Assembly (NCBI RefSeq): GCF_016865365.1
Contig: NZ_AP024469.1
Coordinates: 3,998,501 to 4,062,500, forward strand
Source: Geobacter sp. SVR
GTDB taxonomy: Bacteria > Desulfobacterota > Desulfuromonadia > Geobacterales > Pseudopelobacteraceae
Length of the DNA stretch: 64,000 nt
Reading direction: 5' to 3'
The notes under the pieces are model-generated. The model did no database searches and had not been told where the DNA came from. It saw only the letters and a program-made list of their open reading frames with translations. The position numbers and the translations under genes were made by a program. Numbering within the stretch: position 1 is the first letter of the stretch; every line of letters starts with the position of its first letter. Below are positions 1-64,000 of the stretch, in pieces.

Positions 1-509
1 AGTCCCACCTGCTGATCCATCTCTTGGTCATCACTTTTGACGGCTGTGAAGGCGACGATGGCTTCATCGTATCTCTTCTCCCGCACCAGCAGACGCCCTT
101 TCAGGTACGCGATTTCTCCGGGACTTACTCCCTGCTGTTCTGACCACAGCACCCACTGCATGGCCTCTTGAAAACGCTCCAGGTTATAGAGCGAATTGAC
201 CAGGACCGCTGCCGCCTGGCTGAAGGGGGGCGTGCCGGTCAGAGCGGCCGTTAAATCGGCTACTGCTCCCGAATCATCGCCGGTTTCTTTCCTGCTCAAT
301 CCGGCGTAATAGCTGTTTATGGTGGAAGGCCCCTCCATGGTGCGAGCAGCCAGGAGCAGTTGCAGTGCCTCCTCGTAGTTTTCGCGGTTGTATTCCTCGA
401 TAGCCCGGCTTGTCGTGGCCGGAGCTTCCAGGGCAAAAGCGGCAGGTGTGAAGGGAATGGATAACAGGAGAACCGCGGAAGGCATCAGGAGAAGATTGAA
501 CCATTTCAT
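1..509 (-). CDS. Exported TPR-like protein, 5' part only
   Basis: The gene runs off the left edge, so only about 169 N-terminal residues are visible. The start is the ATG at 509-507, which follows GGAGGCGAAA; an ATG five bases downstream is in another frame. Residues 1-25 form a signal peptide (MKWFNLLLMPSAVLLL, then a region ending AFA). After it come helical pairs with the Ala/Tyr/Leu spacing of tetratricopeptide repeats, for example AIEEYNRENYEEALQLLLAA and a later RYDEAIVAFTAV. TPR proteins of this kind scaffold other proteins in the periplasm or at the envelope. The family and partner cannot be fixed from this part. Confidence 0.7.
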   Translation of the reverse strand, partial: MKWFNLLLMPSAVLLLSIPFTPAAFALEAPATTSRAIEEYNRENYEEALQLLLAARTMEGPSTINSYYAGLSRKETGDDSGAVADLTAALTGTPPFSQAAAVLVNSLYNLERFQEAMQWVLWSEQQGVSPGEIAYLKGRLLVREKRYDEAIVAFTAVKSDDQEMDQQVG

Positions 510-859
510 TTTCGCCTCCAACTCATGACCATACCGGCCAAAAGCGGGAGACAACAATAACATCGTTATACAAAAATGTCTCGTGATAATATCTTACAAG
601 CTATTGATTTACAGAGAAAAGAATTGATCTACCCGCCTACACTGAATCCGCACACATCCTCAACAATTCCAGTCTATGAATATCCATTTTTACAAAACAG
701 GCCGCGTTGCGCCTGCTGCCTGTCTGCGTGCTCCGGCACGGGACGCCCTGGAGATGGAAACTTCTCCCCCAGGCGTGACTAATCGCATTTTAATAGTATT
801 TTTTAAGTATCGAATACACGACAGGGCGTAAAACTACGGACAACGGAAAGGAGGAGACG
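510..859. other. Intergenic region between divergent genes
   Basis: This 350-base spacer separates the divergent TPR gene and nitrite reductase gene. An open stretch at 576-782 has no Shine-Dalgarno sequence and no family resemblance. The segment 742-772 can fold into an imperfect hairpin (CCTGGAGA near 748 against TCTCC and CAGG near 762-772). The final 70 bases are AT-rich and should hold the nitrite reductase promoter, but I see no convincing -35/-10 pair, sigma-54 site or FNR-type palindrome. I looked for a GEMM-type cyclic dinucleotide riboswitch, which precedes some Geobacter cytochrome genes, and did not find its conserved core. Confidence 0.4.
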
Positions 860-2476
860 ATGATTCTCAGGAAACTGGCGTATGGTGCAACTATCGGTGG
901 AGCGATAGCGGCTTTATCCCTGCCGCTGTTCACCGATGCTGCCAAGGCAAAACCGACAAAACCGGCCAAAGCTGCCAAGACGGAGAACAAGGAATCCTGC
1001 TACGGCTGTCACGCAGAAATCAAGGACCTCCACCAGGGCTCCAAGCACGCCGGACTGGCCTGCAGCACCTGCCATCAAAAACTTGATGAACATCTGGCCA
1101 ATCCCGATACCAAACCGGTCACGATCATCGACCAGGCCTTGTGCGGTTCCTGCCACAAGGATGAATATGCCGGCTCAATGAAGGTGAATTACGAGTCTCA
1201 GGCCCACCGCGAGAAGGGCATTCCCGGCGGCCGCTCGCCGATGATGGACAAGCTGCTGGAACCTTACGGCTTCACCATCGAACACAATGAGCCGCGCGGC
1301 CATCCCTTCATGGTGATCGACCAGTTCGTGGTGGACCGCTTCGCCGGGGGGCGCTTTCAGCACAAACAGCGCTGGCTGGGAACCGATACGACCGGCAAGA
1401 CCTGGGATGTGCTCGAGGACAGGGGACCGGACTTCAAGATGCCGGATACCGCCAAGGCAGGCAACCCGACCTGCATCCAATGCAAGACGTCGGACCATAT
1501 CCTGAAATGGAAGTTCCTGGGGGACAAGGATCCCCGGGCCACCTGGGACCGCACCTCGGATGTGATAGCCGTGGCAAAGGACACCAATAACACGGTCGGG
1601 TGCATCCATTGCCATGATCCGCATGGAACGCAGCCGCGCGTCGTGCGCGACGAATTGATTCACCGTATCGAATCGGGAGCCACGATGTTCGCCGGCAAGG
1701 ATGGCAAAACCGACCTGCAGGTGATCTCGTTCCGCGATGGTTTCCGCAAGATCGGCATCATGAAGAAGGCCGATTCCCGAATAATGTGCGCCCAATGCCA
1801 TGTCGAGTACGCCTGCGGCAAGGGGTACGAGTTCGACAGCGGCAAGCCGATCGGCTTCGACGACCAGCGCACCAACCATATGCCGCTGACGCAGGTCAAG
1901 GAACTGCTCGCCCACTACCGGCAGCTCAATTTCTATGATTTCAAACACGCAGTGACCGGCGCGCGGCTGGTCAAGCTGCAGCACCCCGAGGCAGAGACCT
2001 TCTCCGGCAGCGCGCATGAGCGGGCCGGCGTGACCTGCGCCGATTGTCACATGCCGCAGATGAAGAACGCCCAGGGCAAGACCTACCGGTCGCACATGAT
2101 GCTCAGGCCGCGCAATCATGTCAAGGAGGCCTGCTCGCGCTGCCATCCGCAATGGACGACCGAACAACAGCTCTACCAGATGGATGCGATCCAGAATTAC
2201 ATCCGGGGCAAGATCCGCAAGTCGGAATTCTGGCTGAGCCAGTTGATCGATACCTATGCCGTGGCAAAACGCCTGGGGGTGGACGAGGCGACCCTGGCCA
2301 AGGCCCGTGAAAAGCACGAAGAGGCGCATGTGCTGTGGGAGTGGTGGACTGCAGAGAACAGCGACGGTTTCCACAATCCCGACCTGGCCCGGGAGAGCCT
2401 GGGGATGTCTATTACCATCTCAAAGGAAGGAGTTGCTCTGCTCAACAAGGCCCTGAACGAACGCGGCAAAAAATAG
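860..2476 (+). CDS. Octaheme cytochrome c nitrite reductase (ONR/TvNiR type)
   Basis: This 538-aa protein should reduce nitrite to ammonium in the periplasm. It has a signal peptide (residues 1-30) and eight heme-binding motifs: seven CXXCH, beginning CYGCH at residue 47, and one CXXCK (CIQCK, 205-209) as the fourth. A lysine-ligated fourth heme is the catalytic heme of octaheme nitrite reductases; pentaheme NrfA has it as heme 1. The motif CAQCHVEYAC (310-319) places Tyr317 two residues before Cys319, as in the cross-linked Tyr-Cys pair of the Thioalkalivibrio enzyme, and His375 in LQHPE fits the active-site histidine. The start is supported by GGAAAGGAGGAGACG before the ATG. No NrfH-like quinol partner lies next to it, so its electron donor is encoded elsewhere. 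Automated pipelines may label it NrfA. Confidence 0.88.
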   Translation: MILRKLAYGATIGGAIAALSLPLFTDAAKAKPTKPAKAAKTENKESCYGCHAEIKDLHQGSKHAGLACSTCHQKLDEHLANPDTKPVTIIDQALCGSCHKDEYAGSMKVNYESQAHREKGIPGGRSPMMDKLLEPYGFTIEHNEPRGHPFMVIDQFVVDRFAGGRFQHKQRWLGTDTTGKTWDVLEDRGPDFKMPDTAKAGNPTCIQCKTSDHILKWKFLGDKDPRATWDRTSDVIAVAKDTNNTVGCIHCHDPHGTQPRVVRDELIHRIESGATMFAGKDGKTDLQVISFRDGFRKIGIMKKADSRIMCAQCHVEYACGKGYEFDSGKPIGFDDQRTNHMPLTQVKELLAHYRQLNFYDFKHAVTGARLVKLQHPEAETFSGSAHERAGVTCADCHMPQMKNAQGKTYRSHMMLRPRNHVKEACSRCHPQWTTEQQLYQMDAIQNYIRGKIRKSEFWLSQLIDTYAVAKRLGVDEATLAKAREKHEEAHVLWEWWTAENSDGFHNPDLARESLGMSITISKEGVALLNKALNERGKK

Positions 2477-2521
2477 GCGGGGTAACACCGGGGAGGACGC
2501 GGGGTGAAGGGATGGTTGTTC

Positions 2522-4498
2522 CTACTTCTCCGTCATCCTGATCACCTCCCCCTCGGGCACCTCCGTAAAGATGCAGTTTTCCGAAGGGGAGTCGGTGGGT
2601 TTCACCGTGTACAGGCCCACCGGCTCCTCCTTGCCCTTGACGATGACACGGCTGACCCCCCTGATCTCAAACCCTTTCAGCTCCTCCGCTTCGATGGCGG
2701 GTAGCAACTTCGAGATCGTGCCCTGGGTGACCAGCAGATCCGCATCGAACCTGCGGGTGAGAGATTCCACCCGGGCACCCAGGTTGACATGGTCTCCGAT
2801 GACGGTGTAGTCCATCTTCTTGCCGTCAGCGCCAATGTTGCCCACTACCACCTCTCCGGTATTGATACCGATGCCGCACGAAAGCGGGGGTTTTCCTTCC
2901 CGCTGCCATTTACGGTGCAACTCTCCGAGCCGTACCTGCATCTCCAGGGCACAGCGCAGGGCGTATTCGGCGTGATTCTCCCGCGGCAGGGGCGCGTTCC
3001 AGAAGACCACGATGGCGTCGCCGACGAATTTGTCCAGCGTCCCTTCCCATTTAAGGATCACGTCAGTCATGGCCCCGAGATATTCGTTCAGGATGGCAAC
3101 GACCTCTTCGGGCGAATGCTTTTCGGAAAAGGTGGTGAAGCCGCGCACATCGGAAAAGAGAACCGTTACCTCCCTTTTTTCTCCGCCGAGCCTGGCCATG
3201 TCCGGATTTTTGATGAGTTCGTTGACGATGGTCTGGGTGACGTAGCTGGAGAACATGGCCCTGATCCGGCGGGCATGGCGCTCCTCAAAGGCGTAGTTCC
3301 AGGCGGTGATCGATGTGAAGGAGAAGAAGATGGTGCCGAGCGGGGCCGCCAGATTTATCCATAGCCCCAATTGGGTAAAGAGCAGGTAGCCGGCCAGCCA
3401 GACCACTGCCAGACCTGCCAGCGATGCGGCAGTCCCCCATGCCAGCCTCAGCCGGCTCAGCGCCAATGCCATGGCCAGTCCGGGAATCAGAAGAAAGATC
3501 AGGTTTCCGGTTTGCGAAGCCTCTGTTATGAACCGTTTTTCAAGAATGGAGGCCGCCACGGAGGCATGCTTTTCGACTCCCGGCATTACGGTCGTGTAGG
3601 GGGTTACCCTGAGGTCGTAGATTCCGATGGCGGTCGGCCCGACAAAGACGATGCGGTTCTCCAATTCGGCGCGCCCGACGGTACCATCCAGAATGTCCGC
3701 AATGGAGATGTGGCGGAAGGTGCGGCCGGGACCGTAATAGTTGATCGGCATGCGGCCGTAGTGATCGGTGGGGATGAAAGTTTTGCCGACTCTGATCCCC
3801 CGCGTGGCGGATACGGTCAGCTTCTCGGGTGAGATCCCCAGGAAGGCGGCGGCACAGCGCAACCCCAGGGAGGGATACAGGGCATTATCGTACACCAGCA
3901 GCAGGTGTTCCCATCTCAGGGTACCGTCGAAGTCGTCGGGAAACATATTGATGTTGCCCAGCGCCATGGCGCTTTCTTCCAGGTGCCGCACCGGAACCGT
4001 AAGCACCCCTCCCGACATGATCGGCGGATGCTTCCTGAATAGCTCCTGGTCCTCCACGGACACTATGGCAGATTTCTCCAGGATCGCATCGGAGAGAGGA
4101 ATGGCCTGCTGTTCGAAGTCGAGCGCCATGGGAAGCACCACGTTGCCGGCTTCCCTGATGGCACGGGCGAAATCGGGATCGTTCCTTTCCGATTCGGGAA
4201 AGATGACGTCATAGGCAATCACGGCCGCTTCGGCCCGGGCCAATTTTTCCACCAGCCGGGCATGCACATCCCTGCTCCAGGGCCAGCGGCCCAGCTTTGC
4301 CAGGCTTTTTTCGTCGATTGTGGCGATTATTACCGAATCGGGGGGAGTGAGAGGGCCGCGGGCCTTGAAACGGGCATCAAGGAGCTTTGCTTCCAGCATC
4401 GCGAAAAGGGTGGGATTCCAAACCAGGATCAAACAGAAACACAGCGTCACACCGGTACCGATCAAAAACCGCGCAACCCTGGTGTTCACTGTTTTCAT
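2522..4498 (-). CDS. CHASE2-domain class III adenylate/guanylate cyclase
   Basis: This 658-aa membrane protein is predicted to make cAMP (or cGMP) in response to an extracytoplasmic signal. An N-terminal membrane segment (about 10-30) is followed by a CHASE2 sensor domain (about 35-320, with the family phrase GRWPWSR). Next come three membrane segments (about 335-405) and a class III cyclase domain (about 440-625). The two metal-binding aspartates are in FSDVRGFT and FVGDAIVVFW. The segment DYTVIGDHVNLGARVE carries the purine-recognition Asp and the transition-state Asn and Arg. It is the last gene of a short minus-strand run with the HAD and HNH genes and begins six bases after the HAD stop. 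Nucleotide choice (ATP or GTP) is inferred, with ATP favoured. Confidence 0.88.
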   Translation of the reverse strand: MKTVNTRVARFLIGTGVTLCFCLILVWNPTLFAMLEAKLLDARFKARGPLTPPDSVIIATIDEKSLAKLGRWPWSRDVHARLVEKLARAEAAVIAYDVIFPESERNDPDFARAIREAGNVVLPMALDFEQQAIPLSDAILEKSAIVSVEDQELFRKHPPIMSGGVLTVPVRHLEESAMALGNINMFPDDFDGTLRWEHLLLVYDNALYPSLGLRCAAAFLGISPEKLTVSATRGIRVGKTFIPTDHYGRMPINYYGPGRTFRHISIADILDGTVGRAELENRIVFVGPTAIGIYDLRVTPYTTVMPGVEKHASVAASILEKRFITEASQTGNLIFLLIPGLAMALALSRLRLAWGTAASLAGLAVVWLAGYLLFTQLGLWINLAAPLGTIFFSFTSITAWNYAFEERHARRIRAMFSSYVTQTIVNELIKNPDMARLGGEKREVTVLFSDVRGFTTFSEKHSPEEVVAILNEYLGAMTDVILKWEGTLDKFVGDAIVVFWNAPLPRENHAEYALRCALEMQVRLGELHRKWQREGKPPLSCGIGINTGEVVVGNIGADGKKMDYTVIGDHVNLGARVESLTRRFDADLLVTQGTISKLLPAIEAEELKGFEIRGVSRVIVKGKEEPVGLYTVKPTDSPSENCIFTEVPEGEVIRMTEK

Positions 4499-4504
4499 GA
4501 CCCG

Positions 4505-5143
4505 CTACCCCCCGAATACATGCGACAGGATCTCCCCATGCCGCTCTATGCGATGCGACGACGGAAGCCGGGACTTGTAGGCCACAAAAGGCACGCCCGC
4601 CCCCCGCGCCGACATCATGTCCACCTCGCCGTCGCCGACAAACAGCGCCTCTCCCGCTTCAATACCGAAATGGTCGAGGATCTTGAGCAACGGCTCCGGA
4701 TGCGGTTTGGGATTGGTAACCTTGGCGGCAGTCATGACATATTCGAAATAGCCGCTCAGCCCGAAATCATCGATGATCATATCCATCGAGATGGCCCGGT
4801 TGGTGCAGACCGCCAGGGAAACCCTTCCCTTCAGGCGGTCGAGAGTTTCGATCAACCCATCCTCGATGCTCATGAACGGTGCCAGGTCCCGGTAATGGAT
4901 CGTCTTTGCAAACGACCAGGCGCTATCGCGGCAGGGGTCGTTGCCGAAAAAATATTCCATGACATTCTCGAAAGAATAGGTATGAAGCACGGTGCGTGCC
5001 TTGAGGTCGGAACGGTCCAGAGGGGGCCTGCCAAGATGCTCCATTACGCGATTGTAGAAGATGTAATTCGACTCGAGAGTATCGAGCATGACCCCGTCGC
5101 AGTCATAGATCAAAAGCTTGCAGCGCTTATTCGTCTGTTTCAT
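4505..5143 (-). CDS. HAD-superfamily hydrolase, phosphoglycolate phosphatase-like
   Basis: This 212-aa soluble protein is a haloacid dehalogenase-type phosphatase. Motif I is YDCDGVMLDT near residue 14, with the nucleophile and acid/base aspartates two residues apart. Motif II is in VCTNRA, and motifs III/IV are KPHPEPL followed by VGDGEVDMMSARGAG. The helical cap between residues 20 and 90 fits the Gph/PGP class that removes phosphate from small molecules such as 2-phosphoglycolate. The substrate cannot be assigned from sequence. Its start overlaps the 3' end of the HNH gene by 17 bases, which suggests coupled translation. Confidence 0.82.
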   Translation of the reverse strand: MKQTNKRCKLLIYDCDGVMLDTLESNYIFYNRVMEHLGRPPLDRSDLKARTVLHTYSFENVMEYFFGNDPCRDSAWSFAKTIHYRDLAPFMSIEDGLIETLDRLKGRVSLAVCTNRAISMDMIIDDFGLSGYFEYVMTAAKVTNPKPHPEPLLKILDHFGIEAGEALFVGDGEVDMMSARGAGVPFVAYKSRLPSSHRIERHGEILSHVFGG

Positions 5144-5447
5144 GCGGTGATTCCGCCTTCTCGAATTGGTTCAGGTAGTCCTGCCATTCCATCGGCAGCA
5201 GATACTTTTTCTTGGTGTTGCACTCTTTGCAGGCAGGCACCACGTTGTTGCGGGAGGCTTTGCCCCCCCGGGCGATGGGGATGACATGGTCCATGGTCAG
5301 TTCAGTCGGCGGGAATATGCCTCCGCACCAATGGCAGCGTCCCTGGGCGATGCGGTTCTGCCACCAGCGGCTCCGGCGCAATTCCCGGGACTTGTCCCGC
5401 TCGCGCCGGATCTCCTGCTCGCTTATTTCGATGATGAAAGGGTCCAT
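5127..5447 (-). CDS. HNH endonuclease family protein
   Basis: This 106-aa protein has an HNH nuclease fold. A zinc-binding CHWC pair near residue 38 is followed by the catalytic segment TMDHVIPIARGGKASRNNVVPACKECN (described here in parts: DH, then N, then CKEC). The zinc cysteines and the His-Asn-His core are all present, so it should be an active metal-dependent nuclease. Small stand-alone HNH proteins are common and often of unknown role, and nothing nearby suggests a restriction or intron system. It leads a minus-strand run with a HAD phosphatase and an adenylate cyclase. Confidence 0.8.
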   Translation of the reverse strand: MDPFIIEISEQEIRRERDKSRELRRSRWWQNRIAQGRCHWCGGIFPPTELTMDHVIPIARGGKASRNNVVPACKECNTKKKYLLPMEWQDYLNQFEKAESPHETDE

Positions 5448-5528
5448 TTATACTTTCCTGAATCGGTGACGACGTAACACCCACGTACCGTACGAAGACT
5501 TACGCCGCTCGACGAAACAAATCAGTTC

Positions 5529-7901
5529 CTAGCGGCGCAGCGTGACAACCGTTGCTCCGTCCCTGCCCTCGTGCGCTCCGCCGGGACGGTGTTCCTCCAC
5601 CAGCGGATGACGGGCCAGATACTCGCGCACCGCGTCACGCAGGCGTCCGGTGCCGACGCCGTGAACGATGCGCACCTCCCGCAACCCGTCCAGCGCGGCA
5701 CGATCGAGGAATGGCTCCAGCAAGCCCAGCGCTTCCTCAACCCGCATGCCGATCAGTTTCAGCTCATGTTCGCCGGCCTCTTGGGGCGCCTCGACGGTCC
5801 ATCCCCCCGGGGACTTCCGGCCGGCTTTTTCCCTGTCCTTCTTCGCGGAAGAAACCAGATCGCTGACAGCAACATCCATCTCCATGCTGCCGGCCCTGAC
5901 CCTGGCCTTGCCGTGCCGTTCGTCGCAACTGATCACCACTCCGTCGAATCCCAGCGAACGGATACGGACCGGATCTCCGACCCGTACCCGATCAAGGGGG
6001 GCCTGGCCGGCTTCATCCGTATCGTGCGGTTCGAGCTGTCCGCTCAATTCCGCTTCGCTTTTCCGCAGCTTCTCGGCAACATCGCTGCGCTTCTCGCGCT
6101 TGTACTCGTCCAGGAGTTCGTTCATGCGGCGACGGCTGGAGGAGATCAATTCGCGGGCCTCGACCCAGGCCTTGTCGCGTACCTCCCTGCGGGCCTGCTC
6201 GATGCCGGCGGCGCGCTCCTTCAACTGCTGCTGCGTCAGGCGAACCTGGGCCTGCTGCCGCTCCAGCTCTCTGGTGGCCTCGGCCAACTCCTCGCGCTTG
6301 CGGTGCAGTTCAGCCAGCAGCGAGGTAAATTCGGCGCCGGCGTGGCCCAGCATCTGGCGCGCAAATTCGATCACCCGCTCCGGCATCCCGAAACGCCGGG
6401 CTACTTCGATGGCATGCGAATGTCCCGGCTCACCGCTGATCAGCCGGTAAAGAGGGGTAAACTTTTCGGCATCGAACTCCATGCCGGCATTGATCATGCC
6501 CGGCGTCCGATGAACATAGCCGATGATCTCCGACAGATGGGTGGTGGCGATCACTGCGGCGCCCGCTTCCTGGAGGACTCTCAGCACGCCGCAAGCAATG
6601 GCCGCCCCCTGCTGCGGCTCGGTACCGGCCCCCAGTTCATCCAGCAATACCAGGGCTCGGGGCCCGGCTTGGTCGAGCATGGCAGCGATACGGGCCACAT
6701 GGGCGGAAAAGGTCGAAAGGCTTTCCTCGATCGACTGGTCGTCACCGATATCAACCAGCAGCGTATCCAGCAGGGGAAAGGTGGAGCGGGCGCCGTCAAC
6801 CGGCACCGGCAGGCCGCACAGGGCCATAAGCATCAGAATGCCGGCCGTTTTGAGGGCAATGGTCTTGCCGCCGGCATTGGGTCCGGTGATGACCATCACA
6901 CGGCCTTCGTTCCCCAGTTCAAGGTCAAGCGCCTCCACCCGGGAGAGCCCCCCCTGGCGCTCCAGCATCAGCAGCAGCGGATGGCGCGCGCCGGCCAACC
7001 TCAAGGTCCCCTCGCCGTTGAACCGGGGCTCTTCCAGGCGGTAGGCATCGGCAAAACGCGCGATGGCATTCAGTTCATCCAGGGTCAGCAGGGTTTCGAA
7101 GCAGCCCCGTATATCAGCCGCATCCTCCCGGATCCAGGCCGAGAGTTGCCGCAGGATGCGGATCTCCTCGGCCTTTTCTTCGGCAGTCAGATTCTCCAGT
7201 TCGTTGACGAAGGGAATGATCTCCAGCGGCTCCATGAAGGCGGTTTCGCCCGAAGATGAGACGTCGTGCACGACCCCCTTGACCATGCCCTTGGAATCCA
7301 TGCGTACCGGTATCACCCACCGCCCGGAGCGCTGGGTGATGAAGTCGTCCTGCAGGAAGATCTCGATATCGTTGTCCCTGACGATCTCTTCCATCTTCTT
7401 GCGTATGCGGGCGATCAGCGATCGTTTGGTGCGTCGGATCTCCCGCAATTGGGACGAGGCGCTGTCCATGATGCTGCCGTCGTGATCGATCGAGGCGGCC
7501 AGCGGTTCGAGAATATCGGAGAAAGGTCTCAAGGCAGGCGCCAGGGACATCAGCAGGGGGATATCGCTGCGCGGCGCGAATTGGCGGGCGATCTCCCCGA
7601 AAATCCGCAGGACCGGGATGAACAGCAGCAGCTCTCCGGGGGGGAGAAAAGCACCGGCAGGACGCACGGTTTCCAGCTGAGGCCGGATATCGCCGAAATT
7701 GGCGAGGCGGAGGGTGATGCTCAGGGAAGCCAGTGCGCGGATCTCCCGGACCCGCCCGGAAATGGCGCCGATTACCTCTGCGTCTGGCTGCGGCACCGTT
7801 TCCAGCAGCCTCTGACGCGTTACATCGCTGTGCACCTGGGTGGAAATTTCGGAAAGGATTTTGTCGAATTCGAGACGTTTCAGAGTTTCCCGCAGTATCA
7901 T
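5529..7901 (-). CDS. mutS2: MutS2 family endonuclease / ribosome-rescue ATPase
   Basis: At 790 aa this has full MutS2 length and layout. There is a MutS-like core and lever region, an ATPase with Walker A GPNAGGKT near residues 337-344 and Walker B ([13 protein letters not shown]) near 415. A charged coiled-coil clamp (about 510-640) follows, and the C-terminal Smr domain ends with the [16 protein letters not shown] motif. MutS2 lacks the mismatch-reading domain of MutS. It has been linked to suppression of recombination and to splitting collided ribosomes. The neighbouring gene is a GGQ release-factor-like protein whose end overlaps the mutS2 start by four bases (ATGA), so a joint role in translation rescue is attractive but inferred. 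Confidence 0.95.
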
Positions 7902-8251
7902 GGCACCTTCTTGGCAGTCCGCCGCCGTCGGCGGTCCTTCTGTTTGCGAAGTCGTTCGATGCGCTTTGCCTCCGGCGTCTGCAGCCCGCTGGAGGCTTCG
8001 ATGCGCTCCAGCAGCTCCCTCCGGGCCAGAAAGCGGTTGATGGACTGGCTGCGCTCGCGGGAGACGCTCACGCTGATGCCGCTGGGAATATGCCGCAGTT
8101 GCACGCAGGTGGAGGTCTTGTTGACATGCTGGCCGCCGCTGCCAGAAGAACGGACGAACGTCTCCTCCAGGTCTTCCTCCCGCACCGCCAGTTCAGCCAT
8201 CTTCATACGCAGCCAGCGGTTCTTCTCATCGCTTACGGCAAAGACGGACAT
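7898..8251 (-). CDS. ArfB/RF-like peptidyl-tRNA hydrolase (GGQ protein)
   Basis: This 117-aa protein consists of the GGQ domain of class I peptide-chain release factors and a basic tail. The catalytic GGQ is in [14 protein letters not shown] near residue 40, and the last 25 residues are rich in Arg and Lys. It has no codon-recognition domain. That architecture matches ArfB (YaeJ) and the mitochondrial MTRFR group, which release peptides from stalled ribosomes, with the tail entering the empty mRNA channel. It is shorter than E. coli ArfB (about 140 aa). It sits directly upstream of mutS2 with a four-base overlap and downstream of an EAL/HDOD gene. Confidence 0.85.
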
Positions 8252-8253
8252 GG

Positions 8254-9486
8254 TCAGTTCAACCCGCTGCGCCAGTTGTAGGCTCTCACCTGCGCCGCCA
8301 ACAATTCCTCATGGGAAATCCCCATCGCCTCCAGCCGGTCGAAGGCCGCTTCGAAATGCATCCCTTCGATCATTTCAGCCAGATCCAACAGCTTTCCCAG
8401 CAGGCCGCTCCGCAGCGTCAAGGCTGCTCCGATCTCCTCGGAAAGATTGAGATTGGCAATCACTTCGTCCATCGAGATGCTGTAAATTGTTTCGAGCAGC
8501 GAGAGTATCCCAACCATGAAGGCCTTGTCGGCAGCTTCGCGGAATTCTTTCAGCTCCGGATGGCAACGGGCCAGCTGTTCCATCAGAGCAGCACGCACTG
8601 CCGCCATGTCCACCAGCGGATCTCTTTCAATCCCGCGGTTGTCGTCCGAGGCGAACAGGGCCAGTTGCGCCCAGCGCTTGATCTGCTGTCGTCCCAGGAT
8701 CGCCACTGCGTGCTGTACCGTCCGGATCTTTTCGCGCAACCCCAGCGAGACCGAATTGACCAGCAAAAGCAGTTTGTAGGTCATACCGGGGCTGCTGCGG
8801 AAGGTCTGCACGATCTCGTCGATATCGGCATCGTCCTCCACCAGGCGCACCAGTTTCAACAGGTTGGCGCCGGCCTCATCGAAATGCCTCTTCTCGATGA
8901 TCGAGGGAGTCGCAAAATAAAAACCCTGAAAATATTCGAAACCGAGGGCCAGGCATTGGCGGAATTCCTCGCGTGTCTCCACTTTTTCCGCCAGCAGTTT
9001 TACCGGGAACGGCTGCAAGTGCCGGACCATTTCAGCCAGACTCTCGACCGGCGTCTGCAGCAGGTCGATCTTGACGATCTCGACGATCCGGTACAGCTCC
9101 TCGTACTCGGCATCAAAGATATGGTCGTCCAGTGCCAGCACAAAACCGGCCTCTTTGAGAGCAAGGCAACGCTCAATCAATTCGGGCGTCACCCGCAGGT
9201 TTTCCAGCAGCTCCAGCACGACCCGTTCTCTGGGCAGCAGCTCGAGCGAGTCGCTCATCAACAACTCGAGATCCAGATTTATGAATCCTCTGTAGGCCCC
9301 CAGGATCCTTTCCAGACCGAACCCCGAGAGTGTGCCGATAATGACGCTGGCAGTTGCGTAGGAGGCGTCCCTGAAGCTGGCGGAGTTGTGGGAGCCGCTG
9401 GAACGAAACAGCAGTTCGTAGCCGACCACTTCTTCATTGCGGTTCAGGATCGGCTGGCGGCCGATCAGGTAGCTCATGTCCGGCAT
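8254..9486 (-). CDS. EAL-like plus HDOD domain signalling protein (YuxH type)
   Basis: This 410-aa cytoplasmic protein has an N-terminal EAL-type domain (about 1-200) and a C-terminal HDOD domain (about 205-390). The EAL signature reads ELL in GYELLFRS and lacks the DDFGTG loop, showing LALDDHIF instead. KID and AEKVET remain. Proteins of this layout generally act as signalling scaffolds, and active c-di-GMP hydrolysis is doubtful here. HDOD is a non-enzymatic relative of HD domains. Its start overlaps the end of the NUDIX gene by 13 bases. Confidence 0.85.
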
Positions 9487-9998
9487 AACAGTTCCCAGCG
9501 CAGCAGTGCCGCCAATGTCTTGGCATCGCTGATGCGTCCATCCGCCGCCATCTTCAGTGCCTCGTCAAACGGCAGACGCAGCACCTCTATTTCCTCGTCG
9601 GCTTCGGGGCAGGCCGCACCGTCCGTAATGCCGGTGGCGGCAAACAGGTGAATGGCCTCGTCAAAAACTCCGGGAGAAGAATATATCATTCCAAGTGAAA
9701 TCAGCGTTCCGCCGACCAGGCCGGTTTCCTCACGCAGTTCCCGGCTGGCGCATCGTATGGGAGGCTCAGAAGGATCAAGCCGGCCGGCCGGAATTTCCAG
9801 TTGGGCCGTCTCCACCGCGGGACGCACCTGCCTGATCAGGGAGATGGTTCCGTCGTCATGCACCGGCAACACCCCCGCCCCGCCGGGGTGACGCACAACC
9901 TGATAGATATGGCGGCCGCAGGCGCCGATCTCCACTTCCATCTGCTCTATGTCGATGATCAAACCGTTGAAGAGGATTTGACGATTGTGAATGATCAT
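9474..9998 (-). CDS. NUDIX hydrolase, ADP-ribose pyrophosphatase-like
   Basis: About 174 aa, predicted to hydrolyse ADP-ribose or a related nucleoside diphosphate. The NUDIX box is complete: a Gly, five residues, a Glu, seven residues, then RELREETGL, in the segment after IPAGRLDPSE. The upstream strand QVRPAVETAQLEIPAG is typical of the ADPRase subgroup. I start it at the ATG at 9998, because GGAG lies five bases before it. A TTG seven codons upstream (10019) also opens the frame but has no ribosome-binding site. It is transcribed with the EAL/HDOD gene and diverges from the acyltransferase gene. Confidence 0.88.
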   Translation of the reverse strand: MIIHNRQILFNGLIIDIEQMEVEIGACGRHIYQVVRHPGGAGVLPVHDDGTISLIRQVRPAVETAQLEIPAGRLDPSEPPIRCASRELREETGLVGGTLISLGMIYSSPGVFDEAIHLFAATGITDGAACPEADEEIEVLRLPFDEALKMAADGRISDAKTLAALLRWELLCRT

Positions 9999-10065
9999 GG
10001 ATGCTCCACAGGTGTCCAAAGGCAGGCTTCGGTTAACTATAGCAATACTCGCAGGAGTTTTCCAT

Positions 10066-10095
10066 TTGAATTCTCGCGGCCGGAAATGCTATACA
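10066..10095 (+). promoter_or_regulatory. Candidate sigma-70 promoter for plsC-rnhA
   Basis: TTGAAT (10066-10071) and TATACA (10090-10095) are 18 bases apart, and a TG one base before the -10 makes it an extended -10. The start codon of the acyltransferase lies 55 bases downstream. Seen in sequence; activity is inferred. Confidence 0.5.
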
Positions 10096-10150
10096 CAGTG
10101 GCTGCATCAGGGGAATCAGCCGCTTCGGCGGTACGTCAGGACGGCACAAC

Positions 10151-10804
10151 GTGAAGACATCATTTCTGCGGCGGCTATGGGTAACCTTCTCCGCCTTTGT
10201 CGTGGGATTCTACTCCTCGACCCTCAACCGCTTCGCATTCAAGGGGGCTGAACACATCCCCCGTTCCGGCGGCGTTCTGATAGTTTCCAACCACATCTCG
10301 GCCTACGAAACCATTTTCCTGCCATGGGCAATCATTCGGCACCACCCCCTCCAGATGGTATGGGCACCCGCCAAAGAGGAACTGTTCGAAAAACCGTTCC
10401 AGCGCCTGCTCTATTCGACCTGGGGTGCCTTTCCGGTCAAACGCCGGCGTGACATCAAGGCAGCGGTGGTACTCGAGGAACTGCTGCAGGACCAGAAGGT
10501 CATGCTTTTCCCCGAAGGAACCCGGCATCGCGACGGCAGACTGGGAAAAGGCAACCGCGGCGTCGGCAAGATCATTTACGATACCCGTCCGACGGTCATT
10601 CCGACCGCCTTGACCGGCTTCAATCGCTGGAAATTTCCCGGTTTCGGTCAGGATGCCACGGCAATTTTCGGCGCTCCGCTCGATTTTTCCGATCTTTATG
10701 CACTCGACAACTGCAAAGAAACCCATGTGTTGATCGTGGAGCGCGTCATGAACGCGATTGGCGAGCTTCTGAAGCGGGAGGGAGCCTATGTCGGCGAAGC
10801 GTGA
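10151..10804 (+). CDS. Lysophospholipid acyltransferase, PlsC family
   Basis: This 217-aa protein belongs to the glycerophosphate/lysophosphatidate acyltransferase fold, which adds the second acyl chain in phospholipid synthesis at the inner membrane. It has an N-terminal hydrophobic stretch, block I NHISAYE near residue 46, and block [13 protein letters not shown] near 121. Block I normally reads HX4D. Here the acidic residue is Glu (H-ISAY-E), which keeps the charge but is unusual. The gene starts with GTG, with only a weak ribosome-binding site. Its last 17 bases overlap the RNase HI gene. Confidence 0.85.
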
Positions 10805-11276
10805 AATCGCTGCGGGCGAAAACAGCGCCTCCGATGTGGGAAAAACCGTGGAAATTTTCTGCGACGGCGCCTGCAGCGGCAATCCCGGGCCCGGCGGCTA
10901 CGGCGCCATACTGCGCTATAACGGACACGAAAAAGAGATCAGTGGCGGCGAGAGCCTGACCACCAATAACAGAATGGAGTTGACCGCCGCCATCGAGGCT
11001 CTCGCAAGACTTACCCGTCCCTGCCGGGTGATCGTCACCACCGATTCGCAGTATCTGGTAAAGGGCATCACCGAATGGATAAAGGGCTGGCAGAGCAAGG
11101 GATGGCAAAACAGCAAGAAGGAGCCTGTTGTCAACCGGGATCTATGGGAACGCCTGCTGGAACTCACCCGCCAACACACCATCACCTGGAAGTGGGTACG
11201 CGGACACAACGGCCATGACGAAAACGAACGCTGCGACGTGCTGGCGCGAGAGGCGATTTTGCGGCTGAAAAAGTAG
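10788..11276 (+). CDS. rnhA: Ribonuclease HI
   Basis: This 162-aa enzyme cuts the RNA strand of RNA-DNA hybrids, removing R-loops and primers. The DEDD active site is visible: Asp in [16 protein letters not shown] (about residue 22), Glu in NNRMELTA, Asp in TTDSQYL and Asp near the end in ENERCDVLA. The handle region [20 protein letters not shown] is of the E. coli type. About 18 residues precede the conserved core, which is slightly longer than in E. coli. The start follows GGGAGGGAGCCT and lies inside the end of plsC, so the two are probably co-translated. Confidence 0.96.
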
Positions 11277-11280
11277 CTAG

Positions 11281-11754
11281 CTACCGGACCGGAACAACAT
11301 CGACGAGGGCGAAACCATAGCGGGGATGCATAAAGGCGTGAGTGTTGGGAAACTTCGAGAAGAGCCATCCGTCGAAGACAAGGTTATTGCCCTCACGAAT
11401 TTTGACCTTCGCTCCCGGATTCTTCAACTCATTGGAGGCAGAGGTCATAACGGAGCCTTCCATGACAAAGGCCGGGAGAAAAGCTTCGACTTCTATGGTC
11501 ATGGAGGATGAAGGGAGGTGGATTTTACCGCCGATGGGGATGGTGTGAACGATTTTCTTGACGCTTGCTTTGTCGGTAACGCATATCCTGACAGCCTTCC
11601 ATTTGCTTCTGACGGCTTCAGGCACAGCCAGCGTCATGATCTTCTTTTCGTGCGAACGTGCGCTTTCTACCGGGGATGAAGCTTGCTGTTCCGTGCCTTG
11701 ACAGCCTGCCAGCAGCATAATCGGCAGAACGAGCAGCACTGTGTATACACGCAC
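11281..11754 (-). CDS. DUF2155-type lipoprotein
   Basis: This 157-aa protein starts with a lipoprotein signal (lipobox LLAGC, Cys18), so it should be anchored in a membrane. The body holds the DUF2155 pattern: KWKAVRICVTDKASVKK, then IPIGG, FLPAFVMEG and a C-terminal FDGWLF with HPRYGFALVDV. The function of DUF2155 is unknown. The start codon is GTG with a weak AGGT upstream. It converges with rnhA, leaving only four bases between the stops and no visible terminator. Confidence 0.75.
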   Translation of the reverse strand: MRVYTVLLVLPIMLLAGCQGTEQQASSPVESARSHEKKIMTLAVPEAVRSKWKAVRICVTDKASVKKIVHTIPIGGKIHLPSSSMTIEVEAFLPAFVMEGSVMTSASNELKNPGAKVKIREGNNLVFDGWLFSKFPNTHAFMHPRYGFALVDVVPVR

Positions 11755-11784
11755 TGGAGATACCTGCTACATCGATAATTTGAG

Positions 11785-11877
11785 TGGCGGAGAGAGAGGG
11801 ATTCGAACCCTCGATACCGGTTTCCCAGTATACTCGCTTAGCAGGCGAGCGCCTTCGACCTACTCGGCCATCTCTCC
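11785..11877 (-). tRNA. tRNA-Ser (anticodon GCT)
   Basis: On the minus strand the gene begins GGAGAGA, pairs with TCTCTCC at its 3' end, and carries discriminator G and encoded CCA (11787-11785). The anticodon stem CTCGC/GCGAG encloses CTGCTAA, giving anticodon GCT. A long variable arm follows, as expected for serine. The T arm has the standard GGTTCGAATCC. Confidence 0.96.
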
Positions 11878-11977
11878 TAAAAACCGGCCTACGTCCCTGA
11901 GGCACAGGAACTTTTATAGTTAACACGCTGTCCGCAAAAAATCAAGCTCTAAAGACTGCAGTCGTCAGGCCGGCAGT

Positions 11978-12310
11978 TCAGTAATCCTGCTTCCCCCAGC
12001 GATCGCTCATTTTCTTGCGGTGTATTGCATTTTCGCTTTCGACTTCGCTGATGATGCGTTCAGCCTCTTCCGGTGTCAGCCCGATGCTCGGCCGAACCCC
12101 CATCCAGTGCGAGTGCTGCTCCGAGGGAGTATCGAGCTCGTGAGGAATCGGCGGGCCCGGCTTGAACTTGTCGTTCAAAAACAGAGCCGCTTCGTACTGG
12201 CCGTTGTTGAGCACCAGAAACACCTCGGCAAAAAATCCGCTCTGCAACCGTTTGACAACGACGGATTTAATCACTTTCATCCCACGAGGGACATCGATAA
12301 GGTCTGCCAT
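11978..12310 (-). CDS. Conserved hypothetical protein
   Basis: This is a soluble protein of about 110 aa that I do not recognise. From the chosen ATG (12310) it reads MADLIDVPRGMKVIKSVVVK. An open beta-rich half (FFAEVFLVLNNGQYEAALFLNDKF) follows, then a proline-rich turn, and finally a helical, charged C-terminus (LTPEEAERIISEVESENAIHR, split here only for description). GGGG lies eight bases before the chosen start. The reading frame continues 15 codons upstream without a better site. It lies between a tRNA gene and mglA, on the same strand as mglA, 74 bases after its stop. Confidence 0.6.
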   Translation of the reverse strand: MADLIDVPRGMKVIKSVVVKRLQSGFFAEVFLVLNNGQYEAALFLNDKFKPGPPIPHELDTPSEQHSHWMGVRPSIGLTPEEAERIISEVESENAIHRKKMSDRWGKQDY

Positions 12311-12384
12311 TTCATAAACCCCTTTACCGCACATGATAATGCCGACGGGAAGCACCCCTCGACTGGCAAAACAAGGACAATGTA

Positions 12385-12972
12385 CTACCTGCTCTTTTTC
12401 AGATCCATCAGAATCAGCTTGGCTATTGCTTTGAGCGTTTCGAAGACCCCCTCGCCGGTAATGGCGGAAGCTTCGAGATCAAGGACATTCCCGGGATTCA
12501 GCTCACGGCGCAACTCTTCCACGGGAACGACATCCGGCAAATCGCGCTTATTGTACTGCACCACGAACGGAATCTTCTCCAGGTCATATCCCTGTTCACT
12601 GAGATTGATCCGCAGATTTTCCAGAGATTCGGCGTTGGCATCCATGCGCTCTTCCTGGGAGTCCGCCACAAACACCACGCCGTCGACCCCCTTCAGGATC
12701 AGTTTGCGCGAAGCATCGTAAAACACCTGACCAGGAACCGTATAGAGATGAAAACGCGTCTTGAACCCGCGTATTTCCCCCAGCGCCAGAGGTAAAAAAT
12801 CAAAAAAAAGCGTCCGCTCTGTTTCCGTTGCCAGACTGATCATCTTGCCTTTGGCATCCGGCGCAGTCTTGTCGTAAATGTACTGAAGATTGGTGGTTTT
12901 ACCGCAGAGTCCCGGACCATAATAAACTATTTTACAGTTTATTTCCCGCGAGGCGTAGTTGATGAAGGACAT
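12385..12972 (-). CDS. mglA: MglA, Ras-like small GTPase
   Basis: This 195-aa protein is the polarity GTPase MglA, which in Myxococcus marks the leading pole for gliding and type IV pilus motility. The P-loop reads GPGLCGKTT (about residues 19-27). Switch II has TVPGQVFY, where Ras has DTAGQ. The base-recognition motif is NKRD near 144, with SAITG later. It is directly downstream of mglB (20-base gap), its roadblock-type GTPase-activating partner, on the same strand. Confidence 0.94.
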
Positions 12973-12992
12973 TCCGGCTTACCTCGCTACAG

Positions 12993-13484
12993 CTAACGAA
13001 ACAGGTTGTCGATGTCATCATCGGTAATCTCCGCAAAAGGAAAACCGGAGCATCCCTGCCGTTCTTTTTCCTCCGCCTTCTTAAGCAATCTGCAGAAGAT
13101 GACGGCAAGCTCATCCGATGCCTTCTTTACCCGCAGGCGGACAAGCCCCAGTGTAGAACGATTATCGTACAGCACCACCAGAATGACACGGCCACCGACG
13201 ATGGAAATATGGAGATTGTCCTTTTCCCCTTCGTGGCACAGAACCGAAAATTCCTTTTCACCGATCAGCTTTGCAAGCCCACCCGTTGCCGCAATGTTTC
13301 CGGCAGCCAGTGAAGCCAGCGAGGTGGTGTCGAATCCATCCGTCTCACCGACGCCCGAAATCATCTGGCCATTTTTGTCGACCAGGAAGACAACCTTGGC
13401 ATTCGCCTCCCTCAGCAGGCGTTCAATGACCTGATTGATCTCCCGAAATTCTTCGTCGTACATGACCATCTGCTGAGCAGACAT
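12993..13484 (-). CDS. mglB: MglB, roadblock/LC7-domain GAP of MglA
   Basis: About 163 aa. MglB forms dimers that stimulate GTP hydrolysis by MglA and mark the lagging pole. The roadblock/LC7 fold is visible from the helix IERLLREANAKVVFLVDKNG through GVGETDGFD, LAAGNIAATGGLAKLIGE and the strand ILVVLYDN. I start it at the ATG at 13484, which follows GGAGAGAGG. An in-frame ATG 12 codons upstream lacks a ribosome-binding site. The C-terminal extension ending in DDDIDNLFR is acidic. It is the first gene of the mglBA pair. Confidence 0.9.
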   Translation of the reverse strand: MSAQQMVMYDEEFREINQVIERLLREANAKVVFLVDKNGQMISGVGETDGFDTTSLASLAAGNIAATGGLAKLIGEKEFSVLCHEGEKDNLHISIVGGRVILVVLYDNRSTLGLVRLRVKKASDELAVIFCRLLKKAEEKERQGCSGFPFAEITDDDIDNLFR

Positions 13485-13619
13485 GTGCCTCTCTCCTGCC
13501 TGCCGGCTGATAACTTCCAAGGAGAAACAAGAATCAAATTCTCGGTTTCTATAGCAGAAATACCCTGCCGTTTCAAGCTTATTACAATGCGGATTGCGCC
13601 GGCATGTGGGGAAATCACC

Positions 13620-13648
13620 TTGAGTTTATAGGGTATTTCCGGTATTAT
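13620..13648 (+). promoter_or_regulatory. Candidate sigma-70 promoter for the radical SAM gene
   Basis: TTGAGT (13620-13625) is 17 bases from TATTAT (13643-13648). The ATG of the radical SAM gene is about 43 bases beyond the -10. The flanking sequence is AT-rich, unlike the coding DNA on either side. Confidence 0.55.
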
Positions 13649-13690
13649 TTTTAAATATCTTTTATTCGCACTTCATCTGACGGGAGCACT

Positions 13691-14779
13691 ATGCAACAGG
13701 AATTCGTCCCCAAATGGGTCGCGTGGGAAACCACACAGAAATGCAATCTGCGCTGCGTGCACTGCCGCTGCTCTTCCGATCTCACCTCATCCTCCGGCGA
13801 TTTTACGACCGAAGAAGGCAAGAAACTGCTCAAAGAGATTGCCGACTTCTCCAAACCGGTCGTAGTTCTTTCCGGTGGTGAACCACTGCTGCGTCCGGAT
13901 ATTTTCGAACTGGCCCAATTCGGCACATCACTTGGGCTGCGCATGTGCATGGCCACCAATGGCGCCTTGGTGACCGATGAGATTTGCCAGAAGATGAAGC
14001 AGGCGGATATAAAGATGGTTTCCCTGTCGCTTGATGGCAGCAGCGCCGAGGTTCACGACAATTTTCGGCAATGCCCCGGCTCCTTCGAAGGGGTTGTCCG
14101 CGCGGCTGAGATATTCCGGCGCAACGGACAGAAGTTCCTGATCAACTCGTCATTTACGAAGCGCAACCAGCACGATATTGCCAACACCTTCAAAGTCGCA
14201 AAATCGCTGGGCGCCACTGCCTGGTACATGTTCATGATCGTCCCGACCGGCCGCGGCGAAGAGATCATGAGCGAACTGATTTCCAAAGAGGATTACGAAG
14301 AGATCCTCGACTGGCATTACCAGCAGGAAAAGCTGGAAGACGAGATCCTGATGCGTCCTACCTGTGCCCCGCACTACTATCGCATCGTGCCGCAGAAGGC
14401 CAAGGCCGAAGGTGTCAACTTCGAGCGCCGTTCCCTCACCTTCTCGACCGGCGGCGGCAAGGGCTGTATCGCTGCCCAGACGATCTGCCTGATCGACTGC
14501 TTCGGCAATGTCAAGCCCTGCTCATACTTCCACCGCACGGCCGGCAATGTCAAACAGGTTCCCTTCAAGGAGATATGGGAGAACTCGGACATTTTCCGCA
14601 GCCTGCGGGATTTCAAATCGTACAAGGGCAAATGCGGTCAATGCGAGTACCTGAACATCTGCGGAGGCTGCCGGGCCAGGGCCGATGCAGTCTATGGAGA
14701 CTACCTGGAGGAGGAACCCTTCTGCAATTACGTCCCGATTCGTGTTCAGCGCCAGGAGGCTGCCGGGGACAACAAATAA
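13691..14779 (+). CDS. ahbD: Radical SAM/SPASM heme-biosynthesis enzyme, AhbD/NirJ-like
   Basis: This 362-aa enzyme has the radical SAM cluster motif CNLRCVHC (residues 19-26, CX3CX2C) and the SAM-binding GGEP. Its C-terminal SPASM-type region carries further cysteines ([30 protein letters not shown]). The end with CGGCRARA and EEPFCNY, and the central segment [12 protein letters not shown], are those of the siroheme-branch enzymes AhbC, AhbD and NirJ. AhbD makes heme b from iron-coproporphyrin by oxidative decarboxylation. I favour AhbD over AhbC from the central segment, but the choice between them is tentative. It would supply heme for the many cytochromes of such an organism. It stands alone behind its own promoter. 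Confidence 0.65.
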
Positions 14780-14802
14780 TCTGTTGCTGAGACAATTATC
14801 TA

Positions 14803-14831
14803 TTGACAGTGCCTGATTCCTGAAGTATAAG
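14803..14831 (+). promoter_or_regulatory. Sigma-70 promoter of tRNA-Phe
   Basis: A perfect -35 TTGACA (14803-14808) and -10 TATAAG (14826-14831) with a 17-base spacer lie just before the tRNA gene. This is one of the two strongest promoter matches in the window. Confidence 0.8.
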
Positions 14832-14844
14832 GTTAGTTCCTTTC

Positions 14845-14920
<76 letters not shown>

Positions 14921-14933
14921 CTTAATCGCATAA

Positions 14934-14971
14934 AAAGGCACTTACGAAAGCAATTCGTAAGTGCCTTTTTT
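14934..14971 (+). terminator. Intrinsic terminator after tRNA-Phe
   Basis: AGGCACTTACGAA (14936-14948) pairs perfectly with TTCGTAAGTGCCT (14954-14966) across a five-base loop and is followed by a run of T to 14971. Confidence 0.9.
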
Positions 14972-15048
14972 GTTGACGCAGATATCGACGCAAGTAAGGC
15001 ACATGAGCCTTGAGCCTCATTTTCTTGCCTCTGAGCAACCACGAATAG

Positions 15049-15076
15049 AAAGGCGAGGTAGCACTACCCCGCCTTT
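15049..15076 (-). terminator. Hairpin terminator of the flavoprotein gene
   Basis: AAAGGCGAGGTA pairs with TACCCCGCCTTT with one mismatch around a four-base loop, 20 bases beyond the stop of the minus-strand reductase gene. The T-run on that strand is interrupted, so efficiency is uncertain. Confidence 0.5.
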
Positions 15077-15095
15077 GACACACCGACCGCACACC

Positions 15096-15755
15096 TTATG
15101 CTGCAATACTTTCGGCTCCGGCCAATCGTTGTCCCAGTTCGAAAGCGCGACGGCACTCCAACGGCAATGCCTCCGCACGACGCCGGGCCTTGTGAACCGG
15201 ATCGAAACTTTCGATCACCACCTTCGAATAGTCATCCACCTGGCAGGTATCATACGCGCACAATGATTCGGCTGCCCCAAGGAGCAACTGAACATAGCGC
15301 TCATTGGTCCTGAAGACCTGTTCATACCCGAATTCCTTGCTCCGTTCTTCCGGGACATTCATGGTGTATATGAAACCGGTCTTGATGTGCCTGGGAAACA
15401 GCGTGCCATACGGCACCGTGTACGTGAGGTACGGAAATAGCAGGCGCTCCAGAAAGCTGCGCGTCTCGCCGGTGACCGTGCCGAAGTAGATCGGCGAACC
15501 GATGACAAGCGCGTCGGCTGCCGCGATCTTTTCCAGCACCGGTGCCAGATCGTCGCTCAGAACGCATTTCCCGTAACTCTTCCCCCCTCTGGTCTTGCAG
15601 GCCAGACAACTCTTGCATCCCTTGAAATCGAGGTCATAGAGATGAACAAGCTCCGTCTCAGCCCCTTGCGCTGCGGCCCCTTCCAGCGCTTTGGACACCA
15701 GCGTGGCCGTGTTCCACTGTTTGCGCGGACTACCGTTGACTCCGATGACGACCAT
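15096..15755 (-). CDS. Flavodoxin-fold NAD(P)H-dependent FMN reductase / iron-sulfur flavoprotein-like
   Basis: About 219 aa. The N-terminus VVIGVNGSPRKQWNT is the FMN-phosphate loop of the flavodoxin-like NADPH-dependent FMN reductase family. GSPIYFGTVTGETRSFLERL is the second FMN-contacting segment. Between them CKSCLACK and a further Cys resemble the compact cysteine motif of archaeal iron-sulfur flavoproteins, so a cluster may be bound. The ATG at 15755 follows AAGGAGGAACGATC, a near-perfect site; the open frame continues upstream through the operator region and is not coding. It is divergent from an ArsR-family gene, with two operator-like palindromes between them, so it is probably repressed by that regulator. 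Confidence 0.82.
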   Translation of the reverse strand: MVVIGVNGSPRKQWNTATLVSKALEGAAAQGAETELVHLYDLDFKGCKSCLACKTRGGKSYGKCVLSDDLAPVLEKIAAADALVIGSPIYFGTVTGETRSFLERLLFPYLTYTVPYGTLFPRHIKTGFIYTMNVPEERSKEFGYEQVFRTNERYVQLLLGAAESLCAYDTCQVDDYSKVVIESFDPVHKARRRAEALPLECRRAFELGQRLAGAESIAA

Positions 15756-15824
15756 GATCGTTCCTCCTTGTATGACTGTTGGAATCCCTTGCCCCTTGTT
15801 CCTCAACATGCAAAGCAAGGGCTG

Positions 15825-15864
15825 TTCGAATAATATCGAACCAACTATTTCGAAAATAATCGAA
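15825..15864. promoter_or_regulatory. Tandem operator TTCGA-N6-TCGAA, twice
   Basis: Two copies of the same palindrome lie between the divergent reductase and ArsR genes: 15825-15840 and 15849-15864, each TTCGA, six AT-rich bases, TCGAA. Centres are 24 bases apart. The first extends to GTTCGA/TCGAAC. ArsR-family dimers bind palindromes of this size, so autoregulation and control of the reductase are inferred. Confidence 0.7.
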
Positions 15865-15896
15865 CAGCATTGCATTGTCAACTTCATTCCAGTATC

Positions 15897-16250
15897 ATGA
15901 AGAAAAAAGCGAGCCAGGCCATGACCAGGAATAGCGAAATACAACAACCCTTGCGGGATGAAATTACTTTACCCAAAGTCCTTCACGCACTCAGCGACCC
16001 CATACGCATGGAAATCGTGCTCAAAATTGCCAGAGCGGGTCAGGTTGCCTGTGGAGCATTCGATATACCGATGCCCAAGTCCACGTTATCGCATCACTTC
16101 AAAGTCCTGAGGGAATCGGGGGTAGTCGCCAGCAGGCGGGAGGGTAACGAGCTGATAAACTCTTTGCGGACTGAAGATCTGGAAGCACGCTTTCCGGGAG
16201 TCATTGCGGCCATAATTGCTGCAGGAACAGCTGACAAAGGAAAAGCCTGA
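15897..16250 (+). CDS. ArsR-family transcriptional regulator
   Basis: A winged-helix regulator of about 117 aa. The signature runs LHALSDPIRMEIVLKIARAG, then the recognition helix region PKSTLSHHFKVLRESGVVASRREGNE. This is the ArsR/SmtB pattern, in which a repressor leaves DNA on sensing a metal, redox signal or small molecule. Only one Cys (in QVACGAF) lies near the DNA-binding helices, and the usual metal-box CVC is absent, so the signal is unknown. Start choice is weak: ATG at 15897 or 15921 are both in frame, without clear Shine-Dalgarno sequences. Confidence 0.82.
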   Translation: MKKKASQAMTRNSEIQQPLRDEITLPKVLHALSDPIRMEIVLKIARAGQVACGAFDIPMPKSTLSHHFKVLRESGVVASRREGNELINSLRTEDLEARFPGVIAAIIAAGTADKGKA

Positions 16251-16338
16251 CTCCGGCAGTCTCTCGCCCGTCCCCCCGATGGAAGTCGCCCCAGAAATTA
16301 CGTTGCCAGGCTGCATTTCATACCATCGTTGCCAACAG

Positions 16339-16369
16339 AAAAGGCGTCCACATAAGCGAACGCCTTTTT
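16339..16369. terminator. Bidirectional intrinsic terminator
   Basis: AAAAGGCGT (16339-16347) pairs with ACGCCTTTT (16360-16368). The hairpin has an A-run on one side and a T-run on the other, so it can end both arsR (plus) and the hdr-flox operon (minus), whose stop is 87 bases away. Confidence 0.75.
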
Positions 16370-16455
16370 CACCCCCCAGCTAACGGGTTTATCCTTCCTT
16401 AGTGGCACCCCGAACGCCGCCCACACTCTTGGGCGCTAAGGCATGCTCACCCCAA

Positions 16456-17301
16456 TCAAAATTCTGCCGGCATGGCCTTGACCTGCTCCGCAGTGAAGAC
16501 CGGCCCATCCTTGCAGACATAGACATTGCCGACATTGCAGCGGCCGCACTTACCCAGGCCGCACTTCATGCGGTTCTCCAAGGTAGTGTAGACCTGTTCG
16601 TCCGTAAAGCCCAGCTTCTCCAGCACCGGCAGGGTGAACTTGATCATGATCGGCGGGCCGCAGACCAGGGCAATGGTGTTGTCGGCCGCAGGAGCAGCCT
16701 CTTCCAGGATGGCCGGGACAAAGCCGACCTTGCCATCCCACGCAGGGCCATTGCCCCCCGGATCGACCGTCTTGACCAGCCGCACGTCACCGCGCTTTTC
16801 CCACTCCTCCAATTCGCGTTTGTAGACCAGGTCCGCCTCCGTGCGGGCGCCGTAGACGATGGTGATCTCCCCGAATTTATCACGCAGATCAAGGCAGTTC
16901 CAGATCAAGGTCCTGAGCGGCGGCAAGGCGATGCCGCCGGCAACGAAGACCAGGTTCCTGCCATAGAAGTCTTCAATGGGAAAGGAGTTGCCGTACGGGC
17001 CGCGCACCCCCATGCTGTCGCCGACCTCCAGCCTGCGCAGGGCCTCGGTCACCCGGCCCACTGACCGGAAACAGCATTCGATGTAGCCCTTCCTGGTAGG
17101 AGAGGAAGCGATGCAGAAGGTGGACTCCCCGGCCCCGAAAGCGGAATATTCGGCGAACTGGCCAGCCCGGAAGACGAAGCTGTCACGGACCTGCTCATCC
17201 TGAAAAACCAGGCGCAGGGTACGGACATCCGGGGTCTCGTCGATGACCTCCTCGACAGTGGCCAAGTAAGGGAGATAGATGTTCTTGTTATGATCGCACA
17301 T
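16456..17301 (-). CDS. floxA: FAD/NAD(P)-binding oxidoreductase subunit, FloxA-like
   Basis: This 281-aa protein has a ferredoxin-reductase fold like PyrK and sulfhydrogenase gamma. A FAD-binding barrel (about 10-105, RAGQFAEYSAFG) precedes an NAD(P)-binding half (about 115-225, FVAGGIALPPLRTLI and VCGPPIMI). A C-terminal cysteine cluster CGLGKCGRCNVGNVYVC ligates a [2Fe-2S]. In sulfate reducers FloxABCD passes NADH electrons to HdrABC, with proposed flavin-based electron bifurcation to ferredoxin and a disulfide. Here it is the last gene of the operon, downstream of a hairpin that abuts its GAGG ribosome-binding site. Confidence 0.82.
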   Translation of the reverse strand: MCDHNKNIYLPYLATVEEVIDETPDVRTLRLVFQDEQVRDSFVFRAGQFAEYSAFGAGESTFCIASSPTRKGYIECCFRSVGRVTEALRRLEVGDSMGVRGPYGNSFPIEDFYGRNLVFVAGGIALPPLRTLIWNCLDLRDKFGEITIVYGARTEADLVYKRELEEWEKRGDVRLVKTVDPGGNGPAWDGKVGFVPAILEEAAPAADNTIALVCGPPIMIKFTLPVLEKLGFTDEQVYTTLENRMKCGLGKCGRCNVGNVYVCKDGPVFTAEQVKAMPAEF

Positions 17302-17368
17302 GTAAACCTCAGGTTAAGGTTAAGGCCAAGGTTAAGCTTTTACTCAACCCTAACCTCAAGCTGCTTTT
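17302..17368 (-). repeat. Spacer hairpin H1 (GGTTAAG family)
   Basis: GGTTAAGGTTAAG (17312-17324) and CTCAACCCTAACC (17343-17355) are inverted copies. In the operon's own transcript all 13 positions pair, two as G-U. The ribosome-binding GAGG of floxA (17310-17307) starts one base beyond the stem. The 12-mer CCTCAGGTTAAG (17307-17318) recurs exactly in the next spacer. Confidence 0.75.
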
Positions 17369-17737
17369 CTACTGCTCAATCAGTTTTGCCGCCAGCTCTC
17401 GAAACGCCGGGGCCTTGACTTTCAATTCGACCGCCCGGTTGTTGTCCCCGAATCCGATGGTGATCACGCCCCCCACCAGTTCATGCTCCATTTCGGCAAA
17501 CAGCACAGCCCGGGGATTCACCAGCAGGTTGCCGGACTGCACGAAACCGCGGGACAGCAACTCCTGGATGAAGGCTTCCTGATCGGCCTTGGCAACCTTC
17601 TTGAAAAGCTGCTTTCTGACCACAGTAGCGCCGAACCAGACATCCATCATGCGGGTAGTGTCCGATACCAGCGGATTGTCTTCCGGGGTGGTCATCTGGG
17701 CCGCCACCACCAGCTCTCTATTGATGAACCGTTCCAT
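17369..17737 (-). CDS. Unknown 122-aa protein inside the hdr-flox operon
   Basis: I do not recognise this family. The protein is soluble, has no cysteine and no membrane segment, so it binds no iron-sulfur cluster. It starts MERFINRELVVAAQ, continues with a helical middle (QLFKKVAKADQEAFIQELLS) and ends with a strand-rich part (VGGVITIGFGDNNRAVELKV) before a C-terminal helix. Its position between floxB and floxA, on the same strand with only short spacers, suggests an assembly factor or small accessory subunit of the Flox complex; that is inference. GAGG lies six bases before its ATG, inside spacer element H2. Confidence 0.7.
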   Translation of the reverse strand: MERFINRELVVAAQMTTPEDNPLVSDTTRMMDVWFGATVVRKQLFKKVAKADQEAFIQELLSRGFVQSGNLLVNPRAVLFAEMEHELVGGVITIGFGDNNRAVELKVKAPAFRELAAKLIEQ

Positions 17738-17799
17738 GTGACACCTCAGGTTAAGATTGAGCTTGAGGTCAAGGAACTGCTTTATTCAACCTTGGCCTC
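17738..17799 (-). repeat. Spacer hairpin H2 (GGTTAAG family), overlaps floxB 3' end
   Basis: GAGGTCAAGG (17765-17774) is inverted at CCTTGGCCTC (17790-17799) with one mismatch. The second arm lies inside the last codons of floxB, so the repeat forms part of the coding end. The exact 12-mer CCTCAGGTTAAG (17744-17755) shared with H1 carries the ribosome-binding site of the 122-aa gene. Confidence 0.65.
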
Positions 17800-18792
17800 A
17801 ACCTGCTGTAATATCGCTGCAATGTCGATCCCCACCGGACAGAGCCGGATGCATCTGCCGCAGCCGGTGCAGAGCGTCTGGCCGAACTTGTCATCATAAT
17901 ACTTGAACTTGTGCATGATACGGTTGCGGTAGCGCTTGGGCTGCTGGTCGCGGGGATTATGGCCCGAGGCGTGGTGGGTGAATTTCCAGAAACCGCAGGC
18001 ATCCCAGTTTTTGCGGCGCTTGCCCTTCTTCTCGGTTCCCTCGTCCACGATATCGAAGCAGTGGCAGGCCGGGCAGACAAAGGCACAGGCCCCGCACCCC
18101 ACGCAGCGGGTGGCGATGGTATCCCAGGATGGATCTTCGAAGTGCTCGTCCAGCCACTGCTTGACCTTTTTCAGATCGAACGCGTCAGTCTGGGGCTCGG
18201 CCAGGGGCAGTGCTTTGGCGCCGTTGGGCTCAGCGAACAGCTCATGGTGGGCGCCGACCAGCGTTTCTCCTTTCTCGCTGAAGGCTTCGCAGGCATATCC
18301 GCCCCCCTCCAGCGGGGTCAGAAACAGGTCGGCCCCTTTGGGATCGCCGGGGGAGAGTCCCACTGCCGAGCAGAAGCAGGCATCATCCGCTTGTGTACAG
18401 GCCAGTCCAATGATGGTGGTCTTCCTGCGGCGCTCCAGGAAGAATTCATCCTTATAGTCCCAGGAAAAGACTGTATCCAATACCGGGATGGCTGCGGCAT
18501 CGCAGGGGCGCACCCCCACCAGCACCGTTTCCGGAAAACGGACCGGATCGATATCCTGCAGTTCGACCCTTTGTCCCTCCTTCTCGTAGGACATGATGTC
18601 CTCGCACAGAGGAAAGAAGGCCTCCTTGCCGGAGCGGCGCGGCAATCGGTCAATGACCAGTTCAGCAGCGCTGGCGAGCGGCTCGTAGAGCGGCGTGCCG
18701 GCGTTCAGGCGAGGTGCCACCACTCGTTTGCCTTCGGCGATCAGCTTATCCAGGAGGGCGTTCAGGTTCTGTTCCGAGATGTATTTCTGCAT
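17782..18792 (-). CDS. floxB: 4Fe-4S electron-transfer subunit, FloxB-like (sulfhydrogenase beta-like)
   Basis: About 336 aa, resembling the beta subunit of sulfhydrogenase and the A subunit of anaerobic sulfite reductase. The N-terminal part holds GVRPCDAAAIPVLD and a CTQADDACFC cysteine group. The C-terminal third has two ferredoxin motifs, CVGCGACAFVCP and CTGCGRCIRLCP, binding two [4Fe-4S]. I start it at the ATG at 18792 (MQKYISEQNLN). The frame stays open 29 codons upstream, but those codons are the right end of an inverted-repeat spacer. It would relay electrons between FloxA flavin and FloxC/HdrA. Confidence 0.8.
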   Translation of the reverse strand: MQKYISEQNLNALLDKLIAEGKRVVAPRLNAGTPLYEPLASAAELVIDRLPRRSGKEAFFPLCEDIMSYEKEGQRVELQDIDPVRFPETVLVGVRPCDAAAIPVLDTVFSWDYKDEFFLERRRKTTIIGLACTQADDACFCSAVGLSPGDPKGADLFLTPLEGGGYACEAFSEKGETLVGAHHELFAEPNGAKALPLAEPQTDAFDLKKVKQWLDEHFEDPSWDTIATRCVGCGACAFVCPACHCFDIVDEGTEKKGKRRKNWDACGFWKFTHHASGHNPRDQQPKRYRNRIMHKFKYYDDKFGQTLCTGCGRCIRLCPVGIDIAAILQQVEAKVE

Positions 18793-18957
18793 GTATAAAA
18801 CCTTTTTTTCACCACAGAGGATACGGAGGAAAGGCGGAGGAGAGACAAAATCAAAAACTAAAGATTCGGGGTTAAACAAAAAACAATGCTTTTGCTTTTC
18901 CTCGGTTTTTCTCCGTGTACCTTCGTGTTCTCCGTGGTGAATGCTTTTAATCGGTTC
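18793..18957 (-). repeat. Spacer hairpin H3 (CACAGAG family)
   Basis: TTCACCACAGAGGATACGGAGG (arm at 18808-18829, given here only to its ends TTCACCAC...GGAGG) is inverted at 18920-18941. The arms agree at 18 of 22 positions, and all four differences are transitions. About 90 bases of AT-rich loop lie between. The element fills almost the entire spacer between floxC and floxB. Confidence 0.8.
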
Positions 18958-19878
18958 CTATTTGATAAACGACTGATCATCCTTTTCAGTGAACGTCGCC
19001 AGCGGCCCCTTCTCGTTGACCTCGAAGCCCGCCTCGTGGTCGAACAGTTCCTTCAGTTCCTTGGCCATCTTGCGGTTCAGGAGGTTGAGCGGGATGTCCA
19101 TGGGGCAGACCCGTTCGCACTCGGCACAGCCGGCGCAGCGCCCGGCCAGGTGCATGGCCCGGACGATGTGCCAGGCAACATTACCGGCCGGCCGGGGGGT
19201 GCTCTCCACCATTTGCGGCTTGTTGCGGTCACACAGGCATTGCTCGCAGAAGCAGAACGGGCAGACCTGACGGCAGGCGTAGCATTTGATACATTTGGAA
19301 GACTGTTCCTTCCAATAGCTCCAGCGTTCGGCCGGGGTCAATGCCTCCAGCCGGGCGATCTCCGCCGCGTACTTTTTCTCCAGCTCGGGAGTTACCGGCT
19401 TCTGGGCCGGTACGTAATCGCAGCCTGCAGGCAGGTGAGCATCGCATTCCCGGCATTTGGGGGCGATGCTCTCGGAGGTCAGCTCCGTGTCGGGCTGCAC
19501 CACCGAGGCCAGCACGCCGACGCAGGGAACACCAATCAGATAGAGCCGTTCGCGGGTCAGTTGCGATTCGCCCATCAAGCCCACCAGGGCTTTCAGGTCG
19601 CATCCCTTGACCACGACGCCGATCCTGCCTGCCTTGGGGACCTCTTTCTTGGCCTTAGTCAGGTAGACAGCCAGATTGTTGACGCAGGCAGGGGTAAAGA
19701 TCAGTTTCGCCGCATCCTCGATTCTGGATACGACGATCGGCTGAGCCGAACCTCTTCTGCGGGCGGCGGTATAGCCGATAACCGCGCTGACGGTGCCATC
19801 GGAGAGTATGCGGGACGCCTCGTTTCTGATAGCGTCGGTAACAGCGGCGTAGAGAGATGTGTCGATTGCCTGGGTCAT
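18958..19878 (-). CDS. floxC: 4Fe-4S protein with F420-hydrogenase beta-like N-terminus, FloxC-like
   Basis: About 306 aa. The N-terminal half (VIGYTAAR, FTPACVNNLAVYL, GVVVKGCDLKALVGL, VGVPCVGVLA) resembles the FrhB/FdhB family that binds flavin and clusters. The second half has many cysteines, including CIKCYACRQVCPFCFCEQC and a final CAGCAECERVCP ferredoxin motif. It likely carries several [4Fe-4S] clusters and bridges FloxB to the HdrA/MvhD module. The ATG at 19878 has AAAGG eight bases upstream; a 19-codon in-frame extension reaches into the upstream repeat and is probably not translated. Confidence 0.78.
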   Translation of the reverse strand: MTQAIDTSLYAAVTDAIRNEASRILSDGTVSAVIGYTAARRRGSAQPIVVSRIEDAAKLIFTPACVNNLAVYLTKAKKEVPKAGRIGVVVKGCDLKALVGLMGESQLTRERLYLIGVPCVGVLASVVQPDTELTSESIAPKCRECDAHLPAGCDYVPAQKPVTPELEKKYAAEIARLEALTPAERWSYWKEQSSKCIKCYACRQVCPFCFCEQCLCDRNKPQMVESTPRPAGNVAWHIVRAMHLAGRCAGCAECERVCPMDIPLNLLNRKMAKELKELFDHEAGFEVNEKGPLATFTEKDDQSFIK

Positions 19879-20062
19879 GAAAGAACCTTTATAGTCGAAA
19901 GCATCGTTATAAAATCCATCATGGTAATGGAACACGGATGACGCGGATTTAATGGTTTACGCGAATTTGGAGATTGGGGATGAACCTGAGATCTCCGGTT
20001 TTGGCGTATCCGCGCTAATCCGTCCAAATCCGGGTCTTTTCCGCGTTCCATTGTCTTTTATT
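19879..20062 (-). repeat. Spacer hairpin H4 (GGAACACGGA family)
   Basis: ATGGAACACGGA (19927-19938) is inverted at TCCGCGTTCCAT (20040-20051), 11 of 12 matching. Shorter imperfect matches between (GCGGATTTAA against CTAATCCG, GGAGAT against ATCTCC) make a long, irregular hairpin that fills the spacer between floxD and floxC. Confidence 0.75.
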
Positions 20063-20563
20063 TTAAATTTGTTTGAATGCCTCTTTCAGCTCCGGCGAAG
20101 CAAGAGCACCGGACCACTGTTCCTCCAGGGCCAGTTCCTTGAACTCACGCATCGGCCCCATGGCCCGCACCCGCTCGGTCAGGTCGGTGACAACCTCGAC
20201 CCATTTGCCCCCTTCGGCAGCCGAGACCCAGGAGAACTGCAGACGATCGAGATGAACCCCCACGAACTCCAGCAGCTTGCGGAAGGCGGCGAAGCGGCGT
20301 CGGGCGTGGAAGTTGCCGGCGATGTAGTGACAATCGCCAGGATGGCAACCCGAAACCAGCACCCCGTCGGCCCCCTGCTGGAAAGCCTTGAGAATGAAGA
20401 CGGGATCGATGCGGCCGGTGCAGGGAAACTTGAGCACCCGCACGTTGGCCGGGTACTGCATGCGCGAGGTCCCGGCCAGGTCGGCCCCGGCATAGGTGCA
20501 CCAGGTGCAGACAAAGGCGATTATCTTCGGTTCGAAGTCGTGTTTCTGCTTTTCAGCGTGCAT
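20063..20563 (-). CDS. floxD: MvhD-family hydrogenase iron-sulfur subunit, FloxD-like
   Basis: This 166-aa protein is of the MvhD/HdrD-delta family, which carries a [2Fe-2S] cluster and links HdrA to its electron donor. Cysteines appear as FVCTWCTY near residue 19, KFPCTGR near 48, and GCHPGDCHY near 72, the family pattern. In methanogens MvhD connects the hydrogenase to HdrA. Here, next to hdrA and the flavin oxidoreductase genes, it would take electrons from FloxABC instead. The ATG is preceded by AAAGG. It is separated from hdrA by hairpin spacer H5. Confidence 0.85.
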   Translation of the reverse strand: MHAEKQKHDFEPKIIAFVCTWCTYAGADLAGTSRMQYPANVRVLKFPCTGRIDPVFILKAFQQGADGVLVSGCHPGDCHYIAGNFHARRRFAAFRKLLEFVGVHLDRLQFSWVSAAEGGKWVEVVTDLTERVRAMGPMREFKELALEEQWSGALASPELKEAFKQI

Positions 20564-20693
20564 TGGAAAACCTTTGAAAGCGGATTGAAAGCATGGAACA
20601 CGGAAAAATCGGAAAAGGCAGATAAAAACGGATCTTACTTCTGTTTAATCTGATGTTATCTGAAGTTTCCGCTTGTACCGTGTTCTATAGTGA
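20564..20693 (-). repeat. Spacer hairpin H5 (GGAACACGGA family)
   Basis: ATGGAACACGG (20593-20603) is inverted at CCGTGTTCTAT (20678-20688), 10 of 11 matching. An inner pair, CAGATAA (20619-20625) and TTATCTG (20656-20662), is perfect. The spacer between hdrA and floxD consists of little else. Confidence 0.8.
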
Positions 20694-22691
20694 TTATAAC
20701 GCCTCTATCATTGCCACGATCTGTTCATCGGTGTACCCATCAAGCTCCACCGACTTGGACGGGCAGGTGGCCTGGCAGGTACCGCAGCCGCCGCAGACTC
20801 CGGGGTTGACGTAGGCCACCACCTTGACCAGGTTGCCCTGGCGGTCGCGCATCTCCTTCTCCTCCACCGCGCCGTAAGGGCAAACCTTTTTGCAGTAAAA
20901 GCAGCCCACGCAGCCGGCATCCTTCACCTTTGCAACCACCGGTTCCCGCTCCAGCTTGTCCTTGGCAAACAGGGTCATCACCTTGGCGGCGGCGGCACTG
21001 GCCTGGCTGACGGTGTCGGGGATGTCCTTGGGCCCCTGGCAGGCGCCGGCCAGGTAGATGCCGGCCGTGGCGCATTCAACCGGCCTCAGCTTGGCGTGGG
21101 CTTCGGAGTAGAAGTTGTATTTGTCGTAGGAGATGCCCAGTTTCTGGGCCAGCAACTCCGCGCCGGCCTGGGGCTGGACAGCCGTGGCCAGCACAACCAT
21201 GTCGGCCTCGATCTCCACTTGGACACCGACCGAAATGTCGCTACCCATGACCACGATCTTGTCATCTTTCTGATAGAGGCGCGAGACCATGCCGCGGATG
21301 TAGACCGCCTCCTCTTCCTCGATGGAGCGGCGCCAGAATTCGTCGTAGTTCTTGCCCGGCGTACGGGCATCCATGAAGAAGACATAGGCCTGGCCATCGT
21401 GGACCTTGTGGTGGTAGAGCATGGTATGCTTGGCAGTGTACATGCAGCAGATCTTGGAACAGTAGGAAATCCCTTTTTCCCTGGCCCTGCTGCCGACGCA
21501 CTGGATGAAGACGATTTGTTTCGGTTCCTTGCCGTCCGAAGGGCGCAGGATCTTGCCACCAGTGGGGCCGGAAGCCGATGCCAGGCGCTCGAAGGTCATA
21601 CCGTCGATGACATCCGGCAGCTTGCCGTGGCCGAATTCGCCGTAGCCCTTGATGGGGGAGCCCTTGGGTTTCTCGGCGATGGAGTAGAGGTCAAAGCCGG
21701 TGGCAACCACAATGGCGCCGACCGGTTCCACGATCAGCTGGTCTTCCTGCTCGTAGTCAACGGCGCCGGGGCCGCACACCTTCTGGCACAGGCCGCATTT
21801 ACCGGTCCTGAATTTGGTGCAGTGTTCCCGGTCGATGACCGGGGTATTGGGTACCGCCTGGGGAAAGGGGACGTAGATGGCCGGGCGCATCCCCCGATTG
21901 CAATCGAATTTGTTGGGGATCTTTTTGATGGGACACTTTTCCATGCAGACGCCGCAGCCGGTGCACCTGTCCTCATCCACCGAACGGGCCTTCTTGCGGA
22001 CCGTGACCTGAAAGTTACCGATATACCCCTCGACATGTTCTATTTCGGCGTAGGTGTAGAGCTTGATCTTGGGGTGGTTGGCGACATCGACCATTTTGGG
22101 GGTCATGATGCATTGGGAGCAGTCGAGGGTGGGAAACGTTTCGGAAAGTTGGGCCATGTGGCCGCCGATGGAGGGTTCCCGCTCCACCAGCACGACCTCG
22201 TGGCCCGCATCGGCAATGTCCAGGGCGGCCTGAATACCGGCGATGCCGCCGCCGATGACCAGCGAGCGCTTGGTGACCGGTACGGTGATGGTGGGCAGCA
22301 CGCGGTTCTTCTTGACCCGCTCCACCATCATGCCGACAATCTCGATAGCCTTTTCCGTGGCCTCCTGCTTGTCTTCGTGGACCCAGGAGCAGTGTTCGCG
22401 GATATTTGCCATTTCGCACAGAAAGGGGTTCAGGCCGGCCGCCTCCACTGCCTTGCGGAAGGTTTTCTCGTGCATTCGGGGAGAGCAGGCCGCCACCACC
22501 ACGTGGGAAAGCCGCTGCTCCTGGATGGCCCGCTTCAGCAGGGTCTGGCCGGGATCGGAGCACATGTACTTGTAGTCCGTCGAAAAGGCCACCCCCGGAA
22601 GCATTCCGACCTGGGCAGCCACCCGCTCCACATCCACCGTCCTCGATATGTTTTCGCCGCAGTGACAGACAAATACGCCGATTCTTGACAT
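20694..22691 (-). CDS. hdrA: Heterodisulfide reductase subunit A homologue
   Basis: This 665-aa FAD and iron-sulfur protein is the likely electron hub, and in methanogens the bifurcating flavin, of Hdr complexes. It has the N-terminal VFVCHCGENIS and a central FAD site with GGGIAGIQAALDIAD (about 145). Conserved CSQC cysteines follow (about 193-196). Ferredoxin motifs are CTGCGVCMEKCP (about 243) and, at the C-terminus, CVGCFYCKKVCP and CGGCGTCQATCP. No in-frame TGA suggests selenocysteine. Organisms without coenzyme M use such proteins with other thiols or carriers, so the disulfide substrate is unknown. Confidence 0.93.
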   Translation of the reverse strand: MSRIGVFVCHCGENISRTVDVERVAAQVGMLPGVAFSTDYKYMCSDPGQTLLKRAIQEQRLSHVVVAACSPRMHEKTFRKAVEAAGLNPFLCEMANIREHCSWVHEDKQEATEKAIEIVGMMVERVKKNRVLPTITVPVTKRSLVIGGGIAGIQAALDIADAGHEVVLVEREPSIGGHMAQLSETFPTLDCSQCIMTPKMVDVANHPKIKLYTYAEIEHVEGYIGNFQVTVRKKARSVDEDRCTGCGVCMEKCPIKKIPNKFDCNRGMRPAIYVPFPQAVPNTPVIDREHCTKFRTGKCGLCQKVCGPGAVDYEQEDQLIVEPVGAIVVATGFDLYSIAEKPKGSPIKGYGEFGHGKLPDVIDGMTFERLASASGPTGGKILRPSDGKEPKQIVFIQCVGSRAREKGISYCSKICCMYTAKHTMLYHHKVHDGQAYVFFMDARTPGKNYDEFWRRSIEEEEAVYIRGMVSRLYQKDDKIVVMGSDISVGVQVEIEADMVVLATAVQPQAGAELLAQKLGISYDKYNFYSEAHAKLRPVECATAGIYLAGACQGPKDIPDTVSQASAAAAKVMTLFAKDKLEREPVVAKVKDAGCVGCFYCKKVCPYGAVEEKEMRDRQGNLVKVVAYVNPGVCGGCGTCQATCPSKSVELDGYTDEQIVAMIEAL

Positions 22692-22825
22692 CTATTTATT
22701 CCTTTTCGTCACAGAGGTCACAGAGAAAAACCAGAGTCTTTTGAAACATAATCCTTTGGGGGTTAAATCCGAGCCTTGACCCATTGCATTTTTGAATTCC
22801 TCTGTGCTCTCTGTGTCCTCTGTGG
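22692..22825 (-). repeat. Spacer hairpin H6 (CACAGAG family)
   Basis: A 17-base arm at 22710-22726 (CACAGAGGTCACAGAGA) is inverted at 22808-22824 with 16 of 17 matching. The right arm ends two bases before the stop codon of hdrB. The same family as H3, between hdrB and hdrA. Confidence 0.85.
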
Positions 22826-23710
22826 CTACAGCAGTTGTTTTTCCTTCAGCAACGGCAGGGGATTGACGATCAACGCGTCCAGGCCCAGTTTTTCGGCCGG
22901 CAAGCCGGCTGCCAGCCCCACCAGCTGGGTCAGATAGAAGACCGGCAGACCGTAGCTGGTCTTGTAGACCCCTTCGATCTCTTTCTGACGGATATCGAGA
23001 TTGCCGTGACAGAGGGGGCAGCCGACCATGATGCAATCGGCGCCGGCCGCCTTGGCCGATTCGAGGATGGCATTGCTGAGCTGGATCACCACGCCGGGGC
23101 GCGAGAGGGTGAAATTGGCGCCACAGCACTCCAGGCGATGGGTCCAGGCAACACTTTCCGCGCCCGTCGCTTCGATCACCCGCTCCATGATGGTCGGGGC
23201 CTCGGTGCAATCCAGGTTGGGCACTTCTGGGGGGCGGGTCAGGAGACAGCCGTAGTAGCAGGCCACCTTGAGCCCCTTGAGCGGTTTTTTGATCGACCGG
23301 GCCAGTTGCTCCAGCCCCAGGTCTTTTGCCAGGATCTCCAGCAGGTGCTTGACCTGCCCATCCAGTCTGACCGGCGCATCGATGGCCTTTTCCACCTGTT
23401 TGCGCTTGGTGTCGCTCTCTTCCAGGGTATGCTGAGTGAACTTGAGCCGCGAAAAGCAGGCGGCGCAGGCCACGGCCAGATCCCCCTCGACCTGCTCGGC
23501 CAGTTCCAGGTTTTTGGCGCACAGCGAGAGCGAGAGCAGTTCATCCACATTGTGGGCCGGAGTGGCGCCGCAGCAGAACCAGTCCGGCACCTCGGTCAGG
23601 CCGATGTTCAGTGCCTTGAACAGCTCACGGGTGGAAAGATCGTACTCGCCGGCCGAGGCATGCAGCGAACAGCCGGGGTAGTAGGCGTAGGAGAGTTTTG
23701 AATCAGTCAT
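22826..23710 (-). CDS. hdrB: Heterodisulfide reductase subunit B homologue
   Basis: This 294-aa protein has the two CCG (cysteine-rich) domains of HdrB, which bind non-cubane [4Fe-4S] clusters where disulfides are cleaved. The first begins YYPGCSLHASA and continues to WFCCGATPAHN. The second has ACYYGCLL, then HRLECCGANFTL, and ends MVGCPLCHGNLD. All CCG cysteines are present, so catalysis on a disulfide or related acceptor is plausible. It lies between hdrC and hdrA in one minus-strand operon. Confidence 0.93.
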   Translation of the reverse strand: MTDSKLSYAYYPGCSLHASAGEYDLSTRELFKALNIGLTEVPDWFCCGATPAHNVDELLSLSLCAKNLELAEQVEGDLAVACAACFSRLKFTQHTLEESDTKRKQVEKAIDAPVRLDGQVKHLLEILAKDLGLEQLARSIKKPLKGLKVACYYGCLLTRPPEVPNLDCTEAPTIMERVIEATGAESVAWTHRLECCGANFTLSRPGVVIQLSNAILESAKAAGADCIMVGCPLCHGNLDIRQKEIEGVYKTSYGLPVFYLTQLVGLAAGLPAEKLGLDALIVNPLPLLKEKQLL

Positions 23711-23871
23711 TGGTCACCATCAAACCAAAATCGATTATGGAACACGGAAAAATCGGTACCAGCGGATAAAGGCGGAAAGAGTAGGTTTAAATAAAAGCGC
23801 ATTTAAGACTTTATCCGGATTTATCCGTCTTTTCCGCCGGTACCGCGCTCTATTGCCCTTAAATTTACTCT
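23711..23871 (-). repeat. Spacer hairpin H7 (GGAACACGGA family)
   Basis: ATGGAACACGG (23737-23747) faces CCGCGCTCTAT (23843-23853), 8 of 11 matching. CGGTACC (23754-23760) pairs perfectly with GGTACCG (23839-23845). The stem then continues with GCGGATAAAGGCGGA-like sequence on one side and its near-complement on the other, with bulges. Confidence 0.75.
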
Positions 23872-24456
23872 TTACAGCGCTTCGCCTTTTTTCCGCATCT
23901 CTTCGATCCGGGTGAAGATCTTTTCGATCTCATGCATGTTTTTGTTTTTGCTGTGGAACATCTTCAGCTTGCCCTTGCTGAGCAGCTTGGGGCCGAGCAT
24001 CAAATCTTTCAGAAATTGCCCGCTCTTGACGTTAAAAACAGCGGCCAGGCGCATCTCGTACTGCCTGCCATAGGCACGGATGTTCTGCAGAAACAGTTTG
24101 TTGGCCAACTGGACGTAGCTCTCCTTGGAGGGGCCTTCCGCATCCCATGACAGCTTGCGCAGGGCGTCCATGATCGATGCCAGGTGCACCTTGTTGGGGC
24201 AGCGGGTCGAACAGGTTTCGCAGGAGGCGCAGTACCAGATCGAACGTCCTGCCAGGATACGCTGCCACTGGCCCAGCTGCAGAAGCCGCATCACCCGGTT
24301 GGGGGGATGCTCCATGAAGGTGGCCATCGGGCAGCCGGCCGAACATTTGCCGCACTGGAAACAGCGGCGCACCGAGGTGCCGGACAAGGCCTCGACCTTG
24401 CGGACGAAGTCAAGATCCATCGTCTCGGTAGAGATGATCATCTTTTTCTTTTTCAC
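23872..24456 (-). CDS. hdrC: Heterodisulfide reductase subunit C homologue
   Basis: This 194-aa protein has two [4Fe-4S] ferredoxin motifs, CFQCGKCSAGCP near residue 34 and CASCETCSTRCP near 77. It passes electrons from HdrA to the CCG clusters of HdrB. The C-terminal helical tail is rich in Lys. It is the first gene of the eight-gene operon and starts with GTG after AAAAGGTGCTCCA. The order hdrC-hdrB-hdrA-floxD-floxC-floxB-unknown-floxA is the reverse block order of the flox-hdr loci I know from sulfate reducers. Confidence 0.92.
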   Translation of the reverse strand: MKKKKMIISTETMDLDFVRKVEALSGTSVRRCFQCGKCSAGCPMATFMEHPPNRVMRLLQLGQWQRILAGRSIWYCASCETCSTRCPNKVHLASIMDALRKLSWDAEGPSKESYVQLANKLFLQNIRAYGRQYEMRLAAVFNVKSGQFLKDLMLGPKLLSKGKLKMFHSKNKNMHEIEKIFTRIEEMRKKGEAL

Positions 24457-24570
24457 TGGAGCACCTTTTTACTAAGACTAAAACAAAGGCATGGCCCGCC
24501 TTATTATCGGACGGGTGATCGGGTGAGGAGTCACCGGTCGCAAGTAGCGCGGTTATACTACTGAGGTTTA

Positions 24571-24599
24571 AGTATATTTTTTACACAACGGGACTTGAA
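24571..24599 (-). promoter_or_regulatory. Candidate promoter of the hdr-flox operon
   Basis: On the minus strand TTCAAG (24599-24594) and TATACT (24576-24571) are 17 bases apart, about 110 bases upstream of the hdrC start. The region 24457-24720 is AT-rich and otherwise empty. A second, weaker pair lies further upstream near 24655-24685. Confidence 0.4.
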
Positions 24600-24732
24600 A
24601 AAGCAAGTTAAAAAGCCGCCATAGGGGCTTTCTCGATTTAGTTAAAATGAATTTGTATACTTTTTCAGGTTTCTGAAACAAGCAAGATGACGTTTGTTTG
24701 ATGCAGGAGACTGGTGGTGTAGACGCACTCGA

Positions 24733-25101
24733 TCATGCCCCCTTGATCACCGCTTCGATCTTCTCGACAATGGTAAGAGGATCGATAGGCTTTTCGAAAT
24801 AGCCATTGCAGCCGGCCGATAAAATTCTTTCCATATCGCCGGCCATGGCATAGGCAGTGATTGCAATGATCGGCAGGCCGGCGCCGGCCGAGGCCTTCCT
24901 GACGCGCCTGGCAGCTTCCAACCCGTCTATTCCGGGCAGGTTGATATCGATAATCACAACATCGGGATGTTCTGCCAGCGCCAGATGTACCCCCTCTTCG
25001 CCTGTTTCGGCCGCGATCACCTCATACTCGGCGCGTTTCAGCGCATAGATCATAAGCCGGATGCTATCCCTGTTGTCCTCGATGATCAGGGCTTTTTTCA
25101 T
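24733..25101 (-). CDS. Single-domain response regulator (CheY-like)
   Basis: This 122-aa protein is only a receiver domain. It has acidic residues at the start (LIIEDNRDS), the phosphoacceptor Asp in VVIIDINLPG near residue 52, Thr in AITAYA and Lys in FEKPIDP. With no output domain it works as a phosphorelay intermediate or binds a partner. It overlaps the end of the upstream histidine kinase gene by four bases (ATGA) and follows GAGGATCGT, so it is probably the kinase's direct partner. Confidence 0.9.
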   Translation of the reverse strand: MKKALIIEDNRDSIRLMIYALKRAEYEVIAAETGEEGVHLALAEHPDVVIIDINLPGIDGLEAARRVRKASAGAGLPIIAITAYAMAGDMERILSAGCNGYFEKPIDPLTIVEKIEAVIKGA

Positions 25102-27095
25102 ACGATCCTCACAGGGATCCTGATGCCGAAGGTACTCCCTCGGCCATAGCGGCTGCTGCAGCGCACATCGCCTTTCAGGACCTCCTTGACGAGCCGTGCC
25201 GTCAGGTAAAGACCGAGGCCGGTACCGGAAACCGCCGTTACATCCGGAGAAACAACCCGTACGAAGGGCTGAAAAAGCTTCGCCTGGTCTTCCGGCCGAA
25301 TGCCGATACCGGTATCTTCAATTGAAATCTCCACTGTCTCGGGCGTCGGTACCGGACCTGAAAGCGGGAAAGCATCCTCGGTACATCGGCTCACGGTAAT
25401 GAAAACGCCCCCCCTTTCCGTAAATTTTACCGCATTTGTCAGCAGATTGGCCAGACACTGCAGAAGCCTGCGCCTGTCGGTTCGCATGGTCAGGCGGATA
25501 GCTTTCACCGCGAGTTCAAGCCCCTTTTCCCGGGCCTCGACAGCCACCAGGTCCACCGCCTCATCAACCAGAGTGCCGATGTCGAACTCCTCGATTAACG
25601 GCTCCACCTTTCCCGACTCTATTCTGGACAGATCAATGACGTCGTTCAATAACGACATCAGGTGTTTTCCCGCGCGCAGAATGGCCGCCAGATTTTCCTT
25701 CTGCTCCGCATTGACCGGCCCCAACCATTCGTTCAGCAGGATGCTGGCGAATCCGATCACCGAGTTGAGCGGAGTTCGAATTTCATGGCTCATGGACGCT
25801 ATGAACATCGATTTCAGCCGATCCATCTCCAGAAGCTTCTGATTGGCCTCTGCCAAAGCCTTCGTCCTTTCGGCGACCTTCTGCTCCAGCTCATTATGGG
25901 CCTTCCGCAACGCTTCTTCCGCCTCCCTGCTTGCGGTGACGTCACGACAGACTACCAGGACATTCGGGGAACCGTTCAGGTCGTATATGGCCTGCGCCAG
26001 TTCTTCCACCCACAACAGGCCGCCATCCTTGCGGATCTTGCGTAACTGCCAGTGATAGACTCGCCCCGGCTCCCGCAGGCATTTGCGTAACTGTTCGGCC
26101 ACGGAACCTCTGTCTTCCCGATGAAAAATCTCCAGTACCGACGCCCCCTCCAACTCGTCGATAGCGTAGCCCAACTGGCTCGCTCCATAGGGATTGACCG
26201 AAAGGATCGTACCCGTGAGATCGAGTGTAAAGATCATGGTCGGAATCTCGTCATGCAGATTCCGGTAGCGCGCTTCGCTGTATCGCAAGGCTTCCTCTGC
26301 CCGTCTCCGCTCGGTTATATCGACCACAGCCCCGATGATCGCGGGACTTCCCTGATAGATGGTCCGTGAGTTGTAGGCCTCCAGACAGAGCACGACCCCA
26401 TCCTTCCTGATGCCGCTGAAGGTGTAATGTCCATACTGCTCGTCCCCTTCCAGCCGCTTTTGCAGATGCTCATCCAGACGAGACAGATCCTCCGGCAGCA
26501 CCAGCTCCCGGTAACCTCTGCTCACCAGTTCCCCGGCGGAATAACCGAAAATTTCAGCAAAAAAAGGATTGGCATAACAGAAGACACCATCGCGCATGAG
26601 GTAGAATCCTACCCGGGAATTTTCAGCCAAGTCTTTGAATTTATGTTCCGATTCCTGTAACTCCCTCTCGGTCCGCTGACGCTCCGAAATTTCCCTCACC
26701 AGAAACTCATTCGCCTCGGACAGCTCCCTGGTGCGCTCTTCCACGCGCCGCTCCAGGTCCCTGTACGACCGGGCAAGGTTTTCCTGGGCCTCCCTGCGCC
26801 TTTTGGTCATGTACGCCAGGCACCACAGCATGGCTATTCCCATGCCCCGGTTGACTATGGCAATCTTCTGTTCAAAGTTTTGGTGGGGAGACAGGAAAAA
26901 ACCGAGCGCCGTGAGCAGTGATCCGGCAGCGGGAAGCCATGCAATGCTGGCAATAGGCACGACATTGGCGGCAATAAGCAGCGGGATGGCATAGAGCAGC
27001 CATTCGCCGTACGCGAGGGGCGTGAGCACATCGAGTACGAATATGGTAGCGGTCAAAGCCAGCGCAAACAGGATATGGATGGCACGAGTGGTCAC
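25098..27095 (-). CDS. Membrane sensor histidine kinase with two PAS domains
   Basis: This 665-aa protein begins with three hydrophobic segments (about 8-95) linked to a coiled coil (about 105-150). Two PAS domains follow, each ending in the DITERRRAEEALR or DVTASREAEEALR linker, then another coiled coil. The HisKA domain has the phosphorylated His in SMSHEIRTPLNS (about 430). The HATPase contains NLLTNAVKF, DTGIGI and GTGLGLYL. It is likely to autophosphorylate in response to a signal sensed in the membrane or through a PAS cofactor. It starts with GTG, 12 bases after a second kinase gene. Confidence 0.92.
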   Translation of the reverse strand: MTTRAIHILFALALTATIFVLDVLTPLAYGEWLLYAIPLLIAANVVPIASIAWLPAAGSLLTALGFFLSPHQNFEQKIAIVNRGMGIAMLWCLAYMTKRRREAQENLARSYRDLERRVEERTRELSEANEFLVREISERQRTERELQESEHKFKDLAENSRVGFYLMRDGVFCYANPFFAEIFGYSAGELVSRGYRELVLPEDLSRLDEHLQKRLEGDEQYGHYTFSGIRKDGVVLCLEAYNSRTIYQGSPAIIGAVVDITERRRAEEALRYSEARYRNLHDEIPTMIFTLDLTGTILSVNPYGASQLGYAIDELEGASVLEIFHREDRGSVAEQLRKCLREPGRVYHWQLRKIRKDGGLLWVEELAQAIYDLNGSPNVLVVCRDVTASREAEEALRKAHNELEQKVAERTKALAEANQKLLEMDRLKSMFIASMSHEIRTPLNSVIGFASILLNEWLGPVNAEQKENLAAILRAGKHLMSLLNDVIDLSRIESGKVEPLIEEFDIGTLVDEAVDLVAVEAREKGLELAVKAIRLTMRTDRRRLLQCLANLLTNAVKFTERGGVFITVSRCTEDAFPLSGPVPTPETVEISIEDTGIGIRPEDQAKLFQPFVRVVSPDVTAVSGTGLGLYLTARLVKEVLKGDVRCSSRYGRGSTFGIRIPVRIV

Positions 27096-27107
27096 ACGAT
27101 TCGCCCG

Positions 27108-28727
27108 TTACGGTTCCAGGGTAAAGTAAAAGGCCGCGCCTTTTCCCAGTTCCCCTTCGGCCCACACTTTTCCACCATGACGCTTGATGATTCGCTGCAC
27201 GGTTGCCAACCCGATACCGACTCCCCCTCCCCCACCGATTCCGGCAGTTTCCTGTAGGCGCTCAAAGGGAATGAAAATCCTCTCGGCGTCCGCCATGCCG
27301 AAACCAGGGCCGTTATCCCTGACGAACAAGACCCCCCTGCCCTGAATGTGCACCAGTCCGAATTCGATGATCCCTTCCTCCCGCAGAGCAGTAAACTTCC
27401 AGGCGTTGCCAAAGAGATTGTCGATGACGACCCGCAGCAGACTGGAATCCCCGTTCACCACCACCCCCGGAGCTATGTGGAAAACGACCCGCCGCTCCGG
27501 CTCGCTCTTTTTTAGTTCCGCAGCTATCTCCCATGCAATAGCCGATATGTCGACCATCTCCCGCACCGGCTCCCGGCGCCCCAACTGGGAGAAATTGAGC
27601 AGTGCTTCGATCAGCTGGTTCATGCGAAGGGTTCCGTTATATACCTCCTGCAGATACCCGACGCACTCATTTCCCAGCTGATTACCGCAGATTTCGATCA
27701 CAGCCTGGCAGTAACCGCTGATCACCGTGAGCGGCTTGCGCAGGTCGTGAGCAACAGTATAACCATATGTTTCCAGCTCTCGATTGGCCTCTTCCTGTTC
27801 GGCAGCGCGCGCGATCAGGCTGGCGTTGAGCGTCTCGACCTCCTGCTCCAACAGCTTCCGCTCGGTGATGTCCTGAACCATGGCCAGCATGTATTTTTCA
27901 CCGCCGAATTCTATCAGTTCCGCTGACATCAGCCCCACAAAACGTGCACCCGACTTGCCTTTGAAGGTCAGCTCAAGGTCGCGGATGCCCCCCTGCTGCT
28001 GCAGGGTCCGAACCACCATGTCCCGATCGGCCGGATTGGCCCACAGCCCCAACTCCAGGGCTGTTCTTCCGATCACCTCGTGGCGTTCATATCCTGCGAT
28101 CTTCAGAAAGCTTTCGTTTACCTCGACCAGCCTGCCGTCGGCCAGAACCGAGATGCCCAGTGAAGCGGGCACCGCCTTGAAGATGGTGATGAACTTCGCT
28201 TCGGACTCCCGCAGGGCCGCCTCGGCGCGCTCGCGTTCCTTCTGGCTCTCCTCCAGTTGCCTGACCTTTTCCTCGAGCTTGATCGCCACGATTTCGCAGT
28301 ACCGCTCCAGGTGTTCTTCCTCTTCATCCGCCAAGCGCTCCGAGGAAATCTGTCCTGAGCGGTATTTTTCGAGGATGCTTTCCACCTCCTGCCAGATATT
28401 CACCGGGTCCTTGGGCTTGACAATATAACCTGCCGCCCCCAGCGAAAGACCGAGGTGCACATCCTTCTCTTCGGAGTAAGTGGCAGAGTAGAAGATGAAC
28501 GGAATCATCCGGAATTGGACTTCTTTTTCGAGATTTCTCAATAGCTGGAACCCATCCATTACCGGCATCAACGTATCCGATATGATCAGATCGGGTCGGG
28601 AGAACTTCGCCAGCGTCAGCGCCTCCAGTCCGTTCTTGGCTTCAACCACCCGATGCCCGTGCTGTTCGGCAATGTAGCGGAGAAGCCTCCGGCTGTCGCT
28701 GCTGTCATCGACGATCAGTATCTTCAC
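27108..28727 (-). CDS. REC-PAS-histidine kinase hybrid
   Basis: This 539-aa soluble protein starts with a receiver domain (LIVDDSSDSRRLL, Asp in IISDTLMPVMDG, Lys in VKPKDP), followed by a charged coiled coil, one PAS domain (about 180-300) and a kinase. The kinase His lies in YTVAHDLRKPL, a bacteriophytochrome-type HisKA, and the HATPase has NLFGNAWKF, DNGPGFG and GVGIGLATV with a five-Gly run. An N-terminal receiver on a kinase suggests control by another kinase. It starts at a GTG after AGGAGGCCTTTGC and is first in a three-gene set. Confidence 0.92.
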   Translation of the reverse strand: MKILIVDDSSDSRRLLRYIAEQHGHRVVEAKNGLEALTLAKFSRPDLIISDTLMPVMDGFQLLRNLEKEVQFRMIPFIFYSATYSEEKDVHLGLSLGAAGYIVKPKDPVNIWQEVESILEKYRSGQISSERLADEEEEHLERYCEIVAIKLEEKVRQLEESQKERERAEAALRESEAKFITIFKAVPASLGISVLADGRLVEVNESFLKIAGYERHEVIGRTALELGLWANPADRDMVVRTLQQQGGIRDLELTFKGKSGARFVGLMSAELIEFGGEKYMLAMVQDITERKLLEQEVETLNASLIARAAEQEEANRELETYGYTVAHDLRKPLTVISGYCQAVIEICGNQLGNECVGYLQEVYNGTLRMNQLIEALLNFSQLGRREPVREMVDISAIAWEIAAELKKSEPERRVVFHIAPGVVVNGDSSLLRVVIDNLFGNAWKFTALREEGIIEFGLVHIQGRGVLFVRDNGPGFGMADAERIFIPFERLQETAGIGGGGGVGIGLATVQRIIKRHGGKVWAEGELGKGAAFYFTLEP

Positions 28728-29081
28728 GCAAAGGCCTCCTGAGCTGCTGCTGTCGCCGTCGAGGATTCGGGTGCCATATAAGAAGTATAGCCCAAGTTAC
28801 GGTTGAGGCTGCGCGAGCGGGAACGCCGGCATCCGATTTTGCGGATGGACACCCAAACGCGGGGATGGAAAAAGACCGTACTGCCCTGCTGCGCCGAGTG
28901 CCTGTTACTATATTTGCATCCCGGCAAAATATTCACCTGCCCCCACAATCCTCGTGATGCCGGCTACTTAGGATCATTTCTGACGATTTATCCGCCAAAA
29001 ATTGCTATTGTCCCCGCCGGGGAACCCTTTTTACAACTACCTAACATGCTGGTGTTACTGAACAATTCTACTCCTTCCATC
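28728..29081. other. Intergenic region between divergent operons
   Basis: This spacer lies between the divergent two-component operon and the lipoprotein/L,D-transpeptidase pair. I see no gene in it. A short hairpin TCCCC-GCC-GGGGA sits near 29009-29021 followed by a broken T-run. The promoter for the rightward genes is the sigma-54-type element listed next. No promoter for the leftward kinase genes was convincing. Confidence 0.4.
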
Positions 29082-29097
29082 TGGCACAGTACCTGCT
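29082..29097 (+). promoter_or_regulatory. Sigma-54-type -24/-12 promoter
   Basis: TGGCACAGTACCTGCT matches the RpoN consensus (TGGCAC-N5-TTGC), with GG at 29083-29084 and GC at 29095-29096 exactly ten bases apart. The only core difference is C for the first T of TTGC. The lipoprotein start codon is 44 bases downstream. An enhancer-binding protein would be needed. Confidence 0.65.
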
Positions 29098-29140
29098 ATT
29101 TTCAAGAAATGGCCGGCTACTCTCGGACAAGGGGAATGCC

Positions 29141-29491
29141 ATGAAACCAATCAAAATAGCCGTAGCGATCGCCCTGTTGCCTCTGATGGCCGGCTGCGCC
29201 ACCGAGGGATTCGTCAATCGACAGATCGATCCTCTGGCCGACAGACTGGGCAAAATTGAAGCGAAGCTTTCGGCGCTTGAAAAACAGGCCGCAGCAGCCA
29301 AGGCGGGGGCCAATGAACTATCCCCTGCAGATCAGGCTGCACTCAAGGAAGCCCGGGATCTTTCCAAGATGGCTTACGAGAAAGCCTGCCGACTGGAAGA
29401 ACAGGTAAAACGGGCCGAGGAAGCCGCAGTTGATGCATCCAATTCCGCCCGTAAAAACCAGAAGATGTTCGAGCTACAGCAAAAGAAATAG
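29141..29491 (+). CDS. Small coiled-coil lipoprotein
   Basis: A 116-aa lipoprotein with lipobox LMAGC (Cys19). The mature part is almost entirely helical: heptads of Leu and Ala with many Lys, Glu and Gln, for example DPLADRLGKIEAKLSALEKQ and EEQVKRAEEAAVDASNSA. That composition recalls Lpp-like and Alr-type lipoproteins that trimerise and tether the outer membrane, though the usual C-terminal Lys link is not certain (it ends QQKK). The stop codon shares a base with the start of the L,D-transpeptidase gene, so the two probably act together on envelope-peptidoglycan linkage. Confidence 0.75.
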   Translation: MKPIKIAVAIALLPLMAGCATEGFVNRQIDPLADRLGKIEAKLSALEKQAAAAKAGANELSPADQAALKEARDLSKMAYEKACRLEEQVKRAEEAAVDASNSARKNQKMFELQQKK

Positions 29492-30438
29492 TGCGTTTCG
29501 GACATCACGAGGCTGACACCGTGGCATCCCTGTGGTGCTGCCGAAATTACGGTTGGCTCAGCAGCGTATGCAGACTCCTGCTAATCATATGCTGCGGCGG
29601 CTGCCTGTCGGGACATTGCCCTGCCCCTGCCGGTGCGGCACAGTACAGCTATGCGACCGGCTTCAGCGGTAAGATCCGGGACTACACGATTCAGATGGGG
29701 GAATCGCTGTTCGAAATCGCCCGGCGTTTCGATCTCGGTATCAATTCGATTCATCGCGCCAATCCGGGCGCCGATCTATTCATCCCCGCAGCAGGCACCC
29801 GGATCATACTGCCCACCGCCTGGATCCTGCCCGATGTGCCGGAATACGAAGGAATCGTCATCAATCTCCCGGAACTGCGACTGTACCTTTTTTCCCGTGA
29901 CGACTACAGGAGCTTTGCGACCTTTCCCCTCGGTGTCGGCGACCTGGGATACAACACTCCCGTCGGAGCTTTCACCATAATCGAAAAAATAACCGCCCCT
30001 GCCTGGTACGTACCGGCTTCGATCCGCCGGGAAGATCCGTCATTGCCCGCCGTGGTCCCCCCTGGACCGGACAATCCCCTAGGCAGTCACGCCCTGCGAC
30101 TTTCGCTGCCTTCAGTCCTGATCCACGGCACGAACAGTCCCTGGGGTATCGGCATGCGGTCGAGCCATGGCTGCCTGCGTCTGTATCCGGAGGATATTCT
30201 TCAGCTCTACCGTCTCGTGCGTCCCGGAACCCGCGTCACCATCGTGCAGCAGGCGGTCAAAGCCTCGATGCGGGGGGGCAGGGTATTCATTCAGGTACAC
30301 CAGTATGACGGAGTCGATTACCTGCGGGAGGCGCGCCGCGTACTCACCGGCAGAGACCTGTTTTGGCGTGTCGACTCGTCCAAGCTGAAGCTGGCCCTGC
30401 AGGAAAGGAGCGGGCTCCCGGTCGACATTACCAGGTAA
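29491..30438 (+). CDS. LysM-L,D-transpeptidase (YkuD family)
   Basis: This 315-aa exported enzyme forms 3-3 peptidoglycan cross-links or attaches lipoproteins to peptidoglycan. It has a signal peptide (about 20-50) and a LysM domain (about 65-110, YTIQMGESLFEIARRFDL). The YkuD catalytic domain (about 120-250) has the motif HGTN and then SSHGCLRLYPEDI, with the nucleophilic Cys in SHGC. The start is GTG at 29491, overlapping the lipoprotein stop; a GTG ten codons later is also possible. Expression is probably sigma-54 dependent through the upstream promoter. Confidence 0.9.
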   Translation: MRFGHHEADTVASLWCCRNYGWLSSVCRLLLIICCGGCLSGHCPAPAGAAQYSYATGFSGKIRDYTIQMGESLFEIARRFDLGINSIHRANPGADLFIPAAGTRIILPTAWILPDVPEYEGIVINLPELRLYLFSRDDYRSFATFPLGVGDLGYNTPVGAFTIIEKITAPAWYVPASIRREDPSLPAVVPPGPDNPLGSHALRLSLPSVLIHGTNSPWGIGMRSSHGCLRLYPEDILQLYRLVRPGTRVTIVQQAVKASMRGGRVFIQVHQYDGVDYLREARRVLTGRDLFWRVDSSKLKLALQERSGLPVDITR

Positions 30439-30483
30439 AAAGCATGTTTTTCGGATCAAAAGAGGCTGTGGAAAAAATTTTTG

Positions 30484-30512
30484 TTGTATTTCGGACGAAA
30501 TTTGGATATAAA
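30484..30512 (+). promoter_or_regulatory. Sigma-70 promoter of tRNA-Arg
   Basis: TTGTAT (30484-30489) and TATAAA (30507-30512) are 17 bases apart, ending 19 bases before the tRNA. Confidence 0.65.
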
Positions 30513-30531
30513 AAACGTTCGATTCATCCAA

Positions 30532-30608
30532 GCGCTCGTAGCTCAGCTGGATAGAGCAACGGACTACGAATCCGTAGGTCGGGAGTTCGAATCTCTCCGA
30601 GCGCGCCA
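30532..30608 (+). tRNA. tRNA-Arg (anticodon ACG)
   Basis: A 77-base gene with acceptor stem GCGCTCG/CGAGCGC and encoded CCA. The D arm reads AGCTCAGCTGGATAGAGC, and the anticodon loop CTACGAA gives ACG (read as ICG). The T loop contains TTCGAAT. Confidence 0.97.
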
Positions 30609-30614
30609 AAATTC

Positions 30615-30642
30615 AAGCCCTTACTTGCGTAAGGGCTTTTTC
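30615..30642 (+). terminator. Intrinsic terminator after tRNA-Arg
   Basis: AAGCCCTTAC (30615-30624) and GTAAGGGCTT (30629-30638) form a perfect ten-base stem with loop TTGC, followed by a T-run. Confidence 0.92.
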
Positions 30643-30667
30643 TTTTTGGTGTATCGTGGTGCACTCC

Positions 30668-30874
30668 CTAATGCACCATTACCGCGATCTCCGCCCGGCC
30701 ATCCTCCAGGATTCTCCGCACACGCCCGACCGCTCGGCGATATTGCTCGAACGTCGGGGCTGCCACCGCAACGCCTTTGATCTCCTCACCGTCCTGCTCA
30801 GCGATGATGTCGTCGCCCACAGATGCCCCATAAACATTGCACGGGACTTTGCCCGTGTAGGCTATCCGCCCCCC
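30668..30874 (-). pseudogene. C-terminal remnant of a phage-type protein (peptidase G2-like end)
   Basis: The minus strand encodes about 68 residues, from GGRIAYTGKVPCNVYGASVG to GRVRRILEDGRAEIAVMVH, then a stop. The frame is cut by a TAG at 30877-30875 and has no start codon or ribosome-binding site. The spacing of GRIAYTGKVPCNV, VGDDII and the closing RAEIAVMV resembles the end of peptidase-G2/pre-neck-appendage proteins found in phages and secreted proteins. It lies just beyond a tRNA gene, where mobile DNA often inserts. The following 270 bases (30875-31143) show no recognisable gene. Confidence 0.45.
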
Positions 30875-31143
30875 CTACCCCGATTCCTGAGCCGTTTTAC
30901 CAGAAGCACGTATTGGGAAGGTACAGACGACTAGATAGAGAGGATGGCATGGGACAACATTCATGTGCAAAAATAACCATCCATCCAGGGCGCGCCACAT
31001 TTTTTGATGTCGTTAAGTGGCGATTGCCTATCAAGCAGCAGCATCTTCGTCCCCATGCGAGTCTGGATCGCCGCCGGGTGATCATTGAAATTCCGCAGCG
31101 GTCTGAAGGGACTCCGTTAACGCCCTCAAGCCGCTGCTACCAT

Positions 31144-31911
31144 TCAGACAGGCTTACGTCCCAGACGCTTTCTCTTAGCATAAGCCCCAAGGCCCGCCAA
31201 GCCGCTGGCAAGCAGCAGACAGGAGGCCGGTTCGGGCACCGGGGCGGGTACGGGTACCGGAAGCAAGCCATTTTCGCCGCCGGTATACCATAGGTCAAAC
31301 ACCACGTCGTCGATCCCGACAATGGCGTCAAAGGCGTTGTTCGTGTTGTGAAAATCGAACTCCAGCGTGTACTTGGCGAAATCCGTACCCAAATTCTGGA
31401 AGTAGTCGGCCGGCAGGGTGATATGCCCCGTAGTGATCTCGGACTTCGGTCCCGTGGATGTTGTGGACCACTGTATATCCTTCTCCGCCAGCAACTTGCC
31501 ATCCCCTCTCAACAGGGCCGAAACATAGCCGATGTCGCCCGTGTTGCCGCTCGGATTAACCAGCGTCCACGCAATACCGTAGTTGAATGACAGCGAGAAG
31601 GGTGTGGATCTAGACAATGGATTCATCTCATACGTCGTCATGGCCCCCACCATCTGACTGTCATGGTTCATCTGTGCAAGAGCGATGCCGCCGGTCAAAC
31701 TCCTACCCCAGGATGACAGGTCGTACCGCCCCTGTTGGGCCTGGATAACCGAACTCACGGAGATGCCGACAGTATTCACGTTGCCCGTAGTGGTCCAGTT
31801 ACTTGTAGGCGTTGAAAAACTGTCGACAAACAACACGAGGGCATGGGCCTGCCCCACCAGGACGCCGAACAACACCGCCAGAACTACCGTGAAACGCATG
31901 CCATGTCTCAT
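31144..31911 (-). CDS. PEP-CTERM sorting-domain protein
   Basis: A 255-aa exported protein. A signal peptide (about 1-25, ending AHA) precedes a beta-rich domain with family phrases SFNYGIAWTLVNPSG and FDAIVGIDDVVFDL. The C-terminal sorting signal is PVPEPASCLLLASG, a hydrophobic helix and then a basic tail KRKRLGRK. Exosortase recognises this signal and cleaves after the PEP motif in bacteria that make exopolysaccharide. The exosortase gene is not in this window. AAGGAGGG precedes the ATG. A decayed second copy lies directly upstream, and sigma-54-type signals lie between. Confidence 0.88.
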   Translation of the reverse strand: MRHGMRFTVVLAVLFGVLVGQAHALVLFVDSFSTPTSNWTTTGNVNTVGISVSSVIQAQQGRYDLSSWGRSLTGGIALAQMNHDSQMVGAMTTYEMNPLSRSTPFSLSFNYGIAWTLVNPSGNTGDIGYVSALLRGDGKLLAEKDIQWSTTSTGPKSEITTGHITLPADYFQNLGTDFAKYTLEFDFHNTNNAFDAIVGIDDVVFDLWYTGGENGLLPVPVPAPVPEPASCLLLASGLAGLGAYAKRKRLGRKPV

Positions 31912-31947
31912 AGCGCAGCCCTCCTTTTAGGTGATAAGAAGGTACTA

Positions 31948-31961
31948 GCAAGAGGCATTCC
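31948..31961 (-). promoter_or_regulatory. Candidate sigma-54 promoter of the PEP-CTERM gene
   Basis: On the minus strand CGGAATGCCTCTTGCT has GG (31961-31960) and GC (31949-31948) ten bases apart, with a complete TTGC, about 37 bases before the start codon. PEP-CTERM genes in exosortase bacteria are often under RpoN and the PrsR regulator. Confidence 0.55.
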
Positions 31962-32025
31962 GTGCTGGTAACCGATTAAAAAACAAGCCATACAGCCGGA
32001 TTTCTGTGAACATCGAAAAATACTT

Positions 32026-32042
32026 TGTAAAGAATTCCGACA
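32026..32042 (-). promoter_or_regulatory. Possible PrsR-type upstream activator box
   Basis: TGTCGGAATTCTTTACA (minus strand) lies about 65 bases upstream of the -24 element, where an enhancer site is expected. The ends TGT and ACA are inverted, and the centre GGAATTC is palindromic. It resembles the TGT...CCGACA box I recall before PEP-CTERM genes; I could not check this. Confidence 0.35.
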
Positions 32043-32159
32043 CTTCGTTGCTTTTTTTCGCCACAATCACGAATTGGGCCGGTGTAGCTCCTTACAGGCG
32101 CTAGGCATTATCGAAATCGTCTTCCCGGCCATACGCCGTTACCGCCCTTCAAGCCGCTG

Positions 32160-32875
32160 CTACCATTCAGGCAGACCGATGTCCCAGCCACTCCTTTCTA
32201 CCCACGCCCCCAGGCCCGCCAATCCGCTAACAAGCAGGAGGCAGGTGGCCGGTTCGGGCACCGGGGCCGGTCCCGATCCGCCGGTCGGGGGTTACGTCAA
32301 ACGGTACGCTATCGATCCCCACGATGTTGTCAAACGCGCCGCTCCCGCTGTGAAACAGGAATTTCAAGGAGTAGCTGTCAAAGTCCGCGGCGTACGTGAA
32401 GTAGCTGGCCGGCAAGGGTGACATGCCCAGTAAACATTCCCCGGGTCTCGTAGACACATTATTTCTTTATCCGCTAGAAAGTAGCTTGATCTCTGGCCAT
32501 CCATATAGCCGTTCATCCTTACTGCGAAAGAGGCATCATCCCCGGGCCCCCGCTCGGATTGATCAGTTGCCACGCCACCGCATAATCGAACGACAGCGAG
32601 AGCGGAGCCGCCCCCCTGTGGGCATCCGTATCCTGGTGATCATTTGTCCTCCGCCCTGTACCAGGGCGAAATCCCCATCCACGACGCTGTTCCGGGAAGA
32701 AAGATCCCATCCTCCTTGAATGCGGGCGGACAGGTTGCCTCGACACTTAAATTTCCCATGGTGTTCAAGGTGCCAAAGCCAGATGTAAAATCGCTGTTGA
32801 GCACCGAGAGGGCATGGGCCTTGCCCCAGAACACTGAACAGCACCGTCAGAACCACCGGCGACGTTGATCGAGCA
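32160..32875 (-). pseudogene. Frameshifted tandem duplicate of the PEP-CTERM gene
   Basis: Pieces of a paralogue of the 31144-31911 protein appear in order but in changing frames. These are VVLTVLFSVLG (signal peptide), KAHALSVLNSDF, SLSFDYAVAWQLINPSGG, LPASYFTYAADFD and AFDNIVGIDSVPFDV, and finally VPEPATCLLLVSGLAGLGAW with a short tail. At least four frame changes separate them, and no start codon precedes the signal-peptide part. DNA beyond both stops is also similar (31115-31152 against 32137-32175), which shows that the copies arose by duplication of a unit of about 1 kb. Confidence 0.85.
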
Positions 32876-32995
32876 GACGAACAAAAGCTCCATTGCAATC
32901 CAGCCCAAACTCACTCAAATAGGGAATTGCCGAGGCACAGGTGATCTTCCGCCCGTTTCCGAGCGGAAGCCCCTAAATGCCAAAGAAAGGCCTGT

Positions 32996-33154
32996 TCAAA
33001 GCCTAAACCTCATTACTTCGATCACTACTCTTGCCGATTCTTGCCTCGCCTCCGACCTTCTCGACAAATTCAATCTCCTCCATCTTAAGAGCGGAAGATC
33101 CCGTCCTCGACATGCCCCCCCAATCTTCGCTCCTTGCGTAACATCTATCAACAT
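32996..33154 (-). CDS. Candidate small ORF with strong ribosome-binding site
   Basis: An ATG at 33154 is preceded by GCAGGAGGTGCGAAG, one of the best Shine-Dalgarno matches in the window, and opens 52 codons beginning MLIDVTQGAKIGG. The rest is Arg-rich and looks like read-through of non-coding DNA. A run of seven G follows codon 13, and a shift there would give a different frame, starting at an ATG just after it, with a more normal composition. It may be the decayed start of a lost gene. I cannot assign a function. The stretch 32876-32995 holds nothing else that I recognise. Confidence 0.2.
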   Translation of the reverse strand: MLIDVTQGAKIGGACRGRDLPLLRWRRLNLSRRSEARQESARVVIEVMRFRL

Positions 33155-33231
33155 CTTCGCACCTCCTGCCTGACTGGTATTTCGTCGTTCTGTAGGTAAT
33201 CCAATCAGTTCAGTCGGCTTGCCTCCGTGTA

Positions 33232-34464
33232 TCATGCATTTTGCTCGGATGCCGCATGCTCCACGTTCGCCAGTCGGCAGGTAGCAGTTTCACCCTCCTG
33301 CTCCCTGAGCAGCACGATGCAAAGCACCAGGGCAACGACCAATCCCGTGCCGTAGATCGCAAAAACCGAATCCATGCCGTACCCGGCAATCAACCGCCCG
33401 CCGATGGCGGTACCGATGCCGCCGCTCCCCATGAAGCAGAAGGCTACCAGCGACATCGCGGTCCCCCTTGCCTTTTCGGCAAAGCCGGTCGCCCTGGTCA
33501 CCAGGGTGGAATGGGTAAAGATGAAGCCCAGCCCCAGGAAGGCGATGCCGATCATGAAGAGCGCGATGTTTGTCCCTTGTAGGTAGATAATCAAATCCCC
33601 CATGGCAGCGAACAGCAAACCACTCCTGAGCACCTTCAAGGAGCCAATGGCGTTGGCGAGCTTACCGCACACCCGGCCACCGAGCACCGACATGATACCG
33701 AAGCCTGTCATAACCAGGCCGATCTGCAGCGGGTTATAGTGATGGACGGTGGAGAGATATGAGCCGCCGTAAGAGAAACTGCCGATAATGAAGGTTCCCT
33801 CCAGCACTATGGCCATGTAGGTGAAGAGACACTCCGGGTTCGAGAGCAGCTTAAGATATGGCGCGATGATCGTGCTGTCGGGATTTTTCCGGGAGGGAAT
33901 CCGCCGATAATTCTTGATCAGCATCGCGGTCGGCACTAACGACACTACGGCGTACACCAGGAACACCCCGCGCCAGTTGAAGAAATAGGAGATAATGCCC
34001 CCCATCGCCATGCTGAGCCCCTGCCCCAGGAAGGAGATGCCGATGAACGTGCCCAAGGCCTGTTGCCGCTCCTGCATCGGGAAGGAATCACCGATCAGCG
34101 CGAACGAGATCGGCATCACCGAGGCGGCAAAGACGCCGGTCAGCGCCCGGAACATCCCCACGCTGGCGAGTCCGGTACCGAAGGCACACAGGCCGGTCGC
34201 CACGGTGAACATGATCATGGAGAAGGTAATCACCTGTTTTTTGCCGTACCGGTCGGCAAGTGGCCCGAATATGATCTGGAAAATCCCGAATGGGATCATA
34301 TAGGCCGTGATCAGAAGCCCGGCGGTCGGGATGCTGATATGCAGGCTCGCGGCAATGGACGGCAAGATGGGCGATACCACCCAGTTGTCCGCCACGACCA
34401 TAAACCCGGCGAGGCCGAGAAGAAGAATGAGAGTGCTTCTGCCGACGTGTTGCTGTTCCACCAT
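33232..34464 (-). CDS. MFS drug-type efflux transporter
   Basis: About 410 aa with 12 hydrophobic segments. The family loop between segments 2 and 3 reads GPLADRYGKKQ. Segment 5 has GQGLSMAMGGIISYFFNWRGVF, the GP-rich motif C region that marks proton-driven drug antiporters. I start it at the ATG at 34464, because GGAGG lies five bases upstream; the frame is open 18 codons further. It is divergent from an HxlR-type regulator with operator-like half-sites between them, so it is likely a regulated efflux pump. Substrate unknown. Confidence 0.86.
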   Translation of the reverse strand: MVEQQHVGRSTLILLLGLAGFMVVADNWVVSPILPSIAASLHISIPTAGLLITAYMIPFGIFQIIFGPLADRYGKKQVITFSMIMFTVATGLCAFGTGLASVGMFRALTGVFAASVMPISFALIGDSFPMQERQQALGTFIGISFLGQGLSMAMGGIISYFFNWRGVFLVYAVVSLVPTAMLIKNYRRIPSRKNPDSTIIAPYLKLLSNPECLFTYMAIVLEGTFIIGSFSYGGSYLSTVHHYNPLQIGLVMTGFGIMSVLGGRVCGKLANAIGSLKVLRSGLLFAAMGDLIIYLQGTNIALFMIGIAFLGLGFIFTHSTLVTRATGFAEKARGTAMSLVAFCFMGSGGIGTAIGGRLIAGYGMDSVFAIYGTGLVVALVLCIVLLREQEGETATCRLANVEHAASEQNA

Positions 34465-34538
34465 ACATACCTCCGTGCGAAAATGGGACTTGCCAAATCC
34501 CTTACCTTGAGGAGACAATACAGCCGGCTACGGAAGTT

Positions 34539-34580
34539 TTGCAAGTAAGCACTATAAAGTTATATACTTACCAGAAAGTA
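34539..34580. promoter_or_regulatory. HxlR promoter with overlapping operator half-sites
   Basis: TTGCAA (34539-34544) and TATACT (34563-34568) form a promoter with an 18-base spacer for hxlR. Three copies of the half-site AAGTA occur on it: 34543-34547 (plus), 34565-34569 (minus) and 34576-34580 (plus). The last two make TACTT-N6-AAGTA. HxlR-family proteins bind inverted half-sites of this kind. Confidence 0.55.
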
Positions 34581-34604
34581 ACTATTGGTTAAAAACAGGG
34601 AGTT

Positions 34605-34928
34605 ATGATGATCTGTCCGATCGAGGTAACCGTAAACCTGCTGGGTGACAAATGGAAGGTGCTGATCATGAGGAATCTGCTGTTGAGAGGCACTCAGCGC
34701 TTCGGGGAACTCAGCAGGGGGATCAACGGCGTGAGCCAGAAGATGCTGACGCAGCAGCTTCGCCAACTGGAAAAGGACGATCTCGTCACCCGGAAGGTTT
34801 ACCCGGAAGTTCCGCCGCGCGTCGAGTACTCGCTCACTGATTTCGGTCGAAGCCTGAAGCCGATCTTTGAAGCCATGAACAGTTGGGGCACAAACTACCT
34901 CGGGTTGAAGGGGGAATACCCCCTATAA
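34605..34928 (+). CDS. HxlR-family winged-helix regulator
   Basis: A 107-aa regulator. The N-terminal Cys5 in MICPIEVTVNLLGDKWKVLIM, the FGELSRGINGVSQKMLTQQLRQLE recognition region and VPPRVEYSLTDFG are classic for HxlR, whose N-terminal cysteine senses electrophiles or oxidants in studied members. GGGAG precedes two adjacent ATG codons (34605, 34608). It probably controls the divergent MFS transporter and itself. Confidence 0.9.
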   Translation: MMICPIEVTVNLLGDKWKVLIMRNLLLRGTQRFGELSRGINGVSQKMLTQQLRQLEKDDLVTRKVYPEVPPRVEYSLTDFGRSLKPIFEAMNSWGTNYLGLKGEYPL

Positions 34929-34978
34929 ATCCGACCCAGCTGCAGTTCCTGAGTCAGATCTCTCCGGGTGCTCCAACT

Positions 34979-35026
34979 AAACAAACAGGCAGCTACAGTA
35001 CTCACTGTAACTGCCTGTTTGTTTTT
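34979..35026 (+). terminator. Strong intrinsic terminator after hxlR
   Basis: AAACAAACAGGCAG (34979-34992) pairs with CTGCCTGTTTGTTT (35011-35024). An inner stem TACAGT/ACTGTA and loop ACTC lie between, and a T-run follows. It can also serve the convergent GT39 gene. Confidence 0.92.
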
Positions 35027-35107
35027 GTACGTCGGTAGAACCCTGCAAACGGACTCGGAGATGTGAAAGCCCTGGAGGCTCTGTCCTGATCCTGACCGGA
35101 GAAAACC

Positions 35108-36715
35108 TTACAGAATCTCGTACACCGCTACACCGACGCTCGCCGGATCCTTGTACAACAGCACCAGTCGCACCCCCGGGGGGAGATTCGGGACAGGCGG
35201 AAATGGCCCGGTAGACATCACTTTATCCTGCTGGATGAGCAGTGGAACGAGAAAGGGCTCCAGTTGCGGCCGCGCGCCGAACAGGGTTCCGTCGGCAACG
35301 AGATAACGCGCTTTGCCCGCTCTGGCGGCTTCCATGATTTCCGGAAGGGATGCCTGCGGGATGTCAACGTGCTGGAACTCACCGTAAAAGGCAATACGCC
35401 CTGATTTCACCATGACTCTGGATTGAGGCGGCAGACGGTCTCTCAGCATCAAACCGATGAGCTTGTGGTCATAGCGTGCACCATCCTGGCTGAAATCGTA
35501 GGAAGTAGTGCGATCAGCCAAGAGCGCAGGGGCAATCGCGAAGACGGCCGCAGCAACAGCGATCGCGGAAGCCCAGGAGAGGCTTTTGCCCCCCCTGGAC
35601 AGAAACGGAAAGATCCTGCCGGCGGCCCTTTCCAGGGAGTCCAGTCCCCCTGCCGCGAGAATCAGCACGATCGGAATGTACGGGGAGAAGTAATGTGAAT
35701 CTATCCAGAAGAAGACAATGATGACGCTCAATGGAAGAAGCGCCGCGGCAACCAACAGCATCGTGCGCCAGTTGCGGGCATAGGCGAGGCCGGAGAAACC
35801 GAGGCCTGCCAGCAGCCACAGATAGGTGGGCAGCTCTGCCCATGCCACAGGCAGATTTTTCGCGCTGTTTTTCCAGAGGAAATCAGGGTAGCGCCTCACC
35901 ACATCGAGATAGGAGAGGCCGGCGAAACCATACTCGCGCTTCAAATCCGGACGGTTCAGATACCACCCCAGAGAATCCGCCAGGGTGACGCTCGACTTCC
36001 CGGTCAATTGCCACCCCCCATACACGCGGTGCAGCAGGAACATGTACGGCAGCGCCATCAGAACAAACCCGCCACACCCCGCCAGGATCAGAATACCATT
36101 GTCCTTTCTGCTGACGCCATCAGAACGCAGACAGAAGAACGCTGCAGACATTCCGGCGAACACGATGACCGCCTCGGGCCTGGTAAGATAAGAGGCGCCG
36201 AACAGGAGACCACCACCAAAGGCCAGAATTCTGGATTTCTCGGCAAACCCCTTCCAGTAGAGTAGAAGTGCTGTCACTAGCAAGGTGATGTACGTGGCTT
36301 GGCTGAGCACGATCCCGCTTATGGCGATGAGCGGCGGAGAAAGGGCAGCCAGAAGGGCGCCCACATAGCCGACCTTTTTGGAGAAAAGCTCCTTTCCCAA
36401 CAGGTACAGGGGTATCACCAGGATGCTCCCCATGACGGCTGATGCTACTTTGCCGGCCATTTCGTCAGAGGGAGTCACATATTTGAACAGGCCGATCAGA
36501 ATCGGGTACAACGGGGGAAAATGGGTGGCAGAGGTAAAATCAAAGGTACGAAAGATTTCTCGCGCTATGGTGACATACGATATTCCATCGGCAGCGATGA
36601 CTTTGTCCTGCCAAAAAAGAATTATCCTCACCGTGACAGCAATACCCAACACTGCTGCCAGCGGCAGGAACCGAGAGAGCGACCTCGGCGGCACTGCTGA
36701 AGTTGTGGGTTCCAC
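35108..36715 (-). CDS. Membrane glycosyltransferase, GT39/ArnT-like
   Basis: About 535 aa with roughly 11 membrane segments. It belongs to the PMT/ArnT superfamily, which transfers sugars from a polyprenyl-phosphate donor on the outer face of the inner membrane. The acidic residue in the first periplasmic loop is seen in ADGISYVTIAREI, followed by THFPPLYPILIGL. I start it at the GTG at 36715, preceded by AGGAGGCTTC; an upstream in-frame ATG would overlap the GT2 gene by 58 bases without a ribosome-binding site. The GT2 gene just upstream probably makes its lipid-linked sugar donor. Confidence 0.82.
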   Translation of the reverse strand: MEPTTSAVPPRSLSRFLPLAAVLGIAVTVRIILFWQDKVIAADGISYVTIAREIFRTFDFTSATHFPPLYPILIGLFKYVTPSDEMAGKVASAVMGSILVIPLYLLGKELFSKKVGYVGALLAALSPPLIAISGIVLSQATYITLLVTALLLYWKGFAEKSRILAFGGGLLFGASYLTRPEAVIVFAGMSAAFFCLRSDGVSRKDNGILILAGCGGFVLMALPYMFLLHRVYGGWQLTGKSSVTLADSLGWYLNRPDLKREYGFAGLSYLDVVRRYPDFLWKNSAKNLPVAWAELPTYLWLLAGLGFSGLAYARNWRTMLLVAAALLPLSVIIVFFWIDSHYFSPYIPIVLILAAGGLDSLERAAGRIFPFLSRGGKSLSWASAIAVAAAVFAIAPALLADRTTSYDFSQDGARYDHKLIGLMLRDRLPPQSRVMVKSGRIAFYGEFQHVDIPQASLPEIMEAARAGKARYLVADGTLFGARPQLEPFLVPLLIQQDKVMSTGPFPPVPNLPPGVRLVLLYKDPASVGVAVYEIL

Positions 36716-36735
36716 GAAGCCTCCTATGCGGGAGA

Positions 36736-37419
36736 TCAGTTGAAGAGGTTGTACTTGAGGATGCATTTGATGGCTGAGATCCCATCCCTCCATCCTATTT
36801 TCTTTCCTTCCGCGTAGGTCCTGCCGTAATAGGAGATCCCCACTTCATAGACCCGGCAGTTGAGTTTCGCAATTTTTGCGGTGATCTCCGGCTCGAATCC
36901 GAAACGGTCTTCCCGGATTTCTATGGATTGGATGATTTCGCGACGGAAGGCCTTGTAACAGGTTTCCATATCGGTGAGGTTGAGATTGGTCATCATGTTG
37001 GAGAGCAAGGTAAGAAAGCCGTTGCCGATCCGATGCCAGAAATAGAGAACCCGGTGGGCCTCGCCCCCCATGAAGCGCGAGCCGTACACTACGTCGGCCT
37101 TGCCGGCAATGATGGGCTCGATCATTCGGGGATATTCCTTCGGATCATACTCCAGATCCGCATCCTGCACGATCACCACGTCGCCCGTGGCGTACAGAAA
37201 ACCACTTCTCAGCGCAGCGCCCTTGCCCATGTTCCTGTCGTGGAACACCACTCGCGTGGAGCGGTCGGTGAATCCCGCGAGAATCTCTCGCGTACCGTCG
37301 GTCGAGAAATCATCAACCAGTATGATTTCCTTGTCGAGATCCACCGCCTTGACACTCTGATAGAGTTCCTCGATGGTCTCCCTCTCGTTGTATACCGGGA
37401 TTACTACCGTCAATTTCAC
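36736..37419 (-). CDS. GT2 polyprenyl-phosphate glycosyltransferase (DPM1-like)
   Basis: About 227 aa, predicted to load mannose or a similar sugar onto undecaprenyl phosphate. The GT-A fold shows VVIPVYNERETI, the DDFSTDGT segment, NMGKGAALRSG, VIVQDADLEYDP with the DXD-type metal site, and DMETCYKAFRRE. There are no C-terminal membrane segments, as in human DPM1. I start it at the GTG at 37419 with GGAGAAG upstream. It is 20 bases before the GT39 gene and driven by a good promoter, so the pair forms a donor-synthesis and transfer unit. Confidence 0.88.
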   Translation of the reverse strand: MKLTVVIPVYNERETIEELYQSVKAVDLDKEIILVDDFSTDGTREILAGFTDRSTRVVFHDRNMGKGAALRSGFLYATGDVVIVQDADLEYDPKEYPRMIEPIIAGKADVVYGSRFMGGEAHRVLYFWHRIGNGFLTLLSNMMTNLNLTDMETCYKAFRREIIQSIEIREDRFGFEPEITAKIAKLNCRVYEVGISYYGRTYAEGKKIGWRDGISAIKCILKYNLFN

Positions 37420-37497
37420 GCATTCTTCTCCATATAGATGACAATCATCTTGGAAGACCGGCCGAATACCAGTCATCTCCCAAGATTAACGCCGTGC

Positions 37498-37526
37498 ATT
37501 ATCATTGGATCACCCGGTATTGTCAA
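37498..37526 (-). promoter_or_regulatory. Sigma-70 promoter for the GT2-GT39 pair
   Basis: On the minus strand a perfect TTGACA (37526-37521) and GATAAT (37503-37498) are 17 bases apart. The GTG start lies 79 bases downstream. Confidence 0.75.
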
Positions 37527-37865
37527 CAAATGGAAGCTTGCCGGTATTTTCGACAGGCGCCCTGATTCCTGGTTTGACTGGTCCGGCACAACCTGGAGCT
37601 TTTACTCCTATTGCCGGCCCTGAACGTGATAACGCCCGGAATCGTCGTGTCCCGACCACCATATCTGTCAGGCCCCCTGGCCCGGTTGCCCTTCATCGGT
37701 TTTATGCTAACGTAATATTCATGCCCTGGGGCAAGAACAGAGCGGCATCTTGCCTGAGAAGGCGTACCTGGAAGATATCGCGCCCCATCACGGCGGATCG
37801 GCCGGGTAAGATGCTCCGCCTGCGCCTGCCTGCATCTCGCGCCATTTTCTCGCCACGAGGCGTCG
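37527..37865. other. Intergenic region before the NdvB derivative
   Basis: These 339 bases separate divergent genes. I see no gene, RNA or strong promoter for the rightward gene; TAACGTAATAT near 37709-37719 is the most AT-rich part. A weak GAGG precedes the ATG at 37866. Confidence 0.35.
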
Positions 37866-40343
37866 ATGGAACTGAGAGACCGGATCACCAGCTTCCTTCA
37901 GCTGTCGAACATCTTAGTCGATCCCTTTACCCTCCTCGAGGAACCGATCCGCTACGAAGTTTTCAGCGCAGACCGCCTGGAGCGGCATGCGCGCGAACTT
38001 GCCGCAAGACAGCATGTCGCGGTCCCGTCCCGCAAAAGGTGCCGGATACTGTCGCGCCTGCACGAGAATGAACGGGTGCTGCTGGCGTCGTACCATGCGA
38101 TGTCGGCCTCGGTCGGGGCTGGACGCCCCCTTACCCCGGCCGCTGAATGGCTGTTCGACAACTTTGAGGTGGTTGCCCGGTATCTGCGGCATCTGCGTGA
38201 TCATCCACCTTCAGGCTGCTACCGGACGCTCCCGATTCTCTCGGAAGGCGCTTTCAAAGCATTCCCGCGGATCTATCAGCTGATGTGGACGTATGTCGCC
38301 CACACCGACAGCAGGTACGAGCCGGAGACGCTGAGCCGCTTCATCGACGCCTATCGAAATGTACGGCAGCTTGACAGCGGCGAGCTGCAGGCGACGCCCA
38401 TCAGCCTGCTGATCGTGCTGATCGAGAACCTCCGGCGCAGCGCGGTACGGATCGTCAGGGCGCAACTCCTGCGGGCCGATGCCGATCGTCTGGCCGATCA
38501 CCTGCAGAATGCCGGTCCGGAAAAACTGCGGGGAATTGTCGACAGTCCGCCGCAGGTGGCGTTCATGGTACGGCTCATCCAGCGCCTGCGTGCCCAGGGG
38601 GGCGATCAGGCCGATGCCGTCGAATGGCTCCGGCAGCACCTGGCGACCCACGGCACCTCTCCGTACGAACTGGTACAGATGGAGCATGGCCTGCAGTCGC
38701 TGGCCCATACGACGATGCTTAACATCATAGCCAGCATCAGCCTGATCTCGGCACTGAATCCGTGGCTCTGCCCGCCGGTTGCGCAGAGGAATATCCGGGA
38801 AGGCAAGACCGGCAAGATCCGGCAGGAGGAGCAGCCGGCATTGCTGCGCTTTCATGCCATCAATCATGGATATCCCGCCGCTCACCTGCTTTCCAATGGG
38901 CGCTACGCCGTAACCATCACTGCCGATGGCTCAGGCAGCAGCCGCTGGCGTCAGTTTGCCGTCACCCGCGGTCACGGGAATGCCTCCGGAGAACGGTGTG
39001 GCAGTTATATCTTCCTGCGAGACAGGAGGAGCGGGGCACCATGGTCGGCCACCCCCTGTCCGGCCGGAACCGATGCAGGGTACCAAGACTCGATTTTTAC
39101 CGAGGAGGGAGTCCGCATTGCCCAGAAGGGGCATGCCATTTCCACGGTTCTGGAGGTCGTCCTGTCGCCGGTGGATGATGTCGAGCTCCGCCGTATTTGC
39201 CTTTCGAATCACGGTTCCACCATGCGGGACATAGAAATCACCTCCTACTCCGAACTGGCACTGGTGCCACTGAATGCGGCGGACAGCCCAAATGCCCCGA
39301 TCCGGGCCGAATATCGTCCCGAAATCAGGGGACTGGTGGCCGGCCGTCGGCCGCGCTCGGCCGGAGACTCTCCGGTATGGGCCGCCCATGTGGTCGCGGG
39401 CCAGGGGATCGCTGCCGGCGATATCGAGTATGAAACCGACCGCACTCGCTTCCCCGGCCGGAGGCAAGGAATCCGGCACCTTGCATCGGTCATGGAGGGG
39501 AGCCCCTTGTCCAACGAGGATGGGCTCGTGCTCGAGCCGGTCTTCTGCCTGAGGGTCAGGGTCCGGGTGGCTCCCGGTGCGGACGTTACCATCACCTTTT
39601 CCACCATGGCAGGTGCTTCGCGCAACGAGGTGGTCATGCTGGCAGGCAAATATGCCGATCCGGCCGCATTCGAACACACCTCCGCCATTGCCCGGACCTA
39701 TGCCAGGGTCATGCTTGACCATCTCGGCATGGAGTCGGGCGAAGCCGCCCTGGCACGCCATCTGGCCAACCGCCTCGTGTACGCTTCCAAGCGCCCGGTA
39801 TCGGGGGATCCTGGCTTCGGCGACCTGCAGGGGGACACGCTCCTGAGACATGGCATATCCGAAGATAACCCGATCATACTGATGCGGATCGGAGAGCCCG
39901 GTCACCAGGACATGCTCAGGCAACTGCTTCGCGCCCACGCTTACTGGCGCATGAAGCTGCTGGATGTTGACCTGGTCATCCTCAATGAAACCGTAACATT
40001 CCAGGCCCGGGCTCTGCAGAACTCTCTTGAAAGAGCGGTGGCGGCCCATCTCGCATTGGGAAGCACCTTGCCCCAAGGTGGAGGCAGGATCCTGGTGTTG
40101 CAGGCCGACCTGCTTTCGGCAGCCGAGATCAACCAATTGCAGCATGCAGCGGGTGTCGTACTGAATGCGTTCGATGGAAGTCTGGCTGATCAGATCACGA
40201 GAATCCGGCGCCGTGAACTGTGCATATCTTCACGATACGCCTCATCCGGGACAGCATCCTTACCCCGGGAGAGTGTCGGGATCATCAGGAAGAAGACGGT
40301 GAAACACGCGGCCGACATCCTCATGGCTCATCATTCACCATGA
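37866..40343 (+). CDS. NdvB-like deletion derivative: N-region joined to GH94 beta-sandwich, no catalytic domains
   Basis: This intact 825-codon gene looks like cyclic beta-glucan synthase NdvB with large parts missing. Residues 1-310 match its N-terminal cytoplasmic region (HENERVLLASYHAMSA, GCYRTLP, SRYEPETLSRFIDAY, SPYELVQMEHGLQS). From about 332 the sequence is the GH94 super-sandwich domain (NHGYPAAHLLSNGRYAV) and the linker (NPIILMRIGEPGHQDMLRQ, DVDLVILNE). The membrane segments and GT84 domain expected between them, about 1,000 residues, are gone. The sequence stops before the GH94 catalytic barrel; normal NdvB is near 2,800 aa. The last 35 residues are Arg/Ser-rich and unlike the family. 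It cannot make glucan alone. It may be a recent pseudogene or a reused carbohydrate-binding protein. Confidence 0.7.
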   Translation: MELRDRITSFLQLSNILVDPFTLLEEPIRYEVFSADRLERHARELAARQHVAVPSRKRCRILSRLHENERVLLASYHAMSASVGAGRPLTPAAEWLFDNFEVVARYLRHLRDHPPSGCYRTLPILSEGAFKAFPRIYQLMWTYVAHTDSRYEPETLSRFIDAYRNVRQLDSGELQATPISLLIVLIENLRRSAVRIVRAQLLRADADRLADHLQNAGPEKLRGIVDSPPQVAFMVRLIQRLRAQGGDQADAVEWLRQHLATHGTSPYELVQMEHGLQSLAHTTMLNIIASISLISALNPWLCPPVAQRNIREGKTGKIRQEEQPALLRFHAINHGYPAAHLLSNGRYAVTITADGSGSSRWRQFAVTRGHGNASGERCGSYIFLRDRRSGAPWSATPCPAGTDAGYQDSIFTEEGVRIAQKGHAISTVLEVVLSPVDDVELRRICLSNHGSTMRDIEITSYSELALVPLNAADSPNAPIRAEYRPEIRGLVAGRRPRSAGDSPVWAAHVVAGQGIAAGDIEYETDRTRFPGRRQGIRHLASVMEGSPLSNEDGLVLEPVFCLRVRVRVAPGADVTITFSTMAGASRNEVVMLAGKYADPAAFEHTSAIARTYARVMLDHLGMESGEAALARHLANRLVYASKRPVSGDPGFGDLQGDTLLRHGISEDNPIILMRIGEPGHQDMLRQLLRAHAYWRMKLLDVDLVILNETVTFQARALQNSLERAVAAHLALGSTLPQGGGRILVLQADLLSAAEINQLQHAAGVVLNAFDGSLADQITRIRRRELCISSRYASSGTASLPRESVGIIRKKTVKHAADILMAHHSP

Positions 40344-40402
40344 GACCGGGGCTGACACGAAAAACTTTCACCGTACCTTTATGTGAAAAAGGGTCGGCAA
40401 CC

Positions 40403-42406
40403 ATGGCCAAGGCGAAGAGGGATGTTCAAGGTGCGTGCACGCCGCCCATCGGCAGCGATCGGGAAATCCTGGAGCAACGGCTGCGGGAGAGCGAGGAGCG
40501 TTATCATGCCTTGGTGGATATGGCGCCGGAACCGGTCATCGTCCAACGCGACGGCAATTTTCTCTACACCAATTGCCTGGCACTGGGGATCTATGGCGCC
40601 GCCGAATTCGACCAGCTCCGCAACCGGGACTTCTTTGACCTGACCCATCCCGAAGACCGGGAGATCATACGGACCCTCTTCGGCCAGATGCTGCGTGGCG
40701 GGACTGTAACTTCGCAGGAATTCAGGTGGTTGAGACTGGATGGGCAGACCGTCTTTGTCGAAGTATCCGGCATCGCGGTCGATTATCAGGGCGCTCCCGC
40801 TATCCAGATGATTGCCCGTAATGTTTCGGAACGCAAGGAAGCCGAGCGTGAACGCGAAATGCTGCACCGGCAGTTGGAGGAGGAACGGCTGCGATTTGAA
40901 GGCGTCCTGAGGCAGATGCCGGTCGGCGTAATCATGATCGGAGCGGCTTCAGGCCGCCTGTTGTACCAGAATGAGGCTTCGACCCAGATTTTCCGGAGGC
41001 GGTTCGCTCCGAACGAGATGGTAGCTGCCTGCACCAACTGGAAGATACTGCTGCCGGACGGCTCGCAGATGGTCCCTGAGAAATGCCCCTTTGCCAGAGC
41101 GCTGACCAAGGGTGAAATTCTGATGGGAGAGAAGTACGCTGTCGAACGGGGCGACGGCAGCACCGGTTTTGTGAGCGTCAATGCCGCTCCGATCTACGAT
41201 GCCTCAGGTCAGCTTGCCGCCGGCGTTGTCGCCTTCTCCGACATCACCGAGCGGCAGCTGGCCGAGGAAGCACTCAGGGACAGCACTGCCAGCTTGAAGC
41301 TGGCTGTCCTTTCCACCGGACTGGGCACCTTTGAATTCTACCCGTTGACCGGCAAACTGGATTGGTCTGACGCGGCCAAACGTCATTATGGCCTTTCGCC
41401 GCAGGTACCGGGTGACTATCAGCTGTTCCTGTCAGGGTTGCATCCGGACGATCGCGAGCGGGTCGAACAGACGCTCTACCGGGCGTTTCAGCCGGAAAGC
41501 GGAGGGGAGTTCAGCACCGAGTACCGCACGATCGGCATCGAGGATGGCAAGGAGCGCTGGCTTGCCGCACGAGGACAAGCCTTTTTTGATGAAAAGGGAA
41601 GGGCTGTACGGCTGATTGGCGTCTGCCTCGATATCACCGAAAGCCTGAAAGCGGAGCAGTCTCTCAAGGAAGAGGCCACCATGCGACTGGTGGCCGTAGA
41701 GGAGTTGCGGCGGCAGGAGCAACTCCTGATCCAGCAGGCCAGGTTGGCTGCCATGGGGGAGATGATAGGCAATATCGCACACCAGTGGAGACAGCCGCTC
41801 AACACACTCGGGTTGATCCTTCAGGAATTGCCGCTGTGCTACGAACAGAACATGCTCACCAGGGAGTATCTGGACGGTAGCGTTTCCAAGGCCATGCAAC
41901 TGATCTATCATATGTCCCAAACCATTGACGGGTTCCGCAACTTCTTCAAACCCGACAAGCAGCAGAAGGTTTTCAGAATTCAGGAGGTCCTGGAAAAGAC
42001 GATTTCCATTATCGAGGCAAGCCTGACAGCCCTGAAGATCAAGATTGAGACGATTGTGGAAGAGGATGCCGTTGTCGACGGTTCTCCCAACGAATTTTCC
42101 CAGGTTATCCTCAACATCCTGATCAATGCGAGGGATGCCTTTATTGCCCGCAAAGTTGAACAACCGAGGGTAATGGCGAAGATATTCAGGACCGAGGGCA
42201 GGTCGGTTCTCACCATCAGTGACAATGCCGGAGGAATACCCGAAAACATCATCGAGAAAATCTTCGATCCTTATTTCACCACCAAGGGACCCGATAAGGG
42301 AACCGGACTGGGGCTTTTCATGTCCAAAAACATCATGTCCAACATGAACGGTTCCCTGAGCGTGCGCAACAGCGGCGATGGCGCCGAGTTCCGCCTCGAG
42401 GCGTGA
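40403..42406 (+). CDS. PAS sensor histidine kinase (HQWRQPLN type)
   Basis: About 667 aa, soluble. Three PAS domains follow one another (about 25-150, 170-290, 300-420), the first two separated by a coiled coil. The dimerisation domain carries the phosphorylated His in GNIAHQWRQPLNTLGL (about 460). The HATPase has NILINARDAF, DNAGGIP and GTGLGLFMSK. The HQWRQPLN motif is a common variant in Geobacter-type kinases. ATG at 40403 lies ten bases after AAGGG; the frame is open 61 codons upstream, over the end of the NdvB gene. The next gene starts one base after its stop and is the likely phospho-partner. Confidence 0.9.
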   Translation: MAKAKRDVQGACTPPIGSDREILEQRLRESEERYHALVDMAPEPVIVQRDGNFLYTNCLALGIYGAAEFDQLRNRDFFDLTHPEDREIIRTLFGQMLRGGTVTSQEFRWLRLDGQTVFVEVSGIAVDYQGAPAIQMIARNVSERKEAEREREMLHRQLEEERLRFEGVLRQMPVGVIMIGAASGRLLYQNEASTQIFRRRFAPNEMVAACTNWKILLPDGSQMVPEKCPFARALTKGEILMGEKYAVERGDGSTGFVSVNAAPIYDASGQLAAGVVAFSDITERQLAEEALRDSTASLKLAVLSTGLGTFEFYPLTGKLDWSDAAKRHYGLSPQVPGDYQLFLSGLHPDDRERVEQTLYRAFQPESGGEFSTEYRTIGIEDGKERWLAARGQAFFDEKGRAVRLIGVCLDITESLKAEQSLKEEATMRLVAVEELRRQEQLLIQQARLAAMGEMIGNIAHQWRQPLNTLGLILQELPLCYEQNMLTREYLDGSVSKAMQLIYHMSQTIDGFRNFFKPDKQQKVFRIQEVLEKTISIIEASLTALKIKIETIVEEDAVVDGSPNEFSQVILNILINARDAFIARKVEQPRVMAKIFRTEGRSVLTISDNAGGIPENIIEKIFDPYFTTKGPDKGTGLGLFMSKNIMSNMNGSLSVRNSGDGAEFRLEA

Positions 42407-42407
42407 T

Positions 42408-44879
42408 ATGAACCATCAACCATACGAGCTGGGGGGAGTCTCGCTGCTCCTGGTGGAGGACGAAAACGACGCACGCCAGATGCTCACCAGGATGCTGGCG
42501 ATGCGATATCCTGAGCTCAGGCTGCTCATGGCGGTGAACGGTGCCGAAGGGGTTGCCTTTTTCAGTGAGCATCGGCCGGATATAGTTCTGGCGGACATGA
42601 ACATGCCGATCATGAACGGCATCCAGATGGCCCGCGAGATCAAGTCACTCAGCCCGGACACGACCATCATCGCCGTGACAGCCTATAACGACCCCTCCTA
42701 TCTGATGGACGCAATCGAGATCGGCATCCGCCATTACGTGCTGAAGCCGGTAAATGGCCACGAGCTTTTTGCGGTCATCGACAAATCCATTGAAGAGATT
42801 ACGCTGAAACGGCTGGTAAGGGAGCAGGACCGGAAAATCCGTCTGAACGAACGCCAGCTTTCCGAGGCCCAGAAGATAACGCACCTCGGGAGCTGGGAAT
42901 GGGACATCACAAGCGGCAGAAACTGGTGGTCGGATGAAATGTATCGGATCCTCGGGGTCGAACCGGGGGCGATTCCGGCTGCGCTCGCAGAGTTCATGAA
43001 GATGCTTCACCCGGATGACCGGGAGGCGGTCGAAGACCTGTTCAAGCATTCCCTGAAAGAGCGCCAGTCCTTCAGCAATCATTACTGCCGCGTGGTATGG
43101 CCGGACGGTGCGGTGCGGATACTGCTCGTCAATGGAGAACTGACCCTGGACGCCGATGGCCGGCCGGCTGCTATGATCGGCACGGCCCTTGACGTTACCG
43201 AACGCAGATTGGCCGAAGAGGAGCGCATGCGGCTCGCCTCCATCGTCGAATCTTCCAATGATGCCATCCTCGGCCTGGACCTCAACGGCACCATAACCAG
43301 CTGGAACAGAGGCGCCGAAACCGTCTACGGTTATTCGGCAAAAGAGGCCACCGGCCGGCATGTCTCGATGATCATCCCTGTGGAGCACCAGGGCGAAATC
43401 GAGCAGATCCGCGAAACGATAGTCAATGGCAGGGATGTCATGCATTTCGAGACGGTCCGCATCAGGAAGGACGGCCGGCGGATCTACGTCTCGCTTACCG
43501 CTTCGCCAACCAGGGGGCTGAATGGCAGCGTAACCGGCATTTCCGCCATTGCCCGCGACGTGACCGAACGCCGGGAAATGGAAGAGCTCATAAACTACCG
43601 TGCCTACCACGACACCCTTACGGATCTGCCAAACCGGCAGCTTTTCATGGATTTCCTGACCCTGGAACTGGCCCAGGCACGGCGCAATGGCAAGAAACTG
43701 GCGCTGCTGTTTCTGGATCTGAATGATTTCAAACAGATCAACGACACACTCGGCCATGATGCCGGTGACCAGCTGCTGCAGGAAGTTGCCCGGCGGTTGC
43801 GTGCCTGCATCCGCGAATCCGATACGGTGTCCCGCCTGGGAGGCGACGAATTCACGGTCCTGATGCCGGACCTGGGGCAGACCAATGACGTGGGGATCGT
43901 GATCCGGAAGATACTCAGCGTGTTCATGGATCCTTTCATGCTGAACGATATCGCCACCGCCTCTTCCACCAGTATCGGCATCAGCATGTTTCCGGATGAC
44001 GGCGACAGCGCCGAGGAACTGATCAAGAAGGCGGATATCGCCATGTACGAGGCAAAGGAACGGGGCAACAATGCCTACCAGTTCTTCAATGCCGAGATCA
44101 ATGCGCGCACTCTCCAGCGGCAGGAACTGGAAAGTTTTCTGAGGCAGGCGGTCGAGAGGGGGGAGTTCGAACTTCTCTTTCAGCCCATGGTGCAGAGTGG
44201 CACGAGGCGCATCATGGGGGCTGAGATGCTCCTGCGGTGGCGGCATCCGCACAAAGGACTGCTGCTTCCCGAACAATTCCTGAGTGTGGCCGAAGACACC
44301 GGTGCGATCGTGCCGATCGGTGAATGGGCATTGCACTCCGCCTGCAGCCAGATGAATGTCTGGAATCGGAAAGGGTACCCCTTGTGCCTTTCGGTCAATC
44401 TCACCAGGCGCCAGTTCCACCAGCCCAATCTGGTGGAGAAGACCGCCCGCATCCTGTCGGAAACGGGCCTGAAGCCACAGTTGCTGGAGTTCGAGATCAC
44501 CGAAGGCACCATTATGGGTGACATAGATTTTTCACTACGCTGCATGCAGCAACTGACCGACATGGGAATCAATTTGGCCATTGACAACTTCGGTACCGGT
44601 TCCTCCTCGCTTCGCTGGATAAAGAAGATGCCGATTAGTGCGGTCAAAATCGACAGAAGTTTCATAAAAAACATGCTGTCGGCACCCGACGATCTGGCGG
44701 TTGTCAATGCCGCCATTGCCATGTCCCATTGTCTGAGGATGAAGGTGGTGGTAAACGGGGTAGAAACGGAAAGTCAGCTCGCGGCCATTCGCACGAGCGG
44801 GTACGACGAAATTCAAGGCTACCTGATCAGCGAACCGCTGTTTCCCGGCCAGTTCGAGAGGCTGGTGGCCAGGGCATAA
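42408..44879 (+). CDS. REC-PAS-PAS-GGDEF-EAL response regulator with altered EAL site
   Basis: About 823 aa. The receiver domain (LLLVEDENDARQ, Asp in VLADMNMP, Lys in VLKPVNG) is followed by two PAS domains and a GGDEF domain with intact RLGGDEF (about 485), so it should make c-di-GMP. The EAL domain (about 575-820) is changed: EAL reads EML; DDFGTG reads DNFGTG; and AEGVET reads VNGVET. The second Asp and the catalytic Glu have both become Asn, so phosphodiesterase activity is probably lost and the domain may only bind c-di-GMP. GAGG precedes the start. It follows the kinase gene by one base. Confidence 0.92.
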   Translation: MNHQPYELGGVSLLLVEDENDARQMLTRMLAMRYPELRLLMAVNGAEGVAFFSEHRPDIVLADMNMPIMNGIQMAREIKSLSPDTTIIAVTAYNDPSYLMDAIEIGIRHYVLKPVNGHELFAVIDKSIEEITLKRLVREQDRKIRLNERQLSEAQKITHLGSWEWDITSGRNWWSDEMYRILGVEPGAIPAALAEFMKMLHPDDREAVEDLFKHSLKERQSFSNHYCRVVWPDGAVRILLVNGELTLDADGRPAAMIGTALDVTERRLAEEERMRLASIVESSNDAILGLDLNGTITSWNRGAETVYGYSAKEATGRHVSMIIPVEHQGEIEQIRETIVNGRDVMHFETVRIRKDGRRIYVSLTASPTRGLNGSVTGISAIARDVTERREMEELINYRAYHDTLTDLPNRQLFMDFLTLELAQARRNGKKLALLFLDLNDFKQINDTLGHDAGDQLLQEVARRLRACIRESDTVSRLGGDEFTVLMPDLGQTNDVGIVIRKILSVFMDPFMLNDIATASSTSIGISMFPDDGDSAEELIKKADIAMYEAKERGNNAYQFFNAEINARTLQRQELESFLRQAVERGEFELLFQPMVQSGTRRIMGAEMLLRWRHPHKGLLLPEQFLSVAEDTGAIVPIGEWALHSACSQMNVWNRKGYPLCLSVNLTRRQFHQPNLVEKTARILSETGLKPQLLEFEITEGTIMGDIDFSLRCMQQLTDMGINLAIDNFGTGSSSLRWIKKMPISAVKIDRSFIKNMLSAPDDLAVVNAAIAMSHCLRMKVVVNGVETESQLAAIRTSGYDEIQGYLISEPLFPGQFERLVARA

Positions 44880-45263
44880 GGGGCTGCGGATATGCTGCCC
44901 GAAGTCCGACAGGCTGGTGATGCTTTCCTGCCTCGTCCTCCTGAATACTCCCGTTGGCTTTGGCGGCTGAAACTGTTTCTGCAGGTTCCGCAGGGTATCT
45001 GCAGAGGGGCGTCATTCGCAGCCAAAGGTGCCGTTCCCGTTTCTACCGTGGCATTCTCCGCCGTCCTGAGCCCCTGCCCCACCACCTGTCATTGCAGCCG
45101 CTTTCCCCAAACCTTTTTCAGGTACGCTTCAGCGTCCGTCCCGCAGCATCCCGTCCATGGCATCCGGCCTGCTGCACAAAAAATGCTTTGCCCAAAAAAA
45201 ACTCCGATGGTACCCTTACCATTTATCTCAATGCTTGACCTCGTCACAGGGGAGGAATCGAAA
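44880..45263. other. Intergenic region before the Tim44-like gene
   Basis: These 384 bases hold no gene I can support. The downstream frame stays open through most of it, but without a ribosome-binding site, and the true start is at 45264 behind GGGGAGGAATCG. TTGCCC (45188-45193) with TACCCT 17 bases later is a weak promoter match. The A-run at 45194-45201 is notable but unexplained. Confidence 0.35.
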
Positions 45264-46202
45264 ATGAAAACACGATTTACCGGGATGATGGTGATGTTCC
45301 TGATCGCTTCAATGATTGGCATGACGACCATGGTCGCAAAAGCCGAGGCGCGTGCCGGAAGCAGCCGTTCAAGCGGAAGCCGGGGCTCCCGCAGCTATGC
45401 CCCTCCCCGCGCCCCTCAGCAGGCTGTTCCAAACCAGTCTCAGCGTCAGTACACGCCGCCCCCCCAAGTGCCGCAGCAAGCTCCTGGCGGCGGTTTCCTG
45501 CGCAGTATGGCAGGAGGCATCGCCGGAGGTCTGCTGGGTGGCATGCTGTTCCGCAGCCTGGGGTTCGGCGGAGGGTATGGCAGCGGTGGAGGCATTGGCC
45601 TGTTCGAAATCATCCTGCTCGGCGGTATTGCCTATCTGATCTACCGGATGGTCAAAAAAAGACGTGAGGAGGCCGCTCCCCAACGATCCGAATACACACC
45701 GGTCGATACCGCCTCCTACCAGCAGCCGGCTCAACCTTATGCGTTGCCGCAGGGTGACGTCGATACCGGGTTGACCCACATCCGCCAGATGGATCCTTAT
45801 TTTGACGAGCAGCGCTTTAACGACGGCATGATGGACCTGTTCTTCAAGATTCAAGGGGCCTGGATGAATCGCGACCTGGGACCGGTGGCCGCCCTGCTGA
45901 CTCCACAGATGCGGCAGGTATTCCAGGCCGATATCGACCGTTTGCTGCGCGAACGGCGTACCAACCGCCTGGAGAATATCGCTGTCCGGAATGTCGAGAT
46001 TGTCGAGGTGTGGCAGGAGTCGGGCCAGGACTACATCACCACCCTGATCTATGCCAATCTGCTGGACTACACCACTGATGATGCATCCGGACAGGTTGTG
46101 GAGGGGAGTAAAACCGAACCGGTAAAATTCGAGGAGTACTGGACCGTTACCAGACCGGTGGGGAACAACCCCTGGCAGCTTTCCGCCATTGATCAGAAAT
46201 AG
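45264..46202 (+). CDS. Tim44-like domain protein
   Basis: About 312 aa. A signal peptide or membrane anchor (residues 1-28) is followed by a Ser/Arg/Pro/Gln-rich linker (about 30-75) and a Gly-rich membrane segment (GGIAGGLLGGMLFRSLG). A second hydrophobic helix (IGLFEIILLGGIAYLIYRMV) ends in KKRR. The C-terminal Tim44-type domain (about 180-310) reads FNDGMMDLFFKIQGAWMNRDL, then LTPQMRQVFQADID and ends EEYWTVTRP. Bacterial Tim44-like proteins are membrane-attached and of unclear function. It precedes a TauE-type permease by 57 bases. Confidence 0.82.
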   Translation: MKTRFTGMMVMFLIASMIGMTTMVAKAEARAGSSRSSGSRGSRSYAPPRAPQQAVPNQSQRQYTPPPQVPQQAPGGGFLRSMAGGIAGGLLGGMLFRSLGFGGGYGSGGGIGLFEIILLGGIAYLIYRMVKKRREEAAPQRSEYTPVDTASYQQPAQPYALPQGDVDTGLTHIRQMDPYFDEQRFNDGMMDLFFKIQGAWMNRDLGPVAALLTPQMRQVFQADIDRLLRERRTNRLENIAVRNVEIVEVWQESGQDYITTLIYANLLDYTTDDASGQVVEGSKTEPVKFEEYWTVTRPVGNNPWQLSAIDQK

Positions 46203-46259
46203 TATGATCTTTCCGCCTGCAGATCGCTCTGGACAGCCGGAGAGGAGTTACGCCACGCC

Positions 46260-47015
46260 ATGATTGCACCACTTGTTTTGCCGCTGCTCTTCATGGCCGG
46301 GCTGCTCGCCGGGCTGATCGATTCCATTGCCGGCGGAGGCGGACTGATCACCGTTCCGGTCCTGCTCGGAGTGGGCTTGCCGCCCCAGGTCGCGCTTGGT
46401 ACCAACAAGCTTCAGGCCAGCTTCGGCTCGGGCAGTGCCATGCTGACCTTCATCCGTTCGGGCACGGTCAGCCTCGGCGACTGCCGCACCGGCATCCTTT
46501 TCACGGCAGTGGGTGCCATTCTTGGTACGGTAACCGTGCAGCTTCTGGATCCGGCACTCCTGCGCCTGGTCATCCCCTGGCTGCTGATGGGGATCGTCCT
46601 TTACACGGTGCTGACCCCCAGAATGGGCTTCGATGACATTCACCCCCGCATGTCGCGCGGCCCCTTCTTTCTGCTTGCCGGGCTGATCCTGGGCTTCTAT
46701 GACGGCTTTCTGGGGCCAGGGACCGGTTCTTTCTGGGTCATATCCCTTATCTTCGCTCTCGGCTTCAACCTGATCAAGGCTACCGGGTACACCAAGGTGA
46801 TGAATTTCACCAGCAATATCACCTCGCTGATCATGTTCATCCTGGGGGGCTCGGTATTGTGGCGCGAGGGCCTGATCATGGGGGTGGGCCAGTTCATCGG
46901 CGCACGCATAGGCGCCCGGCTGGTGGTTTTGCGCGGCGCGAGCTTCATCCGTCCCATTTTCATCACCATGGTGGTGGCCATAACGGCCCGCCTGATCTGG
47001 CAGAATTTCAAGTAG
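46260..47015 (+). CDS. TauE/SafE-family sulfite exporter-like permease
   Basis: A 251-aa membrane protein with about eight helices and the two-repeat pattern of TauE/SafE. The first repeat has GLIDSIAGGGGLITVPVLL and LGTNKLQASFGS. The second has LILGFYDGFLGPGTGSFWVI and TGYTKVMNFTSN. The family exports sulfite, sulfoacetate or related organic anions; the substrate is unknown here. The ribosome-binding site is weak and distant (GGAGAGGAG about 12 bases before the ATG). Confidence 0.88.
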   Translation: MIAPLVLPLLFMAGLLAGLIDSIAGGGGLITVPVLLGVGLPPQVALGTNKLQASFGSGSAMLTFIRSGTVSLGDCRTGILFTAVGAILGTVTVQLLDPALLRLVIPWLLMGIVLYTVLTPRMGFDDIHPRMSRGPFFLLAGLILGFYDGFLGPGTGSFWVISLIFALGFNLIKATGYTKVMNFTSNITSLIMFILGGSVLWREGLIMGVGQFIGARIGARLVVLRGASFIRPIFITMVVAITARLIWQNFK

Positions 47016-47077
47016 CTCTCCTGCGTGGACTGCCTCTCCCTTTTGCAGGATATCTCCTCAATCAAGGAGCCCCGGAC

Positions 47078-47311
47078 ATGAAAAAGCTCGCAGTCCTCAT
47101 GGCATGCGCCGCCCTCACCCTGCTCTCTGCCGGCTGCTCCGGCGAAAAGAAGGCTGCCGAATTGCTGGATACGGCCCGCTTTGAAGAGAAGCAGAATAAC
47201 CGGGAACATGCAGCTAAGCTCTATGAGGAGATCATACGGAAGTATCCCGGCTCTCCATCCGCCACTGCTGCCGTGCAACGCCTGGATGCTATGAGATCGA
47301 CCAAACCGTAA
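47078..47311 (+). CDS. Small lipoprotein with TPR-like helix pair
   Basis: A 77-aa lipoprotein. Lipobox LSAGC (Cys20) follows MKKLAVLMACAALTLLS. The mature part has helices ELLDTARFEEKQNN and REHAAKLYEEIIRKYPGSPSA, a single TPR-like unit. AAGGAG lies eight bases before the ATG. The stop codon overlaps the start of the glycosyltransferase gene by one base (TAATG). Confidence 0.75.
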   Translation: MKKLAVLMACAALTLLSAGCSGEKKAAELLDTARFEEKQNNREHAAKLYEEIIRKYPGSPSATAAVQRLDAMRSTKP

Positions 47312-48324
47312 TGCCCGCACCGCCGCTTGTCTCGATCCTGATGCCGGTGCGCAATGAAGCCCGGTACCTGCAGGCCGCCTTATCCTCCCTGTTCAGGCAA
47401 ACTCTTCCCCAATGGGAATTGATCGCTATCGATGACGGTTCCACCGACGCCACTCCCGAGATTCTGGCCGAAGCTGCCAGTGCCGACCCCCGGGTACGGG
47501 TGCTGCGGCTGCCGGGCAATGGCCTTGTGACCGCCCTCAATGCCGGCCTGGAAGTATGCCGGGCCACGCTGGTGGCCCGCATGGACGGTGACGACATCTG
47601 CCATCCTCAGCGTCTTGCGAGACAGATAGCCTTTCTTGATGCACATCCGGATGTCGGCCTGGTTGCCTGCGGGTTCCGCCACTTTCCCCGCTCGACTCTG
47701 AAACAGGGTATGATCGGGTATGAAACCTGGCAAAATGGTCTTGCCGATCATGATCTGATCATGCGCGACCGCTTCGTCGAGTCCCCCTTCGTTCACCCCA
47801 GTGTCATGATCCGCCGATCCCTGCTGGTACAGGCCGGCGGATACCGCGCTTCGGGCTGGGCTGAAGACTACGACCTCTGGCTGCGGCTGGCTGAAATGGG
47901 CACGCGCTTCGCCCGTCTGCACCTGCCGCTGTTTTTCTGGCGCGATCACCCCGAACGTGCTACCCGCACCCTCGACGACTATTCGGTATCCGCCTTCAGA
48001 TCATGCAAAGCCCATTATCTGTTGCGTAGCTACCTTTCCGGCAGCGACAGCGTCATCATTGCCGGGGCCGGCCTGGAGGGACGGGCCTGGCAGCGCCTGC
48101 TGGAGATGCATGGCGTCCGGACCTCCTGCTGGCTGGATGTCGATCCCCGCAAGGTGGGACGGACGTTGCACGGTGCTCCAGTGGTGTCCCCCCATGACAT
48201 GCCCAGGACAAACGGCCTTAGGATGATCGTAGCCATCGGCGTGCGTGGTGCCAGAGAGCAGTTCCGTGCACTCGGCGCGACTCTGGGACTGCGTGAAGGA
48301 CTGGATTTTGTCTGCGTGGCCTGA
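47311..48324 (+). CDS. GT2 glycosyltransferase with C-terminal nucleotide-binding-like domain
   Basis: A 337-aa protein. The N-terminal GT-A domain (about 1-235) shows SILMPVRNEARYLQAAL, DDGSTDATPEI, MDGDD as the DXD metal site, and GWAEDYDLWLR. From about residue 245 a different domain begins with VIIAGAGLEGRAWQRLLE. It continues SCWLDVDPRKVGRTLHGAPVVS and MIVAIGV, the layout of a Rossmann-type or PglD N-terminal-like domain. The fusion suggests binding of a nucleotide sugar or cofactor; donor and acceptor are unknown. It is co-transcribed with the small lipoprotein. Confidence 0.82.
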   Translation: MPAPPLVSILMPVRNEARYLQAALSSLFRQTLPQWELIAIDDGSTDATPEILAEAASADPRVRVLRLPGNGLVTALNAGLEVCRATLVARMDGDDICHPQRLARQIAFLDAHPDVGLVACGFRHFPRSTLKQGMIGYETWQNGLADHDLIMRDRFVESPFVHPSVMIRRSLLVQAGGYRASGWAEDYDLWLRLAEMGTRFARLHLPLFFWRDHPERATRTLDDYSVSAFRSCKAHYLLRSYLSGSDSVIIAGAGLEGRAWQRLLEMHGVRTSCWLDVDPRKVGRTLHGAPVVSPHDMPRTNGLRMIVAIGVRGAREQFRALGATLGLREGLDFVCVA

Positions 48325-48388
48325 CGAGAGAGGCCTATGGAAATGAACGGAAACGTGGCGATAACAACTGATCCGGAGAGGGAACAAC

Positions 48389-48682
48389 GTGACAACCAAA
48401 GAAGAGATATTGCAGACTATCGATGAGGCGGAATGGTCCTGGCTGCGTGCGCACCTTGAACGCGGCGGTCTGATCGCCGTGGATGGTTCGCTCGAACTGG
48501 CCGAGGTGGCGCTAAAAATCGCCGGGGACGATGCCGGAATCATCGGCAGGTGGATTGATGGAGGTCTGATCGGCAAACCGTCTGCAGCGCAGATCGAGGC
48601 GTGGGACACCGAAACGACAAAGCGTTTCGACGCAGTGATTGTCAGCCCTTATGTGCTGATTCAGGAGCGTAAGGTTTCATAG
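48389..48682 (+). CDS. DUF2288 family protein
   Basis: A 97-aa soluble protein. It has the DUF2288 pattern: EWSWLRAHLERGGLIAVDGSLEL near the start, GGLIGKPSAAQIEAW, and the ending VIVSPYVLIQERKV. Function unknown. The start is GTG after GGAGAGGGAACAAC. It converges on the nuo operon, from which a strong bidirectional terminator separates it. Confidence 0.8.
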   Translation: MTTKEEILQTIDEAEWSWLRAHLERGGLIAVDGSLELAEVALKIAGDDAGIIGRWIDGGLIGKPSAAQIEAWDTETTKRFDAVIVSPYVLIQERKVS

Positions 48683-48700
48683 TGCAACGGGGTAATCATG

Positions 48701-48735
48701 AAAAAGGGGCGGTCTCCACGAGACCGCCCCTTTTT
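48701..48735. terminator. Bidirectional terminator between DUF2288 gene and nuoN
   Basis: AAAAAGGGGCGGTCTC (48701-48716) pairs perfectly with GAGACCGCCCCTTTTT (48720-48735) around a three-base loop. The A-run and T-run on either side allow termination in both directions. Confidence 0.95.
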
Positions 48736-48763
48736 CATTACTGTGGACTGTAGTGTCCGGGCG

Positions 48764-50221
48764 TCAGATGAGTTTCGCGGCCTCTTGGGCAAACTGCAGC
48801 ACCACCGAGGGAACGATGCCGGGGATCAGCGTGCCGGCAACGGAGATGATCAGACACAGGGCAATGGGAGTGGTAACATTGACCCAGCTGAACTCTTCGG
48901 TCGACTCCTTCATGTACATGTACACCATTACGCGAAGGTAGTAGTAAACCGATGCGGCGCTATTGAGAACACCGATCACGGCCAGCCAGATGTACCCCTT
49001 CTGGATGGCACCGGAGAACAGGTAGAACTTGCCGATGAAACCCGCGGTGGGCGGCATGCCGGCCAGCGAGAACAGGAAGATGGTCATGACCAGTGCAAGA
49101 ATGGGGTGTTTGAAGCCAAGCCCGGCAAAATCCTGGACATTGCCGTTGGCCTCGCCTTTTTTGCCGATCAGTACCAGAACGGCGAAGGCGCCGATGTTCA
49201 TGAAGGTGTAGGACAGCATGTAGAACAGAATGCCTGCAGTGGCGGTACCGTTGGCAGCAGTGAAACCGACCAGGGCGTAACCGGCGTGGGCAATCGAAGA
49301 GTAGGCCAGCATGCGCTTGATGTTGTCCTGGCGCAAGGCGGTAATGTTACCGACCGTCATGGTCAGTACGGCCAGAATCCAGAGCAGCTGGCTCCAGTCG
49401 GCCTGCATGGTGGGGAACGCGACCAGCAGGATTCTCAGGGCAGCCGCGAAACCGGCGGCCTTGGGTCCGGCAGACATGAAAGCGGTCATCGGTGTCGGCG
49501 CCCCTTCGTACACATCAGGGGTCCACATGTGAAACGGTGCAGCAGCTATTTTGAAGGCGAATCCGGTCAGCATCAGCAGCATGCCGGCCAGCAGCATGAT
49601 GTTGGAGGAAGAAATGCCGATCTGTGCCGCCTTGGAGGCGATCACCGCAATACGGGTACTGCCGGTGGCACCGTAGGTGAGAGCCATGCCGTAGAGCAGG
49701 AATCCGGTCGAAAAGGCACCGAGCAGGAAGTATTTGAGACCGGCCTCGTTGGATTTGACATTGGCGCGGTTGAAACCGGCCAGTACGTACAGGGAGACCG
49801 ACATGACCTCCAGGCCGAGGAAAATGGTCATCAGATCGGTGCCGGCAGCCATCAGCATCATACCGACTACCGTAAAGAGAATCAGCGGGTAAAGTTCCCC
49901 GTGATTGCAGTCTTCACGCTCCATGTACTGGTCGGCGATCAGGATGGCCAGGCCTGCGGCCAGCAGGAAAATCATCTTGAAAAAGGAGGCGAAGTTGTCC
50001 TGGACAACCGAGCCGTTGAAGCTCTCGACATGTCCGTTCCACCCTGCACCTACCAGCACGGCCGTAACAACGACGCCGACGAAGCTGATGTAACCCAGGT
50101 AGGACTTCTTGCCGCTGGGAGCAAACACATTGATCAGCAGCAGGGCCATGGCCAGCACGGAGAGCAGGATCTCCGGCAGGATCGGCGTCATGTTGACGGC
50201 TGGAATTGAAATCATGTCCAT
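48764..50221 (-). CDS. nuoN: NADH-quinone oxidoreductase subunit N
   Basis: A 485-aa antiporter-like membrane subunit with about 14 helices. It forms one of three proton channels of complex I. Key Lys/Glu-bearing helices can be seen: YILVLGFNRAN-type near YVLAGFNRANVKSNEAGLKYF, FKIAAAPFHMWTPDVYEGAPTP, and RMLAYSSIAHAGYALVG. It is the last gene of a 14-gene nuo operon in the usual A-to-N order and starts after GGAGGATATTTTAG. Confidence 0.96.
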   Translation of the reverse strand: MDMISIPAVNMTPILPEILLSVLAMALLLINVFAPSGKKSYLGYISFVGVVVTAVLVGAGWNGHVESFNGSVVQDNFASFFKMIFLLAAGLAILIADQYMEREDCNHGELYPLILFTVVGMMLMAAGTDLMTIFLGLEVMSVSLYVLAGFNRANVKSNEAGLKYFLLGAFSTGFLLYGMALTYGATGSTRIAVIASKAAQIGISSSNIMLLAGMLLMLTGFAFKIAAAPFHMWTPDVYEGAPTPMTAFMSAGPKAAGFAAALRILLVAFPTMQADWSQLLWILAVLTMTVGNITALRQDNIKRMLAYSSIAHAGYALVGFTAANGTATAGILFYMLSYTFMNIGAFAVLVLIGKKGEANGNVQDFAGLGFKHPILALVMTIFLFSLAGMPPTAGFIGKFYLFSGAIQKGYIWLAVIGVLNSAASVYYYLRVMVYMYMKESTEEFSWVNVTTPIALCLIISVAGTLIPGIVPSVVLQFAQEAAKLI

Positions 50222-50260
50222 CTAAAATATCCTCCGGTCGGGGTAGACTCGTGTATTGAT

Positions 50261-51898
50261 TTACTTCGCTTCGTGCGGGTTGGCAGCGGCAGGCGCTGCT
50301 GCACCATGGGGTTCGACTGGTGCTGCCGTCCCGGAATTACCCTCGGGCTGTTGTACGTTCACCTGGACGGCAGGTACGGCCGGCATGGCGGCTGCAGCAT
50401 TCTGTGCCGTCATGGAAGCCGGGCGGATCTGGCTGACCAGCTTTTTAACTGCCGGATCCATCGTATCGATGAACGGTTTGGGGTAGAGCCCCATCACGAA
50501 GATCAGGACGATCAGAGGTACCATGATCGCGATCTCACGACCGTTGAGATCGGTCAGCTTCTGATTTTTGGGATTATCGAGCTCGCCGAACATGACGCGC
50601 TGGAACATCCACAGCATGTACACCGCGGAAAGGATCACACCGCTGGTAGCAATGATGGTCCACCAACGCAGCTCGCTCTCAAAGGCGCCGATCAGCACCA
50701 GGAACTCCCCGACGAATCCGTTGGTGCCGGGCAGGCCGACGGAGGAGAAGGTTACGATCATGAAGATGGTGGCGAAAATCGGCATCTGTTTCGAAAGACC
50801 GCCAAAGTCGGTAATGAGCCTGGTGTGCCGACGTTCGTAAATGAAGCCGACGATAAGGAACAATGCGCCGGTGGATACGCCGTGGTTCAGCATCTGCAGC
50901 ATACCGCCGGTAATGCCCTGCTGATTGAAGGCGAATATTCCCAGCATGACGAAGCCCAAGTGAGCCACCGAGGAATAGGCAACCAGTTTTTTGACATCTT
51001 CCTGGACCATCGCCACCAGCGCGGCATAGATGATGCCGATCACGGCCAGAGTGGCAATGAGGGGCGCAAACTTGTGGGCTGCTTCAGGAAAAAGCGGGAT
51101 GGCGAAGCGTACGTAACCATAGGTACCCATCTTCAGCAGGATGGCGGCCAGGATGACCGAGCCTGCGGTCGGTGCCTCGGTGTGTGCGTCGGGCAACCAG
51201 GTGTGCAGAGGGAACATCGGAACCTTGATGGCAAAAGCGAACGCAAAAGCCAGGAACAACCAGACCTGAGTTGCAAGGTCCAGGCGCAGATCAAAGAAGC
51301 GCAGCAGACTGAAATCGGTGAGGCCGGCCTGCTGTCCCTTGAAGTAAAGGAAGACCAGGGCTACCAGCATCAGCAGCGAACCTACCATGGTGAAGATGAA
51401 GAACTTGACCGCAGCGTAAATTCTGTTCTTGCCACCCCAGATGCCGATCATGAAGTACATCGGGATCAGCATGACTTCCCAGAAGATGTAGAACAGGAAC
51501 AGATCCAGGGCGATGAAAGCGCCGAGCATGCCGGTTTCGAGCAGGAGCAGGCAGATCATGTATTCCTTGACCTTCTCTTCCACGGCCGTGTAGGTGGAAA
51601 GCACGGCCAGCGGCATGATGAAGGTGGTCAGGATGACCAGCCAGAGGCTGATACCGTCGATGCCGACATTGTAGCGCATGACGAAGGGGCCGGCCGCAAT
51701 CCAGGGTACATTTTCGGTAAACTGGTATTCAGCGTTGGGCTGGAAGCCGAAGAGTACCGGCAACGAGACCAGGAAGGTCACGATGGTCACCCCGAGGGCA
51801 ACGCCACGCAAGACCGACTTGCTGTCCTTGGGGATGAACAGCAGCAGCAGGACACCCAGTATCGGCAGGAATGTCGTCAGGCTCAGTAGGTTACTCAT
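50261..51898 (-). CDS. nuoM: NADH-quinone oxidoreductase subunit M
   Basis: A 545-aa antiporter-like proton channel subunit. Family segments: LFYIFWEVMLIPMYFMIGIWG with the conserved Glu, KVPMFPLHTWLPDAHTEAPT, KKLVAYSSVAHLGFVMLGI and NGFVGEFLVL. After the last helix the C-terminus carries a 60-residue tail rich in Ala, Pro and Asn, ending PHEAK. That tail is longer than in E. coli NuoM and probably disordered. Confidence 0.96.
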   Translation of the reverse strand: MSNLLSLTTFLPILGVLLLLFIPKDSKSVLRGVALGVTIVTFLVSLPVLFGFQPNAEYQFTENVPWIAAGPFVMRYNVGIDGISLWLVILTTFIMPLAVLSTYTAVEEKVKEYMICLLLLETGMLGAFIALDLFLFYIFWEVMLIPMYFMIGIWGGKNRIYAAVKFFIFTMVGSLLMLVALVFLYFKGQQAGLTDFSLLRFFDLRLDLATQVWLFLAFAFAFAIKVPMFPLHTWLPDAHTEAPTAGSVILAAILLKMGTYGYVRFAIPLFPEAAHKFAPLIATLAVIGIIYAALVAMVQEDVKKLVAYSSVAHLGFVMLGIFAFNQQGITGGMLQMLNHGVSTGALFLIVGFIYERRHTRLITDFGGLSKQMPIFATIFMIVTFSSVGLPGTNGFVGEFLVLIGAFESELRWWTIIATSGVILSAVYMLWMFQRVMFGELDNPKNQKLTDLNGREIAIMVPLIVLIFVMGLYPKPFIDTMDPAVKKLVSQIRPASMTAQNAAAAMPAVPAVQVNVQQPEGNSGTAAPVEPHGAAAPAAANPHEAK

Positions 51899-51936
51899 GA
51901 ATTCATGCTCCTTTATTGCAAATTGCGTATGTCAGT

Positions 51937-53943
51937 TTACTTGAAAACGTAATAACCCAGGATCACCACCACGCCGAAAGCCATAGACCAGGCATAGTTG
52001 TAGATCAGACCGGACTGCATGTAGCGGAACACTCCACTGAATCCCATCACGACATTGGCAACACCGTTCACGATGCCGTCCACGATGACCACATCGAATC
52101 CCTTCCAGAGAAAGCGGCCCAGGGCCTTGCAGGGATTGACGAATACGAAGTCGTACAGTTCGTCGATATACCACTTGTTGTACACTGCGCGGTGAAGTGC
52201 AGGGAACGTGGAGGTGAACTTCTTGGGAAGTTCGGTGTTCTTGACGTACATCGTGAAGGCAATCGTAATGCCGATCAGAGCGATGACCACGGAACCGGCC
52301 ATCAGGGCCCACTCGAGCGAGTGGCTGTGATGCGCCCCTTCGTGAGCATATTTGGCGCCGTAGTGGTTGGCCTGCTCGAAAACCGGCTCAAGCCAGTGTT
52401 CGAAATAGTTGGGAATTCCGCCGAACAGCTCGCCGATCAGCTTGGGCAGACCGATGTAGCCGCCGACAACTGCGAGGAATCCGAGTACCATCAGGGGGAT
52501 GGTGATGACCAGCGGCGACTCGTGCAGGTGGCTCTTGACCTTGGGATTGATGCGGCACTCACCGTAGAAGGTCATGAAAACAAGGCGGAACATGTAGAAT
52601 GCGGTAAAGCAGGCCGCAATGGCACCGATACCCCAGAGAATGGCATTGGTGGTCCCGTGGTACGGGTTGGAAAATGCCTGCCACAGGATTTCGTCCTTGG
52701 AAAAGAAGCCGGAGAAACCGGGGATGCCGGCGATGGCGATAGTCGAGACCAGGAAGGTCAGGAAGGTAATCGGCATCGGCTTTCTCAGGCCCCCCATGTT
52801 ACGCATATCCTGGGCATCGTCGTGCAGATGACCGTGATGCAAGGCGTGGTGCATGGCGTGGATAACGGAACCGGAACCGAGGAACAGACAAGCTTTGAAG
52901 AAGGCATGCGTCATCAGATGGAAGATGCCGGCAGTGAAGGCGCCGACCCCCATGGCCAGGAACATGAAACCAAGCTGAGAAACAGTTGAGTAGGCCAGAA
53001 CGCGCTTGATATCATTCTGGGCAGTACCGATAGTTGCAGCAAAGATAGCCGTGGCGGCACCGATCACAGCAATTACCAGCATGGTTTCCGGGGATTTGAT
53101 GAACACGAAGCTCATACGACCGATCATGTAGACACCTGCGGTAACCATGGTAGCCGCGTGGATCAGGGCCGAAACAGGAGTCGGACCTTCCATGGCATCA
53201 GGCAACCAAGTGTAGAGCGGGATCTGTGCAGATTTACCGGTAGCCCCCAGGAAGAAGCACAGCCCGGCAACGGTAACGACGCCGCCGTAAGGAAGCAGAT
53301 TAGAAGCTGCCTTGATCTCGGTGAAATTGATGGTCCAAACGTTGTGGTTGCTGCCGAGCCACCAGTAGAGGGTGAACAGGCCGATCAGGAAGCCGAAGTC
53401 ACCGACGCGGTTCATGACGAAAGCCTTTTTGGCGGCGTCACCGGCCGATTTCTTATGGAAGTAGTAGCCGATCAGCAGGTAGGAGCACAGACCGACACCC
53501 TCCCAACCGATGAACATGACGAGCAGGTTGTTGCCCAGTACGAGCAGCAGCATGGACATGCAGAACAGGTTCAGATAGGCGAAGAACCGGTAGAAGCCCT
53601 CCTCGCCGTGCATGTAGCCAATCGAGTAGAGATGGATCAAAGAACCGACGCCGGTAACGACCATGATCATGATGCAGGAGAGCGGATCCAGCAGGAAGGC
53701 CATATCAGCCTTGAAATTGCCGGAGTGAATCCACGGAAAGACTACCTTCTCGAACACGCGCTGTTCGGGGGGCAGGCCGATCATTTGCATGAGGATCCCG
53801 CACGACACCAGGAACGACAGGAAAATCGCGAGGGTACCGATGCCACCGATGACCGCTTCATTCTTGATCTTTTTCCCGAAGAAACCGTTGATCAGGAATC
53901 CAACCAGCGGGAACAGCGGGATCAGCCATACGTAGTCAAACAT
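51937..53943 (-). CDS. nuoL: NADH-quinone oxidoreductase subunit L
   Basis: A 668-aa distal proton channel subunit. It has the conserved GWEGVGLCSYLLIGYYF, KSAQIPLYTWLPDAMEGPTPVSALIHAATMV and KRVLAYSTVSQLGFM. At the C-terminus is the long amphipathic lateral helix and anchoring helix expected of NuoL (about 560-668). A His-rich loop (HAMHHALHHGHLHDD, about 360-375) is notable; similar short His runs occur in some NuoL proteins, and its role is unclear. Confidence 0.96.
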   Translation of the reverse strand: MFDYVWLIPLFPLVGFLINGFFGKKIKNEAVIGGIGTLAIFLSFLVSCGILMQMIGLPPEQRVFEKVVFPWIHSGNFKADMAFLLDPLSCIMIMVVTGVGSLIHLYSIGYMHGEEGFYRFFAYLNLFCMSMLLLVLGNNLLVMFIGWEGVGLCSYLLIGYYFHKKSAGDAAKKAFVMNRVGDFGFLIGLFTLYWWLGSNHNVWTINFTEIKAASNLLPYGGVVTVAGLCFFLGATGKSAQIPLYTWLPDAMEGPTPVSALIHAATMVTAGVYMIGRMSFVFIKSPETMLVIAVIGAATAIFAATIGTAQNDIKRVLAYSTVSQLGFMFLAMGVGAFTAGIFHLMTHAFFKACLFLGSGSVIHAMHHALHHGHLHDDAQDMRNMGGLRKPMPITFLTFLVSTIAIAGIPGFSGFFSKDEILWQAFSNPYHGTTNAILWGIGAIAACFTAFYMFRLVFMTFYGECRINPKVKSHLHESPLVITIPLMVLGFLAVVGGYIGLPKLIGELFGGIPNYFEHWLEPVFEQANHYGAKYAHEGAHHSHSLEWALMAGSVVIALIGITIAFTMYVKNTELPKKFTSTFPALHRAVYNKWYIDELYDFVFVNPCKALGRFLWKGFDVVIVDGIVNGVANVVMGFSGVFRYMQSGLIYNYAWSMAFGVVVILGYYVFK

Positions 53944-54000
53944 GAAAGACTCCTTTATTGAATCGTTAAACGTAGTCTCTGAGCAGGTGCTGCCGAGCCT

Positions 54001-54303
54001 TTACCACTTCATCAAGCTGATGTCTTCAACGTCGATGGACTCCCTGTTGTTGAAGAAGGCGATCATCAGGGCCAGACCGACGGCAGCCTCTGCTGCCGCA
54101 ACCGTCATGACGAAGAAGACGAAGATCTGTCCGTCCAGATTGCCGAGATAGCGGGAAAGTGCAACAAACGTAAGGTTAACGGCATTCAGCATCAGTTCGA
54201 TGCACATGAAGATTACAATGGCATTTTTCCGGGTAAGGACACCGATGGTCCCGATAGAGAACAAAATCGCACTGACGAGGAGATAACTATTCAGGTTTTC
54301 CAT
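54001..54303 (-). CDS. nuoK: NADH-quinone oxidoreductase subunit K
   Basis: A 100-aa subunit with three helices. The two conserved membrane glutamates are in [11 protein letters not shown] (about residue 36) and [11 protein letters not shown] (about 72), which form the proton path near the quinone end. Length and order (nuoJ-K-L) are standard. Confidence 0.96.
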
Positions 54304-54320
54304 TAGGCGTTCCTCTGTGT

Positions 54321-54824
54321 TTATAATTTTTTCTTGGCCAAGATGACGGCACCGATAATGGCAACCAGCAGCAGGATCGAAGTGATCTCGAACGGTAGCA
54401 GGAAGTTGGTGAACATCTCCTTGCCAATCAGTTCGGTGTGGCCGGTAGCCTTGATCACCTCGGCGCTATAAACCCCGGTGGGCGTGGCGGCACGACTCTT
54501 CAGGAGCAGAAAGACCGTATTGAGCAGCGTGAAGAAACCGATGATTGAGCCGAGCACGACCTTGTGCGAATGCTTCTTGGTGGCATCCACCCGGATATTA
54601 AGCAGCATGATGGTGAACACGATCAGCACCATGATGGCGCCGGCGTAAACCATCACCTGCACAGCGGCCATGAACGGTGCATCCAGCATGACATAGTACG
54701 TGGCAAGGCAGAAAAAGGTCATTACCAGAGACAACGCGCTGTTGATCGGGTTCTTGCAGGTGATCACCATGATCGCCGATATGATCGCCACCAGCGTGAT
54801 GAATGCGAAGAAGAGGGTTTCCAT
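54321..54824 (-). CDS. nuoJ: NADH-quinone oxidoreductase subunit J
   Basis: A 167-aa subunit with five helices. The [23 protein letters not shown] segment and [21 protein letters not shown], with the conserved Tyr and the pi-bulge region, are typical. It transmits conformational change between the quinone site and the antiporter chain. 11 bases separate it from nuoI, and 17 from nuoK. Confidence 0.96.
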
Positions 54825-54835
54825 GCACTGCTCCT

Positions 54836-55240
54836 TTATTTCTTTTCTAAAAGTCTTTCCTTGCCGAAGACGAAATCCTCGCGGCGGTAATTGGCCAGTT
54901 CGAATGTGGTCGTCATCCTAACGGCATCAACCGGGCAGGCTTCGACGCAGTAGCCGCAGAAAATGCAGCGCAGCATGTCGATTTCATACTTTGCGGCATA
55001 TTTGTCGTGATTGGCATCCTCTGCTGCTTCAACAGTAATGCATTTGGCAGGACAAACCGTAGGGCAGAGGTAACAGGCCACACATTTGGCCTTGTTGTGG
55101 GAAACGTTCAGTGCATGCAGTCCTCTGAAGCGGGAAGCTACTTTGGGCCGTTCATCCGGATACTGCAGGGTGATCGGCTTCTTGAACATATGGCTCAGAG
55201 TGATCTTCAAACCATTTATTATCGGTGTAATCGGATTCAT
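54836..55240 (-). CDS. nuoI: NADH-quinone oxidoreductase subunit I
   Basis: A 134-aa ferredoxin-like subunit carrying clusters N6a and N6b. Its two motifs are CVACYLCPTVCP (about 54) and CIFCGYCVEACP (about 92), each with the fourth Cys feeding the partner cluster. An N-terminal amphipathic helix (NGLKITLSHMF) sits on the membrane. It is shorter than E. coli NuoI (180 aa), mostly at the C-terminus, which is usual in this group. Confidence 0.95.
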   Translation of the reverse strand: MNPITPIINGLKITLSHMFKKPITLQYPDERPKVASRFRGLHALNVSHNKAKCVACYLCPTVCPAKCITVEAAEDANHDKYAAKYEIDMLRCIFCGYCVEACPVDAVRMTTTFELANYRREDFVFGKERLLEKK

Positions 55241-55276
55241 ATTCCATCTCCGTCCTTGAAGTGCGTGTTGTTGAGC

Positions 55277-56332
55277 TTATTTAACGAAGTAACCGATGAC
55301 GCCGGTGATCACGATGTTTACAAGAGACAACGGCAGCAGTACTTTCCAACCCAGATGCATGAGCTGGTCATAACGGTAGCGAGGCAGAGTGGCACGAATC
55401 CACATGCACACGAAGATCAGCGCGTAGACTTTCGCGATGAAATATACGGGTCCAAGCAGCGGAAAGGCTCCGACCAGCGGCCCCTGCCAACCGCCCAGGA
55501 ACAGCGTGGCAGTCAGGGCGCAGACGGTGACCATGTTGGCATATTCAGCCATGAAGAACATGGCGTACTTCATACTCGAATACTCGGTACAGAAACCGGA
55601 TACAAGCTCAGTTTCAGCTTCGGGAAGGTCGAAGGGCGTACGGTTGATCTCTGCCAGAGAGCAGATGAAGAACAGGAAGAACGCCAGCGGCTGTTTGAAG
55701 ACGTACCACAGGCCTGCCTGCTGATTGACGATCTGGTTCAGCGAAAGGGTGCCGGACAGCATGAATACCGACACGATCGCCAGACCGGCGGAGAGTTCGT
55801 AGGAGATCATCTGGGCCGAGGCTCGCAGCCCCCCCATCAACGAGTATTTACTGTTGGAGGCCCAGCCAGCAAGGACGATGCCGTAAACGCCCAGGGAAGA
55901 CATGGCAAGAATATACAGCGCGCCGACGTTGAGGTCATAAACCCTGCCGGTGGCCGTATCGATGTAGCTGGCAATCTGGAGCGGAATCGGGTAACCGGCG
56001 ACTTCAATGACTCCGCCGAAGGGGATGACCGCAAAGGTGATGAAGGCCGGGATCAGCGCGATCAGTGGAGCCACCAGAAAGGCAAAGGTGCTGGAACTGG
56101 TCGGAATGATCTCTTCCTTGAAGAACAGCTTCACCCCATCGGCAATCGGCTGCAGCAAGCCGTGCCAGCCTACGCGCATGGGTCCCAGGCGTACCTGCAT
56201 GTGACCTATGATCTTACGCTCGGCATAGGTGGCATAGGCCACTGTCAGCAGCACGAAGACAAATGCCACCAGCACCTTGGCAACCATTGCGATGTAGTAC
56301 ATCATCGGTAATCCTAAAATCTCGATTCCCAT
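55277..56332 (-). CDS. nuoH: NADH-quinone oxidoreductase subunit H
   Basis: A 351-aa membrane subunit that forms the quinone chamber with NuoB and NuoD. It has the signature TYAERKIIGHMQVRLGPMRVGWHGLLQPIADGVKLFFKE, with the conserved acidic residues in later loops (AEINRTPFDLPEAETELVSGF and EYSSMKYAMFFMAEY). About eight helices. Length is normal. Confidence 0.97.
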   Translation of the reverse strand: MGIEILGLPMMYYIAMVAKVLVAFVFVLLTVAYATYAERKIIGHMQVRLGPMRVGWHGLLQPIADGVKLFFKEEIIPTSSSTFAFLVAPLIALIPAFITFAVIPFGGVIEVAGYPIPLQIASYIDTATGRVYDLNVGALYILAMSSLGVYGIVLAGWASNSKYSLMGGLRASAQMISYELSAGLAIVSVFMLSGTLSLNQIVNQQAGLWYVFKQPLAFFLFFICSLAEINRTPFDLPEAETELVSGFCTEYSSMKYAMFFMAEYANMVTVCALTATLFLGGWQGPLVGAFPLLGPVYFIAKVYALIFVCMWIRATLPRYRYDQLMHLGWKVLLPLSLVNIVITGVIGYFVK

Positions 56333-56384
56333 CTGACCCTCTTTCCTTGGATTATGAAATAGTCCGAGAACGTTTGGTTATTAG

Positions 56385-58850
56385 CTATTTGCCCACTGTG
56401 ACCCAGGTAACGGCTGCGCCGCTCCAGATTGTGTTCACTTGTGCCGCTTCAAAGTGGTAAGGGGCAAAGACCACGCCAGCCGGCAGGCGCGGAGAAATTC
56501 TTGCTTTGAGCTGCGTGCTGCCGGTAGAAGAGGTCACCGTCAGCAGATCGCCTTCGGAAACCTTGTGCGCTGCAGCGTCAGCCCGCGAGATTTCGACATA
56601 CCCTTCGGGGCAGACGTACATTGGGCCTTCGCCGTACTGGGACAATGTACCGCAGTGGTACAGTACGCTGCCCACCAGCAGAGCCAGTTTCCCTTGCTCG
56701 ACAGTGGGGCGGACGACAGCGGGTGCCACCAGGGCAGGCTTGACGTCAACCGGTGCGAAAGCGCCCTCTTCTCCCAATTTCGCGTAGGACATGCCTGCGT
56801 AGCCGGGGGCGGAGGCAGCAATATCAGCGAATGCGGCTGCAGGAGATGCGGGGGCCTGTCCTCCGAGCAGATTAATCAATACGCTGAAGATTTCGAAGTC
56901 GGATTTGCTGAGACCAACCTTTTTAATGGCCGGCTTGAAATACTGGACGCGGCGATCCACGGAAGTGAAGGTACCTTCCTTTTCGGCGAACGAGCAGGCC
57001 GGCAGCACAACATCGGCCATGGCAGCGGTTTCGCTCAGGAACAGGTCAGAAACGATCAGGCAATCGACCTTGTCCAGGGCTGCGGAAACCTTGCTGCGGT
57101 CAGGATAGGACACCAGCGGATTTTCGCCGGCCACGAAGAGGGTCTTGACCGATCCCGACGCGCAATCCTCCAGGATCTGGCCTGCGTCCTTGCCGCCGTT
57201 GGCGGGATAGAAGCCCATATCGACAGCACCCTGGCTGTTGTTCTTCTCGGCCATGCAGAGCACGCCGCTGCCTTCCGTACCGAGCTTGCCGGTCAGGATG
57301 GCGAGGTTCGCAGCGGCACTTGCCAAGTCAGCATTGTGGCCGGGATAGGCCAAACCGGTCGGGAATATGATCAGCGCCTTTTCGGCAGAGGCATAGTCAC
57401 GGGCAAACTGAACGATGCTGGCAGCATCGATCCCGGTCTGTCCTGCAACGGCTTCGGGAGTGAAATCGGACAGTGCTCGCTCGAGCTCTGCAAAACCGGC
57501 GACCGAGGCAGCGGTTCCGGCGGTGAGCTTCTCATCGAGAATGACCTTTGTGATGGCGTTCAGCAGGGCAATTTCAGTGCCGGGCGCGTGCACGAGGGTC
57601 TTTGCACCGGGAAGCTTGCCGAGCTTGCCGCGCTTGTCGGACAGGATACTGAGCTTAACCCCCTTGTTCTTGACAGCCTGGTTGATTTCGAAACCGACGA
57701 CCGGGTGAGTTTCATAGGCATCGGTTTTGATCACCAGCAACAGGTCGCTTTTCTGGATGTCGAGGATGGTCGCGGTTGAGGCGGCTACCCCGAAGCTCCT
57801 GGAAAGACCTTTCGTCAGGGCCGAATGGGCGTAACCGGCGGAATGGTCGTAGCTGGCAGACCCGGCAAGTTTCATCAGGTCCTTGAACAGGACGAACTCT
57901 TCGTTGGTCAGACGGGCCGTGGAGAGTGCCGCCACATTGCCCCCCTTGAGCCGGCCGGCTACGAACTGCAGAGCTTCGTCCCAGCTGGCTTCCCTCAGGG
58001 CGCCGTCTTTGCGGACCATCGGTTTGGTCAGCCGCTTGTCGTTGTTGATGAACTGATAGCCGAAGCGGCCGCGTGCGCACAGCAATCCTTTGTGGAATCC
58101 CTGTTCGGCGTCGTAGATAGTGGTCAGGACCTTGTTGTCCTGAACGCCGAGAGTCAGATTGCAGCCGGTGCCGCAGTAACCGCAGACTGATTTCTGCTTG
58201 GTGAGCGCCCAGAAGCGGGCCTTGAATTTGAACGGGCGTGCCAGAAGGGACCCCACCGGGCAGACGGAAACGCAGGAACCGCAGAACTCACAGTTGAGAG
58301 CGCCTTCGAACTCGCAGCCGATCTTGGTTTCGATGCCGCGGTCGATGAAGGTCAGTGCACCGAAGGAAACCACCTCGTCGCAGATGCGGGCGCATTTGCC
58401 GCACAGGACACAGCGGTTCATGTCGCGCTCTATGAGCGGATTGTTGTAGTCGATTTCGTGCTGGAATTTCTCGTCGGTAAATCGATTGGCGCTGACCTGA
58501 TACTCGTAGGTCAGGTTCTGCAGATCGCAGTCGCCGCCTTTGTCGCATACCGGACAGTCGATCGGATGGTTGAGCAGCAAAAGCTCCAGCACCATCTTGC
58601 GGGCCTTGACGATATCAGGGGTCGAGGTGCGGATGATCATGCCCTCGGTCACCGGGGTGGTACAGGCCGGAATCTGGCGTCCCTTCATCTGCTCGACTTC
58701 AACCAGGCACATGCGGCATGCGCCGAACGGCTTGAGTTTGCTATCATGGCACAGGATCGGGATGTTGATCCCGTTCAATTTGGCCGCTTCATAAATGGTC
58801 GCGGTTTTGGGCGCTGTGACCTGTTTGTCGTCTATCGTAAGATTTACCAT
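56385..58850 (-). CDS. nuoG: NADH-quinone oxidoreductase subunit G
   Basis: An 821-aa iron-sulfur subunit. The N-terminal plant-type [2Fe-2S] domain (CHDSKLKPFGACRMC, later CTTP) is followed by the His-ligated N5 cluster segment HPIDCPVCDKGGDC and ferredoxin motifs CVLCGKCARIC and CEFCGSCVSVCP. A molybdopterin-oxidoreductase-type domain begins VCGYCGTGC (about 225), whose cysteines can bind cluster N7. The C-terminal half follows formate dehydrogenase in fold but is expected to bind no molybdenum. Slightly shorter than the E. coli subunit. Confidence 0.96.
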   Translation of the reverse strand: MVNLTIDDKQVTAPKTATIYEAAKLNGINIPILCHDSKLKPFGACRMCLVEVEQMKGRQIPACTTPVTEGMIIRTSTPDIVKARKMVLELLLLNHPIDCPVCDKGGDCDLQNLTYEYQVSANRFTDEKFQHEIDYNNPLIERDMNRCVLCGKCARICDEVVSFGALTFIDRGIETKIGCEFEGALNCEFCGSCVSVCPVGSLLARPFKFKARFWALTKQKSVCGYCGTGCNLTLGVQDNKVLTTIYDAEQGFHKGLLCARGRFGYQFINNDKRLTKPMVRKDGALREASWDEALQFVAGRLKGGNVAALSTARLTNEEFVLFKDLMKLAGSASYDHSAGYAHSALTKGLSRSFGVAASTATILDIQKSDLLLVIKTDAYETHPVVGFEINQAVKNKGVKLSILSDKRGKLGKLPGAKTLVHAPGTEIALLNAITKVILDEKLTAGTAASVAGFAELERALSDFTPEAVAGQTGIDAASIVQFARDYASAEKALIIFPTGLAYPGHNADLASAAANLAILTGKLGTEGSGVLCMAEKNNSQGAVDMGFYPANGGKDAGQILEDCASGSVKTLFVAGENPLVSYPDRSKVSAALDKVDCLIVSDLFLSETAAMADVVLPACSFAEKEGTFTSVDRRVQYFKPAIKKVGLSKSDFEIFSVLINLLGGQAPASPAAAFADIAASAPGYAGMSYAKLGEEGAFAPVDVKPALVAPAVVRPTVEQGKLALLVGSVLYHCGTLSQYGEGPMYVCPEGYVEISRADAAAHKVSEGDLLTVTSSTGSTQLKARISPRLPAGVVFAPYHFEAAQVNTIWSGAAVTWVTVGK

Positions 58851-58895
58851 CTCAACCCTCTTCCGTGAGTTTGACTGTTCGTTCGAGTATTCAGG

Positions 58896-60671
58896 CTATT
58901 CAATTGCCATGAACCGGCAGGCATCGTAGCAGGATTTGCACTTGGTGCATTTTTCCTTGTCAAGCCAGGCCAGCTGGCCTTTTTCCCATACGATGGCATC
59001 CACAGGGCAGGCCTTCTTGCAGGCACCGCACTTGACGCACTTGTCTTCCACTACCTGCCACAGCAGCAGTTCCTTGCAGCAGTTGGAGGGACAACGCTTG
59101 TTATTGATGTGCGCCTCGTATTCGTCGCGGAAATAATTGATGGTGGACAGAATCGGGTTCGGAGCCGTCTGGCCGAGTCCGCAGAGAGAGGCCTTTTTGA
59201 TGGAGGCCCCCAGATCGAGCAGTGTGTCGATGTCACTCGGCTCGCCGCGCCCCTCGGTGATACGCTCGAGAATGTCGAGCATGACCTTGAGGCCGATCCT
59301 GCAGGGAACACACTTGCCGCAGGACTCCATCCTGGTGAAGGTAAGGAAGAAGCGAGACACGTCCACCATGCAGGTGGTCTCGTCCATGACGACCAGACCG
59401 CCGGAACCCATCATGGCGCCGGCTTTGATCAGGGAGTCGTAGTCGACCGGCGTGTCCAGGATCTCACCCGGAATACAGCCGCCGGAAGGGCCACCGGCCT
59501 GGACGGCCTTGAATTTGCGGTTGTTGAGGATACCGCCGCAGACGTCATAGATAACCGAACGGACAGTCATGCCTGCCGGAACCTCGACCAGACCGGTATG
59601 CTTGACCTTGCCGGTAACGGCGAAAATCTTGGTCCCCTTGGTGGTCTCTGTGCCCAGCGAAGCGTACCACTCGGCGCCCTTGTTGATGATGTGCCGAACG
59701 TTGCCGAAGGTCTCGACGTTATTGATGTTGGTCGGCTTGCCCCACAGGCCGCGTACGGCCGGGAACGGCGGGCGGGGACGGCTCATGCCGCGATGACCTT
59801 CGATGGAGGCCATCAGCGCGGTTTCCTCACCGCAGACGAAAGCGCCGGCACCCATCTTGATGCGCATGTCGAAATCGAAGCCCCAACCCTGGATGTTCTT
59901 GCCCAGATAGCCCTTTTCGTAGCAGACGTCAATGGCGTGCTGCAGACGCTGCACTGCCAGGGGGTATTCGGCGCGGACATAGACATAGCCGAAATCGCAG
60001 CCGATGGCGTAGGCGGCGATCATCATGCCTTCGATAATGCAGTAGGGGTCCCCTTCCAGCAGGGAGCGGTCCATGAACGCGCCCGGGTCGCCCTCGTCGG
60101 CGTTGCAGATCAGGTATTTGTGGTCACCGGGCGAGGCCTTGCAGAAGGACCACTTCATGCCGGTGGGAAAGCCACCGCCCCCACGGCCGCGAAGACCGGA
60201 TTTCTTGACCTCTTCGATGACCTCTTCCGGCTTCATGGACTTGATGCATTTCTCGATCGCCTTGAAACCTTCTTCTTCTTTATAAGCCTCGATGCTGTCG
60301 GGGTTGATCTGACCGCAACCGGTCATGACCACGCGCATCTGGGCATCGACGAAAGTGTTGTAGTACGGCTTGGCCTTGCGTTTTTCAATGGTCGTCTTGG
60401 CGACGATATGCTCGTCGACGAGTTTCTCCACCTCTTCGGGCTGGACGAAGTCGTAGGTGATCCGCCCCTGTTCCTCGGTGATGATATCCACCAGAACGTC
60501 ATTGGCGCACAGACCACGGCAACCGGTATGTATGACCTCGCACCGCTTGCCAACTACTGCGTCAACGCCCTTTTCCTGAAGCACCCGCCGGAACTCGGCC
60601 TCAACCTTTTTCGCCCCGGCCGAAATGCCGCCGGTTCCTTGACATATCAGAATCTTTATTGCTTCGCCCAT
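58896..60671 (-). CDS. nuoF: NADH-quinone oxidoreductase subunit F, extended HydB/HndC-like form
   Basis: A 591-aa subunit that binds FMN and NADH. E. coli NuoF has 445 residues. Here an N-terminal thioredoxin-like ferredoxin domain (about 1-110, CQGTGG, then HTGCRGLCANDV) precedes the core (LRGRGGGGFPTGMKW, the NADH and FMN site GEETALMASIEG, and N3 motif ESCGKCVPCRIG). A C-terminal bacterial ferredoxin with CVKCGACKKACP and CTKCKSCYDACR follows. The extra clusters make it look like the HydB/HndC subunits of electron-bifurcating hydrogenases, which suggests that electrons may also enter or leave through a soluble carrier. Confidence 0.95.
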   Translation of the reverse strand: MGEAIKILICQGTGGISAGAKKVEAEFRRVLQEKGVDAVVGKRCEVIHTGCRGLCANDVLVDIITEEQGRITYDFVQPEEVEKLVDEHIVAKTTIEKRKAKPYYNTFVDAQMRVVMTGCGQINPDSIEAYKEEEGFKAIEKCIKSMKPEEVIEEVKKSGLRGRGGGGFPTGMKWSFCKASPGDHKYLICNADEGDPGAFMDRSLLEGDPYCIIEGMMIAAYAIGCDFGYVYVRAEYPLAVQRLQHAIDVCYEKGYLGKNIQGWGFDFDMRIKMGAGAFVCGEETALMASIEGHRGMSRPRPPFPAVRGLWGKPTNINNVETFGNVRHIINKGAEWYASLGTETTKGTKIFAVTGKVKHTGLVEVPAGMTVRSVIYDVCGGILNNRKFKAVQAGGPSGGCIPGEILDTPVDYDSLIKAGAMMGSGGLVVMDETTCMVDVSRFFLTFTRMESCGKCVPCRIGLKVMLDILERITEGRGEPSDIDTLLDLGASIKKASLCGLGQTAPNPILSTINYFRDEYEAHINNKRCPSNCCKELLLWQVVEDKCVKCGACKKACPVDAIVWEKGQLAWLDKEKCTKCKSCYDACRFMAIE

Positions 60672-60707
60672 AACGCTCTGTCCTCTGCTGGAGTGGTTGA
60701 GTCGGTC

Positions 60708-61229
60708 CTATTTCATCGGCCGCTGGTTGTATTCGGCAATTATCTCGTCAACCTTCTGGACCGTCATCTTGCCGAAGGTATCGTCGTTGACCATGGCCAG
60801 CGGCGCCATGCCGCAGGCACCCAGACAGGCGACCTTTTCAAAGGTATAGCGAAGGTCGGGGGTGGTTTCGGCATGACCGATGCCAAGCTTGTCAAAAAAG
60901 GTCTCAACGATGCGCGGAGCGCCCGAAACGTGACAGGCGGTTCCGACGCATACGCGAATGATGAAACGCCCTCTCGGCTTGAGGTGAAACTGGGCGTAAA
61001 AAGTAAGCACGCCATAGATCTGGCTGGGGTAAACATTCAGCCGCTCGGCAATATGGTCTGCCACCACGTGCGGAATATACCCGTATTCATCCTGTACACC
61101 TTGAAGAACCGGCATCAGGTTGCCAGGAATATCTATGTATTTATCGATTACCGCGTCGGCGATGGAAAGATCAATCTCCGGTTCCTGCTGTTCAGTCTGT
61201 TGCGCTACCGCGTCACTCATGCGCGCCAT
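60708..61229 (-). CDS. nuoE: NADH-quinone oxidoreductase subunit E
   Basis: A 173-aa thioredoxin-fold subunit with the N1a [2Fe-2S] cluster. The four cysteines are in CVGTACHVSG and, 36-40 residues later, CLGACGMAP. The helical N-terminal part (LMPVLQGVQDEYGYIPHVV) contacts NuoF. Length is normal. Confidence 0.96.
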   Translation of the reverse strand: MARMSDAVAQQTEQQEPEIDLSIADAVIDKYIDIPGNLMPVLQGVQDEYGYIPHVVADHIAERLNVYPSQIYGVLTFYAQFHLKPRGRFIIRVCVGTACHVSGAPRIVETFFDKLGIGHAETTPDLRYTFEKVACLGACGMAPLAMVNDDTFGKMTVQKVDEIIAEYNQRPMK

Positions 61230-61250
61230 CTCCTTTGAATCGTACGGAAA

Positions 61251-62423
61251 TTATCTGTCGATTTCGCCCAGAACGATGTCCAGGGTACCAATCACGGCCA
61301 CCAAGTCTGCAACCATGGCTCCGGTAGACATCTGCTCCAGCGCCTGAAGATTTACGAATGAAGGTGGACGGATTCTCAGGCGGTACGGTCTGTTGCCACC
61401 TTCGCTGACGATGTAGTAGCCGAGTTCGCCCTTGGGAGCCTCAATTCCCTGGTAGACCTCTCCTTCCGGCACCGGATACCCTTCAGAAGCGATCTTGAAG
61501 TGGTGGATCAGGCCTTCGATGCTGTTGTAGACATTTTCCTTGGGCGGATAGCACACGTGGGGGCAGTCAGCCAGCACGGGACCGGGCTTGAGACGGTCGA
61601 GGGCCTGCTGGATGATCTTGCAGGATTCGCGCATTTCAACCAGACGCACCTTGTAACGGTCAAAAGTGTCACAGTTCTGGCCAACCGGCACCTTGAACTG
61701 GTAGGTTTCGTAACCACTGTAGGAGTTGTCGCGGCGCATATCCCAGTCAACGCCGGAACCCCTCAGTGCGGGACCGGTAAGGCCGATATCAATTGCGTTC
61801 TCGGCGGAAATGACGCCATTACCCACGGTACGCTTCAGCCAGATGGGGTTGGTAGTCAGCAGGCCTTCGTAGGTATCGAGGTTCGCCGGCATTTCGTTGA
61901 CAAACGCGCGCACCTTGGCCTCGAATTCCGGCGGAACATCCATGGAAAGCCCACCGGCGCGGAAGAAGTTGGAGGTCATGCGAGCCCCGGAGATCAGCTC
62001 GTAGGTCTCCATGACAACTTCGCGCTCGCGGAAACAGTAGAGAAAGACCGTCATGGCGCCGATATCGAGGGCGTGGCAGGCCAGCCAGACCAGATGCGAC
62101 TTGAGACGTGTCATTTCGGCCATGATCACCCGGATTGTCTGAGCACGTTCGGGCACCTGGATATCAAGCAGTTTTTCCACTGCCAGAATGTATCCGAGGT
62201 TGTTGCTCATGGGTGCCAGGTAGTCCAGGCGGTCGGTCAGCGGCAGAACCTGATGATAGGTCCGGTTTTCCGACAGTTTTTCCACGCCACGGTGCAGGTA
62301 ACCGATATCAGGGGTTACCTTGGTGATCACCTCGCCATCCAGCTCGAGTACCAGCCTCAGAACCCCGTGGGTACTGGGATGCTGCGGGCCCATGTTCAAT
62401 GTCATTTTTTCCGTAGTAGCCAT
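61251..62423 (-). CDS. nuoD: NADH-quinone oxidoreductase subunit D
   Basis: A 390-aa subunit related to the large subunit of [NiFe]-hydrogenases, forming the quinone pocket with NuoB. GPQHPSTHGVLRL carries the His of the quinone-binding loop. HRGVEKLSENRTY and the closing DLVAVIGTLDIVLGEIDR are typical. It is separate from nuoC, unlike the fused form in E. coli. Confidence 0.97.
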   Translation of the reverse strand: MATTEKMTLNMGPQHPSTHGVLRLVLELDGEVITKVTPDIGYLHRGVEKLSENRTYHQVLPLTDRLDYLAPMSNNLGYILAVEKLLDIQVPERAQTIRVIMAEMTRLKSHLVWLACHALDIGAMTVFLYCFREREVVMETYELISGARMTSNFFRAGGLSMDVPPEFEAKVRAFVNEMPANLDTYEGLLTTNPIWLKRTVGNGVISAENAIDIGLTGPALRGSGVDWDMRRDNSYSGYETYQFKVPVGQNCDTFDRYKVRLVEMRESCKIIQQALDRLKPGPVLADCPHVCYPPKENVYNSIEGLIHHFKIASEGYPVPEGEVYQGIEAPKGELGYYIVSEGGNRPYRLRIRPPSFVNLQALEQMSTGAMVADLVAVIGTLDIVLGEIDR

Positions 62424-62471
62424 TATCGCCTCTTCTTAAGTTCGAAATCCAAAAACGGAATTATTTCAACG

Positions 62472-62960
62472 CTACGACAGGCGCCCTTTGTACGGCTCAC
62501 GGTCAGGCCCCTGGAGCGGATAATCCTTGCGCAGGGGGTATCCCTCCCAATCAGGCGTCATCAGGATGCGGGTCAGATTGGGATGATTTTCGAAGACGAT
62601 GCCGAACAGGTCAAAGACTTCGCGTTCGAGCCAGTTGGCAGTCCCCCAAACCTGGGTAGCGCTCTGGATGCGCCCGTCGGCCTCGGCCACCGGTGCCTTG
62701 ATGCGCAGCCGATCCTTGTTGGCTATGGAAAAGAGCTGGTAAACCAGCATAAAACGTTCATCCTTCTTTCCCAGGTAGTCAACCGCAGTCACGTCAGTGA
62801 GCATGTTGTACTGGAGAGACTGCTTGAGAAACGAGAGGATGGGCAGGATATCATCCTTCTTGACGGTGACAGTGACCTCGTCACGAAATTTTCTCACTTC
62901 GAGAATCGAGGAAGCGAACTGCTCCTTCAGCTTGATTACTGCGCGATTGTTTTCTGCCAT
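62472..62960 (-). CDS. nuoC: NADH-quinone oxidoreductase subunit C
   Basis: About 162 aa. The 30-kDa-subunit signature is present near the C-terminus: NWLEREVFDLFGIVFENHPNL, then RILMTPDWEGYPLRKDYPL. I start it at the ATG at 62960 (MAENNRAV) with AAAAGGG upstream; 12 more codons are open before it. It has no cluster and stabilises the peripheral arm. Confidence 0.95.
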   Translation of the reverse strand: MAENNRAVIKLKEQFASSILEVRKFRDEVTVTVKKDDILPILSFLKQSLQYNMLTDVTAVDYLGKKDERFMLVYQLFSIANKDRLRIKAPVAEADGRIQSATQVWGTANWLEREVFDLFGIVFENHPNLTRILMTPDWEGYPLRKDYPLQGPDREPYKGRLS

Positions 62961-63012
62961 GATTCCAACCCTTTTCTGGGATTTGATTTTATTCAACTAC
63001 CACATGGATCAA

Positions 63013-63525
63013 TCAGGCGGCGGAGGTGATCCTCTGCCCCAGACCGAGCGCGGATCCGAACGAGTTCTTCTCTTTCATGATCTTGTCCTGCAGCTTCATG
63101 ATGCCGAACAGCAGCGCCTCGGGACGTGGCGGACAACCCGGAATGTAAACATCGACCGGCAGCGCCTCGTCGATACCCTGAACAACGCTATAGGTGTCAA
63201 ACACACCACCGGAGCAGGCACAGGCCCCCATGGCGATCACCCACTTGGGCTCGGGCATCTGCTCGTACACGGTCTTGATTACCGGCAACATTTTCTTGGT
63301 AACCGTACCGGCAATGATGATGCAGTCGGCCTGACGCGGTGAGGCACGGAAAATGATACCGAAACGATCAAGGTCATGGGAGGATGCGCCGGTAGCCATC
63401 ATCTCGATGGCACAGCACGCCAGACCAAAGGTCATCGGCCAGATGGACGACTTCCTCGACCAGTTCACCAGCGCATCAAGCGACGTGGTTATGATATTCT
63501 CGCCGAGCGGATTCTCTACTCCCAT
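63013..63525 (-). CDS. nuoB: NADH-quinone oxidoreductase subunit B
   Basis: A 170-aa subunit that holds cluster N2, the last cluster before quinone. The tandem cysteines [12 protein letters not shown] (about 35-36) and the other two ligands in [11 protein letters not shown] and [11 protein letters not shown] are all present. It overlaps nuoA by 10 bases. Confidence 0.97.
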
Positions 63526-63872
63526 TCCAGTGCTCCTTTTTTCCAGACATAAATATAACCGACAAAGAGAATGACAATAAAGAGACCCATCTCTACCAAG
63601 CCGAACACACCGAGCTTCTTGTAAAGAATCGCCCAGGGATAGAGAAACACAGCCTCAATGTCGAACAGAATGAAAAGCATCGCAATCAGGTAGAACTTGA
63701 TCGAGAAGCGCTCCCGCGCCGTTCCCACCGGCTCGCATCCGCACTCGTATGGAGCTTGCTTAATGGCAGAAAACTTCTTCGGTCCGATGATCGACGACAT
63801 GACCAACGAGACAAGCCCGAAAGATATCGCCACGATCACAAGCAGAAGTATGGGTAAATAGGCACCAAGCAT
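63516..63872 (-). CDS. nuoA: NADH-quinone oxidoreductase subunit A
   Basis: A 118-aa subunit with three helices. The loop [40 protein letters not shown] is the family hallmark; the Cys lies in the loop that closes the quinone chamber. It is the first gene of the operon and follows GGAGGAATTTTTC. Confidence 0.96.
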
Positions 63873-63898
63873 GAAAAATTCCTCCTCACGGCGTTACG

Positions 63899-63911
63899 GT
63901 ATACTGTATAC
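63899..63911. promoter_or_regulatory. Palindrome GTATAC-T-GTATAC in the nuo leader
   Basis: A 13-base inverted repeat containing TGTATACA. It lies between about +6 and +18 from the predicted nuo transcription start and 27 bases before the nuoA start codon. TGTATACA-type palindromes are bound by several GntR-family repressors. A regulator is inferred, not shown. Confidence 0.5.
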
Positions 63912-63923
63912 AAAACAGTTGAG

Positions 63924-63952
63924 AAAATAGGGTAATCAGGGTTCTTTGTCAA
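63924..63952 (-). promoter_or_regulatory. Sigma-70 promoter of the nuo operon
   Basis: On the minus strand a perfect -35 TTGACA (63952-63947) and -10 TATTTT (63929-63924) are separated by exactly 17 bases. The predicted start of transcription is near 63917, with a leader of about 45 bases to nuoA. Confidence 0.85.
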
Positions 63953-64000
63953 GATTATTTTTCCGGCGGGAAACGTACTGATAAACAGGCGCTGACGGCT

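Follow-up and report, generated by a model that had tools for sequence, protein, structure and literature searches.

Gene-less, non-autonomous mobile elements probably occupy the spacers of an hdr-flox operon in Geobacter sp. SVR. They would belong to families built from inverted arrays of a short iterated unit, whose coding members carry a GxxExxY gene (families B and C) or, less firmly, an S23/23S-IVP gene (family A). We put the probability of this reading at roughly 0.73. Mobility itself we infer from sequence patterns: the arrays are multicopy, flank related genes at other loci in step with the protein clade, lie in sense, and fill or leave empty the same junctions in different genomes.

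Inverted repeats in the operon spacers

The window, that is, the whole stretch of DNA analysed, spans 64,000 nt of Geobacter sp. SVR (GCF_016865365.1, NZ_AP024469.1, 3,998,501-4,062,500, forward strand). Genes were called with a home-made heuristic using codon log-odds, with the start of hdrA set by hand. The proteins of the operon match the Pfam families FlpD, CCG, Fer4, NAD_binding_1 and DHODB_Fe-S_bind, whereas g122 matches no Pfam family; hdr and flx are presumptive names, given from domain content and gene order. The operon and its spacer elements, H1 to H7, are located as follows.

16456-24456, minus strand: host operon hdrC-hdrB-hdrA-flxD-flxC-flxB-g122-flxA, Hdr/Flx electron-transfer proteins
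17302-17368 (67 nt), minus strand: H1, spacer g122-flxA; family A, GGTTAAG units; detected arms 17311-17324 and 17343-17356
17738-17811, minus strand: H2, family A element comprising spacer flxB-g122 (17738-17781, 44 nt) and the flxB coding end; arms 17760-17774 in the spacer and 17790-17804 (right arm) inside the flxB coding end
18793-18957 (165 nt), minus strand: H3, spacer flxC-flxB; family B, CACRGAG units; arms 18808-18829 and 18920-18941
19879-20062 (184 nt), minus strand: H4, spacer flxD-flxC; family C, GGAACRCGG/CGGAT units; arms 19926-19966 and 20008-20052
20564-20693 (130 nt), minus strand: H5, spacer hdrA-flxD; family C; arms 20593-20633 and 20648-20688
22692-22825 (134 nt), minus strand: H6, spacer hdrB-hdrA; family B; arms 22710-22726 and 22808-22824
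23711-23871 (161 nt), minus strand: H7, spacer hdrC-hdrB; family C; detected arms 23754-23776 and 23824-23845

The unit types are GGTTAAG in family A, CACAGAG in family B and GGAACACGG/CGGAT in family C. The shared sequences named in the sequence-only reading were recovered: CCTCAGGTTAAG, common to H1 and H2, is found at exactly two places in the window (17307 and 17744), and ATGGAACACGG, common to H4, H5 and H7, at exactly three (19927, 20593 and 23737, the last being the outer end of H7). The detected arms of H6 match at 16 of 17 positions, as had been described, and this element begins immediately past the hdrB stop codon. Both family B elements, H3 and H6, contain the loop motif TTTAACCCC in sense. 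By sequence, the outer end of H1 supplies the GAGGT that precedes the flxA start.

That reading also placed an inverted repeat in every one of the seven spacers. Their inverted-repeat scores range from 18 to 32, and among 100 dinucleotide shuffles of each spacer with 30 nt on each side, the observed score was reached by none for H3 to H7, by 2 for H2 and by 6 for H1. Folding against 60 shuffles gave z -4.1 for H1, a weak z -1.5 for H7 and no fold for the H2 spacer alone (z 0.3). The repeat is thus strong in H3 to H7 and clear by folding in H1, but the H2 spacer holds a half-repeat whose other arm is in the flxB coding end.

Elsewhere in the window such repeats are lacking, as first noted: of 36 other co-directional junctions, 19 have a scorable length (30-600 nt), and none reaches 18. 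We sampled the genome background in 20-kb stretches, using 19 of 20 (L219, with a coding density of 0.10, was excluded because the gene caller failed there). Among 243 co-directional junctions, 152 of them of scorable length, 23 score at least 24 (13 with a loop of at least 10; none after one shuffle), compared with five of the seven hdr-flox spacers. The longest run of junctions scoring at least 18 is 7 in hdr-flox and 3 in the sampled stretches.

The arms recur elsewhere in the genome, so the description of three multicopy palindromic intergenic families concentrated in this operon stands. Families A, B and C have dozens of copies in Geobacter sp. SVR, and a pattern count gave 97 matches compared with 5 for the reversed pattern. 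Like MITEs, the elements are short, multicopy and gene-less, with terminal inverted repeats. No near-identical pairs occur among the window copies, unlike after a recent burst, and this counts against the mobile-element reading.

Coding relatives of the arrays

GxxExxY (TIGR04256/PF13366) appears to be the protein that coding members of families B and C encode. Genes of this kind lie between iterated arms within the hdr-flox operon itself in four loci (L021, L059, L029 and L060). Inverted arrays flank 26 of 30 Geobacterales GxxExxY loci at a score of at least 24, and 19 of 30 at 34 or above; among best-of-six shuffles none reaches 34 and 3 of 30 reach the looser threshold of 24. Across many phyla, 53 of 78 loci have inverted arrays at 30 or above and 25 fall below; none of 78 shuffles and none of 134 neighbouring ORFs attains that score. 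The loci come from the best 80 of at least 588 stretches that matched, with one protein clade over-represented; two of the 80, L113 and L144, were left out for short flanks. When family C clade loci were picked by protein alone, 26 of 30 had an inverted repeat of at least 24 (1 shuffle did) and 22 of those 26 the family C motif, with two of the 30 (L090 and L102) overlapping the earlier sample.

The spacers can be matched directly to coding arms, scored against the best of 8 shuffles. GxxExxY arms are the best match of H3 (50, shuffles 25) and also match H6 (47, shuffles 24). For H4, H5 and H7 the closest coding match is an arm of L090, at 28, 48 and 58 (the last over 39 nt), each compared with 24 in shuffles; the arms of L090 itself pair only at shuffle level (24 versus 25). 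In one genome, G024, the coding locus L102 and a non-coding hdr-flox element agree at 43 of 44 bases of the 5' arm, in the same orientation. The comparison of coding and non-coding arms covered 11 usable genomes, 3 of the 14 mapped being left out for having no operon element; the same-genome score was 23 or less in 4 of the 11, and the coding copy lay in the same operon in 3.

On the evidence of a predicted structure, GxxExxY is a PD-(D/E)XK nuclease with a Cas4/lambda-exonuclease-like fold. The model has a pLDDT of 97.3 and aligns to Cas4 SSO0001 with Z 9.9; the best Foldseek match has E 2.9e-3, with none below 1e-3. Foldseek and VIA-align indicate a common fold only, leaving room for families missing from their lists, and a PDB search by sequence gave no match. 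D, E-x-K, Q and Y are invariant in nine diverse GxxExxY sequences, residues that we take to be the RecB/Cas4 motif. The NCBIfam entry for the family gives a name only, and our searches found no link to flanking arrays.

Family A is the weakest of the family links: its arms resemble, less firmly, those flanking one clade of S23/23S-IVP four-helix-bundle proteins. Inverted arrays flank 18 of 27 S23/IVP loci, with 9 below threshold, compared with 0 of 27 shuffles. Three of 30 loci were left out of this count (L195 for a short flank, L209 and L212 for no frame), and L193, with the wrong frame, was counted as a miss. In the family A clade, picked by protein alone, all 7 readable loci have similar units (the eighth gave no frame), and 3 of the 7 overlap the earlier sample; GGTTAAG itself is found only in L206 (the same locus as L262), the others having GGTARAG or GATWAAG. 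The best match of H1 among coding-element arms is L206, at 31 compared with a best-of-8 shuffle score of 21, and H2 alone is not above chance against S23/IVP arms (26 versus 26).

Protein and arm distances agree in both groups. For GxxExxY r is 0.543, reached in 0 of 5000 permutations, and for S23 it is 0.26, reached in 1 of 5000 at k=5 and 6 of 5000 at k=4; the frame pattern of the S23 test missed L194, L210 (array score 77) and the second S23 gene of the own genome. This agreement bears on a reading, already put forward for paired tandem-unit sites of Geobacter metallireducens, in which IHF/HU or some other global regulator would bind the arrays. The anatomy is alike: in the parts of that paper drawn on here, the sites consist of 3-5 tandem units and are paired across the two strands, with a spacing that varies in classes 1 and 2, and one class has the consensus TCTCCGTS[Y] (PMC2700814). 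Nevertheless, binding sites leave unaccounted the genes between arms, the match of protein clade to arm and units that change between genomes, and the same parts of the paper leave the binding proteins unidentified (PMC2700814). We consider this reading very unlikely.

The elements are also intergenic, multicopy and palindromic, as are the REP/REPIN elements that a RAYT (PF01797) transposase mobilises, and the genome has 17 PF01797 matches, 3 of them in longer frames. These three genes have no A, B or C arms, the other 14 being IS200-like: the flanks of L035 and L036 hold nothing above shuffle level, and L037 has a different 20-nt repeat. In coding relatives of A, B and C the gene carried is S23 or GxxExxY. 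We consider a RAYT origin scarcely credible. No transposase was found for the elements.

Within Geobacter sp. SVR, we detected no cognate GxxExxY gene (0 PF13366 matches at 1e-10 and 0 family C clade matches at 1e-25) and no family-A-clade S23 gene. The window copies of families B and C would therefore be orphans. Geobacter sp. SVR may have lost the cognate nuclease or never had it.

Junctions in relatives and orientation of the elements

Across 21 genomes of the order, strong inverted repeats occupy 58 of 134 hdr-flox junctions compared with 1 of 271 nuo junctions (gaps above 600 nt were skipped and those below 20 nt scored 0; a nuo partner was given to 20 of the 40 hdr-flox genomes fetched). 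With nuo as the sole operon compared and a much lower background in the sampled stretches of the genome, the special standing first proposed for hdr-flox is borne out as far as tested. Comparison of orthologous operons, which had been suggested, found the same junctions empty in several relatives and filled by other families in others. The number of units differs between orthologues, and the elements sit between the stop codon and the ribosome-binding site. For a junction filled in G024, the gap measures by eye about 9 and about 4 nt in two genomes of the same genus. No transposition intermediate was found, no element was seen to move, and the filled and empty junctions compared are too diverged for a target-site duplication to be read, all of which counts against the mobile-element reading.

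Arms also follow a dialect of the genome: the value is 0.120 within the same genome compared with 0.052 for the same junction in another genus (0 of 1000 shuffles). Replication slippage with strand switching could in principle build such arrays in place, with the associated genes as passengers, and the tandem amplification that surrounds elements of L061 and L102, like the variable unit number of orthologues, is in keeping with it. Slippage is nonetheless very unlikely, as is the regulator reading: it fits poorly with the agreement of protein and arm distances, the dialects, the 43 of 44 arm bases common to two loci of one genome, and the 97 versus 5 matches to the forward and reversed pattern.

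Inserts lie mostly in sense inside co-directional neighbours (23 versus 1, 47 versus 7 and 15 versus 0); the first count, of 30 loci, includes three hdr-flox loci, and the S23 count leaves out 4 of 30 (L193, L195, L209 and L212). The loop motif is likewise sense in 16 cases and antisense in 1. Loop purine asymmetry (49 of 51) was dropped as orientation evidence because an inverted repeat shows such asymmetry on both strands.

Sense orientation, the position between stop codon and ribosome-binding site, and the order-wide enrichment of one operon (58 of 134 compared with 1 of 271 for nuo) would all suit hairpins that are cis-acting RNA elements under selection, tuning hdr-flox subunit ratios or mRNA stability. 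The G-U pairs of H1 had been taken as a hint of selection on RNA structure, and H1 alone does fold more stably in sense (-27.3 versus -13.4). The hint fails because stability is equal on the two strands: among 99 spacers, sense is more stable in 51 and antisense in 48. In the window, 5 of the 7 spacers fold more stably in antisense. Mismatches between arms read as G-U 110 times in the transcript and 91 times in the opposite strand (binomial p 0.20). Rfam gave 5 sub-threshold matches in 16000-25000, none within the spacers and none above the gathering score. Several relatives, moreover, have empty junctions, the family at a given junction varies by genome, and in many phyla arrays of this type lie beside genes of unrelated loci. 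We therefore regard a cis-acting RNA role as unlikely, though less so than the other alternatives.

A model for the elements and known systems

The mobile-element reading suggests a model in which a coding member has one small gene in the loop of its hairpin, or between such hairpins, and the encoded protein would recognise its own arms and help to copy or insert the element, whether coding or gene-less. Insertions would be most likely to survive if they lie along transcription, past a stop codon and ahead of the next ribosome-binding site, and spread within a genome would give each genome its own arm dialect. Our first guess for the hdr-flox hot spot is tolerance of loosened gene coupling; our second is target preference.

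A broader proposal, which we hold to be evenly balanced, is that these elements form an undescribed class of prokaryotic mobile elements. In it a minimal Cas4/lambda-exonuclease-like GxxExxY protein, or convergently an S23 protein, would recognise co-evolving iterated arms and spread copies, coding as well as gene-less, into the gaps between cistrons and along transcription, across many phyla and in archaea. The intervening sequences of 23S rRNA would be the branch of this class that lives in rRNA. In the sections of PMC4990558 considered here, those intervening sequences have an inverted-repeat stem with a small S23/IVP gene in the loop, of the protein family proposed as the coding version of family A, but they are located in rRNA helices, from which RNase III excises them. 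The window copies, in contrast, lie between protein genes in mRNA spacers, have arms of iterated units and are gene-less.

Multicopy intergenic sequences are described in G. metallireducens (classes 1-4) and G. bemidjiensis, in the portions of the two papers used here (PMC2700814, PMC2996986). Like our elements, they are paired tandem arrays of short units on opposite strands, intergenic and in tens of copies, and G. metallireducens class 2, TCTCCGTS, resembles family B on the opposite strand. These portions describe them as regulator sites or unexplained, and report no coding version, operon hot spot or arm dialects. REPIN/RAYT systems similarly pair non-autonomous intergenic palindromes with a single-gene element; here, however, the protein has a nuclease fold or a four-helix bundle and is not an HUH (Y1) transposase, and the arms are iterated units of about 6-10 nt.

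The model offers a candidate, testable role for stand-alone S23/IVP proteins and for TIGR04256/PF13366, a multicopy family for which our searches gave no function. It also suggests where intergenic repeats of the CACAGAG and CGGAT types may have come from; in Geobacter, paired short-unit arrays of this kind had been read as regulator sites or given no explanation. That the elements lie in sense and show no bias in RNA stability helps to tell mobile DNA from regulatory RNA. With an order-wide pile-up of putative insertions while nuo is nearly clean, hdr-flox may serve as a natural system for loosened gene spacing in an operon.

Inverted repeats in the hdr-flox spacers

The eight-gene operon hdrC to flxA lies on the minus strand, and its seven spacers (H1 to H7) are 44-184 bases long. 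Inverted repeats were scored with match 2, mismatch -3 and gap -5.

Inverted-repeat scores of the spacers (minus strand; family A, GGTTAAG units; family B, CACAGAG-type; family C, GGAACRCGG/CGGAT)
H1, g122-flxA, family A: 18
H2, flxB-g122, family A: 20
H3, flxC-flxB, family B: 24
H4, flxD-flxC, family C: 27
H5, hdrA-flxD, family C: 32
H6, hdrB-hdrA, family B: 29
H7, hdrC-hdrB, family C: 29

The sequence-only reading placed an inverted repeat in every spacer. This stands for H3-H7, whose scores none of 100 shuffles per spacer reached (2 did for H2 and 6 for H1), but the H2 spacer alone does not fold (RNA fold z 0.3) and the H7 fold is weak (z -1.5), compared with -4.1 for H1 and -3.3 to -4.1 for H3-H6. 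The right arm of H2 lies inside the coding end of flxB, whose final residues differ from those of orthologues. At window positions 17782-17811, this C-terminus (QQVEAKVE) is apparently built of family A repeat sequence.

The same reading held that other window junctions, the nuo operon included, lack such repeats, and this was borne out. Besides these seven, the window has 36 co-directional junctions; the 19 whose length allowed scoring all stay below 18. A flxA homologue occurs in 70 of 77 genomes of the order, in some as distant paralogues only, and we read 40 stretches around close homologues. Across 41 hdr-flox loci including the window, 105 of 241 junctions score at least 24 (3 after one shuffle). 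In the 21 genomes with both operons read, this score is reached by 58/134 hdr-flox junctions versus 1/271 for nuo, the sole comparison operon across the order (Fisher p 2e-31). In 19 sampled 20-kb genome stretches, 23 of 243 co-directional junctions reach 24, versus 5/7 in the window's operon; 13 of the 23 have loops of at least 10, compared with none after a single shuffle. At a score of at least 18, the figures are 57/243 (25 after one shuffle) versus 7/7. For G. bemidjiensis, PMC2996986 reports multicopy sequences in 12% of intergenic regions.

A search of the whole genome (a single contig of 4,717,360 bases) showed that the arms also occur elsewhere. Family C gave 35 BLAST matches, a count that includes the query's own site and some elements twice; the 17 sites checked outside the operon all lie between genes, and at 16 the genes on either side are co-directional. 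With one mismatch, CACRGAGRNCACRGAG has 97 matches versus 5 for the reversed pattern, and with two mismatches, GGTTAAGGTTAAGG has 156 versus 39.

Versions that enclose a gene

In 4 of the 40 hdr-flox stretches, a GxxExxY protein (PF13366) is encoded in the loop of a 470-487-nt version that occupies one junction. Judged by coordinates, three further genomes, G051, G056 (two pieces) and G011 (partial), have PF13366 matches no more than about 60 bases upstream of flxA. At 1e-10, PF13366 is matched in 46 of 57 genomes and has no match in the window's genome.

The two flanks of GxxExxY genes are mutual inverted copies. Among 30 Geobacterales loci, 26 score at least 24, a threshold also met by three best-of-six shuffles, and 19 score at least 34, which no best-of-six shuffle reaches. 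In bacteria and archaea, 53 of 78 loci score at least 30, versus 0/78 shuffles and 0/134 neighbouring frames; from at least 588 matched stretches the best 80 were taken, two of which dropped out for short flanks, and the sample is therefore biased to one protein clade. The S23 (23S-IVP) protein is encoded by intervening sequences of 23S rRNA, stem-loops that RNase III excises (PMC4990558). Genes for it have such flanks at a score of at least 30 in 18/27 loci (shuffles 0/27), with an arm-unit period of about 6-8 by eye. At the coding locus L102, the GxxExxY gene has complete hairpins on both sides, two preceding and one following it, and does not sit inside a single loop; all three hairpins are of family C, and the first two include a repeated stretch from the end of the upstream gene. 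A hairpin lies inside one or both flanks in 9/30 loci.

Arms and proteins vary together. Between protein distance and the 5-mer distance of the arms, r is 0.543 for GxxExxY (0/5000 permutations, 26 Geobacterales loci), and for S23 it is 0.26 (22 loci; 1/5000 permutations at k=5, 6/5000 at k=4). The window's arms match GxxExxY arms at 58 (H7), 50 (H3), 48 (H5) and 47 (H6), with best-of-8 shuffles up to 25, and at 28 for H4 (24). Against S23 arms, H1 scores 31 (21), and H2, at 26, equals its best of 8 shuffles and is not significant. We then picked further homologues by protein alone. GFLEKVYENAL-clade GxxExxY genes have arms of at least 24 in 26/30 loci (1/30 shuffles), 22 of the 26 with the family C motif; since L102 and a second coding locus, L090, were already known, the new loci give 24/28 and 20/24. 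All seven readable SFKDMPVWQ-clade S23 loci, three of them previously seen, have GGTARAG, GATWAAG or GGTTAAG arms (scores 23-48), with GGTTAAG proper in L206 (= L262) only. Neither clade was detected in the window's genome, so its copies are without a detected cognate; two other S23 genes are present there.

The predicted GxxExxY structure (pLDDT 97.3) is matched best by SSO0001, a Cas4 protein, with Z 9.9 and an rmsd of 4.3 over 100. Hjc resolvase and other Cas4 proteins follow at 6-7, a range in which matches may reflect a common arrangement. The best Foldseek match is lambda exonuclease (E 2.9e-3). In the open-access literature, as far as its text was available, GxxExxY appears as a gene adjoining a reverse transcriptase. 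The open-access literature searched held no mention of PDDEXK_3, only unrelated matches to iterated-array wording, and no match to several wordings joining S23 with mobility.

Possible spread, and orientation

Dialect sharing, arm identity between L102 and a flxD-flxC element, and empty versus filled junctions are, as sequence comparisons, possible signs that the elements spread. The 5-mer sharing is 0.120 between different junctions of one genome versus 0.052 for the same junction in another genus (reached by 0/1000 label shuffles). In G024, coding L102 and the non-coding flxD-flxC element have 43/44 bases of the 5' arm and 37/41 of the 3' arm in common, in the same orientation. Coding arms are nearer to operon elements of their own genome than to those of others (15/10000 permutations; 11 genomes, one coding locus each, with a same-genome score of at most 23 in 4 and the coding copy within the same operon in 3). 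At the L102 junction, G024 has the element and congeneric G007 and G019 have gaps that measure, by eye, about 9 and 4 nt; identity between the neighbouring genes is 66-67%. No duplication was found at insertion sites, nor was movement of any element observed. Occupancy of orthologous hdr-flox spacers, a comparison the sequence-only reading had proposed, is mixed: the hdrB-hdrA gap is only 0-1 nt in L021, L027, L028, L034, L057 and L063, and in other relatives this junction is occupied by differing families. In the hdrA-flxD junction of L061, a block of hdrA 3' end, element and flxD 5' end is triplicated in tandem.

Captive genes and their co-directional neighbours (longest open frames) point the same way in three locus sets, 23 versus 1 (including three hdr-flox loci), 47 versus 7 and 15 versus 0. 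Among 51 family-B-like spacers, some of which are orthologues and thus not all independent, 16 have the loop motif TT[TA]ACCC in sense and 1 has it in antisense, with 34 uninformative. G-U pairs in H1 had been taken to hint at selection for RNA structure, a suggestion that the wider set does not uphold: sense RNA is more stable in 51 spacers versus antisense in 48, and G-U arm mismatches number 110 (sense) versus 91 (antisense) in spacers and 20 versus 21 in coding loci. Because the RNA itself has no strand preference, we read the sense orientation as co-transcription or tolerance rather than selected RNA structure.

Other repeats

PMC2700814 describes G. metallireducens multicopy classes 1-4, proposed as IHF/HU sites, with the same anatomy as the window's arrays. 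A separate inverted-repeat family with AGGTTGTTGAAAAACGGGCATCTCGCCGC-like arms occurs in L216, L217, L227, L233 and L034, and a GGCGTAGCGCTGCTACGCC-like centre in several orthologue junctions (among those of L017, L021, L034, L062, L065 and L066); both types resemble a 24-copy family described in G. metallireducens. A TAGGGGCG...CGCCCCTAC-like family occupies hdrB-hdrA of L015, L018, L061, L068 and L071, flxC-flxB of L061 and L071, and flxD-flxC of L072 and L074; at several hdrB-hdrA junctions, the hdrB stop TAG belongs to the element's outer end. In L022, L029, L031, L033, L056, L060 and L066, hdrB-hdrA instead holds about 410-475 bases resembling a small receiver-domain gene (LIVEDDE-type start, by eye).

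In the window's genome, at L037 (G000:C1:3952000-3956000), a frame of 295 aa that includes a Y1 transposase domain lies between the arms of a perfect 20-nt inverted repeat, GGGGTCAGGTCTTGAAATAT, which is not related to families A, B and C. Outside the window, at G000:C1:208616-236763, five IS200-like genes of equal score are spaced about 6,945-6,949 bases apart, which suggests tandem amplification of a 6.95-kb unit.
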